Shown here in pieces: positions 1 through 64,000 of a stretch of 64,000 nucleotides of DNA. Position 1 is the first letter of the stretch; each line of letters opens with the position of its first letter. The DNA comes from Spartobacteria bacterium (GTDB lineage: Bacteria; Verrucomicrobiota; Verrucomicrobiia; Chthoniobacterales; UBA10450). The notes under the pieces were generated by a model. It was given only the letters and a program-made list of their open reading frames with translations, made no database searches and was not told the origin of the DNA. The stretch is from assembly GCA_003134785.1 (NCBI GenBank), contig PLCN01000002.1:248219-312218 (forward strand), written 5' to 3'. Both the position numbers and the translations under genes were made by a program.

Positions 1-1
1 C

Positions 2-604
2 GCCGGTTTTTATACTCCGCTGCTTGGTGTCCCGCCCGCGCCGCAGTTTGTCACGATCGTTGTCCGCCCACACCAGGGGCAGCGCGCGGACACCCTGGCG
101 CCCGCGCTCGGCGCGGCGGTCAGTCAGCTCGATTCCAATCTGCCGACCTATTTCGGGGGCACGCCGGCTCGGTTGCACGATGAAATTCTCGGCGTCAATC
201 GCATCACCGCGGCGCTATTCACCATTTTCGGGCTGGTGGCGGTGGTGCTTTCATCCGTCGGGCTGTACGGCGTCATGAGTTTTGCGGTGAGTCAGCGCAC
301 GCAGGAATTCGGCATCCGCATGGCGCTGGGCGCAAACGCGGCGCGCATTCTTCGCATGGTCATGACTCAGGGCGCATGGCAACTCGCCATCGGTCTTGTC
401 CTTGGCGCCGGATCCGTTGCGCTCCTGCTTAGAGCCATCGGCGGCGCGGCGCTGCAGAACTTCCTCTTCCAAGTGAACGCGCTCGACCCATTCATTTACA
501 CTGCCGTAGCCGCGCTGTTGGCGACCGTTGCCGCAGCCTCGTGTTTCGTTCCGGCGCTCCGCGCTACGCGCGTCAATCCAATGGAAGCGTTGCGAACTGA
601 ATGA
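2..604 (+). CDS. ABC transporter permease, MacB/FtsX type (5' end outside window)
   Basis: Only the C-terminal 200 residues are inside the window; the reading frame is open from base 2. It holds a soluble periplasmic stretch ending near 'ARLHDEIL', then three hydrophobic segments (about residues 68-90, 120-145 and 160-185), the FtsX-domain pattern. The loop after the first segment carries 'RTQEFGIRMALGA', a hallmark of MacB-like and duplicated orphan permeases. It ends with the usual 'R.TRVNPMEALRTE' tail. Such permeases act in the inner membrane with an ATPase to move substrates or lipoproteins, or work as mechanotransmitters. The substrate cannot be told, and no ATPase gene follows. Confidence 0.9.
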   Translation, partial: AGFYTPLLGVPPAPQFVTIVVRPHQGQRADTLAPALGAAVSQLDSNLPTYFGGTPARLHDEILGVNRITAALFTIFGLVAVVLSSVGLYGVMSFAVSQRTQEFGIRMALGANAARILRMVMTQGAWQLAIGLVLGAGSVALLLRAIGGAALQNFLFQVNALDPFIYTAVAALLATVAAASCFVPALRATRVNPMEALRTE

Positions 605-643
605 TTAGGCGGCGGTCCTGTCGCTAACTTTGACTGTTTGCGA

Positions 644-1189
644 CTACCACCAAGCGAACATAACCCACACCAGGATGGTAGCGACTCCTCCGATCATCGC
701 GCCGAGAGCGGTGGAGGAGACGAGGGCGCGGCTCCAAGGTCCTTCGGCCGCCTGGAGCGGGCGAAAGAATGCCCAGCAGAGAGCCAGCGGGTAACAGACG
801 ATGCCTAAGACAAGTGTCGCCTCGAGCCACGACAGGATCATCGCCACCACCCAATAAATGAAGCGCAATAAATCGTCGTACCGGGTTCCGGTTTTGGGCA
901 GACCAGACTCGTGCTCGGGACAGAAGGGCAGCGTGGTTGCGCTGCGATGGCCCGGGTTGCCACCCACGTATTTGGGCTGAGTGTCCGCTCGCCGGCAAAA
1001 GGGCGCCGCACAAAGTTCGGCTTTAGGCGGGAAGGCGTGCGTGAACATCCAGGCCGCCCGGGTCCATACGTCCAGGGACTGCCTTCCCGTTTGACGGAAG
1101 GGATACAGGATCGCGCAGAGCAGTACCAGGCCGATGACGCCGACGACCACGCAACCAACAACAGAAGATAGCTTTCCGCCGGACGTCAC
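644..1189 (-). CDS. Hypothetical membrane protein with a Cys-containing loop
   Basis: I do not recognise the family. From a GTG at 1189 it gives 181 residues: one membrane segment near the N-terminus (about 7-29), a polar loop of roughly 60 residues with Cys near 'LCAAPFCRR' and 'LPFCPEHES', which could be a small metal site, then two more hydrophobic segments, the last ending '...VWVMFAWW'. A TTG at 1285 would add 32 Arg/Cys-rich residues that do not look like protein, so the inner start is preferred. Convergent with the permease and divergent from the OsmC gene. Confidence 0.5.
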   Translation of the reverse strand: MTSGGKLSSVVGCVVVGVIGLVLLCAILYPFRQTGRQSLDVWTRAAWMFTHAFPPKAELCAAPFCRRADTQPKYVGGNPGHRSATTLPFCPEHESGLPKTGTRYDDLLRFIYWVVAMILSWLEATLVLGIVCYPLALCWAFFRPLQAAEGPWSRALVSSTALGAMIGGVATILVWVMFAWW

Positions 1190-1300
1190 CTGGCATTGTG
1201 CGCCTGCCGTCCTCGCCGTCCAGCGCTGTTTCGCATTACAATCTACTGCAAAGCTCTTACAGCGACTGGCGGCTGGTCGAGACAAAGGTAACGTTCGAGT

Positions 1301-1729
1301 ATGAATGCCACGGATGTAATCGTACGCGGGGACGCCTCGGGGTTCGCTCAGGAAATCAATGTTGGTTCACATCGGTTGACCGCGGACGAACCGGTCGAGC
1401 TCGGTGGGAAAGACACCGGCCCTTCGCCTTACGATCTGCTGCTCGCCGCGCTCGGTTCCTGCACGTCGATGACTATTTCTCTCTACGCGAGAACAAAGAA
1501 GTGGCCGCTCGAAAGTGTGACGGTGAATCTTCGTCATTCGAAGATCCACGCGGTGGATTGCCGGGATTGCGAAACCAAGGAAGGCAGGATCGATCGGATC
1601 GAGCGCGAGATTCATTTGGTGGGAAAGCTCGACGCGGAACAGCAGAAAAAGCTGCTCGAGATTGCGGACAAATGCCCCGTCCACCGCACGCTCAAATCTG
1701 AGATCGATATTCAGACGAAGGCGATCTGA
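1301..1729 (+). CDS. OsmC family protein (thiol peroxidase-like)
   Basis: The 142 residues match the full length of the OsmC/YhfA family, which reduces organic hydroperoxides with a pair of cysteines in the cytoplasm. The first catalytic Cys lies in 'LGSCTSMT' (about residue 54) and the second in '[10 protein letters not shown]' (about 128). The '[16 protein letters not shown]' segment between them is usual for the YhfA subgroup. The ATG at 1301 is the natural start, since the protein opens directly into the first beta strand. It stands alone, divergent from the preceding membrane protein. Whether it detoxifies peroxides here or handles another thiol substrate cannot be seen. Confidence 0.9.
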
Positions 1730-1809
1730 CCGGTGCGTTCCGACACATCAATGCGCGAATTGGAGCCGGCGCGCCCTCGCGCCGGGATTGGAGCGTCACG
1801 GTCCGCTCG

Positions 1810-1828
1810 AACGGCCTGAGGGCAGGCC
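1810..1828. repeat. Short palindromic repeat (family H, copy 1)
   Basis: The 19-bp word AACGGCCTGAGGGCAGGCC folds into a GGCCTG/CAGGCC hairpin. The same 19 bases recur at 57795-57813. Here it lies between the OsmC and hflX genes; in the other copy it overlaps the stop codon of a gene. Confidence 0.6.
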
Positions 1829-1860
1829 GTCTCCACCAAAGGTGCTAGATTGTCGACCGG

Positions 1861-3177
1861 ATGTTTGAGATCAAGGCGAAGGACAAGATGGTGGAGCGTG
1901 CGCTTCTGGTTGGAGCGTATCTCGGCGCGGACAAAAAAGCTGAGGCGCAAAGTTTGCTGGAGGAGTTGGAGGAGCTCGTCGACACGCTCGGGATTCCGGT
2001 GGTCGAGCGGATGCTGGTGCATCATCGCGAACAGCACCCGCGTTATCTGATTGGTTCGGGGAAAGCGCAAGAGATCGTCGATCTTGCGAAAAAACTGGAG
2101 TGCGATGTTCTGGTTTTCGACAACGAGCTGAGCCCGTCGCAGCAGCGCAATTGGGAGGAGCTCGCCGGGATGACCGTCGCCGACCGGCACGAAATCATTC
2201 TGGATATTTTCGGCGCGCGCGCGCAAACGCGCGAAGCCCGTATCCAGGTGGATCTCGCGCGCATGGAATATTCGCTGCCGCGGCTGACGCGCGCTTGGAG
2301 TCACCTCGGACAGCAGGGCGGCGGCATTGGCGCGAAGGGCGAAGGCGAAAGCCAGCTCGAACAAGACAAACGAAAAATCCGATTGCAGATCGATCGCTTG
2401 AAGCGCGAACTGGAAACGGTGCGCCGCGCCCGCGCCACTCAGCGAAAAGATCGCAAGCGCGCACCGGTACCGAACGCCGCGATCGTCGGCTACACTAACG
2501 TCGGCAAGTCTTCGCTTCTGCGCCGGCTCACCGGCGCCGACGTTTTCATCGAGAACAAGCTGTTCGCCACGCTCGATACCACCACTCGAAAAATCGCGCT
2601 GCCGAACAAGCAGCCGTTATTGCTCACCGACACCGTGGGCTTCGTGCGCAAACTTCCGCATCAGCTCGTGGAAGCATTCAACGCTACGCTCGAGGAAGCC
2701 GCGCTCTCCGATTTTCTGATTCACGTGCTCGATGTTTCCCAGCCGGAAGTGATGGAGTTCTACAACACGACCATGAGCGTGCTGACCGATCTCGGCGCCG
2801 ACACCAAACAGATGCTCGTGGTCTTCAACAAGGTGGACAAAGTCGTCGACCCGGCCGCGCTCTTTGCCTTGCGCCGGCATTTTCCAGAGGCTGTTTCCGT
2901 GTCAGCTCTAACGGGAGAGGGAATGGACGAATTGATCGAACGCATCTCCGAATTCGTCGAGCGCGGCACGATGACGGTTGAGCTGCGCTTGCCCGCTGCG
3001 CGCGCCGATCTGCTCGCGCGGTTGCATCGCGACGGGACTGTTCGCGACGTTCGTTACGAGCACGAATTCACCGACGTTGTGGCAACGATTCCGACTCGTG
3101 CGCTGGAAGTATTTGCCTCATTTCTCGCGCCGCCAGTCGCGGACGCGGTTGATGCGGAAGAGAGAGTTCGGGCGTGA
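1861..3177 (+). CDS. hflX: GTPase HflX
   Basis: The 438 residues have the full HflX architecture: an N-terminal domain (about 1-105) with the conserved 'LIGSGKAQEI', a coiled-coil linker (about 115-195) with 'GGIGAKGEGESQLEQDKR', and a TrmE-Era-Obg GTPase domain from about 205. G motifs are visible: P-loop 'GYTNVGKSSLL', switch II 'DTVGF' and 'NKVD'. HflX binds the 50S subunit or whole ribosomes and rescues or splits stalled ones after stress. The ATG at 1861 gives the expected N-terminus ('MFEIKAKDKMVERALLVGAY'). No hfq lies beside it, unlike in enterobacteria. Confidence 0.97.
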   Translation: MFEIKAKDKMVERALLVGAYLGADKKAEAQSLLEELEELVDTLGIPVVERMLVHHREQHPRYLIGSGKAQEIVDLAKKLECDVLVFDNELSPSQQRNWEELAGMTVADRHEIILDIFGARAQTREARIQVDLARMEYSLPRLTRAWSHLGQQGGGIGAKGEGESQLEQDKRKIRLQIDRLKRELETVRRARATQRKDRKRAPVPNAAIVGYTNVGKSSLLRRLTGADVFIENKLFATLDTTTRKIALPNKQPLLLTDTVGFVRKLPHQLVEAFNATLEEAALSDFLIHVLDVSQPEVMEFYNTTMSVLTDLGADTKQMLVVFNKVDKVVDPAALFALRRHFPEAVSVSALTGEGMDELIERISEFVERGTMTVELRLPAARADLLARLHRDGTVRDVRYEHEFTDVVATIPTRALEVFASFLAPPVADAVDAEERVRA

Positions 3178-3337
3178 ACTAAGCCGACGCGGGCCGTGCC
3201 ACCTTTGTCGATGACAAAGGTCGTGTACACACCGGCCGGAAAGTCCCCCCCGGGATCCAAACTAGTTTATCTTGCCGCGTGAAAAGAGGATTTACTTTTC
3301 CGGCGCGCGCGGACTAGCTGGAGCGATTCAGAAAGGT

Positions 3338-3979
3338 ATGCGTCGTTTTCTCTTCGTCGGATTTGTCCTGATGGCTCTCTCAAGAAGCGCTTCGGCGGAC
3401 GCAGTCGTCGAAGGGCGCGTGGAGCTGCCGAAGTCGCATTCCGCTCCGGTGATGAACAAGCGCTATGAAATCGTGACCAAAGGCGGCGTTCTCTCCACCA
3501 ACCCACCGATCGCGGTGGTTTACCTCGAGGGTTCGTTTCCCAAACCCGGTGCGTTACCGACCAGGCAGGTCGCGCAAAAAGACCTCATGTTCGTCCCAGG
3601 ACTGCTGCCTGTTCAAGCCGGGACAAAAGTGGAATTTCCAAATCTGGATCACGACACCTACCACAATATTTTCTCCTACTCGCCCGCGAAGCGTTTCGAT
3701 CTCGGACGCTATCGCCCGGACGAAAAGCCCGTGCCGTCGCAGCTCTTCGATGTTCCGGGATTGGTCACTCTTCGCTGCGATGTTCACGAGCACATGCGCG
3801 GCCTCATCCTCGTGCTCGACACTCCGCATTTTGTTCTCACGGATCCCGAAGGGCGCTTTCGCTTGAGCGGTCTGCCGGCCGGACATTATCTGCTTAAAGC
3901 CTGGGTGGACAGCAGGACCACGCGCGAGCATCCCGTGGATTTGAAGAACGGCGCGACCCTCCAAGTCGATTTCCCGTGA
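3338..3979 (+). CDS. Secreted cupredoxin-like protein (methylamine-utilisation-like)
   Basis: An ATG at 3338, preceded by 'GAAAGG', gives 213 residues starting with a signal peptide ('MRRFLFVGFVLMALSRSASA'). The middle is a cupredoxin-like beta sandwich with candidate copper ligands in 'NLDHDTYHNIFS' and 'LRCDVHEHM'. After that comes a carboxypeptidase-regulatory-like segment ('GRFRLSGLPAGHYLLKAW'). Proteins of this type are predicted to be exported and to bind a type 1 copper or related metal. The stop codon overlaps the GTG of the next gene, a CusS-like sensor kinase, so the two are probably translationally coupled and the protein may present metal to the sensor or buffer it. The function is inferred. 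Confidence 0.75.
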   Translation: MRRFLFVGFVLMALSRSASADAVVEGRVELPKSHSAPVMNKRYEIVTKGGVLSTNPPIAVVYLEGSFPKPGALPTRQVAQKDLMFVPGLLPVQAGTKVEFPNLDHDTYHNIFSYSPAKRFDLGRYRPDEKPVPSQLFDVPGLVTLRCDVHEHMRGLILVLDTPHFVLTDPEGRFRLSGLPAGHYLLKAWVDSRTTREHPVDLKNGATLQVDFP

Positions 3980-5748
3980 CGGCCGCACGCGACTCGAACA
4001 AATCTCACGCCGCGAGTTTCCGCGCGAAACTGCTCGTGGCCATGATGCTGATCGTCTCGGGGCTCACCGCGGCCGGCCTTTATCTGGCGGAGCGGAATGC
4101 CGCTGAGAGTGCCGAGGGCGACATTCAACATGATTTTCAGGCCGAGCTTGCGGCGTTGCACAAAGTCGAAGAAGCGCGCTACGCCGCGCTGGCCGACCGT
4201 TGCCGCGTCCTGGTGGAAAAGCCGCGCATCCACGCCGCCTTGGAAGACAACGCGCTTGATCTTCTTTATCCCAGCGCAAGAGATGAGCTGCGCGATGTGA
4301 TGGAGGAAGATCCGGGATTGACGGCGGAACAGCAGCCGCGCGCGCTTCACGCCAGATTCTATCGTTTCCTGGATGGGACGGGCGCCGTGCTTCCGCCGCC
4401 TAATGGAGCGGAGGTTGGTGCGCTACGACCGGAAGAAGAATCGCAGCTCGCTTTGAAGCCACTGCCCCAGACGCAACAAAATGGCTACCTCTTGAGAATG
4501 CGGGGAACCGAAAATGAATCGCTCGATGAAATCATCGCCGTGCCGATCACTTCCACCGAAACCAATGAGGTGATTGCGGCACTCGTGGTCGGATTCGAGC
4601 CGGTGGCGGTGGATGAGAAGCGAGAAGGAATGAAAAGCGGCGTTGGGACGAACGGATGGTTGCATATGCCGGGAATCTCGACGCCGGCGCGAACAGCCAT
4701 CGACCAGGAAATGAATCGCGCGCCCGCTACTCGGAATAACGCGGAGCGAAGTTATCGCGTGCAAGTTGAAGGCGTGCCGCATCTGCTTTTCTCGAAACGG
4801 CTCAATCCTGATTCCGTTTTTCCCGCGGCTTACGAAGTGTGCATGTATCCGCTCAACAAATTTCTCGCGCAGCTACGCCGCTTGCGCTGGCAGATCCTCG
4901 GAGCGGGCGCGGCCTTGTTGGTCGCAGGATTCGCCGCAAGTCATCTCATTGCGACCCGCCTCTCGGCGCCGGTGGAAAAACTGGCGGTCGACTCGGAGGA
5001 AAACCGGGCCCGACGAAAACGCGTGGAAGCGACCCTGGCCTCGACCAGTGAAGAGCTGAAGAGAACGTCGCGTTTTTCCGCCGACGCTTCGCACCAGCTC
5101 AAAACTCCGGTCACCGTTTTGCGCGTAGGTCTCGAGCAGCTCCTCGGCCGGGAAAACTTCCCGGGAGATGTTTACGATGAGTTGTCGATTCTTCTTCATC
5201 AAACCTACCGGCTTACCGGCGTGATCGACGATCTGCTCCTGCTTTCGCGAATGGACGCCGGCCGGCTGCGAATCGAATTCGATCCGGTCAATCTCACTCA
5301 GCTCCTCGAGGAATGGCTCGACGATTTGAGCGCGCTGCCCGACGCGCTCGAAGTGGAGGTGAAGAGGAATTTGCCGCCCGCGCTTTATGTCGCCGGCGAA
5401 AGACGGTATATCTCGCTTATCCTGCAAAACCTCCTCGAGAATGCGCGCAAGTACAATCGGCCCGGAGGCAGCATCCACATTTCCGCACGCTCGGAAAATG
5501 GCTGGGTCTTATTGACCGTGGGAAACACCGGACCGCCCATCCCGCCCGACATGCAGGACAATATTTTTGAGCGATTCTCGCGCGGATCGATGGGCGAGAA
5601 TGTCCCCGGCCATGGGCTGGGTTTGAATCTCGCGCGCGAGCTGGCGCGCCTGCATGGGGGCGAATTGCGCCTGGTCACTTCGACGGAGAAATGGACCGAG
5701 TTCGAAGCGCGTTTTCGTGTGGCGGACCAATCGAACGGAGCCGCATGA
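3976..5748 (+). CDS. Sensor histidine kinase, heavy-metal (CusS-like) type
   Basis: This 590-residue inner-membrane kinase starts at a GTG that overlaps the preceding stop (GTGA). It has a membrane segment at about 17-37, a periplasmic sensor region of about 265 residues, a second membrane segment at about 305-325, a HAMP-like linker, the dimerisation helix with phospho-acceptor His373 in 'ASHQLKTPVTVLR', and an ATPase domain (N box 'LLENARKYN', G2 box 'GHGLGLNLA'). The G1 box reads 'VGNTGPPIP', with Asn instead of the usual Asp; the N-x-G-x-P-I form is typical of CusS-type metal sensors. No regulator gene follows directly. The nearest is past the porin gene, at 7110. Confidence 0.92.
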   Translation: MTAARDSNKSHAASFRAKLLVAMMLIVSGLTAAGLYLAERNAAESAEGDIQHDFQAELAALHKVEEARYAALADRCRVLVEKPRIHAALEDNALDLLYPSARDELRDVMEEDPGLTAEQQPRALHARFYRFLDGTGAVLPPPNGAEVGALRPEEESQLALKPLPQTQQNGYLLRMRGTENESLDEIIAVPITSTETNEVIAALVVGFEPVAVDEKREGMKSGVGTNGWLHMPGISTPARTAIDQEMNRAPATRNNAERSYRVQVEGVPHLLFSKRLNPDSVFPAAYEVCMYPLNKFLAQLRRLRWQILGAGAALLVAGFAASHLIATRLSAPVEKLAVDSEENRARRKRVEATLASTSEELKRTSRFSADASHQLKTPVTVLRVGLEQLLGRENFPGDVYDELSILLHQTYRLTGVIDDLLLLSRMDAGRLRIEFDPVNLTQLLEEWLDDLSALPDALEVEVKRNLPPALYVAGERRYISLILQNLLENARKYNRPGGSIHISARSENGWVLLTVGNTGPPIPPDMQDNIFERFSRGSMGENVPGHGLGLNLARELARLHGGELRLVTSTEKWTEFEARFRVADQSNGAA

Positions 5749-6965
5749 AAACCCTGCGCGTCGTTCTTGGCTGCCTGTTTGTTGCAGCTCTCTCGGCGGC
5801 GGCACAGGCCGATGATTTTCTCGATCAGGTCGATGAAGCACTTACTTTCAGCGCGTTCCAGGACAACGTCCGCGCGCGGTTCAGCGGCCTGCTTGATCTG
5901 GAGGAATACCATTTTCAACAACCCGCACCCGGACTCATTCGCACGACCAGCGACAACCTGTTTAATCCTCGGCTGACGCTTTTCCTCGACGCCCAACTGG
6001 GGCCCAACGTGTTCTTCTTCCTTCAATCCCGAGTCGATCGCGGTTTCGACCCGAGCGACAAAGGGGCACAAGTGCGGCTCGACGAGTATGCGATGCGTGT
6101 CACTCCCTGGGAAGACGGACGCTTCACGTTCCAGGCCGGAAAATTTTCCAGCGTGGTGGGGAACTGGGTCGCGCGGCATCTCTCCTGGGAAAATCCGTTC
6201 ATCAACGCGCCGCTTCCCTACGAAAACGTGACTCCGCTCGAAGACATAGTCGCCCCATCCTACTACGGCTCTCTCACCGGCCAATTGAGAGACCCAAAGT
6301 ACCAATACCTTCCCGTCATCTGGGGCCCGGTTTACGCGACGGGCGTTTCAGTCGCGGGACGGATCGGCCAGTTTGATTACGCGGCGGAAGTGAAGAATGC
6401 GGCGCTTTCATCGCGTCCGGAATCATGGGACGCCACCCGCATCGGCTTCGACCATCCGACCCTCAGCACGCGGATCGGTTTTCGACCGAGTGAAATGTGG
6501 AACTTTGGAATCTCGGCAAGCGACGGCGCATATTTCCGGCCAGAAGCGCAAGCCACTTTGCCGGTCGGTCGCGATATTGGCGATTATCACCAGCGCGTTC
6601 TGGGTCAGGACATCAGCTTCGCCTGGCACCATGTGCAGGTTTGGGCCGAATGTTATGAAGCGCGTTTCGAAGTTCCTTTGATCGGGGACGCCGACACCTT
6701 CGTTTATTATGTGGAGGCGAAGTACAAATTCACTCCGCAATTATTTGGCGCGGTGCGTTGGAACCAGCAGTTTTTCGCCGACGTGCCGAACGGCTACGGC
6801 GGAAACATGCCGTGGGGTCATGACTTGTGGCGAACCGACATAGCTGCCGGTTACCGCTTCACGGCGCACACCCAATTGAAAATCCAATATAGCCTCGAGC
6901 ACGAAAAGAACGGGCCACGCGATTTGGGCCATACTTTTGCCGCTCAATTCACGGTGCGTTTCTGA
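5745..6965 (+). CDS. Outer-membrane beta-barrel (porin-like) protein
   Basis: The ATG at 5745 overlaps the TGA of the kinase gene (ATGA), which places it in the same operon. The 406-residue product has a signal peptide ('MKTLRVVLGCLFVAALSAAAQA'), alternating amphipathic strands rich in aromatic residues throughout, and a C-terminal Phe ('FAAQFTVRF'), the signature recognised by the BAM machinery. It resembles phosphate- or carboxylate-type porins in overall look, but I cannot name the substrate. Linked to a cupredoxin-like protein and two metal-type sensors, a role in metal passage across the outer membrane is a reasonable inference. Confidence 0.8.
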   Translation: MKTLRVVLGCLFVAALSAAAQADDFLDQVDEALTFSAFQDNVRARFSGLLDLEEYHFQQPAPGLIRTTSDNLFNPRLTLFLDAQLGPNVFFFLQSRVDRGFDPSDKGAQVRLDEYAMRVTPWEDGRFTFQAGKFSSVVGNWVARHLSWENPFINAPLPYENVTPLEDIVAPSYYGSLTGQLRDPKYQYLPVIWGPVYATGVSVAGRIGQFDYAAEVKNAALSSRPESWDATRIGFDHPTLSTRIGFRPSEMWNFGISASDGAYFRPEAQATLPVGRDIGDYHQRVLGQDISFAWHHVQVWAECYEARFEVPLIGDADTFVYYVEAKYKFTPQLFGAVRWNQQFFADVPNGYGGNMPWGHDLWRTDIAAGYRFTAHTQLKIQYSLEHEKNGPRDLGHTFAAQFTVRF

Positions 6966-6987
6966 TCCGATTTTGCAATAGAAAACG

Positions 6988-7009
6988 AAAGTAACAAGCG
7001 CGTTACCTT
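6988..7009. promoter_or_regulatory. Candidate regulator operator (palindrome copy 1)
   Basis: The sequence AAAGTAAC-N6-GTTACCTT is a near-perfect inverted repeat with 8-bp arms (one mismatch), followed by TTGCC. It lies 100 bp before the start of the OmpR-type regulator gene. A perfect version is at 9252-9273 in front of a secreted-protein gene. Arm length and N6 spacing fit a dimer of a winged-helix regulator, suggesting autoregulation. Confidence 0.55.
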
Positions 7010-7109
7010 TGCCGCATCGCTTTTGCGGCGAAGAAGTTATTCGTTAGCTACCCGTCAGCGTGCTTCATCGAAATCCACGCTACGTTTCCTGGCTTCTCGC
7101 TTTTCCATT

Positions 7110-7775
7110 ATGCGTATTCTCGTTATCGAAGATGAAGTTCCGTTGTCGCGGCATATCGCGTCCGCGCTGACCGAAGCGGGGCATGATCCCGTCGTCCTCC
7201 ATGATGGCGAGACGGCTTTAGGTGAAGTCGAGGGCGGAGCATTCGATCTTCTCGTTCTCGACGTGGGTTTGCCGGGCATGGATGGCTTCGAAGTGTTGCG
7301 AAGATTGCGCGCAAAACATATGTCGCATCGGGTGCTCATCCTGACCGCGCGCGGTGATTTGAACGATCGGGTCACTGGTTTGCAACTGGGCGCGGACGAC
7401 TATCTCGCGAAACCGTTTGCGATGCAGGAATTGCTGGCGCGGGTGCGTGCGCTTGGGCGGCGCTTTGCGGCGGAGCCAGAGATCACTCTCCGGGTGGGCG
7501 ACCTAACGATGCATCTGGCCAATCAGGAAGTGCATCGGGGCGATCGTTACATTGAGCTTTCCACGCGCGAATTGACGTTGCTAAAAGTCCTCATGCGCGA
7601 GCCCGGCCGTGTCTTCACCCGCACCGAATTGTGCGAGCGCGTCTGGGAGCGCGAGCATGAGTACGACACGAAGCTCGTCGAAGTTTTCGTGGGACGGTTG
7701 CGGAAAAAAATCGGGACGCCGCCGCTGGTTCACACGGTGCGGCACGTGGGTTACACGATCCGGGATTCGCCATGA
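7110..7775 (+). CDS. Two-component response regulator, OmpR/CusR type
   Basis: The ATG at 7110 ('MRILVIEDE') is the correct start; upstream in-frame codons add only noise. The 221 residues hold a receiver domain (acidic pair near residue 9, phospho-acceptor Asp51 in 'LVLDVGLPGMDGFEVL', Lys in 'LAKPFAM') and a C-terminal winged-helix DNA-binding domain ('LSTRELTLLKVLMREPGRVFT'). It is coupled to the downstream kinase by an ATGA overlap. A palindrome shared with the 9315 gene sits upstream, so it probably controls itself, the kinase and that gene. It is the only regulator near two kinases of the same type. Confidence 0.95.
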   Translation: MRILVIEDEVPLSRHIASALTEAGHDPVVLHDGETALGEVEGGAFDLLVLDVGLPGMDGFEVLRRLRAKHMSHRVLILTARGDLNDRVTGLQLGADDYLAKPFAMQELLARVRALGRRFAAEPEITLRVGDLTMHLANQEVHRGDRYIELSTRELTLLKVLMREPGRVFTRTELCERVWEREHEYDTKLVEVFVGRLRKKIGTPPLVHTVRHVGYTIRDSP

Positions 7776-9163
7776 GGCGCTGGCCTTTGCGCTGGAAGCT
7801 CGCCTTCTACGCGGCGGCTCTCGCGGTGGTGGCGACACTGGCTGGAGCTGCAACTACTTGGACGGTGATGCGCTATCGGGAGATCGCCGCCTTCGACCAG
7901 CGTCTCGCGTTGGATGCGAAAGAACTGTTTCGCGATATCGAAAAGTTTCAGGGTGGCTGGAGAAATAATCGGCTCGCCATCAAAGAAATCTGTGTGCCTC
8001 TGGCTTTGCGCGAGCGGTTGGTGGAGATCCGCGGGCCGGGCGGCGAAGTTCTTTATCAGTCGCCGAATATCCACGCGCCGGTGCTGGACGATGGCATCGA
8101 CAAAATTCACACGCGCGTCATCGATGGACGAAGCGTGCGCATGGGGACCTTTCATTGGAACGGCCTGACTCTCCGCGTCGGCGTCGATATGAGCCAGATC
8201 AACCAGATCGGGAAGGACATTTTGCTCGGAATGGTCGCGGCGATCCCGACGGTTCTGATTGTTATTTTCGTCGGTGGCCGATGGGTGGCGAGCAAAGCGC
8301 TCGCGCCGGTGGAAGCGATCCGCGACGCGGCGTCGCGCATCACCGTGCATAATCTCCATCAACGTTTGCCAGTTCCGCCGGCCGCCGACGAAATCGCCGG
8401 TCTGGTGGCGGTGTTGAATCTGACCTTTGATCGATTGCAACGAAGCTTTGAACAATCGGTCCGCTTCTCCGCCGAAGCCTCGCACCATCTCAAGACGCCG
8501 ATCTCTGTCCTGCGCGCCGGCATTGAAGAAATCCTGACCGATCCCGATACTCCAGAAAAACAACAGCAACGCGCTGACGCGCTGCTCCACCAAGTTCACC
8601 AGCTCACTTCCGTCGCGGAAAACCTTCTTCTGCTGGCCCGTTCCGATGCGGGACGGCTCGATTTGCAGCGTGCAGAATTTGATTTGAGCGAAGTGCTCGA
8701 GGGCGTCTGCGACGACGCGCGCGCGCTGGCCGAGCCGGTTGGTTTGACGGTTGAGGCGAAACTTCCGGCGCAACTGCCGCTCGTGGCGGATCGGCGGGCG
8801 GTGGCGCTGATCGTGCAGAGCCTGGTGGAAAATGCGGTTAAATACAATGAACCGCGTGGCCGCATCTGCATCGAGGCGAGCGCCGCGAATGGCGAAGCAG
8901 AAGTGACGGTGAAGAACAACGGCGAACCAATTCCTCCGGATCGGGCGCCGCATATTTTCGAGCGCTTTTATCGCGCTCGATCCGATGGCCGCATCCCCGG
9001 CCAGGGCCTCGGCCTGAGCATCGCGTGGGAGTTGGCCAAAGCTCACAGCGGCGAATTGAAGTTGGTTCGTTCAGACAGCGAGTGGACGGAATTCTGCCTG
9101 CGATTGCCGCGGCAAAAAGTTTCCATCTCGCGACGGCAGGACACAATTCCAGCGCTAGTTTGA
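7772..9163 (+). CDS. Sensor histidine kinase, heavy-metal (CusS-like) type
   Basis: The 463 residues start at an ATG overlapping the regulator's stop. It has a membrane segment at about 8-30, a periplasmic loop of about 120 residues, a second membrane segment near 155-175, a HAMP domain ('ALAPVEAIRDAASRIT'), phospho-acceptor His238 in 'ASHHLKTPISVLR', an N box ('LVENAVKYN') and a G2 box ('GQGLGLSIA'). The G1 box 'VKNNGEPIP' carries the same Asn substitution as the kinase at 3976, the mark of the CusS/IrlS group. Its periplasmic loop is about half as long as in the other kinase, so the two may sense different states or partners. Confidence 0.95.
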   Translation: MRRWPLRWKLAFYAAALAVVATLAGAATTWTVMRYREIAAFDQRLALDAKELFRDIEKFQGGWRNNRLAIKEICVPLALRERLVEIRGPGGEVLYQSPNIHAPVLDDGIDKIHTRVIDGRSVRMGTFHWNGLTLRVGVDMSQINQIGKDILLGMVAAIPTVLIVIFVGGRWVASKALAPVEAIRDAASRITVHNLHQRLPVPPAADEIAGLVAVLNLTFDRLQRSFEQSVRFSAEASHHLKTPISVLRAGIEEILTDPDTPEKQQQRADALLHQVHQLTSVAENLLLLARSDAGRLDLQRAEFDLSEVLEGVCDDARALAEPVGLTVEAKLPAQLPLVADRRAVALIVQSLVENAVKYNEPRGRICIEASAANGEAEVTVKNNGEPIPPDRAPHIFERFYRARSDGRIPGQGLGLSIAWELAKAHSGELKLVRSDSEWTEFCLRLPRQKVSISRRQDTIPALV

Positions 9164-9181
9164 GATCAGCGACTGGCACGA

Positions 9182-9213
9182 CCTAACGAGTGCCTAACGA
9201 GTGCCTAACGAGT
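9182..9213. repeat. 11-bp direct repeat, three copies
   Basis: CCTAACGAGTG is repeated three times without spacer just after the kinase gene. The core octamer CCTAACGA is itself strongly over-represented across the window, on both strands and in all reading frames. Confidence 0.8.
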
Positions 9214-9251
9214 AGTTCGCGCGCTCGTCCGTTTCGCGAATCGGCATCAGG

Positions 9252-9273
9252 AAGGTAACAGTCGCGTTACCTT
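9252..9273. promoter_or_regulatory. Candidate regulator operator (palindrome copy 2)
   Basis: AAGGTAAC-N6-GTTACCTT is a perfect inverted repeat 42 bp upstream of the ATG at 9315. It shares 13 consecutive bases (GCGTTACCTTTGC) with the copy at 6988-7009, including three beyond the palindrome itself. Its position suits an activator site overlapping or just upstream of a promoter. Confidence 0.6.
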
Positions 9274-9314
9274 TGCTCATTAGTCATCGCTGTTTCAATT
9301 CATAGCCTTCGAGC

Positions 9315-10526
9315 ATGAAACAAGAGCTAATTCGGTCCTTACAGGTCTGCGCGCTTCTGATCGCTTTGGCGATCCCAAGCTTCGCAGAGGAAAGCAAACG
9401 TGGGCTCTACGAAGGCAACCTTACCGGCGGCGGCAAGATCGTTTTCTTCGTTCAAGGCAACCACGCCCTCTCGACCTACGTCTTCGACACCGCCGGGCAT
9501 CAAGCGAGTTTTGGCGGCGCAGCCGTGGCGGACAACGGCACCTTCACGCTGACCTTGACTCCTTCCGGCACGATCAGTGGCACGGTCAATCCAACTACCG
9601 TGGTCGCTACTGTCCTAGGTCAAACCGTCACCGCAAATCGCGTCGCCACCTTCGGCGAAGCGGAGCACTTCGGTGGACGCTTTACCGCGACGGCCACTAG
9701 CACCACCACGGGCGCTCCGTTTAACGTGAAAGTTGTTCTCGACGCGCAGAAGAATATTTTTCTCGTCGCTCAGCAGGGCGCAACGGTCCTCGGAGGATTT
9801 GGCACCATTACGCTGACACCGAACACATCGCCGACGCCTTCCCCCACAGTGTCACCGACCGCGACCCCAACACCGCATCCAATCACTGCGAAGCATGGCG
9901 GCGATGATGGCGGCGGCGACGATGAAAATCATCATCACGGCCACGATTTCGAAGGTAACGACGAACGGCAGGATCATGATCTCGACGATAATGATGAAGC
10001 CTTCAGCGCTACCTTCAGCCTGACCCTCGTTACGGGTGAAGCTGTGACCGGCCACCTCACCTTCAGTCACGGGCTCCTGCTCGGCGACTTTACGCTCAAC
10101 GGCGTGACCTACGGATTCCGTGCCTCACACGAATCGAACGAGCATCATCTGGCGAACATCTCGACCCGCGGCTTCGTTAATACCGGCCAGGGTCAATTGA
10201 TCGGCGGCTTCATCATTCGTGGCGGACCAAAATTGGTCCTCATCCGCGCGCTCGGACCGACGCTTGGCGTCCTTGGAGTTAGCCCCGCGCTGGCCGATCC
10301 GAAATTGCAGCTCTTCCAAAACAACTCGCTCCTGGTCGAGAATGATAACTGGCAGAGCGCTTCGAACGCGGCTGAAGTCACCGCGACTTCGATTCCGCCG
10401 AAGGATGCGAAGGAAGCGGCGATTCTGGTTCGCCTCGAGCCCGGCAACTACACGACGGTGGTTTCGGGCGCCGACAACGGCACCGGCATCTCGCTCGTGG
10501 AAGTCTACGAGATCGACCGCGATTAA
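9315..10526 (+). CDS. Secreted protein with His/Asp-rich segment and C-terminal 'IRALGPTL' module
   Basis: The 403 residues begin with a signal peptide (cleaved near 'IPSFAEES'). A repetitive beta-rich N-terminal half follows, then a Thr-Pro linker ('SPTPSPTVSPTATPTPHP') at about residues 173-191. Next comes a 40-residue segment crowded with His, Asp and Glu (about 194-233, including 'ENHHHGHDFEGNDE'), a likely metal-binding stretch. The end is a roughly 125-residue module ('NISTRGFVNTG', 'LIRALGPTLGVLG', 'LEPGNYTTVVSG') also found twice in the protein at 33381. A perfect copy of the operator palindrome lies upstream, so it is probably a target of the adjacent two-component system. The family function is unknown to me. 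Confidence 0.75.
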   Translation: MKQELIRSLQVCALLIALAIPSFAEESKRGLYEGNLTGGGKIVFFVQGNHALSTYVFDTAGHQASFGGAAVADNGTFTLTLTPSGTISGTVNPTTVVATVLGQTVTANRVATFGEAEHFGGRFTATATSTTTGAPFNVKVVLDAQKNIFLVAQQGATVLGGFGTITLTPNTSPTPSPTVSPTATPTPHPITAKHGGDDGGGDDENHHHGHDFEGNDERQDHDLDDNDEAFSATFSLTLVTGEAVTGHLTFSHGLLLGDFTLNGVTYGFRASHESNEHHLANISTRGFVNTGQGQLIGGFIIRGGPKLVLIRALGPTLGVLGVSPALADPKLQLFQNNSLLVENDNWQSASNAAEVTATSIPPKDAKEAAILVRLEPGNYTTVVSGADNGTGISLVEVYEIDRD

Positions 10527-11728
10527 TTAAGATAAGGGAAACAGCAAAGAGCCCTCGCGTTTCGGCGCGAGGGCTTTTTTGTTGTCGCCCAAAGGCCAAG
10601 CGCGGCTCGCGGCTCCCGCGCAAACTTGAATCCGCTCAGTTGTGCATCACTGGCGTTCCTGCTCAGCGCGAGGAATTGAAACGCGGTGCCGAGGAATTCG
10701 GGATGCAACAAAGTCTGAAGTGCGCGGCGCGTTTGCGGATTGGTCTCTTGCGCGAAGTCGTTCGGCCACAACCGCGAAATCACGCCGGCAACGAAATGAT
10801 GCTGGTCCGTAAAGCCGTTCAGCGTGAGGCCGCATTCTTCCGCCCGCTCGACGACGCTGGTCCAATCAACGTGCGCGCTGATATCGACGTGCCCGACCTG
10901 ATCGAGCGGCGATGCTACCGTGCGATGCTCCGCGTAACATTGCAGCGTGCCGGTCGCACGATGCGGTGCGTAAAATTTATCGCGCGAGTATCCGTAATCG
11001 ACCGCCAGCACATATCCGCGCGTGAGCTTTTGCGCGACATGCTCGACCCAATCCAGCGCGGCGAGATTCACTTCGGTCTCGTACACCCGCACGGCATGCG
11101 ACGGAATTTTCTCCAGGCGCCGGCATAAAATTTCGTCGCTGATCGACTTCGTGACGAAGGCGAATCCATCTCCCGATTCCTCAACAAGTCGTTCCTGCCA
11201 GTCATCTAGTTTGCTGATCAGATGCACCGGCATTGCATCCAGCAATTCATTCGAAAAATGGACGCCGCAGAATGGCTCCAGTTCGTCGAGTGATTTTTTC
11301 CAGGTGATCTTTTCCCGGAATGCGTCCAGGGCATGCATCTGCCGCTCCTGCAAAATCGGAAACGGCTCGATGATCCGATAACGCAGCGCGCCGAAAAATT
11401 CCGGTGAATTCTCACGCACAGCTTCGAGCACATCCCGCGCGAAGTCCCCGTGATGCGCGCCTTGTTCGACGACGGTGAAATCATCGGGCCGGCCGAGTGA
11501 TTCCCACATCTCGGCGAATTGCGCAGCCAGCAGCCGGCCGAAGAGCGGACCCACGCTCACATTGGTGAAGTAATCGCCGCCCCGTCCGATCGCGCACCGG
11601 CCCGAGCTATAGTAGCCGTGCTCCGGATGATAAAGCGCCTGCTCCATAAACCACGCGAAGGTCACGGGGCCATCCCGGCGAATCTTGTCGCGGATAAAGT
11701 CGATCAGAACGGGATTGCCGGTATGCAC
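10523..11728 (-). CDS. Class I SAM-dependent methyltransferase, DUF185/NDUFAF7 family
   Basis: The protein opens with the family's typical N-terminus ('DFIRDKIRRDGPVTFAWFME' followed by 'ALYHPEHGYY') and has the SAM-binding region around 'GRPDDFTVVEQGAHHGDFA' and 'YVLAVDYGYSR'. COG1565 proteins are methyltransferases; the mitochondrial relative NDUFAF7 methylates an arginine of complex I, while the bacterial substrate is not established. A GTG at 11728 gives about 401 residues, the usual length; an ATG at 11791 would add 21 Phe/Asn-rich residues encoded by an AT-rich repeat region, which I consider untranslated. The last 17 codons run past the opposing gene's terminator. Confidence 0.88.
   Translation of the reverse strand: MHTGNPVLIDFIRDKIRRDGPVTFAWFMEQALYHPEHGYYSSGRCAIGRGGDYFTNVSVGPLFGRLLAAQFAEMWESLGRPDDFTVVEQGAHHGDFARDVLEAVRENSPEFFGALRYRIIEPFPILQERQMHALDAFREKITWKKSLDELEPFCGVHFSNELLDAMPVHLISKLDDWQERLVEESGDGFAFVTKSISDEILCRRLEKIPSHAVRVYETEVNLAALDWVEHVAQKLTRGYVLAVDYGYSRDKFYAPHRATGTLQCYAEHRTVASPLDQVGHVDISAHVDWTSVVERAEECGLTLNGFTDQHHFVAGVISRLWPNDFAQETNPQTRRALQTLLHPEFLGTAFQFLALSRNASDAQLSGFKFAREPRAALGLWATTKKPSRRNARALCCFPYLN
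10551..10580 (+). terminator. Intrinsic terminator
   Basis: GCCCTCGCG and CGCGAGGGC form a 9-bp GC-rich stem with a 6-base loop, followed by six T. It lies 25 bp after the stop codon of the 9315 gene. It falls inside the last codons of the convergent methyltransferase gene. Confidence 0.9.
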
Positions 11729-11740
11729 CGAGTTGTTAAA

Positions 11741-11820
11741 AAAGTTAAAAAGGTTACATGGTTTAAAAAAGGAACCGACGTCGCAAACCATTGTAACGTT
11801 GTAACTCTTGTAACCTTTTA
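11741..11820. promoter_or_regulatory. AT-rich divergent promoter region with repeated TGTAAC motifs
   Basis: Between the divergent methyltransferase and PBP genes lies an unusually AT-rich 80 bp. TGTAAC occurs at 11792, 11800 and 11810, and its complement GTTACA at 11753. The flanks form an imperfect inverted repeat (AAAAAGGTTACATGG against CCATTGTAAC and TGTAACCTTTT). This looks like a regulatory site or promoter island; no known regulator was recognised. Confidence 0.4.
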
Positions 11821-11833
11821 ACGCTCGGTCCGC

Positions 11834-14470
11834 ATGCCAGTTTCCTATCTACCGCCACCTTCGGTCGAATATTTCGATCGCCGGCGCTGGTTTACCAAAC
11901 CGAAATTCTACATTCCGATCCTCGGAGCGCTCGTCGCGCTGATCGCTTTCGGAATCTATTTTTTCTACCTCGCCTCTGCGCTCAGCGAGGAAGCGACCAT
12001 GTTCGATCTCTCGAAGCTTGAGCAGATGGAATCGGCCAGCGTCATTCTCGATCGGAACGACAAGATCTTCGGGCAAATCTACGTCGAGAATCGGGAGACG
12101 GTCCCATACGATCAGCTCCCGCGCGATCTGGTGAACGCTGTCGTCGCGATGGAAGACAACAAATTTTATCAGCACGGCGGCTACGATCTTTCCGGGATCG
12201 TGCGCGCGGCGCTCAAGAATTTTACCGCGGGCCACGTGCGCCAGGGGGCGAGCACGATCACCCAACAGCTGGCGCGGAATAGCTTCGCGCTGAAGGAAAG
12301 AACTTTCCGGCGCAAGCTGCTCGAAATTTTTCTTTCGCGCCGGATCGAGGAGCGCTTCGGCAAACAGAAGATCATGGAGCTTTACCTCAACCGAATTTAT
12401 TTCGGCGGTGGTTTGTATGGGGCGGAGGCGGCGGCGCGCGGGTATTTTGGAAAGCCGGCGCGCGACATGACGCTGGCGGAATGCGCGACTATCGCCGGTT
12501 TGATCAAGAGCCCGAACAAACTTTCGCCTTGGAGCGATAAGGCGGCTTCGCGCGACGCGCGCAACGTCGCGCTCAGCCGAATGCGAGATCTCGGATTTAT
12601 CACGCCCGCGCAGTGCGAGACCGCGCAGGCGGAAGATATAGTGATCGGCAGCAGGCAAAGTGCGCAGGGGCAGACCTACGCGGTGGATTACATCCGCCAG
12701 CAGGTCATTGCCGCGGTCGGTTGGGATCGCGCGATGAATGAAGGGTATCGGATCCACACCACGATCGACGCGGAATTGCAGAAGGTGGCGGAGGATTCAT
12801 TGAAAGATCATCTCGCGCAAGCCGAGCAGCATCCGGGTTACAGTCACCCCACTTACGAAGCTTTTGCCACGCGCTATCGCAATGCGAAGCAGCTTTCCGT
12901 GCCAAATGTGGCGGTCTCTCCCGATTATTTGCAGGGCGCGCTCATCGCGCTCGATAATCAGACGGCCGGCATTCTCATCCTGATCGGCGGACGCGATTTC
13001 GAGCACAACCAATTTGATCGCGCGCTGCAGGCCAGGCGCCCGGCCGGAACGGCAATCAAGCCGTTCGTTTATGCGGCGGCCTTCGAGAATGGGCTTTTCC
13101 CCGGCTCGCTCGTGGAAGATTCAGCGCTCGATAATCGCGCGGTCATGATCGGTGGCACGACTGGCATTCTCGGCGAATGGGGACCCGAATCGGAGGAGAA
13201 CCGTTACGAAGGACCGATGACCGCGCGGCAGGCGCTGGCGAAATCGAAGAACGGCGCCACCGTCCGCATCGGCATGACGGTGGGAGTCGATCCGGTCATT
13301 CAGCTTTGCCACGCAGCGGGGATCCGTTCGCAACTCCGCCCATTCCCCGCCACCTTTCTCGGCAGCAGCGAGATCACGCTCGCGGAACTCGCGCTCGCTT
13401 ACACCGTTTTCCCGAATGGCGGTTGGCGGCCGAGCGCGCCGCACATTCTCGATCGCATCGAGGAAAAAGATGGCACGGTGGTCTGGCAAGCTCCGGAGGA
13501 GCGAGCGCGGCAGAGAGTCATAAAAGCCGAGAGCGCTTACGAGGTGCATTCCTGTCTGGTGGACGCACTCGAATCAGGAACCGGCCGGCTCGCGCGGGAA
13601 AAATATGGGCTCAAGAAATTTCCCGCCGCCGGCAAAACCGGAACTGCTTATGATTTCACCGACGCCCTTTTTGCCGGCTACGACAGCTCGATCACCTGCG
13701 CGGTCTGGGCCGGCTTCGACAAGCCGCAGAAAATTTATCGCGGCGCGTTCGGCAGCGTGATCGCGCTGCCGATCTGGGTCGATGTCATGAATGCCGCGAG
13801 CGAACGCTATCCGCCCAAGGAAATTCCCCAGCCAGCCGGAATGCAAAAGGTGGAGATTTGCACGAAGTCCGGCTTGCTCGCGACGGACAAATGTTACGAC
13901 ACGGTGAAATCGGCGGACGGCGAAACGGTTCACCGCCGCACGACTTACATGGAGATCGCGACCGCCGCGCAAGTGCCGACCGAACCTTGCAATGTCCATG
14001 GCGAAGCCCGCACGCGTCTGGTGCGGGATTTGCCGGCGTCGGGTTTTCCACGTGCGTCGCTCGCGGTCGATCCCGCCCAGGTGACGCCAATCGCAGTGAA
14101 AGGTCCGGTCCTTCTCGCGGAGAACGATCCGTATAACGCGGTGAATTCCACGGTCAAACCGAAGCCGCCGCCGGAAAAGGAAAAAATACAGACGGAAAAC
14201 ACCGCCTCGAACGAGGAGAGTATGCCTGACCCGAGCAAACCCGTTTTGAAGGCAAAACCGGTCGAGCCGGATGAGACCAAGCCCGTTCTGAAAGCGGAAC
14301 CGGTGGAACTTGATTCGACGAAACCGATTTTGAAAGCGGTCCCGGTCGAACCGACATCACCAACACCGAAAGAGATTCGCCGCGCTCAACCGGTCCACCC
14401 CGCCGATGAAATCCCGAGCGATCAGATTTTGAAGGTCACGCCTCCGCCCCCTGCGAATCCCGGCGACTAG
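11834..14470 (+). CDS. Class A penicillin-binding protein (PBP1, transglycosylase/transpeptidase)
   Basis: The 878 residues form a bifunctional peptidoglycan synthase. A cytoplasmic tail and membrane anchor (about 25-47) are followed by a GT51 domain with 'AMEDNKFYQHGGYD', 'QGASTITQQLARN' and 'YLNRIYFGG'. The transpeptidase domain has an SxN motif ('KSKNGATVR') and a KTG motif ('AGKTGTAYDF'). The SxxK motif reads 'PAGTAIKPFVYAA', with Thr406 where the acylated Ser is expected and Lys409 kept. The last 130 residues are a Pro/Lys-rich tail with near-repeats ('KPVLKAKPVEP', 'KPVLKAEPVEL', 'KPILKAVPVEP'), probably periplasmic and wall-associated. The glycosyltransferase-like gene follows after 2 bp. 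Confidence 0.95.
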   Translation: MPVSYLPPPSVEYFDRRRWFTKPKFYIPILGALVALIAFGIYFFYLASALSEEATMFDLSKLEQMESASVILDRNDKIFGQIYVENRETVPYDQLPRDLVNAVVAMEDNKFYQHGGYDLSGIVRAALKNFTAGHVRQGASTITQQLARNSFALKERTFRRKLLEIFLSRRIEERFGKQKIMELYLNRIYFGGGLYGAEAAARGYFGKPARDMTLAECATIAGLIKSPNKLSPWSDKAASRDARNVALSRMRDLGFITPAQCETAQAEDIVIGSRQSAQGQTYAVDYIRQQVIAAVGWDRAMNEGYRIHTTIDAELQKVAEDSLKDHLAQAEQHPGYSHPTYEAFATRYRNAKQLSVPNVAVSPDYLQGALIALDNQTAGILILIGGRDFEHNQFDRALQARRPAGTAIKPFVYAAAFENGLFPGSLVEDSALDNRAVMIGGTTGILGEWGPESEENRYEGPMTARQALAKSKNGATVRIGMTVGVDPVIQLCHAAGIRSQLRPFPATFLGSSEITLAELALAYTVFPNGGWRPSAPHILDRIEEKDGTVVWQAPEERARQRVIKAESAYEVHSCLVDALESGTGRLAREKYGLKKFPAAGKTGTAYDFTDALFAGYDSSITCAVWAGFDKPQKIYRGAFGSVIALPIWVDVMNAASERYPPKEIPQPAGMQKVEICTKSGLLATDKCYDTVKSADGETVHRRTTYMEIATAAQVPTEPCNVHGEARTRLVRDLPASGFPRASLAVDPAQVTPIAVKGPVLLAENDPYNAVNSTVKPKPPPEKEKIQTENTASNEESMPDPSKPVLKAKPVEPDETKPVLKAEPVELDSTKPILKAVPVEPTSPTPKEIRRAQPVHPADEIPSDQILKVTPPPPANPGD

Positions 14471-14472
14471 CG

Positions 14473-15525
14473 ATGGCGTTGCCCGACGTGTCTCAGTTTC
14501 GTTTGACCGTTCTCAATCCGGGCGGACGCGATCCCGAACAGCATTTTCCCGATGGCGCCGGCGAGACGGCGCAAGTTCATCAGCCGACGAATTTTCACGC
14601 TTACGCAGCTTGCACGCGTGGCAGTTTTCAGCGCCACGTAAAGCACGCGATTGGCGAGGTGACGCCGGTTCTGCTTTTGCTGCGCGGTGACTTCATCGCG
14701 TCCGAGCGGGCGCTCGTCGCGCTGCAAAAGGAGAAACGCGCCGTCGCCGTTTCGTTGAAGGAAACGGGACTTCATCAAATCGCGGATCAACTGCGCGATC
14801 CATCACGGCTTGGCCGTTTCGTGCGGATTATCCGCCAGGCGGACGGTTGCATCGCGCCGACGCCAGAGGCAGCGGATCTTTATCGAGCGATCCCCGGACG
14901 TCCCGATCGAGTCGCATTTATCCCGACTCCGTATCCTTTTGATGATCCACGCTGGGATTTCTCGCGGCCGATCGATGAGCGCTCTGGCATCTTAATCGGA
15001 ACACGCGAATGGGACGTGCCTTCGCGCAATCACGCCGGCGCTTTGTTTGTTGCGCGCGAACTGAGCGAGACCACTGGGGAACCCGTCACCGTTTTCAATT
15101 TCGACCGTCGCAAAGGCGCGCGGCTTCTCGCCGAAATCGGATTCGCTTCCGAGAAGCTGCGCGTTCTCGATCAAAAGCTGGCGTATCCCGATTATCTGCG
15201 CGAACTGGCGCGGCACAAAATTGTGCTTCAACTGGACACCAGCTTTGTTCCCGGCCAGGTCGCGGGCGACGCGTTACTCTGTCGCGTCCCCTGCGCCGGT
15301 GGAAACGGCGCGATCGATCGTCTCGCTTTTCCGGAAAGTTGCGGCTTCGCCTGTTCCATCGACGACATCGGCAAAGCCGCGCTACGCATGCTGACTGACC
15401 GAGCGCATTATCAAGAGAGGGTCGCCAACATGGAGGGCGTCGCTTCCCAGCGCCTTTCTTTCGAAGTCGTCGCCCAAGAGCTCCAAGCCTTTTTCGGCGG
15501 GTCGATTTCAATTGCGGCGCTGTAG
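14473..15525 (+). CDS. Putative GT-B fold glycosyltransferase
   Basis: The 350-residue protein starts 2 bp after the PBP stop, so it is probably co-transcribed. It shows a two-domain Rossmann pattern. The N-terminal half ends with 'RIIRQADGCIAPTPEAADLY', like the acceptor half of GT-B enzymes, and the C-terminal half has a donor-domain-like run ('GILIGTREWDVPSRNHAGAL' to 'AGDALLCRVPCAGGNGA'). The clear E-x7-E motif of GT4 is absent. The assignment is by general likeness only; a role in cell-surface glycan synthesis next to PBP1 is inferred. Its TAG stop lies in the first bases of an intergenic repeat element. Confidence 0.5.
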   Translation: MALPDVSQFRLTVLNPGGRDPEQHFPDGAGETAQVHQPTNFHAYAACTRGSFQRHVKHAIGEVTPVLLLLRGDFIASERALVALQKEKRAVAVSLKETGLHQIADQLRDPSRLGRFVRIIRQADGCIAPTPEAADLYRAIPGRPDRVAFIPTPYPFDDPRWDFSRPIDERSGILIGTREWDVPSRNHAGALFVARELSETTGEPVTVFNFDRRKGARLLAEIGFASEKLRVLDQKLAYPDYLRELARHKIVLQLDTSFVPGQVAGDALLCRVPCAGGNGAIDRLAFPESCGFACSIDDIGKAALRMLTDRAHYQERVANMEGVASQRLSFEVVAQELQAFFGGSISIAAL

Positions 15526-15603
15526 CCGCCGCCCTGTGGGCGGCGTGAGTTCGGTGAGGTATCCAAGTTTCGGCCCGCGCTTCGGATAGCGAAGCGGCTA
15601 CAG
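15521..15603. repeat. Intergenic inverted-repeat element (family B, copy 1)
   Basis: It begins TGTAGCCGCCGCCCTGTGGG and ends with TTCGGATAGCGAAGCGGCTACAG, so the outer ends (TGTAGCCGC / GCGGCTACAG) are complementary and each half is a hairpin of its own. A similar element in the opposite orientation lies at 55557-55639, and a half copy at 60239. The TAG of the preceding gene is within its first five bases. Confidence 0.8.
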
Positions 15604-15616
15604 GACATCAGTGAAA

Positions 15617-16810
15617 CTAGCGTGCTTCTCGCGACTCCATCGCTTCGAAATAGTGATCTTCAAGCTTCCGTGTCTGCGCCGTCTGCTCGAATTTCTGGCG
15701 GACCGACTCCGCGCCATTGCGTGCGATCGCAGCCAGCTGGTCTGAGTGCGCGACCGTATCGAGCAAGGCGCGCGCGAGCGCAGCTTGATCGCTTTCCTTC
15801 ACGAGAATTCCGCTCTTGCCGTCCTCGATCGCTTCCGGGATCCCACCGTGCCCGGTCGCAAACACCGGAAGCCCGCTGGCCATCGCCTCGAGCATGGAAT
15901 TTGGAACGCCCTCCTGATTCCCGTCGGCACCCTGCTCACTGGGGTGCAGAAAAATGTGCGAGCGATAAAACAGCTCTCGCAGTTCTCTCTGCGAAACGAA
16001 ACCCGCGAAGTTTAGTCGTGAGTCAATCCCAAGTGCCCGTGCGAGGATTTCCAACTCATCTCGGAGTGGTCCTTCACCCGCAATCGTGAAGGTGGCCAGG
16101 GGATAACGACCAGCGAACTCTGCGAACGCGCGGAGGCTCGTTTTCAACCCTTTCTTTTCAATCAAGCGACAGGCCTGCACGAATTTCCACGCGCCATCGT
16201 TTGGCCAGACGCGTTCCCGGAATGGAATCTCGTCGACCGGTATGCCGGTACGCTGAACTCGGATTTTCTCCGGTGCACAACCGATTTCGACAATTGCGCG
16301 TCCGAGCGATTCCGAGCGCACCAGAACGAGTCGCACTGCTTTAAGCATGTCTTGTGTTGCGGCGCGATACGCTGTTTTTTCCAAATCGACCATGACATCA
16401 GCGCCGTGGAATGAAACGACGGACGGATGCGACCATGCGCGAATCAATGGCAGAAGATGAACGGCGATATGGCCGAAGTAGATGTGGAGAAGTCGTGCGC
16501 GCGCCTGACCGAGAATGCGAGTTAGCGTTTTCACTTCGCGTGGAGAGATCTGCCACGGCGCTTTTCGAATTTGTTTGAACCAAAACCTCCGCGCGAAATG
16601 CGTCGCGGGCTTCCGAACGACCGTGATTCGGTCGAACGGATAGCGTTCGGCCTCTTCGCGTTTCTGCGCGATTACGAACGGCTCGACGCGCTGAAGGGAA
16701 GTAATCTGCCGGTAGATGTGCAGCATCTCCGGTTTCAAAAACGTCGCGCAGTACGAGGCGACCACCGGCCGTTCCGCCGCCGGTGCGGAACGGTCAGTTG
16801 CTTCCGTCAA
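15617..16810 (-). CDS. Glycosyltransferase family 4 protein
   Basis: The 397 residues carry the GT4 donor-site signature 'EGVPNSMLEAMASGLPVFAT' with the spaced Glu residues, followed by 'GIPEAIEDGKSGILV', as in retaining GT-B enzymes that use nucleotide sugars. The N-terminal acceptor half contains 'LLHIYFGHIAVHLLPL', typical of surface polysaccharide transferases. Translation seems to start at TTG 16810, overlapping the stop of the upstream small gene (TTGA), which suggests coupling. The linkage formed and the sugar cannot be read from the sequence. It is convergent with the glycosyltransferase-like gene at 14473; together they suggest envelope glycan synthesis. Confidence 0.93.
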   Translation of the reverse strand: MTEATDRSAPAAERPVVASYCATFLKPEMLHIYRQITSLQRVEPFVIAQKREEAERYPFDRITVVRKPATHFARRFWFKQIRKAPWQISPREVKTLTRILGQARARLLHIYFGHIAVHLLPLIRAWSHPSVVSFHGADVMVDLEKTAYRAATQDMLKAVRLVLVRSESLGRAIVEIGCAPEKIRVQRTGIPVDEIPFRERVWPNDGAWKFVQACRLIEKKGLKTSLRAFAEFAGRYPLATFTIAGEGPLRDELEILARALGIDSRLNFAGFVSQRELRELFYRSHIFLHPSEQGADGNQEGVPNSMLEAMASGLPVFATGHGGIPEAIEDGKSGILVKESDQAALARALLDTVAHSDQLAAIARNGAESVRQKFEQTAQTRKLEDHYFEAMESREAR

Positions 16811-17115
16811 AATCGGAACTCAAAAAACTTAATGCCTCTCCAGCGATAAGGATCATTGGGATCGTAGGTCACGGCCTCCTGTGAAGTGCCGTATTTGCGA
16901 GGCGCATTCGGGTTGAACATTTGCAGCGGGTTTCCGCCGCGAATCGCGCGAGGAATAACGCCGTCCACCTCGGTCTTTTGCGAAATCGGCGGCGGCGGTC
17001 GAAGCCGATGCTTGGGACGCGTGGCCGGCGCGGTGAAGGTTTGCTTTTGGGTTTGCGCGTCCGCCGCTGTCACAGCGGCAGCAATCAGGAGGAGAACGAT
17101 CAGGTAGGTTTTCAT
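16807..17115 (-). CDS. Small secreted hypothetical protein
   Basis: The 102-residue protein has a signal peptide ('MKTYLIVLLLIAAAVTAADA') and a mature part rich in Pro, Arg and Lys. The C-terminal half 'NPLQMFNPNAPRKYGTSQEA' to 'DPNDPYRWRGIKFFEFRF' looks like a short conserved motif. I do not know the family. The stop codon overlaps the TTG start of the GT4 gene, so the two are likely one operon. Confidence 0.55.
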   Translation of the reverse strand: MKTYLIVLLLIAAAVTAADAQTQKQTFTAPATRPKHRLRPPPPISQKTEVDGVIPRAIRGGNPLQMFNPNAPRKYGTSQEAVTYDPNDPYRWRGIKFFEFRF

Positions 17116-17268
17116 GGTGTTTGGCTCAGCGGCGGACGTGGTTGGTTTGGTAGGACAGTCATTGAAAAGCAGGTTTCTCGCGTTAGCTCAATGATTGAAT
17201 CGTTAATTCGCGAAATGGTTTCATGAATTCTTGCCGGCCCGGACGCCTGAGCGCACAATCAGAGGGCG

Positions 17269-18240
17269 ATGGATTATCTTGAAAAGGCTAGACGCGTGCT
17301 GGACGTGGAAATTTTCGAGCTCCAGCGGCTGCGCGAACGCCTGGACGACAATTTCTCGCGGGCCGTCGACCTGATTAAAGAATCCGTCGAAGCGCGCGGA
17401 AAAGTTGTCGTGCTCGGCGTCGGAAAATCGGGCCATATCGGGAACAAAATCGCCTCAACCCTCACCAGCACCGGCTCGCCCGCCGTGGTGCTCGATTCCT
17501 TGAACGCGTTACATGGCGACCTCGGTATGATCGCCGATGGCGACGTCATCCTCGCCTTGAGCGCGAGCGGCGAGACGGAGGAAATGCTGCGGATCCTGCC
17601 CGCCATCGCGCGGTTTCAGGTCAAGATCATTGCTGTTTGCGGCGATGCGAATTCGAGCCTGGCGAAAAATTCGCACGTCGTGCTCGATGTGAACATCGAG
17701 CAGGAAGCGTGTCCGTTGAATCTCGCGCCGACTTCCAGCACGACCGTCATGCTCGCCTTGGGCGACGCGCTGGCGATGGTCCTGCTCGAGGCGCGCGGTT
17801 TTCAAAAAGAAGATTTCGCGCGTTTTCATCCGGCCGGAATGATTGGGCGCAGCCTGCTCTTGCGCGTGCATCAGATCATGCGGCCGCGCCATGCGCTGGC
17901 CATGGTCGCCCCCGACTCGCCGATCCGTTTGGTGCTGAAAACAATGACGGAAGTGCGCGCGGGCGCTGCCGTTGTTTCCGACGAAAACGGACAACTCCTC
18001 GGCATTTTTACTCACGGCGATTTCGTACGCCACTTCCAATCCGATACGAAAATCGCCGACCGTCTCGTCGGCGATCTGATGACGCTGAATCCTGTCACGG
18101 TCCATCAAGACAAGCTCGCGGTGGAAGTCTTGAATTTGCTGGAACGTCACCGCATCGACGACCTCGTGGTGGTAGATGATCAACAGGCTCCCGTTGGAAT
18201 AGTGGACTCGCAGGACCTGACCAAGCTCAAGCTCTTGTAA
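17269..18240 (+). CDS. kdsD: Arabinose-5-phosphate isomerase (KpsF/GutQ family)
   Basis: The 323 residues consist of a SIS sugar-isomerase domain (about 1-180) with 'GVGKSGHIGNKIASTLTSTG' and 'LSASGETEEM', and a pair of CBS domains (about 200-323). This is the standard KdsD layout and length. The enzyme converts ribulose-5-phosphate to arabinose-5-phosphate, the first step towards KDO for lipopolysaccharide. The ATG at 17269 gives 'MDYLEKARRVLDVEIFELQR', the usual N-terminus. No kdsA, kdsB or kdsC lies beside it. The gutQ or kpsF paralogues catalyse the same reaction. Confidence 0.93.
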   Translation: MDYLEKARRVLDVEIFELQRLRERLDDNFSRAVDLIKESVEARGKVVVLGVGKSGHIGNKIASTLTSTGSPAVVLDSLNALHGDLGMIADGDVILALSASGETEEMLRILPAIARFQVKIIAVCGDANSSLAKNSHVVLDVNIEQEACPLNLAPTSSTTVMLALGDALAMVLLEARGFQKEDFARFHPAGMIGRSLLLRVHQIMRPRHALAMVAPDSPIRLVLKTMTEVRAGAAVVSDENGQLLGIFTHGDFVRHFQSDTKIADRLVGDLMTLNPVTVHQDKLAVEVLNLLERHRIDDLVVVDDQQAPVGIVDSQDLTKLKLL

Positions 18241-18243
18241 TTC

Positions 18244-18324
18244 GACAGGATTAACAGGATTTTCTGGATTGAAGAGAAGGCATCCTCAGGGTTCTCCAAT
18301 CCCGTTCATCCTGTAAATCCTGTC
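18244..18324. repeat. Intergenic inverted repeat (family E, 'AATCCTGT' type)
   Basis: GACAGGATTAACAGGATT on the left and AATCCTGTAAATCCTGTC on the right are inverted copies with one mismatch, 45 bp apart. Elements with this word are widespread between genes in Verrucomicrobia, Planctomycetes and Acidobacteria, to my knowledge. It fills the gap between kdsD and efp. Confidence 0.7.
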
Positions 18325-18379
18325 TGATTCGACTCCCCCTTGAAAAACCGTCAACCATCAACTATCAACCTTTCCACCC

Positions 18380-18937
18380 ATGCCAGCCGCAAACGATCTC
18401 CGAAAAGGAATGGCGATAAAATACAATGGCAATACCGCCATCGTGCTCGAGGTGAATCATCGCACACCGGGTAACCTGCGCGCGTTCGTGCAGGTCATCA
18501 TCCGCTACATCGCCACCGGAAAAAGCGCGGACGTGCGCTTTGGTTCGACCGATAAAGTCGAGATGGTCGATATGAACCGGAGCACGCTCGAGTTCAGTTA
18601 TAAGGACAACAGCGGATACCATTTTATGGATCCGAACACCTACGAGACGGTGACGCTGAACGAGGATTTGCTGGCGGATGCGAAGGAATATCTCGTGGAG
18701 AATTTGCCGGTGGAAGTTCTTTCGACTGGAGGGCGGCCGGTTCAGGTGGAGCTACCTTCGTCGGTGCAGCTAAAAGTGGTGGAGGCGCCCGAAGGTCTTC
18801 GTGGAGATACCGCTTCGAATGTGACGAAGCCTGCCGTTCTTGAAACCGGTAAGACGGTGAACGTTCCGCTCTTCATTCAAGAGGGCGAGAAGATAAAGAT
18901 CGATACGCGGACCGGTGCGTATATGGGGCGGGCGTAG
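18380..18937 (+). CDS. efp: Elongation factor P
   Basis: The 185 residues span all three EF-P domains: a KOW-like domain I (1-65) and two OB domains, with the closing 'INVP'-type segment 'VNVPLFIQEGEKIKIDTRTG' and the end 'AYMGRA'. EF-P enters the ribosomal E site and relieves stalling at proline runs. The loop tip that carries the modified Lys34 (E. coli) or Arg32 (Pseudomonas) reads 'HRTPGNLRAF', with Asn32 at that place, so neither beta-lysylation nor rhamnosylation is possible there. No epmA, epmB or earP gene is in the window. Confidence 0.96.
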   Translation: MPAANDLRKGMAIKYNGNTAIVLEVNHRTPGNLRAFVQVIIRYIATGKSADVRFGSTDKVEMVDMNRSTLEFSYKDNSGYHFMDPNTYETVTLNEDLLADAKEYLVENLPVEVLSTGGRPVQVELPSSVQLKVVEAPEGLRGDTASNVTKPAVLETGKTVNVPLFIQEGEKIKIDTRTGAYMGRA

Positions 18938-18963
18938 CGGTTGTTTCGCGTCACAACTTGCTT

Positions 18964-19081
18964 GTCATCCCGAGCCGCGGAGACGGCGAGGGACCTCACA
19001 CAGGCCGGCCACCCGATCTTGCGCAGGAAAGCGCAAATTGCAGATGCGAGGTCCCTCGCCGTCTGCGCGACTCGGGATGAC
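18964..19081. repeat. Intergenic inverted-repeat element (family A, copy 1)
   Basis: It begins GTCATCCCGAGCCGCGGAGA and ends with the complement CTGCGCGACTCGGGATGAC; the arms are about 37 bp with few mismatches, around a variable centre of about 45 bp. Four more copies are at 20836, 26614, 40618 and 42942, always between genes. Confidence 0.9.
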
Positions 19082-19291
19082 CTGAGTTCCCTCCGCCATC
19101 TATAATTTCGGCCGATGACAGCCCCGCTGATTTCTTCTCTCCATTCGCGTCAATCTGCGTAATCTGCCGGTAACTTGGCGGCGAAGAAACGAAGATCGAC
19201 CCTACACCACGGACGCAGGCGGCCTGGTCGCGCCAGGATGGCATCCTATGCTCCACCCGCCACCCGGCAGCATTTCGCCGGTGAACGCTGG

Positions 19292-19969
19292 ATGATCCCC
19301 ACGCGCTGGGTGAAATTCGTCGTCGCGATTTTTCTCCTGCCGCTTTGCGGGGTGTGCACTCAAACCTTCTTCACCGTTTTCGCGCGCGCGACGGTTACGC
19401 AACGGCTTTGGGCCGGCGAAGAATTTTGGTTCTTCTCGTTAGGCGCGATTCTGTGGCTGATCGCATTCTTCGGTCTGCCGCGACCAATGCTCGTTTATGT
19501 TTTCGGGCACGAGCTGACTCATGCCTTTTGGGTTCTGCTCATGGGCGGACGCGTCAGCCGGTTCCGTGTCGCGCGCCATGGCGGACACATCGTGACCGAC
19601 CGAAATAACTTCTGGATCGCGCTCGCTCCGTATTTTTTCCCGCTCTACAGCATCCTTATCATCGGCGCATACGGCGCTCTCCGATTGTTCTTCCACGTGC
19701 AACCGCACGGCCGCGTTCTCTACGGACTAATCGGAGCGACCTGGGCATTTCACTTTACGTTTACCTGTTGGATGATCCCGAAAAAACAAACGGACCTGAC
19801 CGATCACGGGACGTTTTTCTCCCTGGTGGTGATTTATCTGATGAACCTGCTTTTGCTCAGCGTCATGCTCGTGCTGGCGTCAGCCCAGATCACCTTCGTT
19901 CGATTGGGCGCCGATCTGCTGGCGAACATAGGCCGGTTCGCGCACTGGCTGACGACGCTCTCCGTTTGA
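19292..19969 (+). CDS. Integral membrane protein with HExxH motif (M50-like)
   Basis: The product has five or six hydrophobic segments. The end of the second holds 'VYVFGHELTHAFWVLLMGG', a HExxH zinc motif embedded at a membrane boundary as in site-2-type (M50) proteases. 'NNFWIALAPYFFPLYSILII' further on is the counterpart of the M50 third zinc-ligand region but reads N-x4-P, not the standard N-x2-P-D/G, so proteolysis is uncertain. Start choice is open: ATG 19292 leads straight into the first membrane segment; ATG 19238 or TTG 19175 would add basic residues. Convergent with the 3D-domain lipoprotein gene. Confidence 0.7.
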   Translation: MIPTRWVKFVVAIFLLPLCGVCTQTFFTVFARATVTQRLWAGEEFWFFSLGAILWLIAFFGLPRPMLVYVFGHELTHAFWVLLMGGRVSRFRVARHGGHIVTDRNNFWIALAPYFFPLYSILIIGAYGALRLFFHVQPHGRVLYGLIGATWAFHFTFTCWMIPKKQTDLTDHGTFFSLVVIYLMNLLLLSVMLVLASAQITFVRLGADLLANIGRFAHWLTTLSV

Positions 19970-19993
19970 TCGAAGAGCGGCCGGGCTCTGCGA

Positions 19994-20731
19994 CTATTGC
20001 AAACTCGCGGCTTCGGCGTCCTGACCCTGCAGCTCGAGGACCATGCGACGGATGTGGCGATAGGCTTGATGGGCCTGAAGGAGCCGCAAGCTTTCGTTCG
20101 CATCGCCCCAATGCAAAACCTGAATCCCTTCCTCGCGCGCGCCCCACGTATTCATGGCGCTGCGTGACGGCATATAGAGATCGATCGTGTTCCGGCCAGC
20201 CAGCGCCCAGCCGTAATCGTCCACTTTGTAAATCTGTCCGGTCGAGAGGAGACGGAAGACCGTTCCGGCCGGCCAGCGCGACCAGTCCGCCGCCGCGCTG
20301 CCGATTTGCGGTTTCGTGACTACGACCACGCGTTTTGTTCCGTGTTTGGTTTTCACGACTTTCGTCGTTCGCCTGGGCTCCAGGGAAAATCGCTCGAGTG
20401 GGGCGCGGGTGTAAGAAGCGCGCCGGTAATCGGATTGTTCATCGGTGCTGACCGGTAACGCCCGTGGCGTGTATTCCGCGCGGCGAATCGCGCCGGTTGC
20501 GGCGTGCAGATGGCCGCCGAGCGCGTTGTGATTTCCGTAGGCTAGGTGATCGGCCTCGGTGTGCGTATACGCCGTCGTCCGGACATCCTGGAAATCCTTT
20601 TTCACCAGCGGCGTCTCATATTTCGGCAGAGGCGACGTCCGGGAAGTCGTGGTGGAAGTCGTCCCGCAAGCGCTCAAAAAAAGCGCGCCGGACGCGAGAC
20701 AGAAGAGATAAAAATAATCCCGGTTACGCAA
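19994..20731 (-). CDS. Lipoprotein with C-terminal 3D domain
   Basis: The 245 residues begin with a lipoprotein signal ('LFLSACGTT', lipobox L-S-A-C). The C-terminal third has the 3D fold seen in MltA and in resuscitation-type lytic enzymes. The aspartates lie in 'GQIYKVDDYGWALAGRNTID' and in 'DLYMPSRSAMNTWG', with 'DWSRWPAGTVF' before them. A Thr/Lys/Arg-rich middle ('RTTKVVKTKHGTKRVVVVTK') could bind the wall or acidic polymers. It probably cuts peptidoglycan or binds it in the periplasm; MltA's catalytic barrel is not present, so activity is uncertain. Confidence 0.82.
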   Translation of the reverse strand: MRNRDYFYLFCLASGALFLSACGTTSTTTSRTSPLPKYETPLVKKDFQDVRTTAYTHTEADHLAYGNHNALGGHLHAATGAIRRAEYTPRALPVSTDEQSDYRRASYTRAPLERFSLEPRRTTKVVKTKHGTKRVVVVTKPQIGSAAADWSRWPAGTVFRLLSTGQIYKVDDYGWALAGRNTIDLYMPSRSAMNTWGAREEGIQVLHWGDANESLRLLQAHQAYRHIRRMVLELQGQDAEAASLQ

Positions 20732-20835
20732 CGGGGAGGTTATTAACAGTTATTCACAACCCCATGCAAGAGTATTTTTTAGGTTATTTTTGGGCTCGGA
20801 CAACTAGATGGGACGGTGACCGTTGGCAACGCGCC

Positions 20836-20992
20836 GTCATCCCGAGCCGCGCAGACGGTGAGGGACCTCACACTCGCAGCGGTGATTAGCTTGCGCCCCA
20901 CAACGCTGTTGGCATGGATTGCGTGTCCCTCGGCGCAAGCGAGCGGGTGAACAATTGTGAGGTCCCTCGCCGTCTACGCGGCTCGGGATGAC
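20836..20992. repeat. Intergenic inverted-repeat element (family A, copy 2)
   Basis: Arms GTCATCCCGAGCCGCGCAGA and TCTACGCGGCTCGGGATGAC enclose about 80 bp with an inner GCTTGCGCC/GGCGCAAGC pair. It takes up most of the 329-bp gap between the 3D-domain lipoprotein and kbl. The rest of the gap (20732-20835) is an AT-richer divergent promoter region without an open frame. Confidence 0.9.
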
Positions 20993-21060
20993 ACGCAGGT
21001 GATGCGACCATCCCCGCGATTGGCTTTGTCGAGTGCGATTGATCCGGGTATTCTGGAAGC

Positions 21061-22245
21061 ATGCTCGCGGAATTCGATCAGCAACTCGCAAACACCCTGG
21101 CCGAAATCAGATCGCAGGGTCTCTACAAAACCGAACGCATTATCACCAGCCCGCAAGACGCGAAGATCGAAATCACCGGTGGCCGCCGCGTGCTCAATAT
21201 GTGCGCGAACAATTATCTCGGCCTCGCCGATCACCCCGCGCTCATCGCCGCCGCAAAAGAAGCGCTCGACACGCACGGCTTCGGCATGGCGAGCGTCCGT
21301 TTTATTTGCGGCACGCAGGATATCCACAAGGATCTCGAAGGAGAGTTGACCAAATTCCTCGGAACCGAAGACACGATCCTCTATCCGTCCGCCTTCGACG
21401 CGAATGGCGGTCTGTTCGAGACGCTGCTCGGAGCGGAGGACGCGGTCATTTCGGACGAACTCAATCACGCGTCGATCATCGATGGCGTGCGGCTCTGCAA
21501 AGCGCAGCGCTTTCGTTACAAGCACAATGACATGGCTGACCTCGAGGCGAAGTTGCGAGAGGCCAGCGGCGCGCGCGTGCGCATGATCGCAACGGACGGC
21601 TGTTTTTCGATGGACGGAACGATCGCGGAACTGGAGGCGATCTGTGAACTCGCCGACAAATACCAGGCGCTCACCATGATCGACGATGCGCATGCGAGCG
21701 GTTTTCTGGGGAAGACTGGACGCGGCACCCACGAATATCGAGGCGTGATGGGAAGGATCGACATTATCACCGGCACGCTCGGGAAAGCGCTGGGCGGAGC
21801 GAGCGGCGGTTTCACCAGCGGTCGCAAACGGATCGTCGAACTGCTTCGCCAGCGATCGCGTCCGTATCTTTTTTCCAACACGGTGGCGCCGCCGATCGTG
21901 GCTGCGTCCATCAAAGCGCTCGAATTGTTGAGCAACTCCACCGAGTTGCGGGACAAGCTGGAGGAGAACACGAAATTCTTTCGCGCGGCTTTGACGGAGC
22001 GCGGCCTAACGATCAAACCCGGCACGCATCCGATCGTTCCGATCATGCTCGGGGACGCAGCACTCTCGCAAAAATTCGCGGCGCGCATGCTCGAGAAGGG
22101 CGTATACGTGATCGGCTTTTTCTATCCAGTCGTGCCGCATGGAACGGCGCGCGTTCGCACCCAGGTTTCGGCCGCGCATTCGCGCGAAGATTTGGAATTC
22201 GCGGTGAATGCTTTCGCGGAAACGAACGCAGAGTTAAAGCAATAA
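21061..22245 (+). CDS. kbl: Glycine C-acetyltransferase (2-amino-3-ketobutyrate CoA ligase)
   Basis: The 394 residues match Kbl over the full length. It is a PLP-dependent alpha-oxoamine synthase that joins glycine and acetyl-CoA to, or splits, 2-amino-3-ketobutyrate in threonine breakdown. Visible landmarks are '[20 protein letters not shown]', the PLP-ring segment '[15 protein letters not shown]', '[17 protein letters not shown]' and the Schiff-base lysine in '[18 protein letters not shown]'. No tdh (threonine dehydrogenase) is beside it. The gene lies at the edge of the predicted amide-ligase cluster on the opposite strand, which may be chance. Confidence 0.95.
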
Positions 22246-22272
22246 TTCTGTGATGAACCGATCAGCTGCGGC

Positions 22273-22420
22273 TCTGGGGAGCGCAGGCTGCTAGCCTGCA
22301 CGTCTCGGCAGCTTGCCGAGACGCATCGGACGATGCTCGGCGCGGAGAAAAATATGTGCGTCGCTAAATGTAGCCGGCAAGCTGCCGGCAACGGCAGGCT
22401 GGCAGCCTGCGCTCCCCAGA
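22273..22420. repeat. Intergenic element with 27-bp terminal inverted repeats (family D)
   Basis: The ends TCTGGGGAGCGCAGGCTG... and ...CAGCCTGCGCTCCCCAGA match over 27 bp with one mismatch, and each end folds on itself (GCAGGCT / AGCCTGC). Inside are further small palindromes (TCTCGGCAGCTTGCCGAGA and CCGGCAAGCTGCCGG). It lies between the convergent kbl and 22444 genes and has no coding capacity. Only one copy is in the window. Confidence 0.85.
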
Positions 22421-22443
22421 GCAAGGCAATCGCGGTTCGGGAG

Positions 22444-23631
22444 CTAGGGCGCCTGAAGCGCGATGCTCGAGCCAACCCAGGTTTTGTCTTTGTTGAATTT
22501 GACGCCCATCATTTTGCCCTGGCTCATTCGGACGAGATTGTTAACCAGCATCGGCTCACCGTCTTCCGGCCAGATAAACATCATCCTGATCTCTCCCTTC
22601 GAGCGCGGCCCGTCCGTGGTCGGAACGAAGTCGGCGTACGCTACTTTCTTCTGCAAAATCCACGCGCGCGGGTCGGGTAGTGCGGCCAGCTTTTCCGCGG
22701 TCGGTTCCAGATCGACGCCGAGTCCCGCGAAAGAGTAGAGCGGCTTCAAGACATAATCTTCCAGCCGTTCGCTCGCCCGAAATTCATCGGCGAAAAAAGC
22801 GGGCGCCGCATGCTTCGAGCGCAAGAACGGCAACGTGTGTTTGCTGATTCGGAAATACCAATTGGGATGGCCGACCCAAGTCACATCGATTTCGTCCTGG
22901 AAATTGAATCCCAGCTTGAGATCCGGGCGGCGGAGCAGCTCATCGAAAATCACGCGGTTGTAAACCCGCTCGATTCGAACCTCGCGGTCATCCCGCCGAT
23001 AGAATAATTGCCTGCCACGTTTCGTTACCTCTGTGAGTGAAACGGGACGAACTCCGAGCAAACTGTCGGTGCAGGCGAAATCGATCCGCGTGTTTTGTTT
23101 CTCCGGGTCGACTTCAAGCAAGACGACCTTCTCTGTTTCGACGTCGCCAATAATCACCTGGCGCAAGAGTTCGGTGTAACTCTCATCGTTGAACCCGCCG
23201 AAAAACGAGACCCAATTTTCCGGAATGGCGGGATATGCCCCGCGCATGCAGCCAACCAGGAACAACTGAAACGCGTAAAGGCTGGGAAAGCCTTGCAGCT
23301 CGATCAGGCGCGGCGTGAGGCGTCCGTCCTCTTCGCAAATCGCGAAATCCACCTGAAGGAAAATCGGATGCGGAGTTTCGCCGGGAACTTCGAGTCCAGG
23401 CGGAATGGCCGTGCGCGCGTGGACGGCAAACTCCGGCGTTCGCAACTGCGCCACGATATCGCGCGCCGCCTCCGTGACCTCGTCCGTGAATTCGCGAGTG
23501 AGGAAAAGCGGACTCTCCGAGATTCGAAAATCAACCGGCCAATATTCGGTCTCGTTCGCGGTGCGAAGAAGTTTCGCGTAACGCTCCGCCGTGAAATCAG
23601 CGTTAAAGCGAGCACGTTGCGTCGAGTCCAT
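22444..23631 (-). CDS. Conserved hypothetical protein, possible permuted ATP-grasp ligase
   Basis: The 395 residues are not in a family I can name. The C-terminal third resembles the nucleotide-binding half of ATP-grasp enzymes: 'LEDYVLKPLYSFAGLGVDL' (Lys plus Gly-rich loop), then 'AWILQKKV' and 'KGEIRMMFIW'. The centre has 'LQVDFAICEEDG' and 'LIELQGFPSLYAFQ', where an Asp and a Glu could bind magnesium. The order recalls glutathionylspermidine-synthase-like permuted ATP-grasps. It starts 3 bp after the stop of the M29 peptidase gene, so the two are one operon, next to YbdK and a second ATP-grasp. A role as amide ligase is inferred. Confidence 0.5.
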   Translation of the reverse strand: MDSTQRARFNADFTAERYAKLLRTANETEYWPVDFRISESPLFLTREFTDEVTEAARDIVAQLRTPEFAVHARTAIPPGLEVPGETPHPIFLQVDFAICEEDGRLTPRLIELQGFPSLYAFQLFLVGCMRGAYPAIPENWVSFFGGFNDESYTELLRQVIIGDVETEKVVLLEVDPEKQNTRIDFACTDSLLGVRPVSLTEVTKRGRQLFYRRDDREVRIERVYNRVIFDELLRRPDLKLGFNFQDEIDVTWVGHPNWYFRISKHTLPFLRSKHAAPAFFADEFRASERLEDYVLKPLYSFAGLGVDLEPTAEKLAALPDPRAWILQKKVAYADFVPTTDGPRSKGEIRMMFIWPEDGEPMLVNNLVRMSQGKMMGVKFNKDKTWVGSSIALQAP

Positions 23632-23634
23632 CGC

Positions 23635-24702
23635 TCACACCAAAAACTTCCCGCGCTCCATCATCTTCAAATCGTCGAACCAAATGTCGAAGTCGCGGCC
23701 GACGCAATCGATGTGGGTTTTGGAAAGCCAGGTTTGTCCAGTGTGTTCGGCGTAGGGATGGCCGAAGGCGATGTGGATGCCGGGGATTTTTTCATCCTGC
23801 AAAATATTGCCGATCACATGCGTACACGCGGTATTCGTTCCGACCGCAAACTCGCCAACGCGATTGCTGTTTTCGTCCGTGCTGGTGTAGGCGCGAAATT
23901 CTTCCAGCAGCTCTTTGTTCTCGCATTGGAGGTCGCGAATCCGATTATCCGCTACTTCGATCGTGAGCGGCGTCTCCTGAATGTCGCCATACTTTTGGCA
24001 GAGGTAATCGCCTACCACGCCGTCCACAACGAAAACGCCGTTGGAGTTGGCGGGTGAAGTGAAAATTTCACCACCGGGCAGGTTGCCCCATTTGTCCGGA
24101 GTGATGATCCCGCTGGTCTTGAGCCATTTTAGCGTCGGCGAAAATACGCCCTCGTAATCGGTGCCGGCTGGCGTGCGGCATTTGATGCGCTCGGTCATGC
24201 GCGCTCGCTCGATCAAACGCTGGCTCAGCGCATCGACCGCGCGAAAATCGGCGCGCATCCCTTCTAACATAATCTGCCGGGTGATGTTGACCATGTGCCC
24301 GTGACGAATGCGGCGTTTGTTCACGACGTCGCTCATCTGCATCCGGGAACGCAGCTCGCCGCGTTGCGATTGCGCGCAAAAAATACTGACCTGCGATTGC
24401 GCCAGATCTTCCAGGATGATTTCCGGCATGTCCGTCAACGGACGTTCCGCATATTCTTCGATGACGAAGACCGCGTGTTCCGCGCCGACTTCTTCTACTT
24501 CCTTTTGCAGGGCAGCCGCAATTTCGCGGGTCACTTCATCGGTGATGATCGTGATCCGCTCCTCCGGCTTCAGGCGCAGACAATCGCGAATGGCGTTCCG
24601 CGCGCCGGGCTGGAGTTCCGGGTCGATCTCTACAGTGTGGGCACGGTCAGGCATGTTGGGCGAAAGAGCCGTCAGCATTGCGCGAAAATCGGGCGGCGGC
24701 AA
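23635..24702 (-). CDS. M29-family aminopeptidase
   Basis: The protein (355 residues from the first ATG; starts at MLTAL or MPDRAH would trim up to 16) matches the aminopeptidase T/S group of two-metal exopeptidases. Metal-ligand regions are visible: 'NLPGGEIFTSP' (Glu), 'GIHIAFGHPYAEHTGQT' (His residues) and 'KTHIDCVGRDFDIWFDD' (Asp). These enzymes remove N-terminal residues from peptides in the cytoplasm. It heads an operon with the 22444 gene and is divergent from a DUF2911 gene. In a cluster with carboxylate-amine ligases it may trim or recycle a peptide-like product. Confidence 0.88.
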   Translation of the reverse strand: MPPPDFRAMLTALSPNMPDRAHTVEIDPELQPGARNAIRDCLRLKPEERITIITDEVTREIAAALQKEVEEVGAEHAVFVIEEYAERPLTDMPEIILEDLAQSQVSIFCAQSQRGELRSRMQMSDVVNKRRIRHGHMVNITRQIMLEGMRADFRAVDALSQRLIERARMTERIKCRTPAGTDYEGVFSPTLKWLKTSGIITPDKWGNLPGGEIFTSPANSNGVFVVDGVVGDYLCQKYGDIQETPLTIEVADNRIRDLQCENKELLEEFRAYTSTDENSNRVGEFAVGTNTACTHVIGNILQDEKIPGIHIAFGHPYAEHTGQTWLSKTHIDCVGRDFDIWFDDLKMMERGKFLV

Positions 24703-24782
24703 TTCAGGATCGCGCGTCTCTTGGAACTCGGGTTTCTTTTCCGTTGGACGCCCTGCAGAAACGCTCGCAATCTAGGAATGCT

Positions 24783-25337
24783 ATGAACTCGCTCAAAAAG
24801 TTTTTCACGATCTTTCCTGTCCTACTCGTTGGCGCATCGCTGCTGATCGCCCAAGAAAAGCCCCGCGTCAGTCCCCACGAAACCATCACGGCCACGATCG
24901 ATGGCAATGAAATCAAAGTGGTTTACGGCCGGCCTTACACAAAAGATCCGAAGACCGGAGAGAAGCGCAAAATCTGGGGCGGGCTGGTTCCGTTTGGCAA
25001 GCCATGGCGAACCGGCGCTGACGAGGCGACGCTGCTGACAACCCAACAACCTCTCCAAATCGCCGGCACAACCATTCCCGCCGGGACCTACTCGCTCTTC
25101 ACGCAGCCCGAGGAAAATGGGGACGCGAAGCTGATTATCAACAAGCAAACCGGGCAATGGGGAACGAAGTACGACGAGAAACAAGATCTTGCTCGCGTTG
25201 CGCTGAAAAAAGAAGCCACGGCCAACGCGGTCGATCAGTTCACCATGGCCATCGAAAAGAATTCCAGCGGCGGCGGGACGCTCAAACTGATGTGGGAGAA
25301 CACGCAGTATTCCGTCGCCTTTACCGTGAAGAAATAG
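24783..25337 (+). CDS. DUF2911 domain secreted protein
   Basis: The ATG at 24783 gives 184 residues with a signal peptide ('MNSLKKFFTIFPVLLVGASLLIAQ'). The rest is the DUF2911 domain, recognisable from 'VYGRPYTKDPKTGEKRKIWG', 'GLVPFGKPWRTGADEATLL', 'IPAGTYSLFTQP' and 'GTKYDEKQDLARV'. This family of periplasmic beta-sandwich proteins is common in Bacteroidetes, Acidobacteria and Verrucomicrobia; its function is unknown. The gene stands alone on the plus strand between two parts of the amide-ligase cluster and may be unrelated to it. Confidence 0.88.
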   Translation: MNSLKKFFTIFPVLLVGASLLIAQEKPRVSPHETITATIDGNEIKVVYGRPYTKDPKTGEKRKIWGGLVPFGKPWRTGADEATLLTTQQPLQIAGTTIPAGTYSLFTQPEENGDAKLIINKQTGQWGTKYDEKQDLARVALKKEATANAVDQFTMAIEKNSSGGGTLKLMWENTQYSVAFTVKK

Positions 25338-25390
25338 GCGGACAGCCTCCCGGGACTGGTGGTTGCATGGACTACCTTCGGCCGAGACAA

Positions 25391-26566
25391 TTACGCGGAC
25401 GTTCCGCTTGAGGCCGAAGCCTGTGGCTCCTCCAGGCTAAGCTGTTCGTAGGTTTCGCGAACGATCAGATCGACCACGGCCTTCATGTCGTGATTCGTTT
25501 TCTCCCACACGTCGAGCTGGCGATCGGCGCCGGTGCCTTCGCGCAAAAGTTTTTCGATGTGGGCCATTTCATTCCGGCTTCCGAGCTGATCGACTTCGGG
25601 TTCCACGAATTCGAGGATTTCGTTGATCAGGCTTCGCGTCTCCACTTCCGCTTCGCGGCCGAAGTCGATCAAGCTGCCGTCCAGCCCGTAGCGCGAGGCG
25701 CGCCAGCGATTTTCATCAATGACCCGCCTCCTGTAAATGCGAAAGCTAAGGTTTTGGCGTTGCAGTTTGTGCAGATGCACGACGACTGCTTGAATGAGCG
25801 CGGCCATGGCCAGCGTGTCATCCACGCGAGATTGCGCGTCGCAAACGCGAATCTCGAGCGTATCGAAAAATGGGTGGAGCCGAATGTCCCACCAAATCTT
25901 TTTCGCGTTGTCCACGCATTTGGTGCGCACGAGCAGCTTCAGGTAATCCTCGTATTCGGACAGGCCTTCGAACGCATCGGGAATGCCCGTGCGCGGGAAA
26001 CGTTCGAAGACCTTGAGCCGATAACCCTTGAAGCCCGTGTTGCGGCCAACCCAGAAAGGCGAGTTGGTCGAGAGCGCGTAGATATGCGGCAAAAAGTAGC
26101 GTGCCTGATTCATGACGTGGATCGCCATCTCGCGATCGGGGATTCCGACATGGACGTGGAGACCGAAGATCAGATTCGCGCGCGCGACCTGCTGCATATC
26201 TTTCACGATCTCTTTGTACCGTTCGCCCTCGGTGATGAGTTGATCGTGCCAATGTGAAAACGGGTGCGTGCCAGCCGATGCGATTTTCATTCCGCCGCGT
26301 GCGGCGAGGCGCGCGAGGTGACTCCGCAGCTCGATAACGTGCGCGCGCGCATCGACTACTGACTGGCAAATCTCTGTGCCGAGCTCCACGACGGATTGAT
26401 GCATCTCCGGCTTGAGTTGCTCCTTGAGCATCAACTTGCCGCCTTCCAGGATTTCCTGGATGTGCGAACGCAATTCGCCCGTCTGCGGATCGACGATGGC
26501 GAACTCTTCCTCGATGCCGAGGGTAAAAACGTGGTCTTTCGGGATCACCTGATCAACAAGCGCCAA
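25391..26566 (-). CDS. Carboxylate-amine ligase, YbdK/GCS2 type
   Basis: The 391 residues match the glutamate-cysteine-ligase family 2. 'FTLGIEEEFAIVDPQTGEL' is the metal- and ATP-binding start, then 'HQSVVELGTEICQSV', 'ASAGTHPFSHWHDQ', 'GLHVHVGIPD' and 'DIRLHPFFDTLEIRVCDAQ'. These glutamine-synthetase-fold enzymes activate a carboxylate as acyl phosphate and join it to an amine; weak gamma-Glu-Cys ligase activity is known for E. coli YbdK, but the physiological substrate of the group is unclear. Translation seems to begin at TTG 26566. The gene follows an ATP-grasp ligase gene on the same strand, with a family A repeat between them. Confidence 0.92.
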   Translation of the reverse strand: MALVDQVIPKDHVFTLGIEEEFAIVDPQTGELRSHIQEILEGGKLMLKEQLKPEMHQSVVELGTEICQSVVDARAHVIELRSHLARLAARGGMKIASAGTHPFSHWHDQLITEGERYKEIVKDMQQVARANLIFGLHVHVGIPDREMAIHVMNQARYFLPHIYALSTNSPFWVGRNTGFKGYRLKVFERFPRTGIPDAFEGLSEYEDYLKLLVRTKCVDNAKKIWWDIRLHPFFDTLEIRVCDAQSRVDDTLAMAALIQAVVVHLHKLQRQNLSFRIYRRRVIDENRWRASRYGLDGSLIDFGREAEVETRSLINEILEFVEPEVDQLGSRNEMAHIEKLLREGTGADRQLDVWEKTNHDMKAVVDLIVRETYEQLSLEEPQASASSGTSA

Positions 26567-26613
26567 GTCGGGAGGCCGCGCAAGTCCATGAAGCGGGCAT
26601 TGGTCTAGCGCGT

Positions 26614-26797
26614 GTCATCCCGAGCCGCGCAGACGGGACCGCGACCATGGGAGGAGCGCTGACCTCACAGTCGCGCCAAGATCACACAAACGGAAGGGTG
26701 GCAGCTTCGACGGTTTGCGCTTCGTGGATCGCGCAGCGATCCTGCGTGGGTTTTCCTGCGACTGTGAGGTCCCTCGCCGTCTGCGGCTCGGGATGAC
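26614..26797. repeat. Intergenic inverted-repeat element (family A, copy 3)
   Basis: It begins GTCATCCCGAGCCGCGCAGA and ends TCTGCGGCTCGGGATGAC. Its left arm carries a 22-bp insert (GGACCGCGACCATGGGAGGA and following) that reappears, inverted, in the right arm of copy 5 at 42942-43118. It separates the ATP-grasp and YbdK genes and fills most of the 263-bp gap. Confidence 0.9.
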
Positions 26798-26829
26798 AAG
26801 CATGAGATGACGCGCTGGCGGACGACTCG

Positions 26830-27795
26830 TTAGGCCAAATCGCGCAGCGAGCGTCCCGTGGCTCCCGCCTGGATGAATTTGCCCCAACTCAAGTTGTCCC
26901 GACCGGGCTGATGTTCGCCGGCTTTGCGGATCGCCATGTCGGAAACGGCTTCGACCACCCACTCGAAGTTCGCCTGGCCCACACTCGCGACCTCCGCATC
27001 CGGCGCCGGATTGCAGAAATCAATCGCGAGCGGGACACCATCGCGGATCGCGAACTCCACCGTGTTCAAATCATATCCGAGATACTGATTCAGGGTCAGC
27101 ACGCCGTCGTGGACCTTTTGCAGTATTTCCGGCGGCGTCTGCCATTCGGTTTGATAACGCAAATGGTACGGCTGCCGCGGTTCGTATGGCATTATCCTGA
27201 CATTCCGCTGATCGATCGAGTAGCAGCGGAAGTACATGTCGAATTTCACTTCCTCCTGCAGCATCATGACGAGCTGCCCGGTCTCGCCGTAGGCCCGGAA
27301 AAATTCCTCCGGATTATTCAGCTTGTAGACGTTCTTCCAGCCGCCGCCGGCGAACGGTTTGAAATACGCCGGCCAGCCGACGTAAGCGAACATCGCTTCC
27401 CAATCGAGCGGGAAGGCGAGATTGCGAAATGAACCGTCGCTGGTGTCGGTGGGGACCTGATGGGACGGAAGCAGCACCGTCTTCGGCACCGCGACGCCGA
27501 TCTTGGTGGCGAGCGCGTTGTTGAAAAACTTTTCGTCCGCGCTCCACCAGAATGGATTGTTCACGACGGCGGTCCCGGTCAGCGCCGCGTTCTTGAGAAA
27601 GCCGCGATAGAACGGCACATCCTGCGAAATGCGATCGATGATGACGTCATAACCGCACGGTTCGCCCTGCACGACCTTGTCGATGCGGACAAACTCCGCC
27701 CGAATGTCCTGGCCGCCGGTTTTGGCGTTGACGCGATCGACAAACGCAGGTGGAAAACTATTTTCCTGACCGAAGAGGATTCCGATTTTTTTCAT
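26830..27795 (-). CDS. ATP-grasp ligase (glutathione-synthetase/RimK-like)
   Basis: The 321 residues show an ATP-grasp layout. The N-terminal Rossmann-like part is 'MKKIGILFGQENSFPPAFVD' followed by 'YDVIIDRIS'. The nucleotide-binding part has 'WPAYFKPFAGGGWKNVYKL' and 'VMMLQEEVKFDMYFRCYSI'. The magnesium site is 'YDLNTVEFAIRDGVPLAIDF' and the following 'CNPAPD'. ATP-grasp enzymes form amide or thioester bonds through an acyl phosphate. It lies 46 bp after the esterase gene and upstream of the YbdK-type ligase on the same strand, an arrangement expected for stepwise assembly of a small peptide-like compound. The product is unknown. Confidence 0.85.
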   Translation of the reverse strand: MKKIGILFGQENSFPPAFVDRVNAKTGGQDIRAEFVRIDKVVQGEPCGYDVIIDRISQDVPFYRGFLKNAALTGTAVVNNPFWWSADEKFFNNALATKIGVAVPKTVLLPSHQVPTDTSDGSFRNLAFPLDWEAMFAYVGWPAYFKPFAGGGWKNVYKLNNPEEFFRAYGETGQLVMMLQEEVKFDMYFRCYSIDQRNVRIMPYEPRQPYHLRYQTEWQTPPEILQKVHDGVLTLNQYLGYDLNTVEFAIRDGVPLAIDFCNPAPDAEVASVGQANFEWVVEAVSDMAIRKAGEHQPGRDNLSWGKFIQAGATGRSLRDLA

Positions 27796-27841
27796 AGTGT
27801 TTTCGCGGACTGCTTACGATTTGTGGGATCTTAAGTTCGAC

Positions 27842-28551
27842 CTACAAGAGCGATAAGTAATACGGGAACGAATTTTTCCAGTCACTCCATTCGTGCCCGG
27901 ACCACTTTCGATCGTCGAGAAAGTGTTTGATTCCCTTGGAGTCCAGAATGCCTGAAAGCCGAAAATTATCGCCGCGGCAATGGTCCCACTCGCCCGTGCC
28001 GAGAATAATGCTCATGTGATTGTATTTCCACGGGTCGGTGCAGTGCGCCATGTAATCGGGCGGGTTGTTGTAATAGAAATTCTCGTCGTAATAGCCGTCC
28101 ACAAATGAAGTCATTTCGAAAGCGGCGCTCATCGAGATGACATGGCTGACTGCGTCCGGATGCCGGAACCCCAGGTTCACCGCCTGCCAGCCGCCGAAGC
28201 TCGCGCCCGCCACCGCTACCCGAGGACGCGAAGTCTCGCGCCGGGCGAAATCAAACACGTCATGCAAAATCACGTTCTCGTAGGCCATGTGCGTCTTCAC
28301 CCGGTCCGCGGGATGGATCGACTTGTTGTACCAGCTCTCTTCGTCGATGCTATCCGGGCAGTAGATGGTGACTCTGCCGGCGTTGATGTACGGGGCCGCG
28401 GCGTCGATAACCCGAAATCCTTGCTCTGGCCGTAGCGGCCGAAAGAGGTCGGAAAAAGCACTAATGGGACTCCGGCGCCGTCGCCAAAGACCAGCATCTC
28501 GAAATCGCGGCTCAAATGCGGCGTCCACCAGCGGATGTAGCGTTCGTTCAT
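27842..28551 (-). pseudogene. Esterase-like alpha/beta hydrolase (COG4947-type), frameshifted
   Basis: The N-terminus 'MNERYIRWWTPHLSRDFEML' to 'FPTSFGRYGQSKDFG' is read in one frame from the ATG at 28551. The rest, from 'IDAAAPYINAGRVTIYCPDS' on, is in another frame. A single missing base near 28409-28411 restores one continuous protein of about 236 residues that matches the esterase family end to end. The nucleophile elbow 'VAGASFGGWQAVNLG' (G-x-S-x-G) and a C-terminal His ('KWSGHEWSDW') are intact. It could be a sequencing or assembly error or a recent mutation. The gene heads the operon with the ATP-grasp and YbdK-type ligases, divergent from a second esterase. Confidence 0.8.
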
Positions 28552-28600
28552 TTTGGTTGATTCGGCGTTTCACCGCCCGCCCGCGTTTGAACCGCGCGGA

Positions 28601-28616
28601 CGATTGAGGTCAATCG
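28601..28616. promoter_or_regulatory. 16-bp palindrome in divergent esterase promoter region
   Basis: CGATTGAGGTCAATCG is a perfect palindrome in the 160-bp gap between the two divergent esterase genes, so it could be an operator serving both. It might also be the core of an intergenic repeat family with only one copy here. Confidence 0.35.
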
Positions 28617-28711
28617 CCCCTACCTACCCGCTGTCCCGCGCCCTGCCAAGTCCGAAACATCCGCTGCCTCTGGACAACGCGTATCTCTTCGACCATACCT
28701 TTTCTTTCAAA

Positions 28712-29611
28712 ATGCCGCCGCACACTCTGACCGGAAATATCCAGTCGCATCCGAATTTTCCCTCGAAGATCCTTCGAAATCGCCGTGACGTGCTCGTTTA
28801 TTTGCCGACCGGTTATCGGCGTTCCCGCACGCGGCGCTATCCGGTCCTGTATCTTCATGACGGCCAGAATGTCTTCGACGCTGCGACTTCGTTTGGCGGG
28901 GTCGAGTGGGGCGCGGACGAAACGGCGCAGCGTTTGATTGCGGCGAAACTGATCGAGCCGGTCATCGTCGTCGCGATCGCGAACACCGGTGAGGATCGCA
29001 TCCATGAATATTCGCCCACGACAGCGCGGATCGACCCCGCCAAGCGGAAACAAAGCAAAGGATTGCTGCGAAGTTATGGGCGTTTTCTCACGGAGGAATT
29101 GAAGCCGTTTATCGATAAACAATATCGCACCAAACGGGAGGCGGAGTTCACGGGACTCGGCGGCTCTTCTCTCGGTGGACTGGCCACGCTGGTCCTGGGG
29201 CTTTGGTTTCCAAATTATTTCACCCGGCTTGCGGTCATGTCACCATCGGTTTGGTGGGATGATTGCGTCATCTACAAAATCGTCGATGCGCTGGACGAGA
29301 CCGCGAAACCGCCGCTGAAAATTTGGCTGGATACCGGGACGCACGAGGAAGGCTGGGAGCGAACCCGGGAATTGCGCGATCGGCTGGTTGAGAAAGGCTG
29401 GCGGCTCTACGATGACCTCAATTATTTGGAAGCCGATGGGTCCGATCATAGCGAAGGCGCCTGGGCGGCGCGGTTGGATCCGGTGCTGCGTTTCTTATTT
29501 CCGCCGCCGCCACCAGTGATCGCCGCGCCGGGTCGCGAGCGATTTTTGGCGGTGCTCGAAAAGTTGCGTTCGCTTTCGAACGGGGCCAAACGCCTCGCAA
29601 AAATTCGCTGA
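28712..29611 (+). CDS. Alpha/beta-hydrolase esterase (enterochelin-esterase-like)
   Basis: From the ATG at 28712 it gives 299 residues; the longer frame from 28553 has no protein-like sequence before this point. The domain matches the esterase-D/Fes superfamily: 'RDVLVYLPTGYRR', 'RYPVLYLHDGQNVFD', the nucleophile in 'TGLGGSSLGGLATLV' and the catalytic His in 'EADGSDHSEGAW'. Such enzymes hydrolyse esters or amides of small molecules; relatives open trilactone siderophores. It is divergent from the other esterase gene of the predicted amide-ligase cluster and probably belongs to it, acting on the product or an ester intermediate. There is no signal peptide. Confidence 0.87.
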   Translation: MPPHTLTGNIQSHPNFPSKILRNRRDVLVYLPTGYRRSRTRRYPVLYLHDGQNVFDAATSFGGVEWGADETAQRLIAAKLIEPVIVVAIANTGEDRIHEYSPTTARIDPAKRKQSKGLLRSYGRFLTEELKPFIDKQYRTKREAEFTGLGGSSLGGLATLVLGLWFPNYFTRLAVMSPSVWWDDCVIYKIVDALDETAKPPLKIWLDTGTHEEGWERTRELRDRLVEKGWRLYDDLNYLEADGSDHSEGAWAARLDPVLRFLFPPPPPVIAAPGRERFLAVLEKLRSLSNGAKRLAKIR

Positions 29612-29628
29612 GACGGAGATTCTATTTC

Positions 29629-29700
29629 GGTAGGGCGGGACTCCGTCGAGCCGGGTGCATTTGATCCGCAATCAACGGCTCCGCAGAGCGTCGCCCTACC
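29629..29700. repeat. Intergenic inverted-repeat element (family C, copy 1)
   Basis: It starts GGTAGGGCGGGACTCCGTCG and ends GTCGCCCTACC, with inner CGTCGAGCC/GGCTCCG pairing. The second copy is at 61108-61168. It lies between two convergent genes, where its hairpin could also stop transcription. A family-B-like half hairpin (GGCGGCGACCGCCGCTACAG) follows at 29710-29729. Confidence 0.8.
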
Positions 29701-29723
29701 AAAAGAGTCGGCGGCGACCGCCG

Positions 29724-30716
29724 CTACAGTTCTTGAGCCTGCGCGATTTGGCCGGCAACGTTCTCCGTATACTTGCCCATCTTGCGAAATTTTCCGTAAC
29801 GTTGCTGGAGCAACTCTTCGATCGGCAGCGCGGAAATGCGCTCGATATTCTGGCGCAACGCCGTCTCGAGATTCGCCGCGGCCAGATCGTGGTCCCGATG
29901 CGCACCGCCTTCCGGTTCCGGAACAATTTCATCCACGACGCCGAGTCCGATCAAATCCTGCGCCGTGAGCTTCAACGCTTCCGCCGCTTCGGCGGCGTGC
30001 CGTCGATCCTTCCACAAAATCGCCGAGCACGCTTCGGGGCTGATAACGGAGTAATAAGCGTTCTCCAGAATCAAGACGCGATCGGCCACGCCAATCCCAA
30101 GCGCGCCGCCGGAACCGCCTTCTCCTATCACCACCGCGATTGTCGGCACGCGCAGATTCATCATCTCGCGCAGATTGACCGCGATCGCCTCGGAGATATG
30201 GCGTTCTTCCGACCCGATTCCCGGAAACGCGCCCGGCGTGTCGATCAAGGAAATGACCGGCAATCCGAACTTCTCCGCGAGCCGCATCAGGCGAAGCGCT
30301 TTCCGATATCCCTCAGGATGCGCGCAGCCGAAATTCCGCTTCACGTTTTCCTTCGTGTCGCGCCCTTTTTGATGGGTGATCACGACGCAGCGATGATGTC
30401 CCAGTTTCGCCAGACCGCTCGGCATCGCCTTGTCATCGCCGAAGGCGCGATCGCCGTGCAGTTCGATCCAATCACTGAAGCAACGCTCGATATAATCGAG
30501 CGCGAACGGTCGGCGAATGTGCCGGGCCAGTTGCACGCGCTGCCAGGCGGTGAGGTTGTCGTAAATCGCGCGGCGGGTTTCGCGGATCTTGTTTTCCATC
30601 GCCTCGACTTCCGAGTCAAAGTCGAGCCGGTGCTCGTCGGAATGGTTCTTTAGATCCTGGAGTCGCCGTTGCAGCTCGAGGATCGGTTTTTCAAAATCCA
30701 GAGGATGAGATTCCAT
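29724..30716 (-). CDS. accA: Acetyl-CoA carboxylase carboxyltransferase subunit alpha
   Basis: The 330 residues are a full-length AccA. With AccD it moves the carboxyl group from biotin-BCCP to acetyl-CoA, giving malonyl-CoA for fatty-acid synthesis. Landmarks are the N-terminal helices 'FEKPILELQRRLQDL', 'RPFALDYIERCFSDWIELHG', 'LIDTPGAFPGIGSEERHISE', and the oxyanion region 'VIGEGGSGGALGIGVADRV' followed by 'YSVISPEACSAILWKD'. The TAG stop is formed by CTACAG at the edge of an intergenic hairpin. No other acc gene is adjacent. Confidence 0.97.
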   Translation of the reverse strand: MESHPLDFEKPILELQRRLQDLKNHSDEHRLDFDSEVEAMENKIRETRRAIYDNLTAWQRVQLARHIRRPFALDYIERCFSDWIELHGDRAFGDDKAMPSGLAKLGHHRCVVITHQKGRDTKENVKRNFGCAHPEGYRKALRLMRLAEKFGLPVISLIDTPGAFPGIGSEERHISEAIAVNLREMMNLRVPTIAVVIGEGGSGGALGIGVADRVLILENAYYSVISPEACSAILWKDRRHAAEAAEALKLTAQDLIGLGVVDEIVPEPEGGAHRDHDLAAANLETALRQNIERISALPIEELLQQRYGKFRKMGKYTENVAGQIAQAQEL

Positions 30717-30810
30717 GTGATGGATTGTGAATCGCTAGGACCTTAATGAAGAGCGGACAGTTACTCTCAACCTCGAATGAAATGGGTCAACGTTTTTGCG
30801 AAGGAACGTT

Positions 30811-31650
30811 TCAATCCGTAATAGTCACCGCGGTCTTGCTGCTGACAAGGCTGCTCAATTCCTCCATGTCGGACGCGGCCAGGCCGAGACCAGACGGCGG
30901 AGACTGACCCGATTCGTCGCGATGAGTGGAATCAGCCTCGGCGAAGAGAAAGTAGCCCGGTTGATTCAAGCGGATCCAGCGTGTGCTTCCGGTATATTCT
31001 TTCGTGCCGAAGCCGACGCGCTTGCCACCTCTGAAAGCCAGGACTTCCGCCACGCGCGTATTGATCCTCGGCGGCTGTTTGGCCGACAGCCGTACCGTCT
31101 TCACCCTATACCGCTTAAAGAATTGGCCGTGATTGAGCACCACGACAGTCTGGGCTTTGCGCTGGATAAAAATGGAAAAATCGGGGTGTGAAATCTGGAG
31201 GACCTGACCCACGCGCAGCATGGTGTTGTTCAAGCCGTTCGTGTGCATGATCAATTCCGGAGTCGTCTTCAATTTCGCCGCGATTCTTGCGAGCACTTCA
31301 CCGCTGCGCACGATGTAGGTCTGTTTCTCCGGCGTGTGGTAATCGGTGAACAGGATGTCGATGTTCACCGCGCCAAGAAGGTCTTTGGCTTCCTCGAGGT
31401 GGAGGCCGCTGGGATATTTTTGGAGCAGGAGCATCAGGGCGTCACGGGCTTCGGTCAGGCGGCCTTCCTGGCGAAGTTTCGCCGCGGCCTGGAATTCCGG
31501 CAGGCTAATGTCCGGCACCGGCTCGACCGGGATCTCGCCGCTTTTTTCGGCGCGCATCGTCCGCTCCGGCTTGACGAAAAGATTATAGCTCACCAACGCG
31601 GCGCCGCCGAACACGACCACGGCGAGCAAGAGAACGAAGAGCCATTTCAT
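30811..31650 (-). CDS. LysM protein with degenerate L,D-transpeptidase-like domain
   Basis: The 279 residues have an N-terminal membrane anchor or signal ('MKWLFVLLLAVVVFGGAALV'), a helical repeat-like segment (about 50-95), a LysM domain at about 105-155 ('YIVRSGEVLARIAAKLKTTP' to 'LRVGQVLQI'), and a C-terminal region with the strand order of a YkuD fold ('STRWIRLNQPGYFLFAEA' then 'DMEELSSLVSSKTAVTI'). The catalytic H-G...S-x-G-C-R motif is absent; the matching place reads 'PPSGLGLAASDMEEL'. It probably binds peptidoglycan without cross-linking it. It is on the same strand as the next two small genes. Confidence 0.75.
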   Translation of the reverse strand: MKWLFVLLLAVVVFGGAALVSYNLFVKPERTMRAEKSGEIPVEPVPDISLPEFQAAAKLRQEGRLTEARDALMLLLQKYPSGLHLEEAKDLLGAVNIDILFTDYHTPEKQTYIVRSGEVLARIAAKLKTTPELIMHTNGLNNTMLRVGQVLQISHPDFSIFIQRKAQTVVVLNHGQFFKRYRVKTVRLSAKQPPRINTRVAEVLAFRGGKRVGFGTKEYTGSTRWIRLNQPGYFLFAEADSTHRDESGQSPPSGLGLAASDMEELSSLVSSKTAVTITD

Positions 31651-31750
31651 GGTCCAGGATCAAATATGAATCGTGTCGTGCCCGTGCCGCGCGTCTTGCC
31701 GGCGATCGCGGCGATGACGTGGCTTGCCTGCGGCACCTGACAAGACAGGC

Positions 31751-32179
31751 TTAGGAAAAAGTCTCCCAGGCGGCGGGTTGGGGCAGCGGGTCGCCTCCCT
31801 TCCCCCACGTGAAGTGACAATCCTGACAATAAAATTGCTTGGGGAAAATCTTCAGCGCGAAAAGGACGCTCGCGATCGACGGGGTGAGAAACTTCCGCGT
31901 CAATTGCGGATATTCGATCCGCGGCGACTTGCATTGCGGGCAGCGAATGGCGGAGCCGATTTTCGGATCGCTCGCTTCCCACTCCACCATCAATTTGTTC
32001 GCCGTTTCGAAATCTTCCTCGGCCACCAAAACCTTCGCACTCGCCTCCGGCTTGGACATAAAGACGGCCTTTTGCAGATGGCCTTCGTTATGAACATCCG
32101 CTTTCACGCCGGCCTCCTGCAGCCGCGATTTCAAATGTTTCGCCTGGGCGGGCTCGTTGAATGTCGCAATCGTCACCAT
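31751..32179 (-). CDS. DUF2007-like protein with C-terminal zinc ribbon
   Basis: The 142 residues start with a ferredoxin-like DUF2007 domain ('MVTIATFNEPAQAKHLKSRL' to 'VLVAEEDFETANKLM'), thought to act in signalling or PII-like binding. After it comes a four-Cys zinc ribbon split by a hydrophobic stretch: 'IRCPQCKSPRIEYPQL', then 'FYCQDCHFTWGKGG'. The intervening 'SIASVLFALKIF' is short for a membrane segment. The ATG at 32179 fits the domain start. The role is unknown. Confidence 0.75.
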   Translation of the reverse strand: MVTIATFNEPAQAKHLKSRLQEAGVKADVHNEGHLQKAVFMSKPEASAKVLVAEEDFETANKLMVEWEASDPKIGSAIRCPQCKSPRIEYPQLTRKFLTPSIASVLFALKIFPKQFYCQDCHFTWGKGGDPLPQPAAWETFS

Positions 32180-32261
32180 AAATTTCGTCCGAACGGCGTT
32201 CCGTTCAGTTCCTCATCAAACATCAACTACCGGTCGAGTGCAAGATTCCTAAACAGTGTGA

Positions 32262-32696
32262 TCACGGGGCGGCAGGAAACCATTTGTAGACCATGAAATA
32301 AACCAGCACGCCGGTGACGGAAACATACAGCCAGATCGGCATCGTCCAGCGCGCGATCCGCCTGTGGCGGTCCCACCGCCGCCGAAACACCGGAATCAGC
32401 GTGAGAATGACGAGAGGAAGCGTGACGAAAGCGAGCAGGATGTGCGAGATCAGCATGGCAAAATAGAGAGAGCGCACGATCCCCTGCGCCGTGAAATGGG
32501 TGGATCGCTCACCGACGTGCACGTGATAAGTCACATACCCAATGAGGAACAGCGTCGAAGAAATCACCGCCGTGATCATGCAGGCTATGTGACGCCGCCA
32601 ATGCCCGCGGCGGATCAGATACCAGCCGGACGAGATGAAAACCGTGCTTACGAAATTGAGCGACGCGTTCGCGGCCGGTAAATCGGAGATGGTCAT
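32262..32696 (-). CDS. DUF420 family membrane protein (CtaM/YozB-like)
   Basis: The ATG at 32696 ('MTISDLPAANASLNFVSTVF') gives 144 residues; the longer frame reads into the upstream gene's region. Four membrane helices are visible, with conserved His in 'GHWRRHIACMI', 'YVTYHVHVG' and 'SHILLAFVTLPL', probably haem- or metal-related. Members of this family are needed for assembly of haem-copper oxidases in Gram-positive bacteria (CtaM). No oxidase genes are in the window, so the link is by family only. Confidence 0.88.
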   Translation of the reverse strand: MTISDLPAANASLNFVSTVFISSGWYLIRRGHWRRHIACMITAVISSTLFLIGYVTYHVHVGERSTHFTAQGIVRSLYFAMLISHILLAFVTLPLVILTLIPVFRRRWDRHRRIARWTMPIWLYVSVTGVLVYFMVYKWFPAAP

Positions 32697-32730
32697 CGGG
32701 TTGGCTACGAAAGATGAGACAGGACCGGAT

Positions 32731-33234
32731 TTACAGAATGCTAGCAAAGGCGAATACGCCACTTGTCTTCTTCAAACTGGAGATACGGGCGCCTGAAGGG
32801 TTACACGTCATTTCGATAACCGTATTCTGTTGCTTGAGTCTTTCGATTTCCTCCCGCTGTTTCTGAAGAAGTTCTTGATAGTCAGGAGGCGGATTACCCC
32901 AGCAACCTATTAAGTGATAGAAGACAATCTGCCTCCCATTTCCATCAACTAACTTGTCCTCCCGGTTACAAGCGGCTTTGAGGTCGTTCAATTTCTGCTC
33001 GACGGTTACCTGACGCGATTTCATTGGTTGGCCATTGGCGTTTCCAGCCATGGTCGCGTCGACTACATCACTTAGTTTGATCCCGGCCGGCAGGCATTTT
33101 GCTAAGGGTGACTGGTTCGCACCGTCATCGGATGGTGTCGGAGTTACCGCTTCGGCAGTCGCCTGGCCAAAAGGCAATGCAGGCAGAACGGCGGCGAAAC
33201 TAAAGAGCAGCATCAATCGAAATAGTCTTTTCAT
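32731..33234 (-). CDS. Secreted hypothetical protein
   Basis: The 167 residues have a signal peptide ('MKRLFRLMLLFSFAAVLPAL') followed by a low-complexity stretch. Four Cys occur in the mature part ('AKCLPAG', 'KAACNRED', 'LIGCWGNPP', 'EMTCNPSG'), which could form two disulfides, and a short coiled-coil segment 'LLQKQREEIERLKQQN' lies near the C-terminus. I do not recognise the family. It lies divergent from the large propeller gene, with a shared 146-bp AT-richer promoter region (33235-33380). Confidence 0.55.
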   Translation of the reverse strand: MKRLFRLMLLFSFAAVLPALPFGQATAEAVTPTPSDDGANQSPLAKCLPAGIKLSDVVDATMAGNANGQPMKSRQVTVEQKLNDLKAACNREDKLVDGNGRQIVFYHLIGCWGNPPPDYQELLQKQREEIERLKQQNTVIEMTCNPSGARISSLKKTSGVFAFASIL

Positions 33235-33380
33235 GATTGCTTCGATTGAAACTCCGCAACAGCCTTTTGGCGACTGATAACTTGGAATAAAAGCTTGACC
33301 AAATCGGCGCTCCCAGCAGGATCGCGTCTTAGCTTAGACGGCTTTGTTTTTTCTCGTATCCCCAATCTTAGGACATCAAC

Positions 33381-36300
33381 ATGAAAAAAATTCCTTACGT
33401 CAGATTTGCCGGCGCGGTAGTCCTAGCCGTCGCCTCTCTCAGCTTGTTTATCTGGGCCTTCGCCCCAGGAGCTGGAGCGGGCGGTCTCGCGCCCGTGGCT
33501 TCATCAGAGGATCCGGACCTGCCGCCCGGCGGGTCTGACCTTGATAAGGAAGACTATCTGGCGCGACGCGATGCGTGGACAATGCTGCGCCGCGGTTTCG
33601 ATCCGGAGCGACCATTCGACCCGCAGGCGCGGAACCGGGCCATCCAGCAAATGGGTCAACAGTTGCAGCAACTGGAAGCCGTTAGAAAGAGCGGAATCAA
33701 TACTCTGGGAATTAACACCCCGGAGCTGAGTTCTACCGCGTGGACGCCGGTTGGGCCCGCGCCGCTGCCTCAAGGCCAGACAGACACCAGGACAGACCCC
33801 GTTACCGGTCGGATCACCGCTATCGCGGTGCATCCAACGAATCCGGACATCGTGTTCGTGGGAACCGCATCTGGCGGCCTATACCGCACGCTTAACGGAC
33901 AAGCGGCCAACCCGACCTGGACCCCTTTAATGGATACAATCCAGTCTCAAGGCAACGGTGTCACCGCCTTGGGTACTTTGGCCATTGGCGCCATCGCCAT
34001 CGCGCCGTCGAATCCGAATATCGTTTACGTCGGCACCGGTGAACAGACGAGCGGCTATTTTGGCAGTGGGCTTTACCGGATTGATAACGCGACCATGACA
34101 AACCCGACCTTAGTCGGACCCATCAATCCTTCCGCGAACTACGGCAACGGAGTTACCCCGACATTTACGTTTCGGGCCATTAGTCAAATCCTGGTGCATC
34201 CCACAATTCCCGGAACTATTTTCGTTTCTACCAGCAATGGCCTCGGAGGTCGGATAGCAGGAAACAACTCTTTTCCTCCGAACCTTGTGCCCCCCTTGGG
34301 AATCCTGGGTATCTATCGCTCCAATGTCGCTGCGAATCCCGCCAATGCAGTCACCTTCAGCAAGCTCACCATCAACACGCAAGATGGCTTTGCGACAGGG
34401 AACACCGACGTTAGCGACATGGTCCTGGATCCAAGCGATGCCACTGCGAATACCCTCATCGCGTGGGTCCGAAGCGGCCCTGGGGCGGACACCGCTTGCG
34501 CTGCTGGCAACAATTGCGCAGGCGTTTATCGCACGACGACCGCGCAGGGAACAGCCACTTTCACGCAGGAACGGGTCGCATTGAACGGGAATGTTCGAGG
34601 ACAGCTGGCAATCAACAAGGTAGGAGCCATCGTGACGGTCCTGGCTGGAACTGCGGAAAAGCCGGCCTCAGTTCCGGTTAATCCGAACCCGAACAACTGC
34701 GCGGTTGCCCAGCTGGGTCTGTTAAGACGATCCGTGGATGGCGGCGTTACCTGGCTTAACACCGATGCAACTACGGCCTCACAGGGTGGGCTGCTTCGCA
34801 GCGCTGATGGCTTTTGCGGAAGCCAGTGCTTCTACGATATCGGCCTTGCGCTTCATCCTACTAACACCAGCATCTTTCAGATCGGCGGCAGTTTTACCAG
34901 TGGTGTATGTCAGACTTTAGCCAAGAGATCGACCGACGGTGTAACGCTAACTCTTAACAGCACGGGTCTGCATCCCGACGTTCATGCCTTTGTCTTTTCG
35001 CAGTCGAACCCGACAATCCTTTGGGCTGGCAACGATGGCGGGCTGTGGCGATCGACGGACACGGGTGTGAGCTGGGTTAGCATGAACGGCGACCCCGCTT
35101 TAACCATCGATCCGACGGGCAAAATAAGCGCCACCCAATACATAAGCATCGCTACCCACCCGGTTGATCGGGAATACATGATCGGAGGCACCCAGGATAA
35201 TGGTACTCATCTGAAGCGGGCCGCGGGCGATACCGCAGCGTGGACCCAGATCGCTCTCGGGGATGGAGGTTATGTGGAGATTGATCAAAATCCCGCGGAT
35301 ACGAACAACGTCCTCATGTACCACACCTTCTTCAACGTCGTTGGCGCGCAACCTCAAATCACCTACGAGCGTGTCTTAACTACGGCTGATGCCAAAGCCA
35401 AGAACTGGACGGCTTTTAATTGCGTGGCAGGCGGCGCGGGAAATACGCGAATCGATTGTAACGACACCGCGGTTTCCTTTTACGCCCCGATGGCACTCGG
35501 ACCGGGCAGTCCAAATGCCCTTTATTTCGGGACAGATCGTCTTTATCGATCTGGCGACAGCGGCACGACAATGCAACTCGTCAGCCAGGGACCGATCATT
35601 GCCGGCGGAGGCCTCAACACCGAAATCACTTCCATCAGTGTCGGCTTGGGGAACGATAGTTTCCGACTGGTTGGGATGAAAAACGGTACGGTTTGGATGA
35701 CAACGGCAGGATTGACGACGCTGACCAATGTCACACCAACCGGTGCGCCGGCCGGTGTGCCTGTTGGAAAAGTGATGATCGATCCCAATAACACCGACCC
35801 AAATGCGATCACGGCTTACATTGGCTACGGAGGCTTCGGAACGACTACCACCCCCATTACCCACGTCTGGAAAACAACGAATCTGGCCGGCGGCGCAGCC
35901 ACCTGGGCAGCCATGAGCAACGGGCTTCCGGATATTCCAATCGATGCCATCGCCATCGATCGCCGGAGCGCGGTGGCACCCGCGGCTGGAACAAGCATCT
36001 ATCTCGGAACTGATATCGGCGTTTACCAATCCACCGACGGCGGAGCGAACTGGGCGGTTTTTAATCCCGGCAACACCTTGCCGGTCCTTCCGGTTTTCGA
36101 TCTGGCTTTTCAAGAACAGATCGGAGTTGGCAATCCTAACCGTATTCTGCGCGCCGCGACGCATGGCCGCGGTATCTGGGAGATCCAAATAGGAAATGCA
36201 GCGACACCTACGCCCACACCGACACCGACACCTGGTGGGCCAACCCCCACGCCGACAGCTACACCTGTTTCCACACCGACGGCTACACCAACACCGACCC

Positions 36301-37115
36301 CAATACCTGCCGGCTTGGTCGGCAACGTCTCTACTCGTCTCCCGGTCGGCACCGATGATAACGTGTTGATCGAAGGCTTTATTGTTCAAGGGCCGGCTGG
36401 CTCGTCCAAGAAAATCATCGTTCGTGCGATTGGCCCATCGCTCGCGCCCTTCGGGATAACTGACGCGTTGGCGAATCCGACGCTGGAGGTTCATGACGCG
36501 ACCGGTGCCACCATCGCGACCAATGACGACTGGCAAACGACGCAGGTGGGTGGCCTCATTACCGGCGATCAGTCTGCGGAGATCGGCGCGAGCCAGCTCG
36601 CACCGAGCAACGGCCTGGAGTCGGCGATCATCGCGAGCCTTTCTCCGGGTAGTTACACGGCAGTCGTGCGCGGCTTGGGGAACACCGTTGGGACCGGCGT
36701 GGTCGATGCCTACGATCTCAGCGCTGATTCCCCGGCCATGCTGGCCAACATCGCGACGCGCGGTTTGATTCAGACTGGCGATAAACTCATGATCGCCGGC
36801 TTTATCGTGCAGGTTGCGCCGGTCAAAGTCGTAATTCGCGCGATTGGCCCGTCCTTGAGCGCGTTTGGTATCGCCAACGCCCTGGCCGATACGACACTTC
36901 AGCTCAGAGACCAGAACGGCGCGATCGTGAGAGAGAATGATGATTGGAGGACGGATCAGGAGCAGGAACTGATCAACACCGGCCTCCAACCGACCAATGA
37001 CCTTGAAGCGGCGCTGGTCCAGACGATCCCGCCCGGACAGTACACCGCCCAAGTGCGCGGCAAGAATGACACCAGTGGCATTGGCGTTGTCCAAGTGTAC
37101 TTCCTCGATGAATGA
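33381..37115 (+). CDS. Large secreted beta-propeller (BNR/sortilin-like) protein with two C-terminal 'IRAIGPSL' modules
   Basis: The 1244 residues begin with a signal or anchor ('FAGAVVLAVASLSLFIWAF'). Residues about 115-935 are repeated propeller blades of the VPS10/BNR kind: 'GRITAIAVHPTNPDIVFVGT', 'GGLYRTLNG', 'IVYVGTGEQTSG', 'GGLWRSTDTGVSWVSM', 'IYLGTDIGVYQSTDGGANW', closing with 'ATHGRGIWEIQI'. A Thr-Pro linker follows (about 945-975). The end is two copies of a roughly 125-residue module ('IIVRAIGPSLAPFGI' and 'VVIRAIGPSLSAFGI', each with 'NDDW' and 'PG.YTA.VRG'). It is probably exposed at the cell surface and may bind or degrade polymers; no catalytic residues were identified. Confidence 0.85.
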   Translation: MKKIPYVRFAGAVVLAVASLSLFIWAFAPGAGAGGLAPVASSEDPDLPPGGSDLDKEDYLARRDAWTMLRRGFDPERPFDPQARNRAIQQMGQQLQQLEAVRKSGINTLGINTPELSSTAWTPVGPAPLPQGQTDTRTDPVTGRITAIAVHPTNPDIVFVGTASGGLYRTLNGQAANPTWTPLMDTIQSQGNGVTALGTLAIGAIAIAPSNPNIVYVGTGEQTSGYFGSGLYRIDNATMTNPTLVGPINPSANYGNGVTPTFTFRAISQILVHPTIPGTIFVSTSNGLGGRIAGNNSFPPNLVPPLGILGIYRSNVAANPANAVTFSKLTINTQDGFATGNTDVSDMVLDPSDATANTLIAWVRSGPGADTACAAGNNCAGVYRTTTAQGTATFTQERVALNGNVRGQLAINKVGAIVTVLAGTAEKPASVPVNPNPNNCAVAQLGLLRRSVDGGVTWLNTDATTASQGGLLRSADGFCGSQCFYDIGLALHPTNTSIFQIGGSFTSGVCQTLAKRSTDGVTLTLNSTGLHPDVHAFVFSQSNPTILWAGNDGGLWRSTDTGVSWVSMNGDPALTIDPTGKISATQYISIATHPVDREYMIGGTQDNGTHLKRAAGDTAAWTQIALGDGGYVEIDQNPADTNNVLMYHTFFNVVGAQPQITYERVLTTADAKAKNWTAFNCVAGGAGNTRIDCNDTAVSFYAPMALGPGSPNALYFGTDRLYRSGDSGTTMQLVSQGPIIAGGGLNTEITSISVGLGNDSFRLVGMKNGTVWMTTAGLTTLTNVTPTGAPAGVPVGKVMIDPNNTDPNAITAYIGYGGFGTTTTPITHVWKTTNLAGGAATWAAMSNGLPDIPIDAIAIDRRSAVAPAAGTSIYLGTDIGVYQSTDGGANWAVFNPGNTLPVLPVFDLAFQEQIGVGNPNRILRAATHGRGIWEIQIGNAATPTPTPTPTPGGPTPTPTATPVSTPTATPTPTPIPAGLVGNVSTRLPVGTDDNVLIEGFIVQGPAGSSKKIIVRAIGPSLAPFGITDALANPTLEVHDATGATIATNDDWQTTQVGGLITGDQSAEIGASQLAPSNGLESAIIASLSPGSYTAVVRGLGNTVGTGVVDAYDLSADSPAMLANIATRGLIQTGDKLMIAGFIVQVAPVKVVIRAIGPSLSAFGIANALADTTLQLRDQNGAIVRENDDWRTDQEQELINTGLQPTNDLEAALVQTIPPGQYTAQVRGKNDTSGIGVVQVYFLDE

Positions 37116-37176
37116 AATTGAAGGACCGACGTTCCTTCGCTTGAAATAACACGCGCGTCTCGTAGGAGTGCCACCG

Positions 37177-39567
37177 GTGCCTCCTTCACTCTTGGAACCA
37201 AGACCGCCATCGCTGGCGCGGCAATTTTACCGGCGCCGATCGAAGTCGCATCGGTCGGGCGCTCGAGCTGTGCGCTTCTTTCTTTTCGCGGCAATTCTCG
37301 CACTGGCCTGGAGCGGTTGGTATCTGGCCAAGCGCGGATTCGGCCGGCAATGGCGTGATCGCGTGGTGGAAGAACTGCACAAGCGTGGCGTCGAGGCGTC
37401 GGTCAGCCGGCTCACGCTCGATCCGGTCCGCGGGTTGATCGCACAGGACGTTCGAATTTTCGATTTCAAGAATCGCGAGAATACGCTCGCCGTGATCAGC
37501 GAAGTAGCGCTCGATATTAATTACGCCGCGCTGCTCCATCATCAGCCTTTCCTCAACGCGCTCGATGTCCGCGGCGCGGAGTTGACGATTCCGACGCCGC
37601 TGGCGGAACCGGGCGCACCGAAAGCGCAGATCACCGAATTCCGCGCGCACATTTATTTTCCGCCGGAGCAAATCTATGTCAGCCAGGCCGAAGGGGTGTT
37701 TTGCGGTGTGCGAATCTCCGCCACTGGCCAGTTGATCAAACGCAACGACTACAAGCCTTCCGGAGAAATCTCAGAGGAGGAATGGCGGCAGCGGCTAACG
37801 CTTCTTCAACGCGTGACCGAAGAACTGCATCGCTGGAAGTTTCCCGGCGAAGCACCAACGCTACAGGTTAAATTTTCCGGCGACCTTTCCCAATTTGAAA
37901 CGGCGCGGGCGGACGCGACTTTGCGCGGCGATCGAGTGCAGCGCGGTTCGTACGAAATGAAGAACGTTTCTGCCGCGGCGGAGTGGACGAATCAGACACT
38001 CAACGTGACCCATTGCGAATGGTCGGACAACGCCGGGAATTTTTCCGGCCGCGCGAACTGGAGCCGCGAGACGAAAGCGGCGGATATCCAAGCCCGCAGC
38101 ACGCTGGACGCAAAACAGTTCCTGAGCGCATTTGGTTTCGGAGAATTCCTGGCGGATCTCACGCTCACTTCGCCGCCGCTGCTCGAGCTTTCTGGGTCGT
38201 GTGATTTTTCCGGTAGCAAGCCGCGAGCGAGTCTGATCGGGCGCGCGGTGGTCGATAATTTCACCTACAAGAAAGTGCCGTTTTTGAAGTTAGCCGGGGA
38301 TTTTTCCTGGGATGGCGAGCGCGGAATGTTGCGCAATCTTCGGGTGCGCCACGATTCCGGCGAAATCACAGCCGATCTGCTGGACGCGCCGAATGATTTC
38401 CGCCTCAACGTCGAAAGCGCAGTCGACCCGATTGTACTGCGCGCGATCGCGTCACCCGAACTCGGGCGGTTCCTGGGCGAATGGGAATGGCGCCGGCCAC
38501 CCGTGGTGCGGCTTGCTCTTCGCGGCGCGAGCCGCTTGCCGGAAACATGGACCGGCGAAGGCACGGTGGCTTTTCAGCGTACGCGTTTCCGCGGCGTTTG
38601 GATGAACGACGCCAATGCGAAAGTGCATCTGAAGAACGGCGCAGTCACTTTCGACAACTTTCGCGTGACGCGGGATGAAGGCGCCGGCACGGGATCGTTC
38701 ACTTACGATTTCGTGAAACGCGAGGTGCGGCTGACCGACGTGAAATCCACGCTTCGGCCGACCGACGCGATCATGTGGATCGAGCCGAAACTTTTCAAGG
38801 AAGTCGTGCCCTATAAATTTCGCCAACCGCCCACTCTCGTGGCGAACGGCGTCATACATTTTGGCGCGCCTAACGACCATCTTGAAATCACGGTCGATGC
38901 GCCCACCGGGATGGACTACGTTTTCCTCGGCAAAACGCTTCCGATCGATCGCGTTTCCGGGCGTCTTCTCTTCACTGATAACCGGCTTCAGCTCAGTGAA
39001 ATCGCCGGCACGCTTTTCACCGGCACTCTCAAGGGAGCGGCGGACATCTCTCTCGCCAAAGGAGATCCGCATTACCAGGCGAACCTTTCCGTCGATGGCG
39101 TCGATTTTCCGCGCGTGGCCGATCTCTATTTCAAATATCAAACCACGCGCGGCCGCTTGAGCGGGACCTACGATTGGACTGGCCTGGGCAGCGAAGCCCG
39201 GAGCATGCGTGGCAACGGGATCGTGAAAGTGACCGAGGGCGATATCTTCGCCATCCCGGTCTTCGGTCCGCTTTCCGGAATGCTGAACGCAATTATTCCC
39301 GGCGCCGGCTACAGCCAGGCGCACAAAGCCGGCGCCGGTTTCACCGTGAAGGAAGGCGTGATCCACACCGACGATTTCAAAGTTGCGGGCAAACTTTTTG
39401 GAATGGTCGGACACGGCGACGTAAAATTTCTCGAGGACAAATTGGACTTCGACGTGCGGATCGACGCCGGCGGAGCGGCGGTGTTGTTGACGCCGATGTA
39501 CAAACTTTTCGAATACAAAGGCGAAGGCAGCATCTCGAAGCCGAACTGGCACCCGAAGAGATTCTAG
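37177..39567 (+). CDS. AsmA-like envelope protein
   Basis: A long beta-rich protein (about 796 residues) has one N-terminal membrane anchor ('FFLFAAILALAWSGWYLAK') and a periplasmic part typical of AsmA/TamB/YhdP relatives: an N-terminal 'DVRIFDFKNRENTLAVISEV' segment and a C-terminal 'GRLSGTYDWTGLG', 'GNGIVKVTEGDIFAIPVFGP', 'VKFLEDKLDFDVRID'. These proteins form hydrophobic grooves thought to carry phospholipid to the outer membrane. Start: GTG 37168 touches the ribosome site (TAGGAG), whereas GTG 37177 has GGAG 9 bases upstream, so the latter is preferred. Its TAG stop abuts the inverted repeat that begins at 39567. Confidence 0.82.
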   Translation: MPPSLLEPRPPSLARQFYRRRSKSHRSGARAVRFFLFAAILALAWSGWYLAKRGFGRQWRDRVVEELHKRGVEASVSRLTLDPVRGLIAQDVRIFDFKNRENTLAVISEVALDINYAALLHHQPFLNALDVRGAELTIPTPLAEPGAPKAQITEFRAHIYFPPEQIYVSQAEGVFCGVRISATGQLIKRNDYKPSGEISEEEWRQRLTLLQRVTEELHRWKFPGEAPTLQVKFSGDLSQFETARADATLRGDRVQRGSYEMKNVSAAAEWTNQTLNVTHCEWSDNAGNFSGRANWSRETKAADIQARSTLDAKQFLSAFGFGEFLADLTLTSPPLLELSGSCDFSGSKPRASLIGRAVVDNFTYKKVPFLKLAGDFSWDGERGMLRNLRVRHDSGEITADLLDAPNDFRLNVESAVDPIVLRAIASPELGRFLGEWEWRRPPVVRLALRGASRLPETWTGEGTVAFQRTRFRGVWMNDANAKVHLKNGAVTFDNFRVTRDEGAGTGSFTYDFVKREVRLTDVKSTLRPTDAIMWIEPKLFKEVVPYKFRQPPTLVANGVIHFGAPNDHLEITVDAPTGMDYVFLGKTLPIDRVSGRLLFTDNRLQLSEIAGTLFTGTLKGAADISLAKGDPHYQANLSVDGVDFPRVADLYFKYQTTRGRLSGTYDWTGLGSEARSMRGNGIVKVTEGDIFAIPVFGPLSGMLNAIIPGAGYSQAHKAGAGFTVKEGVIHTDDFKVAGKLFGMVGHGDVKFLEDKLDFDVRIDAGGAAVLLTPMYKLFEYKGEGSISKPNWHPKRF

Positions 39568-39735
39568 GAATTTCGGATTGCGGATACCGGACTTCGGAGA
39601 GAAGGAATCGCCCCTTCCCGATGCGCAAATCAGCAGTCCTAACTCCGGTTCGAAGAAAATTGAAGTCGCGGGAGAGTCCCTCACGTGTCCGCCGCGACCT
39701 TTCCGAAATCCGGTATCCGCAATCCGAAATTCTCC
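39567..39735. repeat. Inverted repeat overlapping the endonuclease IV 5' end (family G)
   Basis: GGAATTTCGGATTGCGGATA with the next 12 bases (39567-39598) is matched, inverted, by TCCGAAATCCGGTATCCGCA with the next 11 bases (39702-39732); about 30 bp per arm with one mismatch, around a centre of about 100 bp. The right arm runs into codons at the start of the endonuclease IV gene. Confidence 0.85.
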
Positions 39736-40586
39736 TTGGCGCTCACATGTCGATCGGCGGCGGTGTGCATCGAGCGATCGAGCGGTCTCGTTCGATCAAA
39801 TGCACGGCGATGCAGATTTTCGTGAAGAACAATATGCAATGGTTCGCCCGGCCTTTGCTGCGCGAGGAAATCTCGGCGTTTCTCGATCACGCCCAGCGTG
39901 GCGAACTCCGATCCGCTTTCGCGCACGCCAATTACCTGATCAATCTCGCCGCCACCAGTCCGCAGTTCCACGCCAACTCACTGCGCGCGCTTTCGGAAGA
40001 GCTGGTGCGCGCGGATCAGCTCGAGTTGCCGTTTTTGGTTTTGCATCCGGGCGCGCATCTCGGCGCCGGAGAAGAAGCGGGTCTCGCCAGGATTATCGAT
40101 TCGATCACTCAGGTTTTCGCCGGTTTGCCGAAAACGAAAACGCGCATTGCACTCGAAACGACGGCGGGGCAGGGCTCATGCCTGGGGCATCGCTTCGAGC
40201 ATCTCAGCCACATCATCGCGAATGTGCGTGAGCCGGAACGGCTTTGTGTTTGCCTCGATACCGCGCACGTCTTTGCCGCTGGTTACGACCTGGCCACGGA
40301 ACAATCGACGAAGAAAATGTTCGCTGACTTCGACCGCGCGGTCGGATTGGATCGGCTGGTCGCGTTGCATCTGAACGATTCCAAAACGGCGCGCGGCTCG
40401 CGCGTTGACCGGCACGAACATATCGGCAAAGGACGAATCGGATTGGACGCGTTTCGCTTCATCATGCGCGATCGCCGTTTTCGAAAAATTCCGAAGGTGC
40501 TCGAGACGCCGAAAGGGAAAGAGCTCAAGGAAGACATCGTGAACATGCGGACGTTACGCCGGCTTGCGGAAACGAAGACTCGTTAG
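39621..40586 (+). CDS. nfo: Deoxyribonuclease IV (AP endonuclease), N-terminus altered by repeat
   Basis: From 'ILLGAHMSIGGGVHRAIERS' (about 39729) onward the protein matches Nfo, the TIM-barrel three-zinc enzyme that cuts DNA 5' of abasic sites. Landmarks are 'QIFVKNNMQW', 'LVLHPGAHLGAG' (His), 'IALETTAGQGSCLG' (Glu), 'VCLDTAHVFAAGYDL' (Asp, His), 'LHLNDSK', 'DRHEHIGKGRIG' (His) and 'KVLETPKGKE' (Glu). The start is unclear. ATG 39747 would cut off the first beta strand, and in-frame ATG 39621 or TTG 39660 lie inside a repeat element and add basic residues. Body certain, start doubtful. Confidence 0.85.
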   Translation: MRKSAVLTPVRRKLKSRESPSRVRRDLSEIRYPQSEILLGAHMSIGGGVHRAIERSRSIKCTAMQIFVKNNMQWFARPLLREEISAFLDHAQRGELRSAFAHANYLINLAATSPQFHANSLRALSEELVRADQLELPFLVLHPGAHLGAGEEAGLARIIDSITQVFAGLPKTKTRIALETTAGQGSCLGHRFEHLSHIIANVREPERLCVCLDTAHVFAAGYDLATEQSTKKMFADFDRAVGLDRLVALHLNDSKTARGSRVDRHEHIGKGRIGLDAFRFIMRDRRFRKIPKVLETPKGKELKEDIVNMRTLRRLAETKTR

Positions 40587-40617
40587 GCGGCATGTAACTG
40601 GACGTTACGAGAAGCAT

Positions 40618-40738
40618 GTCATCCCGAGCCGCGCAGACGGCGAGGGACCTCGCACAGGCTGACGGACTTCCTTTTAATATTGAGCGTGACCCACCGGCGC
40701 ATGGGAGGTCCCTCGTCGTCTGCGCGACTCGGGATGAC
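40618..40738. repeat. Intergenic inverted-repeat element (family A, copy 4)
   Basis: GTCATCCCGAGCCGCGCAGA on the left and TCTGCGCGACTCGGGATGAC on the right enclose about 80 bp. It sits between the convergent nfo and S9 peptidase genes, a place where its hairpin might end transcription from both sides. Confidence 0.9.
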
Positions 40739-40755
40739 GCGCGCGTGCGGTGGTT

Positions 40756-42873
40756 CTACTTCTTCGCGGATTGGGACGGGCCCTTCGTCCATTGATCCAC
40801 CCAATCGTTTACTGTCTTCCACCACAGACGTGAGTTTTGTGGCTTCAGCACCCAGTGCCCCTCATCGGGAAAATACAACATCTTTGACGGCACCTTGAGC
40901 CGCTGGAGTGTGGTGAAGAGCTGAAAGCCTTCCGAAACATCGAGCCGAAAATCGAGCTGGCCGTGCACCACCAGCGTCGGCGTTTTGAATTTCTCGGCGA
41001 ACAGATGCGGCGAAAATTTCCGGTAAAGCTCGCGGTTCTTCCAGGGCGGACCTTTAAATTCCCACTCGGTGAACCAAAGCTCTTCCGTCGTCCCGTAAGC
41101 CGACTCGATATTGAAGACGCCGTCGTGCGACACGATGCACTTGAATCGATCAGTGTGGCCGAGGACCCAGTTCGCCATGTAGCCGCCGTAGCTCGCGCCG
41201 AGCGCCGCCTCGCGAGTCTTGTCGATGAACGGATACGTCTTCTCCACGTAATCGAGGCCCTTCATCAAATCCTCGTACGGCTTGCCGCCCCAATCGCCGC
41301 TGATCGCATCGGTAAACTTCTGTCCGTATCCGGTCGAGCCGTGGAAGTTGATCATCACGACGACGTAACCGTTGGCGGCGAACAACTCACCGTTCCAGCG
41401 GTACGACCACGAATCTCCCCACGCGCCCTGCGGCCCGCCGTGGATCAAAAACTTGAGCGGATATTTTTTGCTCGAATCGAATCCCGGCGGCTTGATCAGG
41501 AAACCCTGGACGTCGTCGTTGTTCGCGCCCTTGAAGGTGAACGGCTCCATCGCCGGCAGATCGATTTGCGAGAGCAACGCTTCGTTTATGTGCGTCACCG
41601 CAGCCGGATCAACCTTCGATCCGTTCTTCCAGCTGGAGAGATCTAAACGCGCGATCTCACTTGGCGACGCAATCGAAACGCGACTGAAAAAAAGCGACTT
41701 CCCATCCGCCGCAAAAGCAACGTCGTCGGCATGTAGCCGCGTGACTTCGTTCGGCTGTTTGGTGTCGAGCGGCAGCGCCCAGATGGGCGATTCGCCGTGA
41801 TCTTCCGCGCTGAAAAAGACTGTCTTCGAATCCGGCGTCCAGGCAAAGCTGCCAACGGAGCGATCCCAGTTTGCCGTGGCGTTGCGCATCTGTCCTAGAT
41901 CTCGCTGATAAATAATGAGCGATTGTTTATCCGCTTCGAAACCGGCGCGCGCCATTGATCGCCAGGCAATGTGCTTTCCATCGGGTGAATAGACCGGCGT
42001 GTTATCATTACCCGGGCTCGTCGAAATTTTCTTCGGCGTTCCGCCACTCATCGGCACGAGGAAGATTTCGTTGTTCGTGCTGGTCGCTTCGACTTCATCG
42101 ATGTTGCTCGTGTAGGCGAGTTCCTGGCCATCGGGCGAAACCGAATACATGTCCTGCCCACCGAGATTGAAGGGCGGCACGTCGTGATCGCCCGGAGTGA
42201 GATCACGGGCGACGTTTGGTTGCGAAGCGTCGGCCTCGACGTTGACGACAAAGAGATGGTTGCGTTTGAATTCGGTATACGACGTCCAATGCCGGTAGAG
42301 CAGCTTCGTGAAGATCTTCGCTTTCACTTTGCTCTTGGAGAGATCTTCGTCGCGTTGCTTGTTCTCCGCGTCGTCTTTCGCGTCGGGATAAACCGAGGAG
42401 AGAAAGACGATGTTCTTTCCATCCGGCGACCAGATCGCGCCATCTGCGCCGGTCGAGAGGTTTGTCACTTGATGCGGCTGGCCGTCGAGGCCGCCGCTCT
42501 CGGGCGTGAAATTGGACATCCAGATTTGCGTTGGATCAGTCGCCTTAGAGGTCCAGATCAACCGCTTGCCATCGGGCGAAAACCGCGGCCGCTCTTCCTG
42601 GTTCGGGGTTTGGTTCAGGCGGCGCGCCTCACCACCTGCGGCAGCGACGATCCACAAATGCGAAGTCTTTGTGTTCGCCTCGAGGTCCACATCGACCGCG
42701 TCGAAGACAACCCATTTTCCATCCGGCGACGGCACGGGCGCGCCTACGCGCTTGAGCTTCATCATGTCTTCGAATGTGAACGGCCGCTTGGCGGCGGTTG
42801 CCGTGCTCGGTGCCGGCTGCGCCAGGAGCGAACCGGCGAGTGCGAAAGAAGCGGTCAGAATTTTCCAGTGCAT
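40756..42873 (-). CDS. S9 family prolyl oligopeptidase-like peptidase
   Basis: The ATG at 42873 gives 705 residues with a signal peptide ('MHWKILTASFALAGSLLAQP'). A beta-propeller with TolB-like blades follows ('SPDGKWVVFDAVD', 'FSPDGKRLIWTSK', 'YSPDGKHIAWRS'), then an alpha/beta-hydrolase domain with Ser in 'AALGASYGGYMANWVLGH', Asp in 'LVVHGQLDFRLDVSEG' and His in 'PDEGHWVLKP'. Exported S9 enzymes (DPP4/acylaminoacyl-peptidase type) cut short peptides in the periplasm. The GTG at 42897 would put eight extra residues before the signal peptide. It is flanked by family A repeats on both sides and appears to be a single-gene unit. Confidence 0.95.
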   Translation of the reverse strand: MHWKILTASFALAGSLLAQPAPSTATAAKRPFTFEDMMKLKRVGAPVPSPDGKWVVFDAVDVDLEANTKTSHLWIVAAAGGEARRLNQTPNQEERPRFSPDGKRLIWTSKATDPTQIWMSNFTPESGGLDGQPHQVTNLSTGADGAIWSPDGKNIVFLSSVYPDAKDDAENKQRDEDLSKSKVKAKIFTKLLYRHWTSYTEFKRNHLFVVNVEADASQPNVARDLTPGDHDVPPFNLGGQDMYSVSPDGQELAYTSNIDEVEATSTNNEIFLVPMSGGTPKKISTSPGNDNTPVYSPDGKHIAWRSMARAGFEADKQSLIIYQRDLGQMRNATANWDRSVGSFAWTPDSKTVFFSAEDHGESPIWALPLDTKQPNEVTRLHADDVAFAADGKSLFFSRVSIASPSEIARLDLSSWKNGSKVDPAAVTHINEALLSQIDLPAMEPFTFKGANNDDVQGFLIKPPGFDSSKKYPLKFLIHGGPQGAWGDSWSYRWNGELFAANGYVVVMINFHGSTGYGQKFTDAISGDWGGKPYEDLMKGLDYVEKTYPFIDKTREAALGASYGGYMANWVLGHTDRFKCIVSHDGVFNIESAYGTTEELWFTEWEFKGPPWKNRELYRKFSPHLFAEKFKTPTLVVHGQLDFRLDVSEGFQLFTTLQRLKVPSKMLYFPDEGHWVLKPQNSRLWWKTVNDWVDQWTKGPSQSAKK

Positions 42874-42941
42874 GTGTTGAACTCCATGTGAGTGCACAAA
42901 CTCTCGCCGAACCTTCTCTCGCGCAACAACAGCGCGATGTT

Positions 42942-43118
42942 GTCATCCCGAGCCGCGCAGACGGCGAGGGACCTCACAACTGCAATGTCGACTAGCTTGC
43001 GCATGTCCAACGCCGCACGCGCAAACAGTGTGCCCTTGGCGCAAGCCAATCGGCATTGTGACTGTGAGGTCAGCGCTCCTCCCATGGTCGCGGTCCCGTC
43101 TGCGCGACTCGGGATGAC
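42942..43118. repeat. Intergenic inverted-repeat element (family A, copy 5)
   Basis: GTCATCCCGAGCCGCGCAGA opens it and TCTGCGCGACTCGGGATGAC closes it. The right arm has the 22-bp insert also seen, inverted, in copy 3. It also contains an inner GCTTGCGC/GGCGCAAGC pair like copy 2. It fills most of the 303-bp divergent gap between the S9 peptidase and SRPBCC genes. Confidence 0.9.
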
Positions 43119-43176
43119 AAGCAAGGATCGGAGTTTTCGCTCGTCGCGGACGGGTTCCACCTGCCAACCTCCCGGC

Positions 43177-43692
43177 ATGAAGATTCTTTTTCGCATCCTC
43201 ATCATTTTGGTTCTGCTCGGCGTGGCCGCTTACCTGGTGGGCTACTCGATCCCGGCGCGTCAGACTCACACGCGCACGATCACGCTCAAGCAAACGCCGG
43301 AGGCTGTCTTCGCGCTGCTGACCGATCTGCCGAATTTCCCGAAGTGGAATCCCAATATGGTGAAGATCGAAATGCTTCCACCGGTCGATGGCAAGGAAGC
43401 GACGCGCCAGACCTTCAAGGACAACATGCAGATGACCATCATCACCAGCGAGAGCACGCCACCGAAACATCTTGTCCGCTCCATGGGCGATGTTGGCGGA
43501 CCGTTCGAAGGCTCCTGGACCTATGATATTTCTCCGACGGCCGATGGTTCCCAAGTTGTCCTGACCGAGCAATCGGAAATGAAGAATCCGTTCTTCCGCC
43601 TCATGGTCAAAATCTTTGGCCCGACGAAATACATGGACGAACACCTCCAAGGAATGGCGAAGAACTTCGGCGAGACGGCCGTCATCCAGTAG
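43177..43692 (+). CDS. SRPBCC-family protein with N-terminal membrane anchor
   Basis: The ATG at 43177 gives 171 residues. One hydrophobic helix ('FRILIILVLLGVAAYLVGY') is followed by a START/polyketide-cyclase-like domain: 'TITLKQTPEAVFALLTDLPN', 'FPKWNPNMVKIEML', 'GGPFEGSWTYDISP' and the C-terminal helix 'FGPTKYMDEHLQGMAKNFGE'. Such domains bind hydrophobic ligands; this one is probably attached to the inner membrane facing the periplasm. The upstream in-frame stretch is only translated repeat DNA. The amidohydrolase gene follows after 14 bp. Confidence 0.85.
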   Translation: MKILFRILIILVLLGVAAYLVGYSIPARQTHTRTITLKQTPEAVFALLTDLPNFPKWNPNMVKIEMLPPVDGKEATRQTFKDNMQMTIITSESTPPKHLVRSMGDVGGPFEGSWTYDISPTADGSQVVLTEQSEMKNPFFRLMVKIFGPTKYMDEHLQGMAKNFGETAVIQ

Positions 43693-43706
43693 CGCCGGGC
43701 GGGACC

Positions 43707-45125
43707 ATGAAAACGCGGCTTCTCTTCTTCGTTCTCGCGAGTGTTGCAGCGACTTCTCTTGACGCGATTCCAGACGGCGACGGCAAAATCGCGCTGGTCA
43801 ACGGCACGCTGATCAATCCGGGCACGGCGAAGGTCATGCCGAATGCGCTCGTCCTCATCGAGGGCGATCACGTCAGCATTGTGGGAGATCAGACCACGGA
43901 TTTCCCGAGGAAGGGCGCGCGGATCGTCGATTGCAAAGGCAAGTTCATCCTGCCGGGTTACATCGACACGCACGTCCATTTCTTTCAATCCGGCGGGCTT
44001 TTCACGCGGCCGGACGCGGTCGACCTAACGAGTGTCCGATCCTACAAAGATGAAATCGCACTGATCAAAAAGAATCTGCCCGACACCTTCCGCCGTTACC
44101 TGCGTTGCGGCATCACCAGCGTTGTCGATATCGGCGGGCCGATGTGGAATTTCGAGATGCGCAAGATCGCGAACTCGACGGCGAAGGCGCCGCGCGTTGC
44201 GGTGGCTGGGCCGTTGATTTCCAGCGTCTCCCGGCCACAACTCGATCTCGGCGATCCACCGATCGTCAAGATCGACACGCCCGAGCAAGGCCGGGAGCTG
44301 GTGCGTAAATTGGCCGCGCAGAACCCCGATTACATCAAGATCTGGTACATCGTGAACGCCGAGAACCCGGTCGAAAAATTCCGGCCGATCGTTCATGCCG
44401 TCATTGAAGAGAGTCACACGCGCAAACTGCGCGTCGCGGTGCACGCGACCGAGCTGGAGGCCGCGCGGACCGCCGTCGAGGAGGGCGCCGACCTTCTTGT
44501 GCACAGCGTGACCGACAAGCTGGTGGATGAAGCATTCGTTAGGCTGTTGAAAGAGAGAGGCACAATTTTGTGTCCGACGCTCGTGGTTTTCGAGCGCTAC
44601 GGCCGCACTTTCGCAGGCAAGCTGAATCTAACGCCGGAAGAAAAAGCCTGGGGCAATCCCGAGGTGATTGCGTCACTCGACGTGACGAAGCTGCCGCCGG
44701 ACAAAGTCCCCGAGCGCATCAAGAGCGCGCTCGCGAATCCCGAGTCTGTTCTTGATCGCATCCAGAAGACTTATGACATCGCCCTGAAGAATTTGAAGAC
44801 GCTCGAGGATGCAGGCATCACTATCGCGGCTGGGACCGACGCCGGGAACATCGGCACCATTCACGGACCGGCGCTGTTCCGTGAATTTCAGTTGATGAAG
44901 GAAGCCGGCTTAACTCCGATGCAGATCCTTCAGTGCGCGACCGCCAACGCCGCCAAAACTTTCGGCGGCGATACCGGCTCCAAGATCGGCACGATCGCTC
45001 CCGGCAATTTCGCCGACCTTGTCATCTTGAAATCGAATCCGGTCGATGACATAGCCCACGCCTCCGACATCGAGAGTGTGATGAAGAACGGCGTTCTCTA
45101 TCCGTCTGACACACTCATAAAGTAG
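43707..45125 (+). CDS. Secreted amidohydrolase family protein
   Basis: The 472 residues have a signal peptide ('MKTRLLFFVLASVAATSLDA') and an imidazolonepropionase/prolidase-like amidohydrolase barrel. Metal-site residues lie in 'GYIDTHVHFF' (H-x-H), 'NPDYIKIWYI' (possible carboxylated Lys), 'RVAVHATELEAA' and 'DLLVHSVTDK' (His), and 'TIAAGTDAGNIGT' (Asp). The composite domain closes the chain ('TIAPGNFADLVILKSNP'). Relatives include Xaa-Pro dipeptidases and other exported hydrolases; the substrate cannot be named. It follows the SRPBCC gene closely, and its stop overlaps the next start. Confidence 0.9.
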   Translation: MKTRLLFFVLASVAATSLDAIPDGDGKIALVNGTLINPGTAKVMPNALVLIEGDHVSIVGDQTTDFPRKGARIVDCKGKFILPGYIDTHVHFFQSGGLFTRPDAVDLTSVRSYKDEIALIKKNLPDTFRRYLRCGITSVVDIGGPMWNFEMRKIANSTAKAPRVAVAGPLISSVSRPQLDLGDPPIVKIDTPEQGRELVRKLAAQNPDYIKIWYIVNAENPVEKFRPIVHAVIEESHTRKLRVAVHATELEAARTAVEEGADLLVHSVTDKLVDEAFVRLLKERGTILCPTLVVFERYGRTFAGKLNLTPEEKAWGNPEVIASLDVTKLPPDKVPERIKSALANPESVLDRIQKTYDIALKNLKTLEDAGITIAAGTDAGNIGTIHGPALFREFQLMKEAGLTPMQILQCATANAAKTFGGDTGSKIGTIAPGNFADLVILKSNPVDDIAHASDIESVMKNGVLYPSDTLIK

Positions 45126-45454
45126 TGCCCGCCATTTCTAATCTCAAAGCGATCGCCGTTGTGCTGACCAGCTTACTAGCCTTGCTCGCTCTCAACGTCC
45201 GCGCGGGCGACAAGAAGGTCGATGTTTCAAAGATCCACGGACGCATCCAGTTCGTGAAAAGTTTTCCCGACTACAAGGTGCAGGCGGTAAACAGTTTTCC
45301 AGATCTGCGAGTGGAGATCGTCAAGGGCTTTCCGGATTCCCCAGGGAAATGGGAGATCGTCAATTCCTTCCCCGATTACAAAATCGAGATGGTCGATTCG
45401 TTTCCGGATTTCACGGTGGAATTTGTGAACAGCTTCCCCGGGCCCGCGAAGTAG
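45125..45454 (+). CDS. Small secreted repeat protein ('FPD' 11-residue repeats)
   Basis: Starting at a GTG that overlaps the amidohydrolase stop (TAGTG), the 109 residues have a signal peptide ('VVLTSLLALLALNVRAG') and then six near-identical units of 11 residues (one of 13): 'IQFVKSFPDYK', 'VQAVNSFPDLR', 'VEIVKGFPDSPGK', 'WEIVNSFPDYK', 'IEMVDSFPDFT', 'VEFVNSFPG'. Alternating hydrophobic residues plus a turn per unit suggest a small beta-solenoid or stacked-strand structure. I do not know its function. Translational coupling suggests it works with the exported amidohydrolase. Confidence 0.75.
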   Translation: MPAISNLKAIAVVLTSLLALLALNVRAGDKKVDVSKIHGRIQFVKSFPDYKVQAVNSFPDLRVEIVKGFPDSPGKWEIVNSFPDYKIEMVDSFPDFTVEFVNSFPGPAK

Positions 45455-45460
45455 CTCGGT

Positions 45461-46000
45461 TTAGCCGGCTCCGAAAAGGGAAAAGAACCAGCCATAGATC
45501 GCGCGAGCGAGTGCGGGCCAGTCTGCGAAGATGATGTAGCTAATCAGGGCGAGAGGCCCGTTGGCCATCTTGTAGAGCGTTCCTTGATAGAACGCGCCTG
45601 CGATGACCGAAGCGACCAGGCTTGAGAGAAAGCCAACAAGCTGGAGCACGACGGTGAGCCCAGTGGTTGCGCCCGCGAGGAAACTGCCGACGACTAGAGC
45701 AGCAAAGGCCGACCAGCCCGCCGCCAAAAACGCGCTGAGGCCGAGATTCGTGAAAACATAAGCGGAGGAAGGCGGGTCGGATTCGATGCGAAACATTCGT
45801 TGCAGCAGGGTCAGCAGCCACCAGGTGCCAGCGAGGATCACCCAGAAAAACGCGTAGCCTTTCGCTAGACGAAGAACGACCACCAGCTTACCCGCCGGCC
45901 AAAGCGACAAACCCGCGACCGCCAGGAAGACGACGAGGAGAAGCGCAGCGGCCGTATATTCCCAAAGTGTTTTTTGGTCGTCTCGCGGAAGCCGGATCAT
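45461..46000 (-). CDS. Hypothetical inner-membrane protein
   Basis: The 179 residues hold four or five hydrophobic helices ('YTAAALLLVVFLAVAGLSLW', 'FFWVILAGTWWLLTLL', 'LGLSAFLAAGWSAFAALVVG', 'VVLQLVGFLSSLVASVIAGA' and 'LALISYIIFADWPALARAIY'). No motif or family was recognised. It is convergent with the FPD-repeat gene (7 bp apart) and divergent from the lipoprotein gene at 46137. Confidence 0.6.
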   Translation of the reverse strand: MIRLPRDDQKTLWEYTAAALLLVVFLAVAGLSLWPAGKLVVVLRLAKGYAFFWVILAGTWWLLTLLQRMFRIESDPPSSAYVFTNLGLSAFLAAGWSAFAALVVGSFLAGATTGLTVVLQLVGFLSSLVASVIAGAFYQGTLYKMANGPLALISYIIFADWPALARAIYGWFFSLFGAG

Positions 46001-46136
46001 TGGTTTTGCTTCCTATCCGATAGGCGGCGGAATGAAAAGCTTTAGTCCTTGCGGCAGAGAAGCGCTCGACAGCCGCGCGAACGACCGAATAAAGTCAGCT
46101 CTCAGCGCGACGTAGCGAGCTCAAATCGAAATCACC

Positions 46137-46673
46137 ATGAAAACATTGAGGATAGTGAAAGGACTGACGTTGGCCCTCGCGATCGGATTGGCGGGATGCG
46201 GGTTGGGGAAGAATAAGAAGGCGGCTGAAGCGGAGGTGGACCGGTTCCACCAACATTGGAATGCGAGCGAGTTCCAGGCGGTCTTCGACGAGGCCCATCT
46301 GCAATTTCGCGCCGCCCAATCGGCCGAGACGATGATCACAACGATGCAGACGTTGAAGAAAAATTACGGGGACCTGAAAAGCAGCAAGAGGCGTGGCTTC
46401 GGATTCACTTCCAACGAAGGAGCCACCGACATCAAGTTGAGCTATGACTCCGCCTTTGAGGATGGCGCGGCCGTCGAGACCTTTCTTTTTCGAATGACGG
46501 GGGGGAAGGCGCTTCTGGTGAGCTACGATATCGTGACGCCGGAAACGGCCGCGCGGCAGGAAGCAGAAACGAAGCAGCTCACTGAGGCCAAACGCAAGGC
46601 TCGGGAAGAGGAACGCAAAGCGACGCGGGACGCTGAGAAAAAAGCGCGGGAGACGGACAAGTCCAAGCCGTGA
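46137..46673 (+). CDS. Lipoprotein, NTF2-like (DUF4019/DUF3887-like) with charged tail
   Basis: The 178 residues start with a lipoprotein signal ('LALAIGLAGCGLGKNKK', lipobox L-A-G-C). The middle part ('VDRFHQHWNASEFQAVFDEA' to 'LLVSYDIVTPE') has the helix-then-sheet pattern of small NTF2-like domains. The last 40 residues are almost wholly Glu, Lys, Arg and Ala ('AKRKAREEERKATRDAEKKA'), a helical or coiled-coil tail that could contact the wall or a partner. The domain name is tentative. Confidence 0.65.
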   Translation: MKTLRIVKGLTLALAIGLAGCGLGKNKKAAEAEVDRFHQHWNASEFQAVFDEAHLQFRAAQSAETMITTMQTLKKNYGDLKSSKRRGFGFTSNEGATDIKLSYDSAFEDGAAVETFLFRMTGGKALLVSYDIVTPETAARQEAETKQLTEAKRKAREEERKATRDAEKKARETDKSKP

Positions 46674-46736
46674 TCCTGGGGCCGGGATCAGATTCGATTT
46701 CTTGCGCGCGTTTGGCGGAACTAAGCGGTCGAGATA

Positions 46737-47261
46737 CTACAGTGCCTTCCGCACAACGCGCCGGACTGCTTCTGTCACCGCGCCGTAGACGAAATGGGAC
46801 GCGAGGGCGTAGACATGCGTGGAAAGAGGAATCTTGGTGGGCGATTTGGTAAGACCCAGCGCGGGTAACGAGGCTTCATCCGCGAGCGCCCAGACGGCGG
46901 TGCCAAAGGCCAGCCCTTCGCCCGCCGTCACGAGGGGCGTGACTTCCGCCATCGCTCCGTAGATCGCCCCTGATGTTGCGCCCATCGCATAATGCACCGC
47001 TTCACCAGCCACCTTCTGTTTCCTCTTCTGGACCTTGTGCCCAAACATTTGGGTGGAAATCGCATCGGCGACTTTCACCGTGGTGGGTTTGGCTTTCCGT
47101 TTCGTCTGTGCGTCGCCTTCCGATTCTTGCAGCTTCCGGCCCACCTTAGTCCACAAAGCTTGAAATTGCTCCATGACCAACGACGCGAACAGCCCGCCCG
47201 CTACGCCGGCAACGAGCCCTTTCAAGAAATCTGCATCATTGGTCTCGTGGCGCCGAAGCAT
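46737..47261 (-). CDS. DUF1440 (YagU-like) membrane protein
   Basis: The 174 residues match the YagU family. An N-terminal helix with glycines ('FLKGLVAGVAGGLFASLVME') is followed by a charged loop ('KRKAKPTTVKVADAIS') and two more hydrophobic segments ('AVHYAMGATSGAIYGAMAEV', 'GLAFGTAVWALADEASLPAL'), ending '...LASHFVYGAVTEAVRRVV'. E. coli YagU is an inner-membrane protein linked to acid tolerance; the mechanism is unknown. It is convergent with the 46137 gene and divergent from the next. Confidence 0.8.
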   Translation of the reverse strand: MLRRHETNDADFLKGLVAGVAGGLFASLVMEQFQALWTKVGRKLQESEGDAQTKRKAKPTTVKVADAISTQMFGHKVQKRKQKVAGEAVHYAMGATSGAIYGAMAEVTPLVTAGEGLAFGTAVWALADEASLPALGLTKSPTKIPLSTHVYALASHFVYGAVTEAVRRVVRKAL

Positions 47262-47392
47262 GATCGTCTTCCTTACTGATTAAATACGACGCGAATTCTG
47301 CCTGACAAGTGACGAGATCTACGGCGACATGCCTGCTTACTGGAACTCAGCGCTTCGGAATGCAGGCTTGTCTCGCCGGAAAGCTTGGTGAG

Positions 47393-48109
47393 ATGTTGAG
47401 AGCGATGAGACCTGTTCTTGGCGCGGTGGTTCTGACGTTCGCTCTCGCTCCGCTCCCGTCCGCGCAGGATCAAGGCGCGCCGCCGATGCAAACGTGGGAG
47501 GACGAAATTGCGAAGGGTTTCGTGCCATATCGTCAGTTGACGGTCGAGGATTTCCAAATCGACGACCAGGCCCATCTCGAATCGGGTTACTGGCTGAAAG
47601 CATTCATGCACCCGCATTGGCGGTATGTGCTGAAGCCATATGGCTATTGGGTCTATGCTTACGTCGACCAATGGATGGTCTTTTCCGGCCTGGATAAGAA
47701 CGAGTCCTCTCGCAAAAGTAAGTTTCGGGAGATGAAACGCTCGCTCCCTTTCGCGCAAGCGTATCTGGACATTTATGAAATTCACGCGCGCCAACTCGCG
47801 GCCCTGAAAACGGGCGAACTTCCGCAAGGACGCGGAGCAACGCCGGAGGAAGCCAAGGCTGTCCTCCAACAGAATCTGGACGCCTTTCTCAAGGAAAAAT
47901 ATCAGCCGGTCCTCACTGAAACGGAGGCGTTCGTCAAAGCGACCAACCACGGCGCGAACCAAAAGAAAGTTCTGGAGTTAGCGAAGGAAATCAAAAAACG
48001 GTTGGACGCGATTCCCTCTCCGGCACAGCGGCCTAACGATTCAACGCCGAGTGCAAGTCCGGCTTCGAGCGCGTCGCCCAATCCAAGTGCGACGCCTCCT
48101 CCCACATAA
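47393..48109 (+). CDS. Secreted hypothetical protein with Pro/Ser-rich C-terminus
   Basis: The ATG at 47393 ('MLRAMRPVLGAVVLTFALAP') gives 238 residues with a signal peptide; 47405 is an alternative start, and the longer frame from 47309 has no support. The mature part is rich in Trp and Tyr ('HPHWRYVLKPYGYWVYAYVD'), with helical segments later ('VLQQNLDAFLKEKYQPVLTE'), and ends in a low-complexity Ser/Pro tail. I do not recognise it. Confidence 0.6.
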   Translation: MLRAMRPVLGAVVLTFALAPLPSAQDQGAPPMQTWEDEIAKGFVPYRQLTVEDFQIDDQAHLESGYWLKAFMHPHWRYVLKPYGYWVYAYVDQWMVFSGLDKNESSRKSKFREMKRSLPFAQAYLDIYEIHARQLAALKTGELPQGRGATPEEAKAVLQQNLDAFLKEKYQPVLTETEAFVKATNHGANQKKVLELAKEIKKRLDAIPSPAQRPNDSTPSASPASSASPNPSATPPPT

Positions 48110-48173
48110 AACAAACCGGCGACTGACGCAGTGGAGCGTCAGTCAACTCGAACGCATTCGCGATTCGACAGAA

Positions 48174-48341
48174 TCAGTAATTACTGAGAGGCGACTGCGA
48201 GACATGGCTGGAGGGATCCGGCGAGTTCGGTGCGGGACCGTGGCTGGCCTTATAATCTTCATCGGAGATCAGCGGCTGGTCGGCGCACGCCCCGAGGAAA
48301 AGCGCGAGCACTAAAACGATAAGGGCGAACGGAGTCTTCAT
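48174..48341 (-). CDS. Small lipoprotein (55 residues)
   Basis: A complete short gene on the minus strand: ATG at 48341 with AGGAA 6 bases upstream, a lipoprotein signal of 18 residues ending 'LALFLGAC' (Cys19), and a 37-residue polar mature part ('ADQPLISDEDYKASHGPAP' and a Ser/Pro-rich end). It resembles small orphan lipoproteins of entericidin size, without sequence match. It fills most of the 375-bp gap between the 47393 and 48485 genes. Confidence 0.6.
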   Translation of the reverse strand: MKTPFALIVLVLALFLGACADQPLISDEDYKASHGPAPNSPDPSSHVSQSPLSNY

Positions 48342-48484
48342 GCGTGGTTCCTACATTTCCGCAGAATCAGCCCAAATCGCAAGTGACAAACTGCGGCGGA
48401 GCGAGATTAAACAGTGGCCTGAGAATGTGGGAGGGGCCTTCAAATTGGTTGCGAGCGTCGGGATGCGGATGAAGTTCCAGCATC

Positions 48485-49351
48485 ATGACAACTTCCCCAA
48501 CACAGTACGCGCATCCCGAGGCGCTGGTGGACGCGGAATGGCTCGAAAAACATCTCAATGACGACGGGATCCGCATCATTGAATCAAACGAGGACATCCT
48601 GCTTTACGACACCGGCCATATTCCAGGGGCGGTCCACATCGATTGGCGCAGCGATCTGCAAGATCAAGTGATCCGCGATTATATCGCACCGGAAAAATTC
48701 TCAGAGCTGTGCAGTCGCAATGGCATCTCGCCGGAGACGACCTGTATTTTCTACGGCGATAAGGCGAACTGGTGGGCGTGCTACGCGCTCTGGGCGTTTC
48801 GGTTGTTTGGGCATGAAAAAGTGAAGATCCTCAACGGCGGCCGCGATAAATGGAAAACGGATGGCCGCCCGGTAACCCGGGAAGTTCCCAAATTTCCGCA
48901 AACGAATTACCCGGTGCCGAAGAAACGGCTCGATAAAGAAATCCGCGCCTTTGCCGATGAAGCGCTCGCGCAGAGCAAGGCCGGCCAGCCGCTCATCGAT
49001 GTGCGCTCGCCGGGAGAATTCAAAGGCGAGATCACCCACATGGCCGAGTATCCGCAGGAAGGCGTTTTGCGCGGCGGCCATATTCCCGGCGCGAAAAGCG
49101 TTCCGTGGAAAACGGCGGCGAACGACGACAGCACGTTCAAGCCGCCGAGCGAGCTGGCGAAAATTTATCTCGAACAATGCGGTCTCAAGCCTGGCACGGA
49201 CACGGTGGTCTATTGCCGCATCGGCGAACGATCGAGCCACACCTGGTTCGTGCTCACGTATCTGCTCGGCCTCGACAACGTGCGGAACTACGATGGTTCC
49301 TGGACGGAGTGGGGCAACAAGGTGGGAGCGCCGATCGAGAAGAGCGCATAA
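48485..49351 (+). CDS. Sulfurtransferase with two rhodanese domains
   Basis: The 288 residues have an inactive N-terminal rhodanese domain (about 5-130) and a catalytic C-terminal one (about 150-285) with the persulfide Cys in '[17 protein letters not shown]'. The loop C-R-I-G-E-R-S is the form seen in thiosulfate/3-mercaptopyruvate sulfurtransferases of actinobacterial and proteobacterial type. The enzyme carries sulfane sulfur from thiosulfate or mercaptopyruvate to an acceptor thiol in the cytoplasm. The acceptor may be the SufE protein encoded 82 bp downstream on the same strand. Confidence 0.93.
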
Positions 49352-49433
49352 CCTGCACTCCTGCTCTTGATCCAGTCGATCCATCGTTACGAGATCAGGA
49401 GTAAGATCACGATCAGGAGCCGGAGGTGATCAG

Positions 49434-49889
49434 ATGTACCCGCCGAAATTAGAAGCGATCATCAACTTGTTTGAATCGTTGCCGGAAATTGAGCGGCGCG
49501 AGACGCTCGTTTCCTACGCCGACAACGCGAAGAAACAGGAGCCGCGTCCAGGCGAGATATTTAATCTAGAGGATGTCCGCAAAGATGAGGAGTGCGCCGA
49601 TACGGTGGGCGTTTATCTCCAGGTCGATGATGAAGGCAAAGCGCATTTTCGCATGACGCTCGGGCCCGAAGTGCAAACGCTGACTCGGGCGATGACCGCG
49701 ATCCTTTGCAAAGGCTTGGATGGCCGCACACCGCAGGAAGTTCTGGAATTGCCGAGCGATTTTGTCACGCGCATTGTCGGCGCCGAATTGGTGCGCGTGC
49801 GGAGCCAGACGATTTACTACGTGCTAACGCGGATCAAAGGCATCTGCAAAGTTTATCTCGACCGGCAGCGGATGGCGGAAGTCGCATAG
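49434..49889 (+). CDS. SufE-like sulfur acceptor protein
   Basis: The 151 residues match the SufE fold: 'IINLFESLPEIERRETLVSY' at the start, the loop with acceptor Cys54 in 'RKDEECADTVGVYLQV', and 'MTAILCKGLDGRTPQEVLEL' followed by 'PSDFV'. SufE takes persulfide sulfur and passes it to SufBCD for Fe-S assembly. A very strong ribosome site (GGAGGTGATC) lies 6 bases before the ATG. No suf operon is in the window; the neighbour is a rhodanese, so a rhodanese-to-SufE relay is plausible. Confidence 0.88.
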   Translation: MYPPKLEAIINLFESLPEIERRETLVSYADNAKKQEPRPGEIFNLEDVRKDEECADTVGVYLQVDDEGKAHFRMTLGPEVQTLTRAMTAILCKGLDGRTPQEVLELPSDFVTRIVGAELVRVRSQTIYYVLTRIKGICKVYLDRQRMAEVA

Positions 49890-50019
49890 CTACTACCGGT
49901 TGCTTCCGCGCCGAAACGGACGATAGTAGCCGCGGTCATCTTCCGCTCCTTCGCTCAACCTCGAAGCCGTTCGGCTGCTGATAAGGAGAAAGTCAACCTG
50001 ACCAGGTCCGTTCACATTT

Positions 50020-50289
50020 ATGCATCCCACCCTTCTGAAAAGCGCCTTGATTGTCATCCCCAATGAGCAGCTCTTGGTCAATATCGTCCGGCAGCGTGTG
50101 CGGCAATTGATCCGGGGACATCGCCCATTGATCCTGACCACCCCGGGAATGGGGTTTTGTGATGTGGCTTTAAGCGAGATCGTCGCAAAGAAATTAAGCT
50201 ATGAAGTCTCGCCGGGGATTAAGCCGGATGCTTCCTTCGCCCCCATCGTCAACTTTCCCAACTCCGCACCCGAGAAGAAAGCAGCCTAG
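50020..50289 (+). CDS. rpoZ: RNA polymerase omega subunit
   Basis: The 89 residues fit the omega form of Verrucomicrobia and Planctomycetes: 'IPNEQLLVNIVRQRVRQLIR' followed by 'GHRPLI', then 'MGFCDVALSEIVAKKLSYEV', which replaces the enterobacterial 'DIALREIAEG' segment. Omega helps beta-prime fold and assemble into the core enzyme. The assignment rests on this pattern and the length. It is followed after 8 bp by an unknown 110-residue gene, which is probably co-transcribed. Confidence 0.8.
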   Translation: MHPTLLKSALIVIPNEQLLVNIVRQRVRQLIRGHRPLILTTPGMGFCDVALSEIVAKKLSYEVSPGIKPDASFAPIVNFPNSAPEKKAA

Positions 50290-50297
50290 GTCACATC

Positions 50298-50630
50298 ATG
50301 AGTAACAATTCAGGTTTCACCCGCCGCACTCCAGACATCATGACGGAAGAGCTTTGCGCGCTTCTTTCGCAGAAGGTTTCGTACGAATTCAAGCCGCTCT
50401 ACGATTTGGTCTACGCAAATCTCCACGCGCGCAACGCCGCCAGTGGTGGCGACGAAATGCTTCGGCTCCGCGCCTACGAGAAACTCCAAAATCTCGTCCA
50501 CGACGGCATGGTCACCAAGACCGCGAAGAAATATCGGGGCCGTCCGGCAGCGCTCTTGATTGTCAGTTCGCGCCTCGAAGAATGGCGCGTCGCGGCGAAC
50601 AAGCGGACCGCGGCCCTGGCCGCGGGTTAG
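50298..50630 (+). CDS. Conserved hypothetical protein downstream of rpoZ
   Basis: The 110 residues are mostly helical and basic ('MTEELCALLSQKVSYEFKPL', 'EMLRLRAYEKLQNLVHDGMV', 'KTAKKYRGRPAALLIV'). The shape (helices, then a short basic hairpin) suggests a nucleic-acid or ribosome partner. I do not recognise the family. It is closely linked to rpoZ (8 bp) and 88 bp upstream of carB. Confidence 0.65.
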   Translation: MSNNSGFTRRTPDIMTEELCALLSQKVSYEFKPLYDLVYANLHARNAASGGDEMLRLRAYEKLQNLVHDGMVTKTAKKYRGRPAALLIVSSRLEEWRVAANKRTAALAAG

Positions 50631-50718
50631 TCGCGTTCTTTCGTCGGTAGAGATGCGCGGGAAGCGCGCGTTTAACTCGTGATCTTCGCGTGATTTCGTC
50701 TATCGTCCGCTCGCTCCA

Positions 50719-53700
50719 ATGCCGCGGAACGACGACCTCAAAAAAATCCTGTTGATTGGCTCCGGCCCGATTGTCATCGGCCAGGGCTGCGAGTTCGATT
50801 ATTCAGGCGTGCAAGCTTGCAAGGCGCTGCGGGAGGAAGGCTACGAAGTCGTGCTCGTGAATTCGAATCCGGCCACGATCATGACCGATCCGGAATTCGC
50901 GGATCGGACCTACATCGAGCCGATCACGCCGGAGGTGATCGAAGCGATTCTCGAACGCGAAAAGCCGGATGCGATTCTGCCCACGATGGGCGGCCAGACG
51001 GCGCTGAATGTCGCGATGGAACTCAATCGCAACGGCGCGCTCGCGCGACATAACGTCCGGCTGATCGGCGCGAACGCGCAGGCCATCTCGAAAGGCGAAG
51101 ATCGCCAGCTCTTCAAAGAGGCAATGCTTCGGATCGGTCTTGATGTTCCCCGTTCCGGTATCGCGCATTCGCTTGCAGACGCGAGCCGCGTCGCCGATGC
51201 GATCGGGAAGTTTCCGCTCATCATTCGGCCCGCGTTCACGCTCGGCGGCTCCGGCGGCGGCATTGCTTATAATCGCGATGAGCTGGATGAGATCGTCGAA
51301 CGCGGTCTCGCTCTTTCTCCGGTGACGGAAGTGTTGATCGAGGAATCGCTCGTCGGCTGGAAGGAATTTGAGATGGAGGTGATGCGCGATTGCGCGGATA
51401 ACTGCGTCGTCATCTGCTCCATCGAAAATTTCGATCCGATGGGCGTGCACACCGGCGACTCGATTACGGTCGCGCCCGCGCAAACGCTTTCCGACCGGGA
51501 ATTCCAGATGATGCGCGATGCGTCCTTCGACGTCATTCGCGAGATCGGCGTCGAGACGGGCGGATCGAATATCCAGTTTGCGGTGAATCCGCAGAACGGC
51601 CGCATGGTCGTGATCGAAATGAATCCGCGCGTCTCTCGTTCGAGCGCGCTCGCATCGAAGGCCACCGGATTTCCCATCGCAAAGATAGCGGCGAAACTGG
51701 CCGTCGGCTACACGCTCGACGAAATCCGCAACGACATCACGCGCGAAACACCTGCGAGTTTTGAGCCGACGATCGATTACTGTGTGGTCAAAGTTCCTCG
51801 GTTCACCTTCGAGAAATTTCCGCAGGCCGACCCCACGCTCACCACGCAAATGAAAAGCGTGGGCGAAGCGATGGCGATCGGCCGCACCTTCAAGGAAGCG
51901 CTGCAAAAAGCGTTGCGCTCGCTCGAGATCAAGCGCTTCGGTTTATGCGGCGACGGAAACGAGAAGCGGGTCGATCCCGAAACGTTGCGGCTGAAACTCG
52001 CGATTCCGAATGCCGAGCGGATTTTTCATCTCGCTCAGGCGTTCCAAGACGGCATGTCCATCGAGGAAGTGTTCGAGCTAACAAAAATCGACCGCTGGTT
52101 TCTGCACAATGTGAGACAGATCGTGGAAGAAGCGCAAAAGCTCCGGGACACAAACTTGCGACGCGCAAAGAAGCTCGGTTTTTCAGATCGGCAGCTTGCG
52201 GTCGCGTGTGGAGTTTCCGAATCGGAGATTCGTGCCGAGCGAAAGGCGGCCGGCGTTGTTCCCACCTACCGATTGGTCGATACCTGCGCGGCAGAATTCG
52301 AAGCGTTTACTCCGTATTACTATTCGACCTACGGGACTGAGAACGAAATGCGCCGCACCGATAAGCGCAAGATCATGATCCTCGGCGGCGGGCCGAATCG
52401 TGTGGGGCAGGGAATTGAATTCGATTACTGCTGCGTGCACGCGGCCTTCGCTCTGCGCGAGCTTGGATTTGAAACCATCATGGTCAATTCGAATCCGGAA
52501 ACGGTTTCGACCGACTATGACACAAGCGACAAACTTTACTTCGAGCCGCTCACCCTCGAGGACGTGCTCAACGTCTACGATCAGGAACTTCCGGAAGGCG
52601 TGATCGTGCAGTTCGGCGGACAGACGCCGTTGAATCTTGCGGAGGGATTGAGGGCGGCGGGCGTTCCGATCATCGGCACGCAACCGGAAAGCATCGAGAT
52701 GGCGGAGGACCGGAAACTATTCGCCGCGATGCTCGATAAACTCGGGTTGCGGCAGACGCCCAGCGGCTCTGCGATCAGCGCCGACGAAGCGATTGCGATC
52801 TCGGAGCGGATTGGTTTTCCTGTACTCGTTAGGCCGTCGTTCGTTCTTGGCGGCCGCGCGATGGAGCTGGTCTACAATGTCGAAGATCTGCGGCGCTATA
52901 TGCAGAACGCGATCGAAGTGAGTCCGGACCGGCCGATTCTGGTGGATCGCTTTCTGGAGGACGCGGTCGAAGTCGACGTCGATTGCATTGCGGACGGCGA
53001 GACGAGCGTGATCGGCGCGATTATGGAGCACATCGAGCAGGCCGGCATTCATAGCGGCGACAGCGCGTGCGTCATTCCCACGTTTTCTCTTTCGGATGCG
53101 GTCCTCAGGGAGATCGCGGCCGCGACGAAAGCGATGGCTCGCGAACTAAACGTCTGCGGACTCATGAACGTGCAGTTCGCGGTGAAGGACGAGGACGTTT
53201 ATGTGCTGGAAGTAAATCCGCGAGCGTCGCGGACAGTTCCGTTTGTCAGCAAGGCGATCGGCGTGCCGCTGGCGAAATTGGCGGCGAAAGTCATGACGGG
53301 AAAGACGCTGGCCGAGCTCGGCTTCACCAAGGAAATCGTGCCGCAACATTTTTCCGTGAAGGAAGCCGTCTTCCCGTTCCTGCGTTACCAGGGCCGGGAC
53401 ATCGCGTTGGGGCCGGAGATGAAATCGACCGGCGAAGTCATGGGCATCGATGCCGACCTCGGTCTCGCCTATGCGAAGTCGCAGATGGCCGCGCCGCCTC
53501 CGTTACCAAAAGGCGGCAACGTTTTCATCAGCGTCAAAGACAGCGACAAGGAAAGCGTCATTCCGTTGGCGCGCGACTTTGTGGAGCTGGGTTTCGAAGT
53601 CATCGCGACCAGCGGCACCCGGGACACGCTTGCCGCCGCCGGCATTCCGGTGACGAAAGTCTTCAAGCTGCGCGAGGGCCGGCCCAACGTGCTCGACCGC

Positions 53701-53910
53701 GTCAAGAACGGAGAGATCCATTTCATCATCAATACGCCCAGCGGAAAAATCCCGCGCGAGGACGAGGTCTCGATTCGCAACGCGTCGCTTGCGCAGAAAA
53801 TCCCGATCATGACGACGATCCGCGCGGCGCAGGCCAGCGCGAATGGGATTCGTTCCTTGCAGCGAAGCAGCCTGCAGGTGAAAACGCTGCAGGAATATCA
53901 CCGGAAGTAG
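50719..53910 (+). CDS. carB: Carbamoyl-phosphate synthase large subunit
   Basis: The 1063 residues contain two ATP-grasp halves: carboxyphosphate (1-400), starting '[20 protein letters not shown]' then 'EFDYSGVQA', and carbamoyl phosphate (about 550-930), starting '[20 protein letters not shown]'. An oligomerisation domain and a C-terminal MGS-like allosteric domain ('[20 protein letters not shown]' to 'SGTRDTL') complete it. The enzyme makes carbamoyl phosphate from bicarbonate, ATP and ammonia supplied by CarA, for pyrimidine and arginine synthesis. CarA is not in the window. The ATG at 50719 fits the conserved N-terminus. Confidence 0.98.
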
Positions 53911-53962
53911 CCGGTCACTTTTGCCGCGTGACACACCTGCTCCTTCGTGCCACTGGTCAAAC

Positions 53963-54580
53963 ATGAAACTGATCTGGCTTTGCACCCTGGTGGGTTTGGC
54001 GATCGGCGCCGCGGAAATCCGCGGCGAAGAAAAGAAAGAAACGACTCCGATGAATGATACGAACAAAAAAGAAGTGGCGGTGATCAAAACCAGTGAAGGC
54101 GAAATGGTGGCCGAGTTCTGGTCCGACGTGGCGCCGAACACGGTTGAGAATTTCAAGAAGCTGGCCCAAGCCGGTTTCTATGACGGCACCGCCTTCCACC
54201 GGATCGTGAAGGGATTCATGATCCAGGGCGGCGATCCACTGACGAAGGACATGAAAAACGAGGCTCGTTTTGGGACAGGCGATCCCGGCTACAAAATCAA
54301 AGCGGAGTTCAACAAGAAATCGCATGTGCGTGGCGTGCTTTCGATGGCGCGCTCGAGCGATCCGGATTCGGCCGGCAGCCAGTTTTTCATCTGCCTCGGC
54401 GACGTCAGCCGGCTCGATGGCCAGTATACGACTTTCGGCAAACTGATTAAGGGCGACGATGTCTTGGGCAAAATCGGCGACGCCGAAGTGACGATGAGCG
54501 GGTCGGGCGAGAAGAGTAAGCCGACAAAACGCGTCACGGTCGAAAGCATTAGAATCGTCCCGGCCGATTCGGTGAAATAA
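53963..54580 (+). CDS. Secreted peptidyl-prolyl isomerase, cyclophilin type
   Basis: The ATG at 53963 gives 205 residues with a signal peptide ('MKLIWLCTLVGLAIGAAEIR'). The cyclophilin core is complete: 'APNTVENFKKLAQAGFYDGT' then 'AFHRIVKGFMIQGGDP', 'GVLSMARSSDPDSAGSQFFI' and 'LDGQYTTFGKLIKGDDVL'. The catalytic Arg is in 'FHRIV'; the aromatic (Trp) position of the binding pocket is replaced, as in many bacterial forms. It catalyses cis-trans isomerisation of proline peptides, here in the periplasm. Confidence 0.95.
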   Translation: MKLIWLCTLVGLAIGAAEIRGEEKKETTPMNDTNKKEVAVIKTSEGEMVAEFWSDVAPNTVENFKKLAQAGFYDGTAFHRIVKGFMIQGGDPLTKDMKNEARFGTGDPGYKIKAEFNKKSHVRGVLSMARSSDPDSAGSQFFICLGDVSRLDGQYTTFGKLIKGDDVLGKIGDAEVTMSGSGEKSKPTKRVTVESIRIVPADSVK

Positions 54581-54582
54581 TC

Positions 54583-54658
54583 TACCGCGGAGTGAGCAGA
54601 GGACGCTGAGGGAATTTCTCGTTGTAACCTCTGCGGCCTCCGCGATCTCCGCGGTTAA
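54583..54658. repeat. Intergenic inverted repeat (family F, 'CCTCTGCG' type)
   Basis: TACCGCGGAGTGAGCAGAGG on the left and CCTCTGCGGCCTCCGCGATC on the right, continuing TCCGCGGTTAA, form an imperfect inverted repeat. Elements with this word are known to be dispersed in many soil-bacterial genomes. It occupies the whole gap before the amidase gene and ends 5 bp before its ATG. Confidence 0.65.
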
Positions 54659-54663
54659 GTCGC

Positions 54664-55551
54664 ATGGCCCAAACCGAGAAAAGCACGATCGCACTGATTC
54701 AAATGCAGTGCGGGGCCGATCCGGCTGCTAATTTGGCGAAGGCAATTGCGCGGATTCGCGAGGCCGCGAAACAAGGCGCGCAGATTGTTTGCCTGCCCGA
54801 GTTGTTTCGCTCGCAATATTTTTGCCAATCGGAAGATCACGCGCACTTCGCATTGGCGGAAGAAATTCCGGGCCCTACGACGGCGGAGCTGGAAACTGTC
54901 GCGCGTGAAACCGGCGCGGTGATTGTGGCGTCGCTCTTCGAGAAACGCGCGGCGGGCGTTTATCATAATACCGCGGCGATCATCGACGCGGACGGGCGAT
55001 ACCTTGGGAAGTATCGCAAGATGCATATCCCCGACGATCCGTCCTATTACGAAAAGTTTTATTTCACGCCGGGCGATCTTGGCTTTCTGGCGTGGCCAAC
55101 CGCGCATGGAAAAATCGGCGTCTGCGTTTGCTGGGACCAGTGGTATCCGGAGGCCGCGCGACTGACCGCGCTCCGCGGCGCGCAAATTTTATTTTATCCC
55201 ACGGCGATCGGCTGGCATCCGGCGGAAAAGGAAAAGTACGGCGCGGAGCAATATTCCGCGTGGGAGACGATGCAGCGCAGCCACGCGATTGCGAATGGCT
55301 GTTATGTCGCCGCGGTAAATCGCGTGGGCCATGAAGCGCCGGCCGGCGGAGCTGGGATCGAGTTTTGGGGGCAAAGTTTTTTCGTGGCGCCGAGTGGCGA
55401 GATCATTGCGAAAGGGAGCGTGGACCGGGAAGAGATCGTCATGGCCGAGATCGAATGGAATCGGGTGGACGAACACCGCACGCATTGGCCATTCCTGCGC
55501 GATCGGCGGATCGATGCCTACTCCGGGATCGAGCAGCGACTGATCGATTGA
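54664..55551 (+). CDS. aguB: N-carbamoylputrescine amidase (nitrilase superfamily)
   Basis: The 295 residues show the nitrilase catalytic triad: Glu in 'VCLPELFRSQYFCQ', Lys in 'LGKYRKMHIPDDPSYYEKFY' and Cys in 'IGVCVCWDQWYPEAARL'. The 'PELFRSQYFCQSED' and 'YYEKFYFTPGD' stretches are typical of AguB, which hydrolyses N-carbamoylputrescine to putrescine in the agmatine route. The partner agmatine deiminase (aguA) is not next to it. The ATG is 5 bp from a repeat element, so its ribosome-binding region is partly repeat-derived. Confidence 0.93.
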   Translation: MAQTEKSTIALIQMQCGADPAANLAKAIARIREAAKQGAQIVCLPELFRSQYFCQSEDHAHFALAEEIPGPTTAELETVARETGAVIVASLFEKRAAGVYHNTAAIIDADGRYLGKYRKMHIPDDPSYYEKFYFTPGDLGFLAWPTAHGKIGVCVCWDQWYPEAARLTALRGAQILFYPTAIGWHPAEKEKYGAEQYSAWETMQRSHAIANGCYVAAVNRVGHEAPAGGAGIEFWGQSFFVAPSGEIIAKGSVDREEIVMAEIEWNRVDEHRTHWPFLRDRRIDAYSGIEQRLID

Positions 55552-55556
55552 CTTTC

Positions 55557-55639
55557 TGTAGCCGCTTCGCTGTGCGAAGCGCCGGACCGGCGTTCATTCA
55601 AAGCGCAAGCCCACGCCGCCCACAGGGCGGCGGCTACAG
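55557..55639. repeat. Intergenic inverted-repeat element (family B, copy 2)
   Basis: It starts TGTAGCCGCTTCGCTGTGCG and ends CACAGGGCGGCGGCTACA, that is, the same two half-hairpins as copy 1 in the reverse orientation. It lies 5 bp after the amidase stop and may serve as its terminator. Confidence 0.8.
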
Positions 55640-55687
55640 GAGCTGGTCGCAGTTTACAGCAGGCACCGCGCGGCTGTATGTTCGGCG

Positions 55688-56224
55688 ATGAAAACAAAGA
55701 CCTCCAAGCCACTCAACGTTATTGCGCTGGTTGCAATCGCATTGACTCTCACGCTCGGGAATGCGTTCGCTCAGGAACCAACGAAGGCGATCGCCGTTCT
55801 CCATTCTGCGTCTGGAAGCCAGGTGACGGGCACCGTTACCTTCACAAAAACTGGTGACACCGTGCAGGTGGTCGCCGACATCACCGGACTTACGCCGGGG
55901 AAACATGGATTCCACATTCATGAATTCGGCGATTGCTCGGCGGCAGATGCGTCTTCGGCCGGCGGCCATTTTAATCCGATGAAAAAACCGCACGGCGCTC
56001 CGGATGCGGCGGAACGCCATGCCGGCGACATGGGCAATCTCGAGGCGGACAGCACCGGCAAAGCGCATCTGGAATTGAAAGACAGCATGCTCAAATTGAG
56101 CGGCGAACATTCCATCCTCGGCCGGGGCGTAATCGTCCATGAGAAGGTCGATGATTGGTCGCAGCCGACGGGCAACGCTGGCGGCCGCCTCGCGTGCGGC
56201 GTGATCGGCGTCGCCAAGCCATAG
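55688..56224 (+). CDS. sodC: Superoxide dismutase [Cu-Zn], periplasmic
   Basis: The 178 residues begin with a signal peptide ('LNVIALVAIALTLTLGNAFA'). The mature part has the Cu/Zn-binding segments 'GKHGFHIHEFGDCSAADASS' then 'AGGHFNP' and 'RHAGDMGNLEAD', and the closing 'GNAGGRLACGVIGVAKP' with the second disulfide Cys and an Arg near the copper. The usual last copper-ligand segment is present as 'SILGRGVIVHEKVDDWSQPT'. It converts superoxide to oxygen and peroxide in the periplasm. It stands alone between repeat elements. Confidence 0.96.
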   Translation: MKTKTSKPLNVIALVAIALTLTLGNAFAQEPTKAIAVLHSASGSQVTGTVTFTKTGDTVQVVADITGLTPGKHGFHIHEFGDCSAADASSAGGHFNPMKKPHGAPDAAERHAGDMGNLEADSTGKAHLELKDSMLKLSGEHSILGRGVIVHEKVDDWSQPTGNAGGRLACGVIGVAKP

Positions 56225-56260
56225 AGTTTTAAACGACGATGGTGATCTCCCGCCAGAACC

Positions 56261-56285
56261 GGCGGTCATAGACCGCCGCTACAGG
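56261..56285. repeat. Half-element of family B type
   Basis: GGCGGTCATAGACCGCCGCTACAG forms a hairpin (GGCGGTC/GACCGCC) and ends with the GCTACAG tail seen at the ends of family B elements. It directly precedes the ATG at 56289. A matching GGCGGCGACCGCCGCTACAG is at the accA stop. Confidence 0.55.
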
Positions 56286-56288
56286 AAG

Positions 56289-57359
56289 ATGGAGCTGCTG
56301 ACCCTGACCGAAATCCGCCGGCGTGCGCAGAACGGACCGGTGGAAGCGCGCGTGCATGTCCAGGTGGAAAGCGCCGCGGCGAAAGTGACGCGCGAGCAGA
56401 AGCCGTATTGCGAGTTGAGTCTCGCGGACATGGCCGATCGAATGACGCTGCGGGTCTGGAGTGATCATCCGGAATTCAAAGCGCGCGATGCGTTGAAGGT
56501 TTCCGACTTCATCGAGCTGAGCGGCGAATTTCAGCAGCATCAGCAGTTTGGCTTGGATGCGAAACGTTGGAAGGTGCGGAACCTCACTCCGGCGGAACGA
56601 TCGGAGCTTCTGCAAGGGCCGCCGGAACTTCGGGCCAGGCAGGCCGCTGATTGGGAATACATTTGCGCGCGAACGCGGGCCATCGGCGATCCGCGCTTGC
56701 GCGCCTTGGGCGACGCATTTCTGACCGAACACGGCGAGCGGTTTCGGCGGACGGCCGGCGCGCGTTCGTATCATCACGCCCGCCGCGGCGGCTTGGTCGA
56801 GCACACCGCGCAAATGATGCGCGTGACCCTGGCGATCGCGCCGCTTTATCCGCAATTGAATATCGATCTGCTCATGGCGGGAGTTTTATTTCACGATTGC
56901 GGCAAGCTCTGGGAAAATCATCTGCCGGAGACGGGCTTCACCATGGGATACGACGAACGTGGGGAATTAATAGGACACATCTCGATCGGCCTCGAGTTAG
57001 TAAATTCGCTCTGGAGAAAATTGCACGCCGAGGAAATTGCCGGCTCGTGGAATGGTCTTGTGCCCGCGTCCGAAGATGTGCGAATGCACTTGCTGCATTT
57101 GATCGGCGCGCACCACGGCGAACCACAGTTCGGCTCGCCGGTCAGCCCGAAAACTCCGGAGGCGATGGCGCTCAATTACATCGATAATCTCGACGCGCGG
57201 ATGGAAATGTTCGCGGCCGGTTACCTCATCGCGAAACCGATCGCCGATCGGATTTACGATCGGGTGCGGCCCTTGCCCGGAAATCTGGTCAAGCCGCTGG
57301 AGAAATTTCAGCCGCTCTCCGCGAGTTCGCGCGCCGCCCAAACCGGCCAGCTTTTGTAG
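56289..57359 (+). CDS. 3'-5' exoribonuclease, YhaM-like (OB fold plus HD domain)
   Basis: The 356 residues have an N-terminal OB-type nucleic-acid binding domain (about 10-100: 'VEARVHVQVESAAAKVTREQ', 'LSLADMADRMTLRVWSDHPE') and an HD phosphohydrolase domain with metal-binding motifs 'YHHARRGGLVEHTAQMMR', 'LLMAGVLFHDCGKLWE' and 'LLHLIGAHHGEPQFGSP'. The arrangement is that of YhaM, which degrades RNA (and DNA) from the 3' end. The ATG at 56289 is 3 bp from a hairpin repeat. The VOC gene starts 7 bp downstream. Confidence 0.88.
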   Translation: MELLTLTEIRRRAQNGPVEARVHVQVESAAAKVTREQKPYCELSLADMADRMTLRVWSDHPEFKARDALKVSDFIELSGEFQQHQQFGLDAKRWKVRNLTPAERSELLQGPPELRARQAADWEYICARTRAIGDPRLRALGDAFLTEHGERFRRTAGARSYHHARRGGLVEHTAQMMRVTLAIAPLYPQLNIDLLMAGVLFHDCGKLWENHLPETGFTMGYDERGELIGHISIGLELVNSLWRKLHAEEIAGSWNGLVPASEDVRMHLLHLIGAHHGEPQFGSPVSPKTPEAMALNYIDNLDARMEMFAAGYLIAKPIADRIYDRVRPLPGNLVKPLEKFQPLSASSRAAQTGQLL

Positions 57360-57366
57360 CAAGTTT

Positions 57367-57804
57367 ATGAGCGTCCAGGTGTATGGCTGCAACCATGTCG
57401 TCATCGAAGTGGATGACGTCGAGAAGGCGACCGCATTCTACCAGGATGTCTTTAATCTCGAAAAACTTGATGGCGGCGAGGGCGACGCTTTTTTCAAACT
57501 CGGAGAGCACCAATTCCTGGCGATGTTCAAAGTGAAGGAACTCCAGCCCGACCGCATGCGTCATTTCGGTTTGATCGTGCGCGATGAAGCGCAACTCGGT
57601 GAGGTGCGCGCTAAACTAGCCGGCAAATATGGGATCGAGTTAATTCCCGGTTTCCGCTGCGATTTTCGCGACCCCTTTGGCAATCGCATTCAAGTGGTCG
57701 ATCTCCACGATGAATCGCTCGCCTGGTTGATGCCGTACGCGGAGGTCCAGAAATTGGGAATCGCTTTCGAGGCGAGTCCGGGCCCGAAGTCAGGAACGGC
57801 CTGA
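57367..57804 (+). CDS. VOC family (glyoxalase/dioxygenase-like) protein
   Basis: The 145 residues form two beta-alpha-beta-beta-beta units: 'YGCNHVVIEVDDVEKATAFY' with 'QDVFNLEKL', then 'DRMRHFGLIVRDEAQLGEVR' and 'GFRCDFRDPFGNRIQVVDLH'. Metal-ligand candidates are His11 (in 'CNHVVI') and His (in 'MRHFGLIV'). The superfamily includes glyoxalase I, fosfomycin resistance proteins and ring-cleavage dioxygenases; the reaction here is unknown. It is 7 bp from the exoribonuclease gene. The TGA stop lies inside a 19-bp repeat. Confidence 0.85.
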   Translation: MSVQVYGCNHVVIEVDDVEKATAFYQDVFNLEKLDGGEGDAFFKLGEHQFLAMFKVKELQPDRMRHFGLIVRDEAQLGEVRAKLAGKYGIELIPGFRCDFRDPFGNRIQVVDLHDESLAWLMPYAEVQKLGIAFEASPGPKSGTA

Positions 57805-57813
57805 GGGCAGGCC
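57795..57813. repeat. Short palindromic repeat (family H, copy 2)
   Basis: Identical over 19 bases to 1810-1828 (AACGGCCTGAGGGCAGGCC). Here its TGA is the stop codon of the VOC gene, and the hairpin lies in the 13-bp space to the convergent universal-stress gene. Confidence 0.7.
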
Positions 57814-57817
57814 ACTC

Positions 57818-58696
57818 TCAGCGAAACATTCGTTTCAGCGCGTCCCAAAAACCCGAACGCGCCGCTCCGCTCGATTTCAGCGGCCGCGCCACTAGCACCG
57901 GCACATTTGCGCGATTCACGATGCTCCGCGTCAGGTCACCCATGATGTAATGCCCGAGCGGACCGTGCGTTTGCGAAGAACCAGTCACGATCAGATCGTG
58001 CTTTCGTTCGCCCACTTCGGCGAAAACCTGGCTGAGGACGAGACCGTGCCGCACACGCACTTCCACGACTACGCCGAGTTGCTCGAGAGTTTTTTTCTGG
58101 GCGAGCAAGTTGTTCCCGAGCTCGCAGTCCGAGGCTAATAGTTGATCGACGTCTTCCTCGAGGCGGACGAGGTCGGCGTAGATGGCCGGTGGTTCCGCCA
58201 TGACGTGCAGGAGTGTGACCCGCGCGCCCACCGCCGCCGCGACTTTGCCGGTCAACTGCACGGCCGCGTCGATGTAAAGTTTCCCGCCGGTGCAAACCAG
58301 AAAGCTTTTCAAGGTCTCGCACGGGCCGGTCGCGAGCAGGACGGGAGACGGGATGGCTTTGATGACTTCGTAGCTTTTTTCCGCTCGCCAATAGAGACCG
58401 GTGGTTCCTTTGCGCTCCGCGCCAATGATGGTGAGATCGTATTGCTTCGAGGTCGTCTCGTGCAGGATTTCCCGGATCGGCTCACCCGTCCGCACGACTA
58501 GCTCGGGCGAAACGCCAAAGCCACGCAGCTTTTCCGTCTCGCTCTCGAGCGCCGCGCGCAACGGCCTCTCGTCGTCCGCGACCTCCGCGATTCCGAGCAG
58601 CGTGGTCTCGGCCTGGCACGGACCGGCCACCAGACCGCCGAGCCGCACCGGTTTATCAGCCGGGTCGGTACCGTCGCTGCAAATGAGAACGCGCAT
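57818..58696 (-). CDS. Tandem universal stress protein (UspA domains)
   Basis: The 292 residues contain two Usp domains. The second ends with the ATP-binding pattern 'VTGSSQTHGPLGHYIMGDLT' then 'RSIVNRANVPVLV' (G-x2-G-x9-G-S/T type); the first has 'LTIIGAERKGTTGLYW', with a less regular loop. Such proteins bind ATP or sense stress; in this place the pairing with a TauE/SafE exporter is common. It is the last gene of a tight minus-strand operon (59870-57818, 3-4 bp gaps). Confidence 0.9.
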   Translation of the reverse strand: MRVLICSDGTDPADKPVRLGGLVAGPCQAETTLLGIAEVADDERPLRAALESETEKLRGFGVSPELVVRTGEPIREILHETTSKQYDLTIIGAERKGTTGLYWRAEKSYEVIKAIPSPVLLATGPCETLKSFLVCTGGKLYIDAAVQLTGKVAAAVGARVTLLHVMAEPPAIYADLVRLEEDVDQLLASDCELGNNLLAQKKTLEQLGVVVEVRVRHGLVLSQVFAEVGERKHDLIVTGSSQTHGPLGHYIMGDLTRSIVNRANVPVLVARPLKSSGAARSGFWDALKRMFR

Positions 58697-58700
58697 GAGC

Positions 58701-59624
58701 TTAAATTTTGTGGCCCGTCCACATGGTGTAAATCACGATCGCCGCGCCGATGAGCGGCAGCGGCACGAAGGCCAGGCGAATTTTCGGCCCCGCAAAATAT
58801 TGAGTCAAGATCGCCCCAATCTGCGCGCCGATCGCAGCGCCAGTGTTCATGACCAGCGCGATCAGAATATCGACATTGCCTTTGATCGCGTGACTAAAAG
58901 TTCCATAGCTGGCTGAGAGAATAATCTCGAAAAGATCCGTTCCCACCGCGAGATGCGTGGGAATTCCGAGGACGTAAACCAGCATCGGCATCCTGATGTA
59001 ACCGGCGCCACCGCCGAGAAAGCCGGCGAACAATCCGCCGATGAAGGAAACTAAAATGATCACCCAGAGCGAAATCCTCACACCCGAGGTGGGCAGGGAG
59101 ATCATCGGCCACAAATGAAACCGCTGGATCGCCCTGGTCCGGTGGCTAAAAGATGATTCGTCTTTTTTGTTCGCGCTTTTCGTCGCCTTCGAGCGCGACT
59201 TCCGTTTCTTCTGAAGACGGAGTGTCCGCCAGGCTTCCCAAATCATGAACGTGGAAATGCTGACGTAGATTGCGATGGAAATGATGCTCACGACGGTGTT
59301 CACGTTCCCGGCGCGCTTTAGCATTTGGATCAACTGCGCGCCGACTTCCGTGCCACCCATCGTTCCGATCGCCATGATCAACCCAAGCCGCAAATCGACA
59401 TTGCCCAGAGCGCGGTGCCGCTTCGCCGCTACCACGGATTTCCCCACGATGTGCGCGATGTCTGTCCCGATCGCGAAGTTCCAATCCAGACCGACGGCCC
59501 GGAGCGCTGGCCCCGCGATAAAACTGCCGCCAACCCCAAAGAATCCACCCATGATGCCGATCAGAAAACCGATCACGACAAGATAGATCGGGCTAATGTG
59601 CGAGTTCGAGATCGGAAAAAACAT
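58701..59624 (-). CDS. Sulfite exporter TauE/SafE family protein
   Basis: The 307 residues have two repeats of the TauE/SafE fold: 'YLVVIGFLIGIMGGFFGVGG' followed by 'SFIAGPAL', and 'ILVSFIGGLFAGFLGGGAGY' followed by 'IRMPMLVYVLG'. Eight or so helices are visible with a long basic cytoplasmic loop ('LQKKRKSRSKATKSANKKDE') in the middle. Members export sulfite, sulfoacetate or related anions through the inner membrane. It lies between an 80-residue membrane gene (3 bp) and the Usp gene (4 bp). Confidence 0.92.
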   Translation of the reverse strand: MFFPISNSHISPIYLVVIGFLIGIMGGFFGVGGSFIAGPALRAVGLDWNFAIGTDIAHIVGKSVVAAKRHRALGNVDLRLGLIMAIGTMGGTEVGAQLIQMLKRAGNVNTVVSIISIAIYVSISTFMIWEAWRTLRLQKKRKSRSKATKSANKKDESSFSHRTRAIQRFHLWPMISLPTSGVRISLWVIILVSFIGGLFAGFLGGGAGYIRMPMLVYVLGIPTHLAVGTDLFEIILSASYGTFSHAIKGNVDILIALVMNTGAAIGAQIGAILTQYFAGPKIRLAFVPLPLIGAAIVIYTMWTGHKI

Positions 59625-59627
59625 GGC

Positions 59628-59870
59628 TTATTCCGAACGGCCGCGGAGAAGGCGGAAGAGCCACGTGGTGACAATTTCCAGCACGACGGCCTGTCCGATG
59701 ACGAGCGCGATCGCGACCAGCGCGTAGACCATCGCGTGATGCAGATGAAGATCCTGCAACCAGCCGGAGAGAAAATGGAGGACGAGGAAGAAATAGCCCG
59801 TCACAAGGACCGCATACACCGCGAGTTCGATCACGAACGCTCGCAGCGTCGCCGCCCTATCAGCTTTCAT
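59628..59870 (-). CDS. Small membrane protein (operon with TauE)
   Basis: The 80 residues form two hydrophobic helices ('FVIELAVYAVLVTGYFFLVL' and 'MVYALVAIALVIGQAVVLEI') with basic ends. The ATG at 59870 follows a perfect GGAGGT ribosome site. It opens the operon with the TauE/SafE exporter and Usp gene and could be an accessory subunit of the exporter. The family is unknown to me. Confidence 0.75.
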   Translation of the reverse strand: MKADRAATLRAFVIELAVYAVLVTGYFFLVLHFLSGWLQDLHLHHAMVYALVAIALVIGQAVVLEIVTTWLFRLLRGRSE

Positions 59871-59999
59871 CGTGACCTCCGTCCGGCATTACACACTCTT
59901 CGCTCGTGACGGGTGTGCCGGTTGCGCGGAAGCGCGTAAAAATCCATTGCGTGGGACATCTTTCTTCCTACGTTCCACTTCGCTTTTAGCAGGCGACGT

Positions 60000-60230
60000 A
60001 TGGCTGACGCAGCGAATAAATATCCGGAAAACGTAGCGGGACAATTTTATGTCGATGACCAGTGCATCGACTGCGATCTCTGTCGCGAAACTGCGCCCGC
60101 GAATTACAAACGCAACGACGACGGCGGCCACTCTTACGTTTACAAACAGCCGGAAAGTCCGGAGGAAGAAGCGCTCTGCAAAGAAGCGCAGGAAGGCTGC
60201 CCCGTCGAAGCCATCGGCAGTGATGGCTAG
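60000..60230 (+). CDS. Ferredoxin, single 4Fe-4S type
   Basis: The 76 residues have the cluster ligands in 'DDQCIDCDLCRETAPANY' (C-x2-C-x2-C) and 'GCPVEAIGSDG' (C-P). An extra Cys in 'EEALCKEAQEG' may form a disulfide with the site of the lost second cluster, as in other [4Fe-4S] single-cluster ferredoxins. It serves as a low-potential electron carrier in the cytoplasm. The ATG at 60000 is the only sensible start. No redox partner is adjacent; thiD follows after a half repeat. Confidence 0.93.
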   Translation: MADAANKYPENVAGQFYVDDQCIDCDLCRETAPANYKRNDDGGHSYVYKQPESPEEEALCKEAQEGCPVEAIGSDG

Positions 60231-60238
60231 CGCAAATC

Positions 60239-60265
60239 TGTAGCCGCCGCCCTGTGGGCGGCGTG
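60239..60265. repeat. Half-element of family B (copy 3)
   Basis: TGTAGCCGCCGCCCTGTGGG followed by CGGCGTG matches the left half of the element at 15521 exactly over 27 bp. The right half is missing; the thiD start codon follows 10 bp later. Confidence 0.7.
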
Positions 60266-60275
60266 TTCGCATCAA

Positions 60276-61106
60276 ATGCCGGCGAACGCTGAAGTCCCAG
60301 TTGCTCTCTCCATCGCCGGATCCGACAGCAGCGCGGGCGCCGGCATCCAGGCGGACCTGAAAACTTTTAGCGCGCTCGGTGTTTACGGATTGACGGCGGT
60401 CACGTGCGTGGTGGCTGAAACACCTGGGCGGGTTTCGAAAATCGAAGCGGTCAGCGCGGCGATGATCACGGCGCAGATCGAGGTCCTGCTCGAAAACTTT
60501 CCGGTCGCCGCGATCAAGACTGGGTTGCTTTTCTCGGGTGAGATTGTGGCGGAAGTGGCCCGGGCGCTTCGTGCCCGCGCCGCGACAGGAAACGCAGCCC
60601 CGCCTCTTGTGATCGATCCGGTGATGGTGGCCACTAGTGGCGATCTTCTCCTGCGCGATGACGCGATCGAAAGTTATGAGCGCGATTTATTTCCGCTGGC
60701 TGCTCTCGTGACCCCGAATTTAGGCGAAGCGGGCCGCTTCTTGGGCGAAGCGATTCAAGATCTCCCGGCTATGCGCGACGCCGGGGCGAAACTGGCGAAA
60801 AAGTATCGAGTCCCGATTCTGCTCAAAGGCGGGCACCTGTTGGGCGAAAATGCCATCGACCTTCTTTTCGTTGAAGGAAATGTCATGGAATTCTCCGCGC
60901 CATTTTCGCGCGGGATCGCCACGCATGGGACCGGGTGCACTTACTCCGCCGCCATCGCCGCCGGCCTGGCAAATCGTCTCTCGCTTGAAGAAGCAGTGCG
61001 CCGCGCAAAAAAATTCGTGACCGCAACAATCGCGCAGCATCGCAGCTGGAAAACGCCGTCAGGAGGAAGTCTGCACGCATTGAACCATTCGCCGACCATT
61101 CCTTGA
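60276..61106 (+). CDS. thiD: Hydroxymethylpyrimidine/phosphomethylpyrimidine kinase
   Basis: The 276 residues match ThiD, a ribokinase-fold enzyme that adds both phosphates to the pyrimidine half of thiamine. Landmarks: '[20 protein letters not shown]' then '[19 protein letters not shown]', '[17 protein letters not shown]', '[13 protein letters not shown]' and '[20 protein letters not shown]' (anion hole and catalytic residue). No other thi gene is beside it. The TGA stop is followed directly by a family C repeat. Confidence 0.95.
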
Positions 61107-61107
61107 T

Positions 61108-61168
61108 GGTAGGGCGAGACTCAGTCGAGCCGTTCGAAAATCCCGGCTCGACGGAGTCTCGCCCTACC
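61108..61168. repeat. Intergenic inverted-repeat element (family C, copy 2)
   Basis: GGTAGGGCGAGACTCAGTCG on the left and CGACGGAGTCTCGCCCTACC on the right are inverted copies (19 of 20 paired), with a 20-bp centre. It fits exactly between the convergent thiD and rnc genes and supplies the TAG of rnc. It could act as a two-way terminator. Confidence 0.85.
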
Positions 61169-61883
61169 GCGAAGAGGCTGCGGTTGAATTCTTCTCTGCG
61201 ATTTGCTCCCATCGCTTCTCGCGCATTGCTTCGACCGCGGCAGCCGTCTCCGCTTGCTTCTTACTCCGCCCGGTCCCTTCTCCGAGCGTGATGCCTTCCC
61301 AAACGGCGCGAACCACAAATGTCTTCTCGTGCTCGCGCCCGGTTTGCGAAATCAATTCGTAAGCCGGGCTGCGGGGCGAAATCGCCTGCAGCAATTCCTG
61401 GAGATGACCCTTCGGGTTGATGTCGACCGGCTCCTCCACCAGTTGCGCCAAGTCCGGCGCGGCCTGCGCCAAAATGAAAAGGCGCACCGTGGCGAGGTCG
61501 CTGTCGAGATAGATGGCGCCGATGAGCGCTTCGAATGCATCCGCGAGGGTCGAGTTGCGTTTGCGCCCGCCGCTCGCTTCTTCGCCGCGTCCCATCATCA
61601 GGTAGCTCCCCAGCTCGAGCCTTGCAGCGTGCACGGTCAATCCCTCGCGCGAGACTAAGCGCGATCGAAGCTTCGTCAGTTTCCCCTCGGGCTCGGTCTT
61701 GAAATGCCCGAAAAGCTGTTCGGTGATCACAAGTTGAAGAACCGCGTCGCCCAGAAATTCGAGTCGCTGATTATCGAAATGATGGCGTTGCGTTTCGTGG
61801 CGTAGACTTGGATGCGTCAGCGCTTCCGCCAGCAAAAGCGGATTCCGAAATTTGTAGCCGATGCGGTCTTCGAGCAAATTCAC
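61164..61883 (-). CDS. rnc: Ribonuclease III
   Basis: The 239 residues comprise the RNase III domain with its signature 'QRLEFLGDAVLQLVITEQLF' and second acidic site 'STLADAFEALIGAIYLDSDL', then a double-stranded-RNA binding domain ('PAYELISQTGREHEKTFVVR' to 'SKKQAETAAAVEAM'). It cuts double-stranded RNA, including rRNA precursors. The stop codon (TAG from CTACC) is inside a family C repeat, so the last residues 'NSTAASSR' may be partly repeat-derived. It is on the same strand as the S41 homologue and purD, 67 bp downstream. Confidence 0.96.
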   Translation of the reverse strand: MNLLEDRIGYKFRNPLLLAEALTHPSLRHETQRHHFDNQRLEFLGDAVLQLVITEQLFGHFKTEPEGKLTKLRSRLVSREGLTVHAARLELGSYLMMGRGEEASGGRKRNSTLADAFEALIGAIYLDSDLATVRLFILAQAAPDLAQLVEEPVDINPKGHLQELLQAISPRSPAYELISQTGREHEKTFVVRAVWEGITLGEGTGRSKKQAETAAAVEAMREKRWEQIAEKNSTAASSR

Positions 61884-61950
61884 TGAGAGCGGAAGCCTAC
61901 GCCGCGAAAGCCACTTTTCCAGAGACGGACGGTGTGTCCCGGAAGGACTA

Positions 61951-63069
61951 CTAATGCTTCTGAAAAATCCCGATCGACGTTACCAGATCGAGCGCGCGCT
62001 GGAGCACCGGGTCGTGCACCGTGGCTTTCTCCGGCCCACGATTCCGGCGCTGCGCCGCTTCCATGGCCTCGAGCTCAGGGTTCTTGCCGGAAATGAGCGC
62101 GGCTTCGTTCAAATGCGGCCGCGCATTCTCGAGCACGAACGGCATCATTCCCTTCTCGCGGCTTTGCTGAAAGACTTCGCGCTTTTCCGCGGCCGGCATC
62201 TCCACCGGCACATCCGGTTTCAGCCCGTCCGGAAAAAGCGGACGTCCTTCGGGCAAGACGGCTTCACCCACCGCGATCCGCAGGATTTTTCCACTGGGAA
62301 GTTTGAGGTCGGAATATTCCACTGCGCGTCCCGCCGTCGATTGCCCGATGATCAATGCCCTGTTGTAGAGTCGTACCGCTCCCGCGATCGCTTCCGCCGC
62401 GCCGGCCGTGTCGCCGTCCGTCAGAAGGATAATCAATCCTTGATAGGATGGGTCGCGATCGGAAGTGAAAGTGCGTTCCTGCCGCGCCGTCGTTTTTCGA
62501 AGCGAAAAGAGCGGTTTGCCCTTCGGACAAAAGCGCTTGGCGAACTCTGACGCCGTCGCAAAATCGTTCGTGGCTGGGCTGGCTCTCAGGTCGAGCACGA
62601 GGGCGTCCACCTTCTTGGCTGCAAATGTTTGCAGGTTCGTATCGAGCGCGTCGAGGTCCGGCTTATCGAGCGCGCCCAGCCGCAGATAACCAATGTGGTC
62701 GTCGAGGATCTCGCCGTAAAATGGCGACGCCAGCTCGGATGGCCCAGCCGTGGGAGCGGAGAGCAAAACTACGCCTCGGCCGAGACGCATAAGGATTCCT
62801 TCGAAAGTCGCGCGACTCAGCTCGGTTTCGTTCAACGTTTCCGGTTTGATGTAATTCGTCTTGAGCAGTTGGATCGCTTCCTTCAAATCCGTGGAGTCCA
62901 TCGAATCGACCAGGGACTTGGTCGTCGGCGTGGGTGAAGGTTGCGGCGTCGATGACGGAACCGGTGTCGGCGAAACGCTGGCGGACTTCGCCGGAGTTTG
63001 CGCGGACAAATTCTCCGCAGTACTCCAGGCGAGACAAACGCAAACAAATAGGGAAACGCGCCGGGACAT
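61951..63069 (-). CDS. S41-peptidase-like protein lacking catalytic residues
   Basis: The 372 residues have a signal peptide, a Ser/Pro-rich linker ('SPTPVPSSTPQPSPTPTT'), a helical segment and a C-terminal-processing-protease (S41) core without a clear PDZ domain. 'HIGYLRLGALDKPDLDALDT', 'VDALVLDLRASPATNDF' and 'GLIILLTDGDTAGAAEAIAG' align with the family, but Gly223 stands where the nucleophile Ser lies in the T-A-S-A-S-E motif. The lysine of 'T-x-G-K' is replaced ('STAGRAVEYSDLKL'). The protein is probably a non-proteolytic binder or scaffold in the periplasm. Its ATG overlaps the purD stop (ATGA). Confidence 0.8.
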   Translation of the reverse strand: MSRRVSLFVCVCLAWSTAENLSAQTPAKSASVSPTPVPSSTPQPSPTPTTKSLVDSMDSTDLKEAIQLLKTNYIKPETLNETELSRATFEGILMRLGRGVVLLSAPTAGPSELASPFYGEILDDHIGYLRLGALDKPDLDALDTNLQTFAAKKVDALVLDLRASPATNDFATASEFAKRFCPKGKPLFSLRKTTARQERTFTSDRDPSYQGLIILLTDGDTAGAAEAIAGAVRLYNRALIIGQSTAGRAVEYSDLKLPSGKILRIAVGEAVLPEGRPLFPDGLKPDVPVEMPAAEKREVFQQSREKGMMPFVLENARPHLNEAALISGKNPELEAMEAAQRRNRGPEKATVHDPVLQRALDLVTSIGIFQKH

Positions 63070-64000
63070 CAGAGGCCCACGACCTTAGCCGCAACTGCGC
63101 CAAGAGCAATATCGCGCCGGTACTGGCACCCTTCGAAATCGATGTGCGAAACTGCTTCGTAGGCGAGCGTGCGCGCTGCCGCCACGGTCTCGCCGAGCGC
63201 GCTCACGGCAAGAACTCGACCGCCGGCGGTGACGATCTTTCCGTTTTCCCGACGCGTGCCCGCGTGAAAGATTTGAACGCCCTGAGCGCAGGCCGTCTCC
63301 AGGCCGGTAATTGGTTTTCCGGTTTCGTATTTATTCGGATAACCGCCGGATGCGAGCACTACGGTGACCGCGGCGCGATCATCCCATTCGATGGTCGCGC
63401 GATCCAGGGCGCCGTCGATGGTCGCCTCGAGAAGCTCGAGCAAATCGGATTTCAATCGTGGCAAAATCACCTGCGTCTCGGGATCGCCAAAGCGGCAGTT
63501 GAACTCGAGAACTCGCGGTCCCTTCGGCGTGATCATGAGACCGGGGAAGAGCAACCCGCGAAAGCGCACACCGCTTTCGTTCAAGCCCTTGAGCAAGGGA
63601 CGCATGACCTCGCGATCGAACTGTGCCTCGAGTTCGGGGCTGAAATTATTCGCGGGACTGAACGCGCCCATTCCTCCGGTATTTGGGCCCGTGTCGCCAT
63701 CGTAGGCGCGCTTGTGATCGCGAGCTGTCGCGAGCATCCGATAATTTTTTCCGTCCACCAGCGCATGGAGCGAGCATTCCGCGCCGGTCAGGCATTCTTC
63801 AATCAGGAGGCGCGCGCCCGCCTCGCCGAACCGCCGCTCGTTCATCATTGAATCGATGGCGGCTCGCGCTGCCAACGCATCCTGCGCAATGATCACGCCC
63901 TTACCCAGCGCCAGACCATCAGCCTTGATCACGACGGGAAATCGCGACTCGTTCACGAAGGCAAATGCCGCCTCGATCTTTTCGAAAGCCGCGCCGCGCG
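63069..64000 (-). CDS. purD: Phosphoribosylamine-glycine ligase (5' end outside window)
   Basis: About 310 C-terminal residues are present; the frame stays open to the right edge of the window. ATP-grasp features are clear: 'RFPVVIKADGLALGKGVIIA', 'LLIEECLTGAECSLHALVDG', 'DGDTGPNTGGMGAFSPA' and the magnesium site 'VLEFNCRFGDPETQVILPRL', then the C-terminal domain 'VVLASGGYPNKYETGKPI'. The enzyme makes glycinamide ribonucleotide in purine synthesis. The stop overlaps the start of the S41-like gene, an odd operon partner for a purine enzyme. Confidence 0.97.
   Translation of the reverse strand, partial: RGAAFEKIEAAFAFVNESRFPVVIKADGLALGKGVIIAQDALAARAAIDSMMNERRFGEAGARLLIEECLTGAECSLHALVDGKNYRMLATARDHKRAYDGDTGPNTGGMGAFSPANNFSPELEAQFDREVMRPLLKGLNESGVRFRGLLFPGLMITPKGPRVLEFNCRFGDPETQVILPRLKSDLLELLEATIDGALDRATIEWDDRAAVTVVLASGGYPNKYETGKPITGLETACAQGVQIFHAGTRRENGKIVTAGGRVLAVSALGETVAAARTLAYEAVSHIDFEGCQYRRDIALGAVAAKVVGL

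Follow-up and report, generated by a model that had tools for sequence, protein, structure and literature searches.

The window, a 64,000-nucleotide stretch of a Spartobacteria bacterium genome, carries six enzyme genes at 22444–29611 that may well constitute one conserved metabolic module making a small peptide-like amide; we put the probability of this reading at roughly 0.55. The genes are tied together by the families and folds of their products, by their order and short or overlapping spacing, by their co-occurrence across phyla and by the mutual exclusion of two alternative hydrolases. On the minus strand, est1, ATPg, YbdK/GCS2, M29 and hyp395 follow one another, and est2 is divergent (Table 1). 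The genes named in the preliminary description of this DNA were all present where it had placed them. Its count of two C–N ligases held for the first two but fell short of the total: three of the six products resemble ATP-driven acid–amine ligases, because the fold of hyp395 matches those of YgiC, glutathionylspermidine synthetase and eukaryotic glutathione synthetase.

Table 1. Features of the cluster and its surroundings (positions in the window).
Feature	Coordinates	Strand	Basis
hyp395, circularly permuted ATP-grasp C–N ligase (predicted)	22444..23631	-	AF2 model, Foldseek, VIA
M29 metallo-aminopeptidase-like hydrolase	23635..24702	-	PF02073; AmpS 1zjc profile alignment
DUF2911 gene	24678-25337	+	
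YbdK/GCS2 carboxylate–amine ligase, glutamine-synthetase fold	25391..26566	-	PF04107, NF010039, PDB 1tt4/1r8g
ATPg, RimK/LysX/ArgX-like ATP-grasp ligase (predicted)	26830..27795	-	alignment A8, AF2 model, Foldseek, VIA
est1, small PF00756-like alpha/beta hydrolase, frameshifted	27842..28551	-	PF00756 31.7 bits; relatives
est1–est2 divergent intergenic region, probable promoter region	28552..28711	.	start codons placed by comparison with relatives
est2, PF00756 esterase (listed ORF start 28553; probable native start given)	28712..29611	+	PF00756

The YbdK protein was readily classified. It matched PF04107 (E 1.9e-64), the NCBIfam model NF010039 ‘carboxylate-amine ligase’ (536 bits; cut-off 371) and the YbdK structures 1tt4 (E 1e-45) and 1r8g (E 4e-44). 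It resembles E. coli YbdK in scoring above the PRK13515 equivalog cut-off and in aligning with the E. coli protein along most of its length. By contrast, none of the cluster’s neighbour genes lies beside E. coli ybdK.

ATPg is an ATP-grasp protein, as had been proposed, despite having no significant Pfam or NCBIfam match. Its AF2 model was of moderate confidence (pLDDT 72), its Foldseek probability was 1.00, and VIA Z ranged from 17 to 20 for RimK/LysX/ArgX-like ligases (RimK, 19.9; ArgX, 19.8). ATPg shares with these ligases the fold and core positions K89 (linker), K146 (strand-2), R190 and E247 (acidic), of which K89 is invariant in 27 aligned rows and R190 in alignment A8. It differs from them in being only 10–16% identical, in a last-strand motif of DFCN (D259, N262) rather than ExN, and in that no LysW-like carrier recurs beside it. 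The RimK family model TIGR00768 gave 27.9 bits for the ATPg of one related locus (L110), against a cut-off of 143.4, and no match for that of the window. By definition, members of the R2K (CDC123-like) clade have lost the linker lysine and carry an additional Lys/Arg in their RAGNYA loop (PMC4431377). ATPg has weak R2K_2 Pfam matches (best E 0.018) and a second conserved Lys/Arg, at position 154, after the strand-2 lysine; it nevertheless falls outside this definition, as K89 is kept despite K/R154.

hyp395 likewise lacked a significant Pfam or NCBIfam match, yet the permuted ATP-grasp traits reported for it earlier were borne out by structure prediction. Foldseek matched the AF2 model (pLDDT 93.5) best to 3n6x, a putative glutathionylspermidine (GSP) synthase (E 2.6e-15), and to glutathione synthetases. 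VIA Z reached 26.1 for YgiC, 25.0 for GspS and 23.9 for homoglutathione synthetase over 339–370 residues, and K264 and K296 aligned with K498 and K533 of E. coli Gss. The predicted fold is clearly the permuted ATP-grasp of the YgiC/GspS/eukaryotic glutathione synthetase type. A profile comparison with E. coli Gss based on sequence was not significant (E 0.12), so the kinship is argued from the fold. Among nine hyp395 members, only one matched GSP_synth (PF03738; E 0.099), and a profile comparison of hyp395 with ATPg found no similarity.

The hydrolase beside the ligases comes in two forms. M29 matched PF02073 (50.6 bits; cut-off 27), and its profile aligned to AmpS (1zjc) across the metal-binding motifs (NLPGGE, GE, H/Y), with NLPGGE, RVGE and HxAFGxxY conserved; the last His/Asp pair (H330, D332) is invariant in relatives but lies beyond the aligned stretch. 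Judged by its relatives, the protein probably starts near 24654. In most Bacteroidota, a class-I GATase matching PF00117 occupies the position of M29, and the two are mutually exclusive. Among 148 Bacteroidota genomes, 40 of the 41 GATase matches fell in ATPg-positive genomes, the remaining one being weak (E 2e-4); the M29 orthologue was found twice, both times with ATPg and never with the GATase.

Both esterases match PF00756 (est1, 31.7 bits; est2, E 6.4e-31). The catalytic Ser motif and His of est2 are conserved in relatives, its divergent position is kept in other phyla, and comparison with relatives indicates that it probably starts near 28712. In est1, the GxSxG motif, D197 and H227 are invariant in relatives, but compared with them the window copy lacks one base near 28400–28420. 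Its native start codon is the ATG at 28551, which puts the first ~48 codons out of frame with the listed ORF. No est1 was found beside ATPg in two related loci (L035, L042) or in Chitinophagaceae. Being frameshifted here and missing from many relatives, est1 is an optional part of the cluster.

Different phyla repeat the order est2<- ->est1–ATPg–YbdK–(M29 or class-I GATase)–hyp395, but not the flanking genes. Of 18 same-family loci, 5 (L032, L033, L034, L037, L038) carried the full six-gene set and most of the others parts of it; in three on long contigs (L030, L044, L045) only ATPg, with or without esterases, was found nearby. Both loci examined in another family of the order (f4) had all six genes, and there the accA, lysM and kbl flanks were gone. 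The same gene set occurs in Opitutaceae and in other phyla. Across 63 cross-phylum loci (L077–L139), the recurring partners were ATPg (59), YbdK (58, each within the ATPg locus), esterases (51), hyp395 (37), GATase (26) and M29 (6); no further family recurred across phyla among neighbours that were partly identified by name. Carriers comprise soil Verrucomicrobiota, Bacteroidota, Ignavibacteriota and a single genome each of Chlorobiota and Acidobacteriota. Of the taxa suggested at the outset, Verrucomicrobiota and Acidobacteriota were thus represented, the latter once, but no Deinococcus locus was among the best 80 matches. The DUF2911 gene, although located within the cluster in this genome, was rejected as a part of it, having been found in 0 of 20 related loci checked. 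Also rejected were kbl (21061–22245) and accA, which do not adjoin the cluster outside the window’s family.

The ligases also occur together at the level of genomes. Of 289 Verrucomicrobiota genomes, 11 had ATPg, and exactly these 11 had hyp395; hyp395 was also present in 20 of 20 ATPg-positive genomes, even where unlinked; in some genomes all three ligases are unlinked. Among the 148 Bacteroidota genomes, 60 had ATPg, 52 YbdK, 50 hyp395 and 46 all three (Fisher p <1e-24, uncorrected for phylogeny). hyp395 was absent from 12 ATPg-positive Bacteroidota genomes; in two that were inspected, a different permuted ATP-grasp protein lies beside ATPg and the GATase. The preliminary description had made its pathway depend on conserved neighbourhoods and on joint occurrence of YbdK with the ATP-grasp protein. 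The gene set is kept together across phyla rather than scattered, and the two ligases were together in 50 of the 52 YbdK-positive and 50 of the 60 ATPg-positive Bacteroidota.

We infer the order of steps, the substrates, the direction (biosynthesis or salvage) and the small-molecule nature of the product. YbdK would activate a carboxylate, most likely the glutamate gamma-carboxylate, as an acyl phosphate and join it to a first amine. ATPg may then lengthen the product by one amino acid, and hyp395 may join a free carboxylate to an amine. M29, or the class-I GATase-like amidohydrolase in its stead, would cleave one amide bond, thereby trimming or recycling the product, and est1 and est2 could remove or transfer an ester group. 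The product is most likely a peptide-like or gamma-glutamyl amide that is built and then trimmed. Stepwise assembly by several C–N ligases with trimming hydrolases, as originally envisaged, remains the best reading, with est1 reduced to an optional role.

Several other explanations were weighed. That ordinary enzymes lie side by side by chance is very improbable: all of the families are common and the flanking kbl and accA are housekeeping genes, but the genes keep their order and occur together in different phyla, unlike the flanks, and the neighbourhood is not due to chance. Alternatively, the ligases might glutamylate an amine for detoxification or feeding, with the GATase or M29 releasing the product. 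In the Puu putrescine pathway, PuuA is the ligase and PuuD a class-I GATase-like hydrolase, and the Bacteroidota cluster similarly combines a glutamine-synthetase-fold ligase with such a hydrolase in one operon. An SSF symporter adjoins or is in frame with hyp395, albeit in only two Bacteroidota genomes. The cluster differs from the Puu route in that its GATase matches PF00117 and that no PuuB/PuuC-like enzymes recurred. No oxidoreductase, aminotransferase or aldehyde dehydrogenase recurred across phyla in the 63 loci, and three ligases exceed the need of amine salvage, which we consider unlikely. Somewhat less probable still is protein tagging, in which ATPg, together with the other ligases, would attach amino acids or a peptide to a protein and the peptidase or GATase would take them off. 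The nearest folds to ATPg, RimK and ArgX/LysX, act on proteins, ATPg is unusually conserved, and a CP_ATPgrasp-like protein joins it in Flavobacteria-like genomes. Yet in the 63 neighbourhoods, whose genes were partly named, neither a conserved carrier protein nor a transglutaminase, an alpha-E domain or a proteasome-like gene turned up repeatedly, and no small ORF was conserved; with regard to the COG2308/alpha-E system, none of the six window proteins is an alpha-E, a transglutaminase or a proteasome-like peptidase.

The absence of a conserved small ORF, which could encode a precursor peptide, also makes it highly implausible that ATPg is the macrocyclase of a graspetide-type RiPP cluster. 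The graspetide ligases PsnB and MdnC are among its close Foldseek folds, but its top VIA matches are RimK and ArgX/LysX, and among the 63 loci no transporter was a recurrent partner across phyla. A low-molecular-weight thiol pathway, with gamma-Glu-Cys formed by YbdK, lengthened by ATPg or hyp395 and joined to an amine by hyp395, seems decidedly unlikely. E. coli YbdK shows gamma-glutamyl:cysteine ligase activity (Lehmann 2004, cited in PMC2588565), and hyp395 has the glutathione/glutathionylspermidine synthetase fold. The window genome gave no match to BshC (PF10079) or to the bacterial glutathione synthetase ATP domain (GSHB, PF02955), with controls positive, which leaves room for a new thiol. 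Against this, the cluster is likewise common in two phyla with predicted or demonstrated bacillithiol pathways, Bacteroidota and Ignavibacteriota (PMC6282198), only 11 of 289 sampled Verrucomicrobiota carry it, and no thiol–disulfide gene recurs beside it in the 63 loci. An anti-phage defence system was rejected; PADLOC models gave only a weak mads_6 match for M29 (E 0.0045).

The proposed peptide-like amide module resembles glutathione, glutathionylspermidine and trypanothione synthesis in combining a GCS2-fold ligase with ATP-grasp ligases, in the permuted GspS/eukaryotic glutathione synthetase fold of hyp395, and in pairing a synthetase with an amide hydrolase. It differs in that hyp395 is only ~12% identical to GspS, that the hydrolase is M29 or a class-I GATase and not the Gss amidase domain, and that there are extra esterases. 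A bolder but unlikely reading regards the cluster as an independent glutathione-like pathway in which three ligases of different folds make a new gamma-glutamyl peptide–amine cofactor. This cofactor could be the low-molecular-weight thiol that is missing in these Verrucomicrobia; M29 and the GATase would be exchangeable amidases that recycle it, and the phyla would share the whole pathway as one unit. In the literature, the small protective thiol of Verrucomicrobia is an open question (PMC6282198).

We found no description of this gene set in the literature searched, although an earlier one is possible, and no functional study of COG4947 or COG2170; NCBIfam offers no curated name for hyp395, ATPg or M29. 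A 2009 study by Iyer and colleagues, which reportedly surveyed amidoligases whose domains are ATP-grasp, GS-like or acetyltransferase-like, is the likeliest place for a related neighbourhood to be listed. In a tree of ATPg, the two Verrucomicrobiota groups are not sisters (moderate support, 88/84), which no more than hints at transfer between phyla. The tight conservation of ATPg (~65–75% identity across phyla in alignment A8) and the wide spread of the cluster in Bacteroidota imply that the compound made or remodelled should matter to the cell. Its carriers include cultured Pedobacter, Mucilaginibacter and Dyadobacter, and the cluster is therefore directly testable in laboratory strains.

The cluster comprises six enzyme genes, five on one strand and one divergent. 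According to Pfam and NCBIfam, YbdK, M29 and both esterases are ordinary family members, and the M29 protein retains AmpS-like metal-ligand motifs. ATPg and hyp395 had a significant match in neither database, and no match of weight in a sequence search of the PDB. In the window, est1 has one base fewer than its relatives, near 28400-28420, placing its first codons and the remainder in different frames; this deletion may be genuine or an artefact of the assembly. A DUF2911 gene (24678-25337), on the strand opposite to M29 and YbdK, stands between these two in the window but in none of the 20 related loci checked.

Genes of the cluster, in window positions
Gene	Predicted product	Position	Strand
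est1	PF00756-type esterase	27842-28551	minus
ATPg	RimK/LysX/ArgX-like ATP-grasp ligase	26830-27795	minus
YbdK	GCS2 carboxylate-amine ligase	25391-26566	minus
M29	metallo-aminopeptidase-like hydrolase	23635-24702	minus
hyp395	permuted ATP-grasp ligase	22444-23631	minus
est2	divergent PF00756-type esterase	about 28712-29611	plus

The structural model of hyp395, built from 32 relatives, had a mean pLDDT of 93.5. Its top Foldseek matches were 3n6x, a putative glutathionylspermidine synthase (E 2.6e-15), and eukaryotic glutathione synthetases. According to VIA-align, the model matched YgiC, E. coli GspS and homoglutathione synthetase over 339-370 residues with Z scores of 26.1, 25.0 and 23.9, respectively; the next fold scored far lower (Z 11.9). 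Residues K264 and K296 align with K498 and K533 of E. coli Gss, two lysines that function in ATP binding. At G158:C1:1768280-1769545, the hyp395 match falls into two pieces separated by a gap; the gene is possibly broken or carries an insertion.

The ATPg model (pLDDT 72) matched RimK, ArgX and LysX (VIA-align Z 19.9, 19.8 and 18.4, respectively). ATPg retains three residues of the amide-forming clade, namely K89 (linker lysine), K146 (strand-2 lysine) and R190, and therefore lies outside the R2K clade, defined by loss of the linker lysine, its weak matches to R2K_2 (Pfam) notwithstanding.

We compared ATPg-centred loci from 20 related genomes of the same order, 18 from the same family and two from family f4. 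The full six-gene set occurred in order in 5 of the 18 same-family loci, and linkage to ATPg was found for est2 in 14, YbdK in 9, M29 in 8 and hyp395 in 7; some of the contigs are short. On the long contigs L030, L044 and L045, part of the set is truly absent nearby. In both f4 genomes, the order is intact though the flanking accA, lysM and kbl are gone. The set is also present in Opitutaceae. Two close relatives (L035 and L042) lack est1 next to ATPg, and none was detected at that place in Chitinophagaceae.

A scan of 84,980 species genomes yielded at least 586 confirmed relatives. The best 80 of these belong to Verrucomicrobiota, Ignavibacteriota, Bacteroidota, one Chlorobiota genome and one Acidobacteriota genome, and in most of them the relative gene order is unchanged. 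De novo ORF clustering of 63 loci from these 80 revealed no further partner recurring across phyla. A MAG titled Williamsia, an actinobacterium (L091), is probably misnamed or contaminated, because its cluster resembles those of Chitinophagaceae. One same-genus genome carries a tandem YbdK pair (L033:10407-12800). The window genome has a second YbdK/GCS2 gene (G000:C25:236036-236872), about 38 kb from the window copy and 74% identical to it, with no other cluster gene within the 3.8 kb read (L001).

The ligases also co-occur at the genome level. ATPg and hyp395 were found in the same 11 of 289 Verrucomicrobiota genomes, patchily inside family f16, and all 20 genomes picked for having ATPg contained hyp395, in many cases not nearby. 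Among 148 Bacteroidota genomes, 60 had ATPg, 52 YbdK (E below 1e-60) and 50 hyp395; 46 had all three. Fisher p values were 9e-27 (ATPg-YbdK), 4e-29 (YbdK-hyp395) and 6e-25 (ATPg-hyp395), which overstate the strength of association because phylogeny is ignored.

A class-I GATase-like protein, whose Cys, His and Glu are conserved, occupies the M29 slot in Bacteroidota and in some Ignavibacteriota. No locus contained both hydrolases. GATase was present in 41 of the 148 Bacteroidota genomes, 40 of which have ATPg, the match in the other being weak; the two genomes with an M29 orthologue both have ATPg and lack GATase. That two unrelated amide hydrolases share one slot suggests that amide cleavage is part of the pathway.

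Judged by their families, each of the three ATP-dependent ligases would form an acyl phosphate and an amide, the M29 peptidase or GATase would cleave an amide, and the esterases would cleave or transfer an ester. In fold and logic, the cluster parallels gamma-Glu-Cys ligase, glutathione synthetase and glutathionylspermidine synthetase-amidase, but it falls outside the glutathione and glutathionylspermidine families as delimited by PF03738 and PF02955. BshC had no match in the window genome, and nothing in the cluster genes points to sulfur. A thiol is a possible product, since Verrucomicrobia have no documented thiol (PMC6282198).

Neighbourhoods vary in Bacteroidota. Two Flavobacteria-like genomes have ATPg with a CP_ATPgrasp-like protein and GATase, and YbdK is not at that place; the CP_ATPgrasp-like protein lies between ATPg and GATase, the usual YbdK position (L152:4629-6053 and L153:4857-6194). 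In some others, ATPg homologues (about 51% identical) adjoin an aromatic amino-acid lyase, and the distance to YbdK is about 9-26 kb; such homologue-lyase pairs lie at L156:4747-7231 and L159:3542-5984 (the same region as L170:11542-13984) in genomes G399 and G426. In another genome (L158), the ATPg homologue is next to an AMP-binding enzyme. Finally, hyp395 lies directly behind, or in frame with, an SSF (sodium:solute) symporter in two genomes (L167:4637-7240 and L169:5790-8369).
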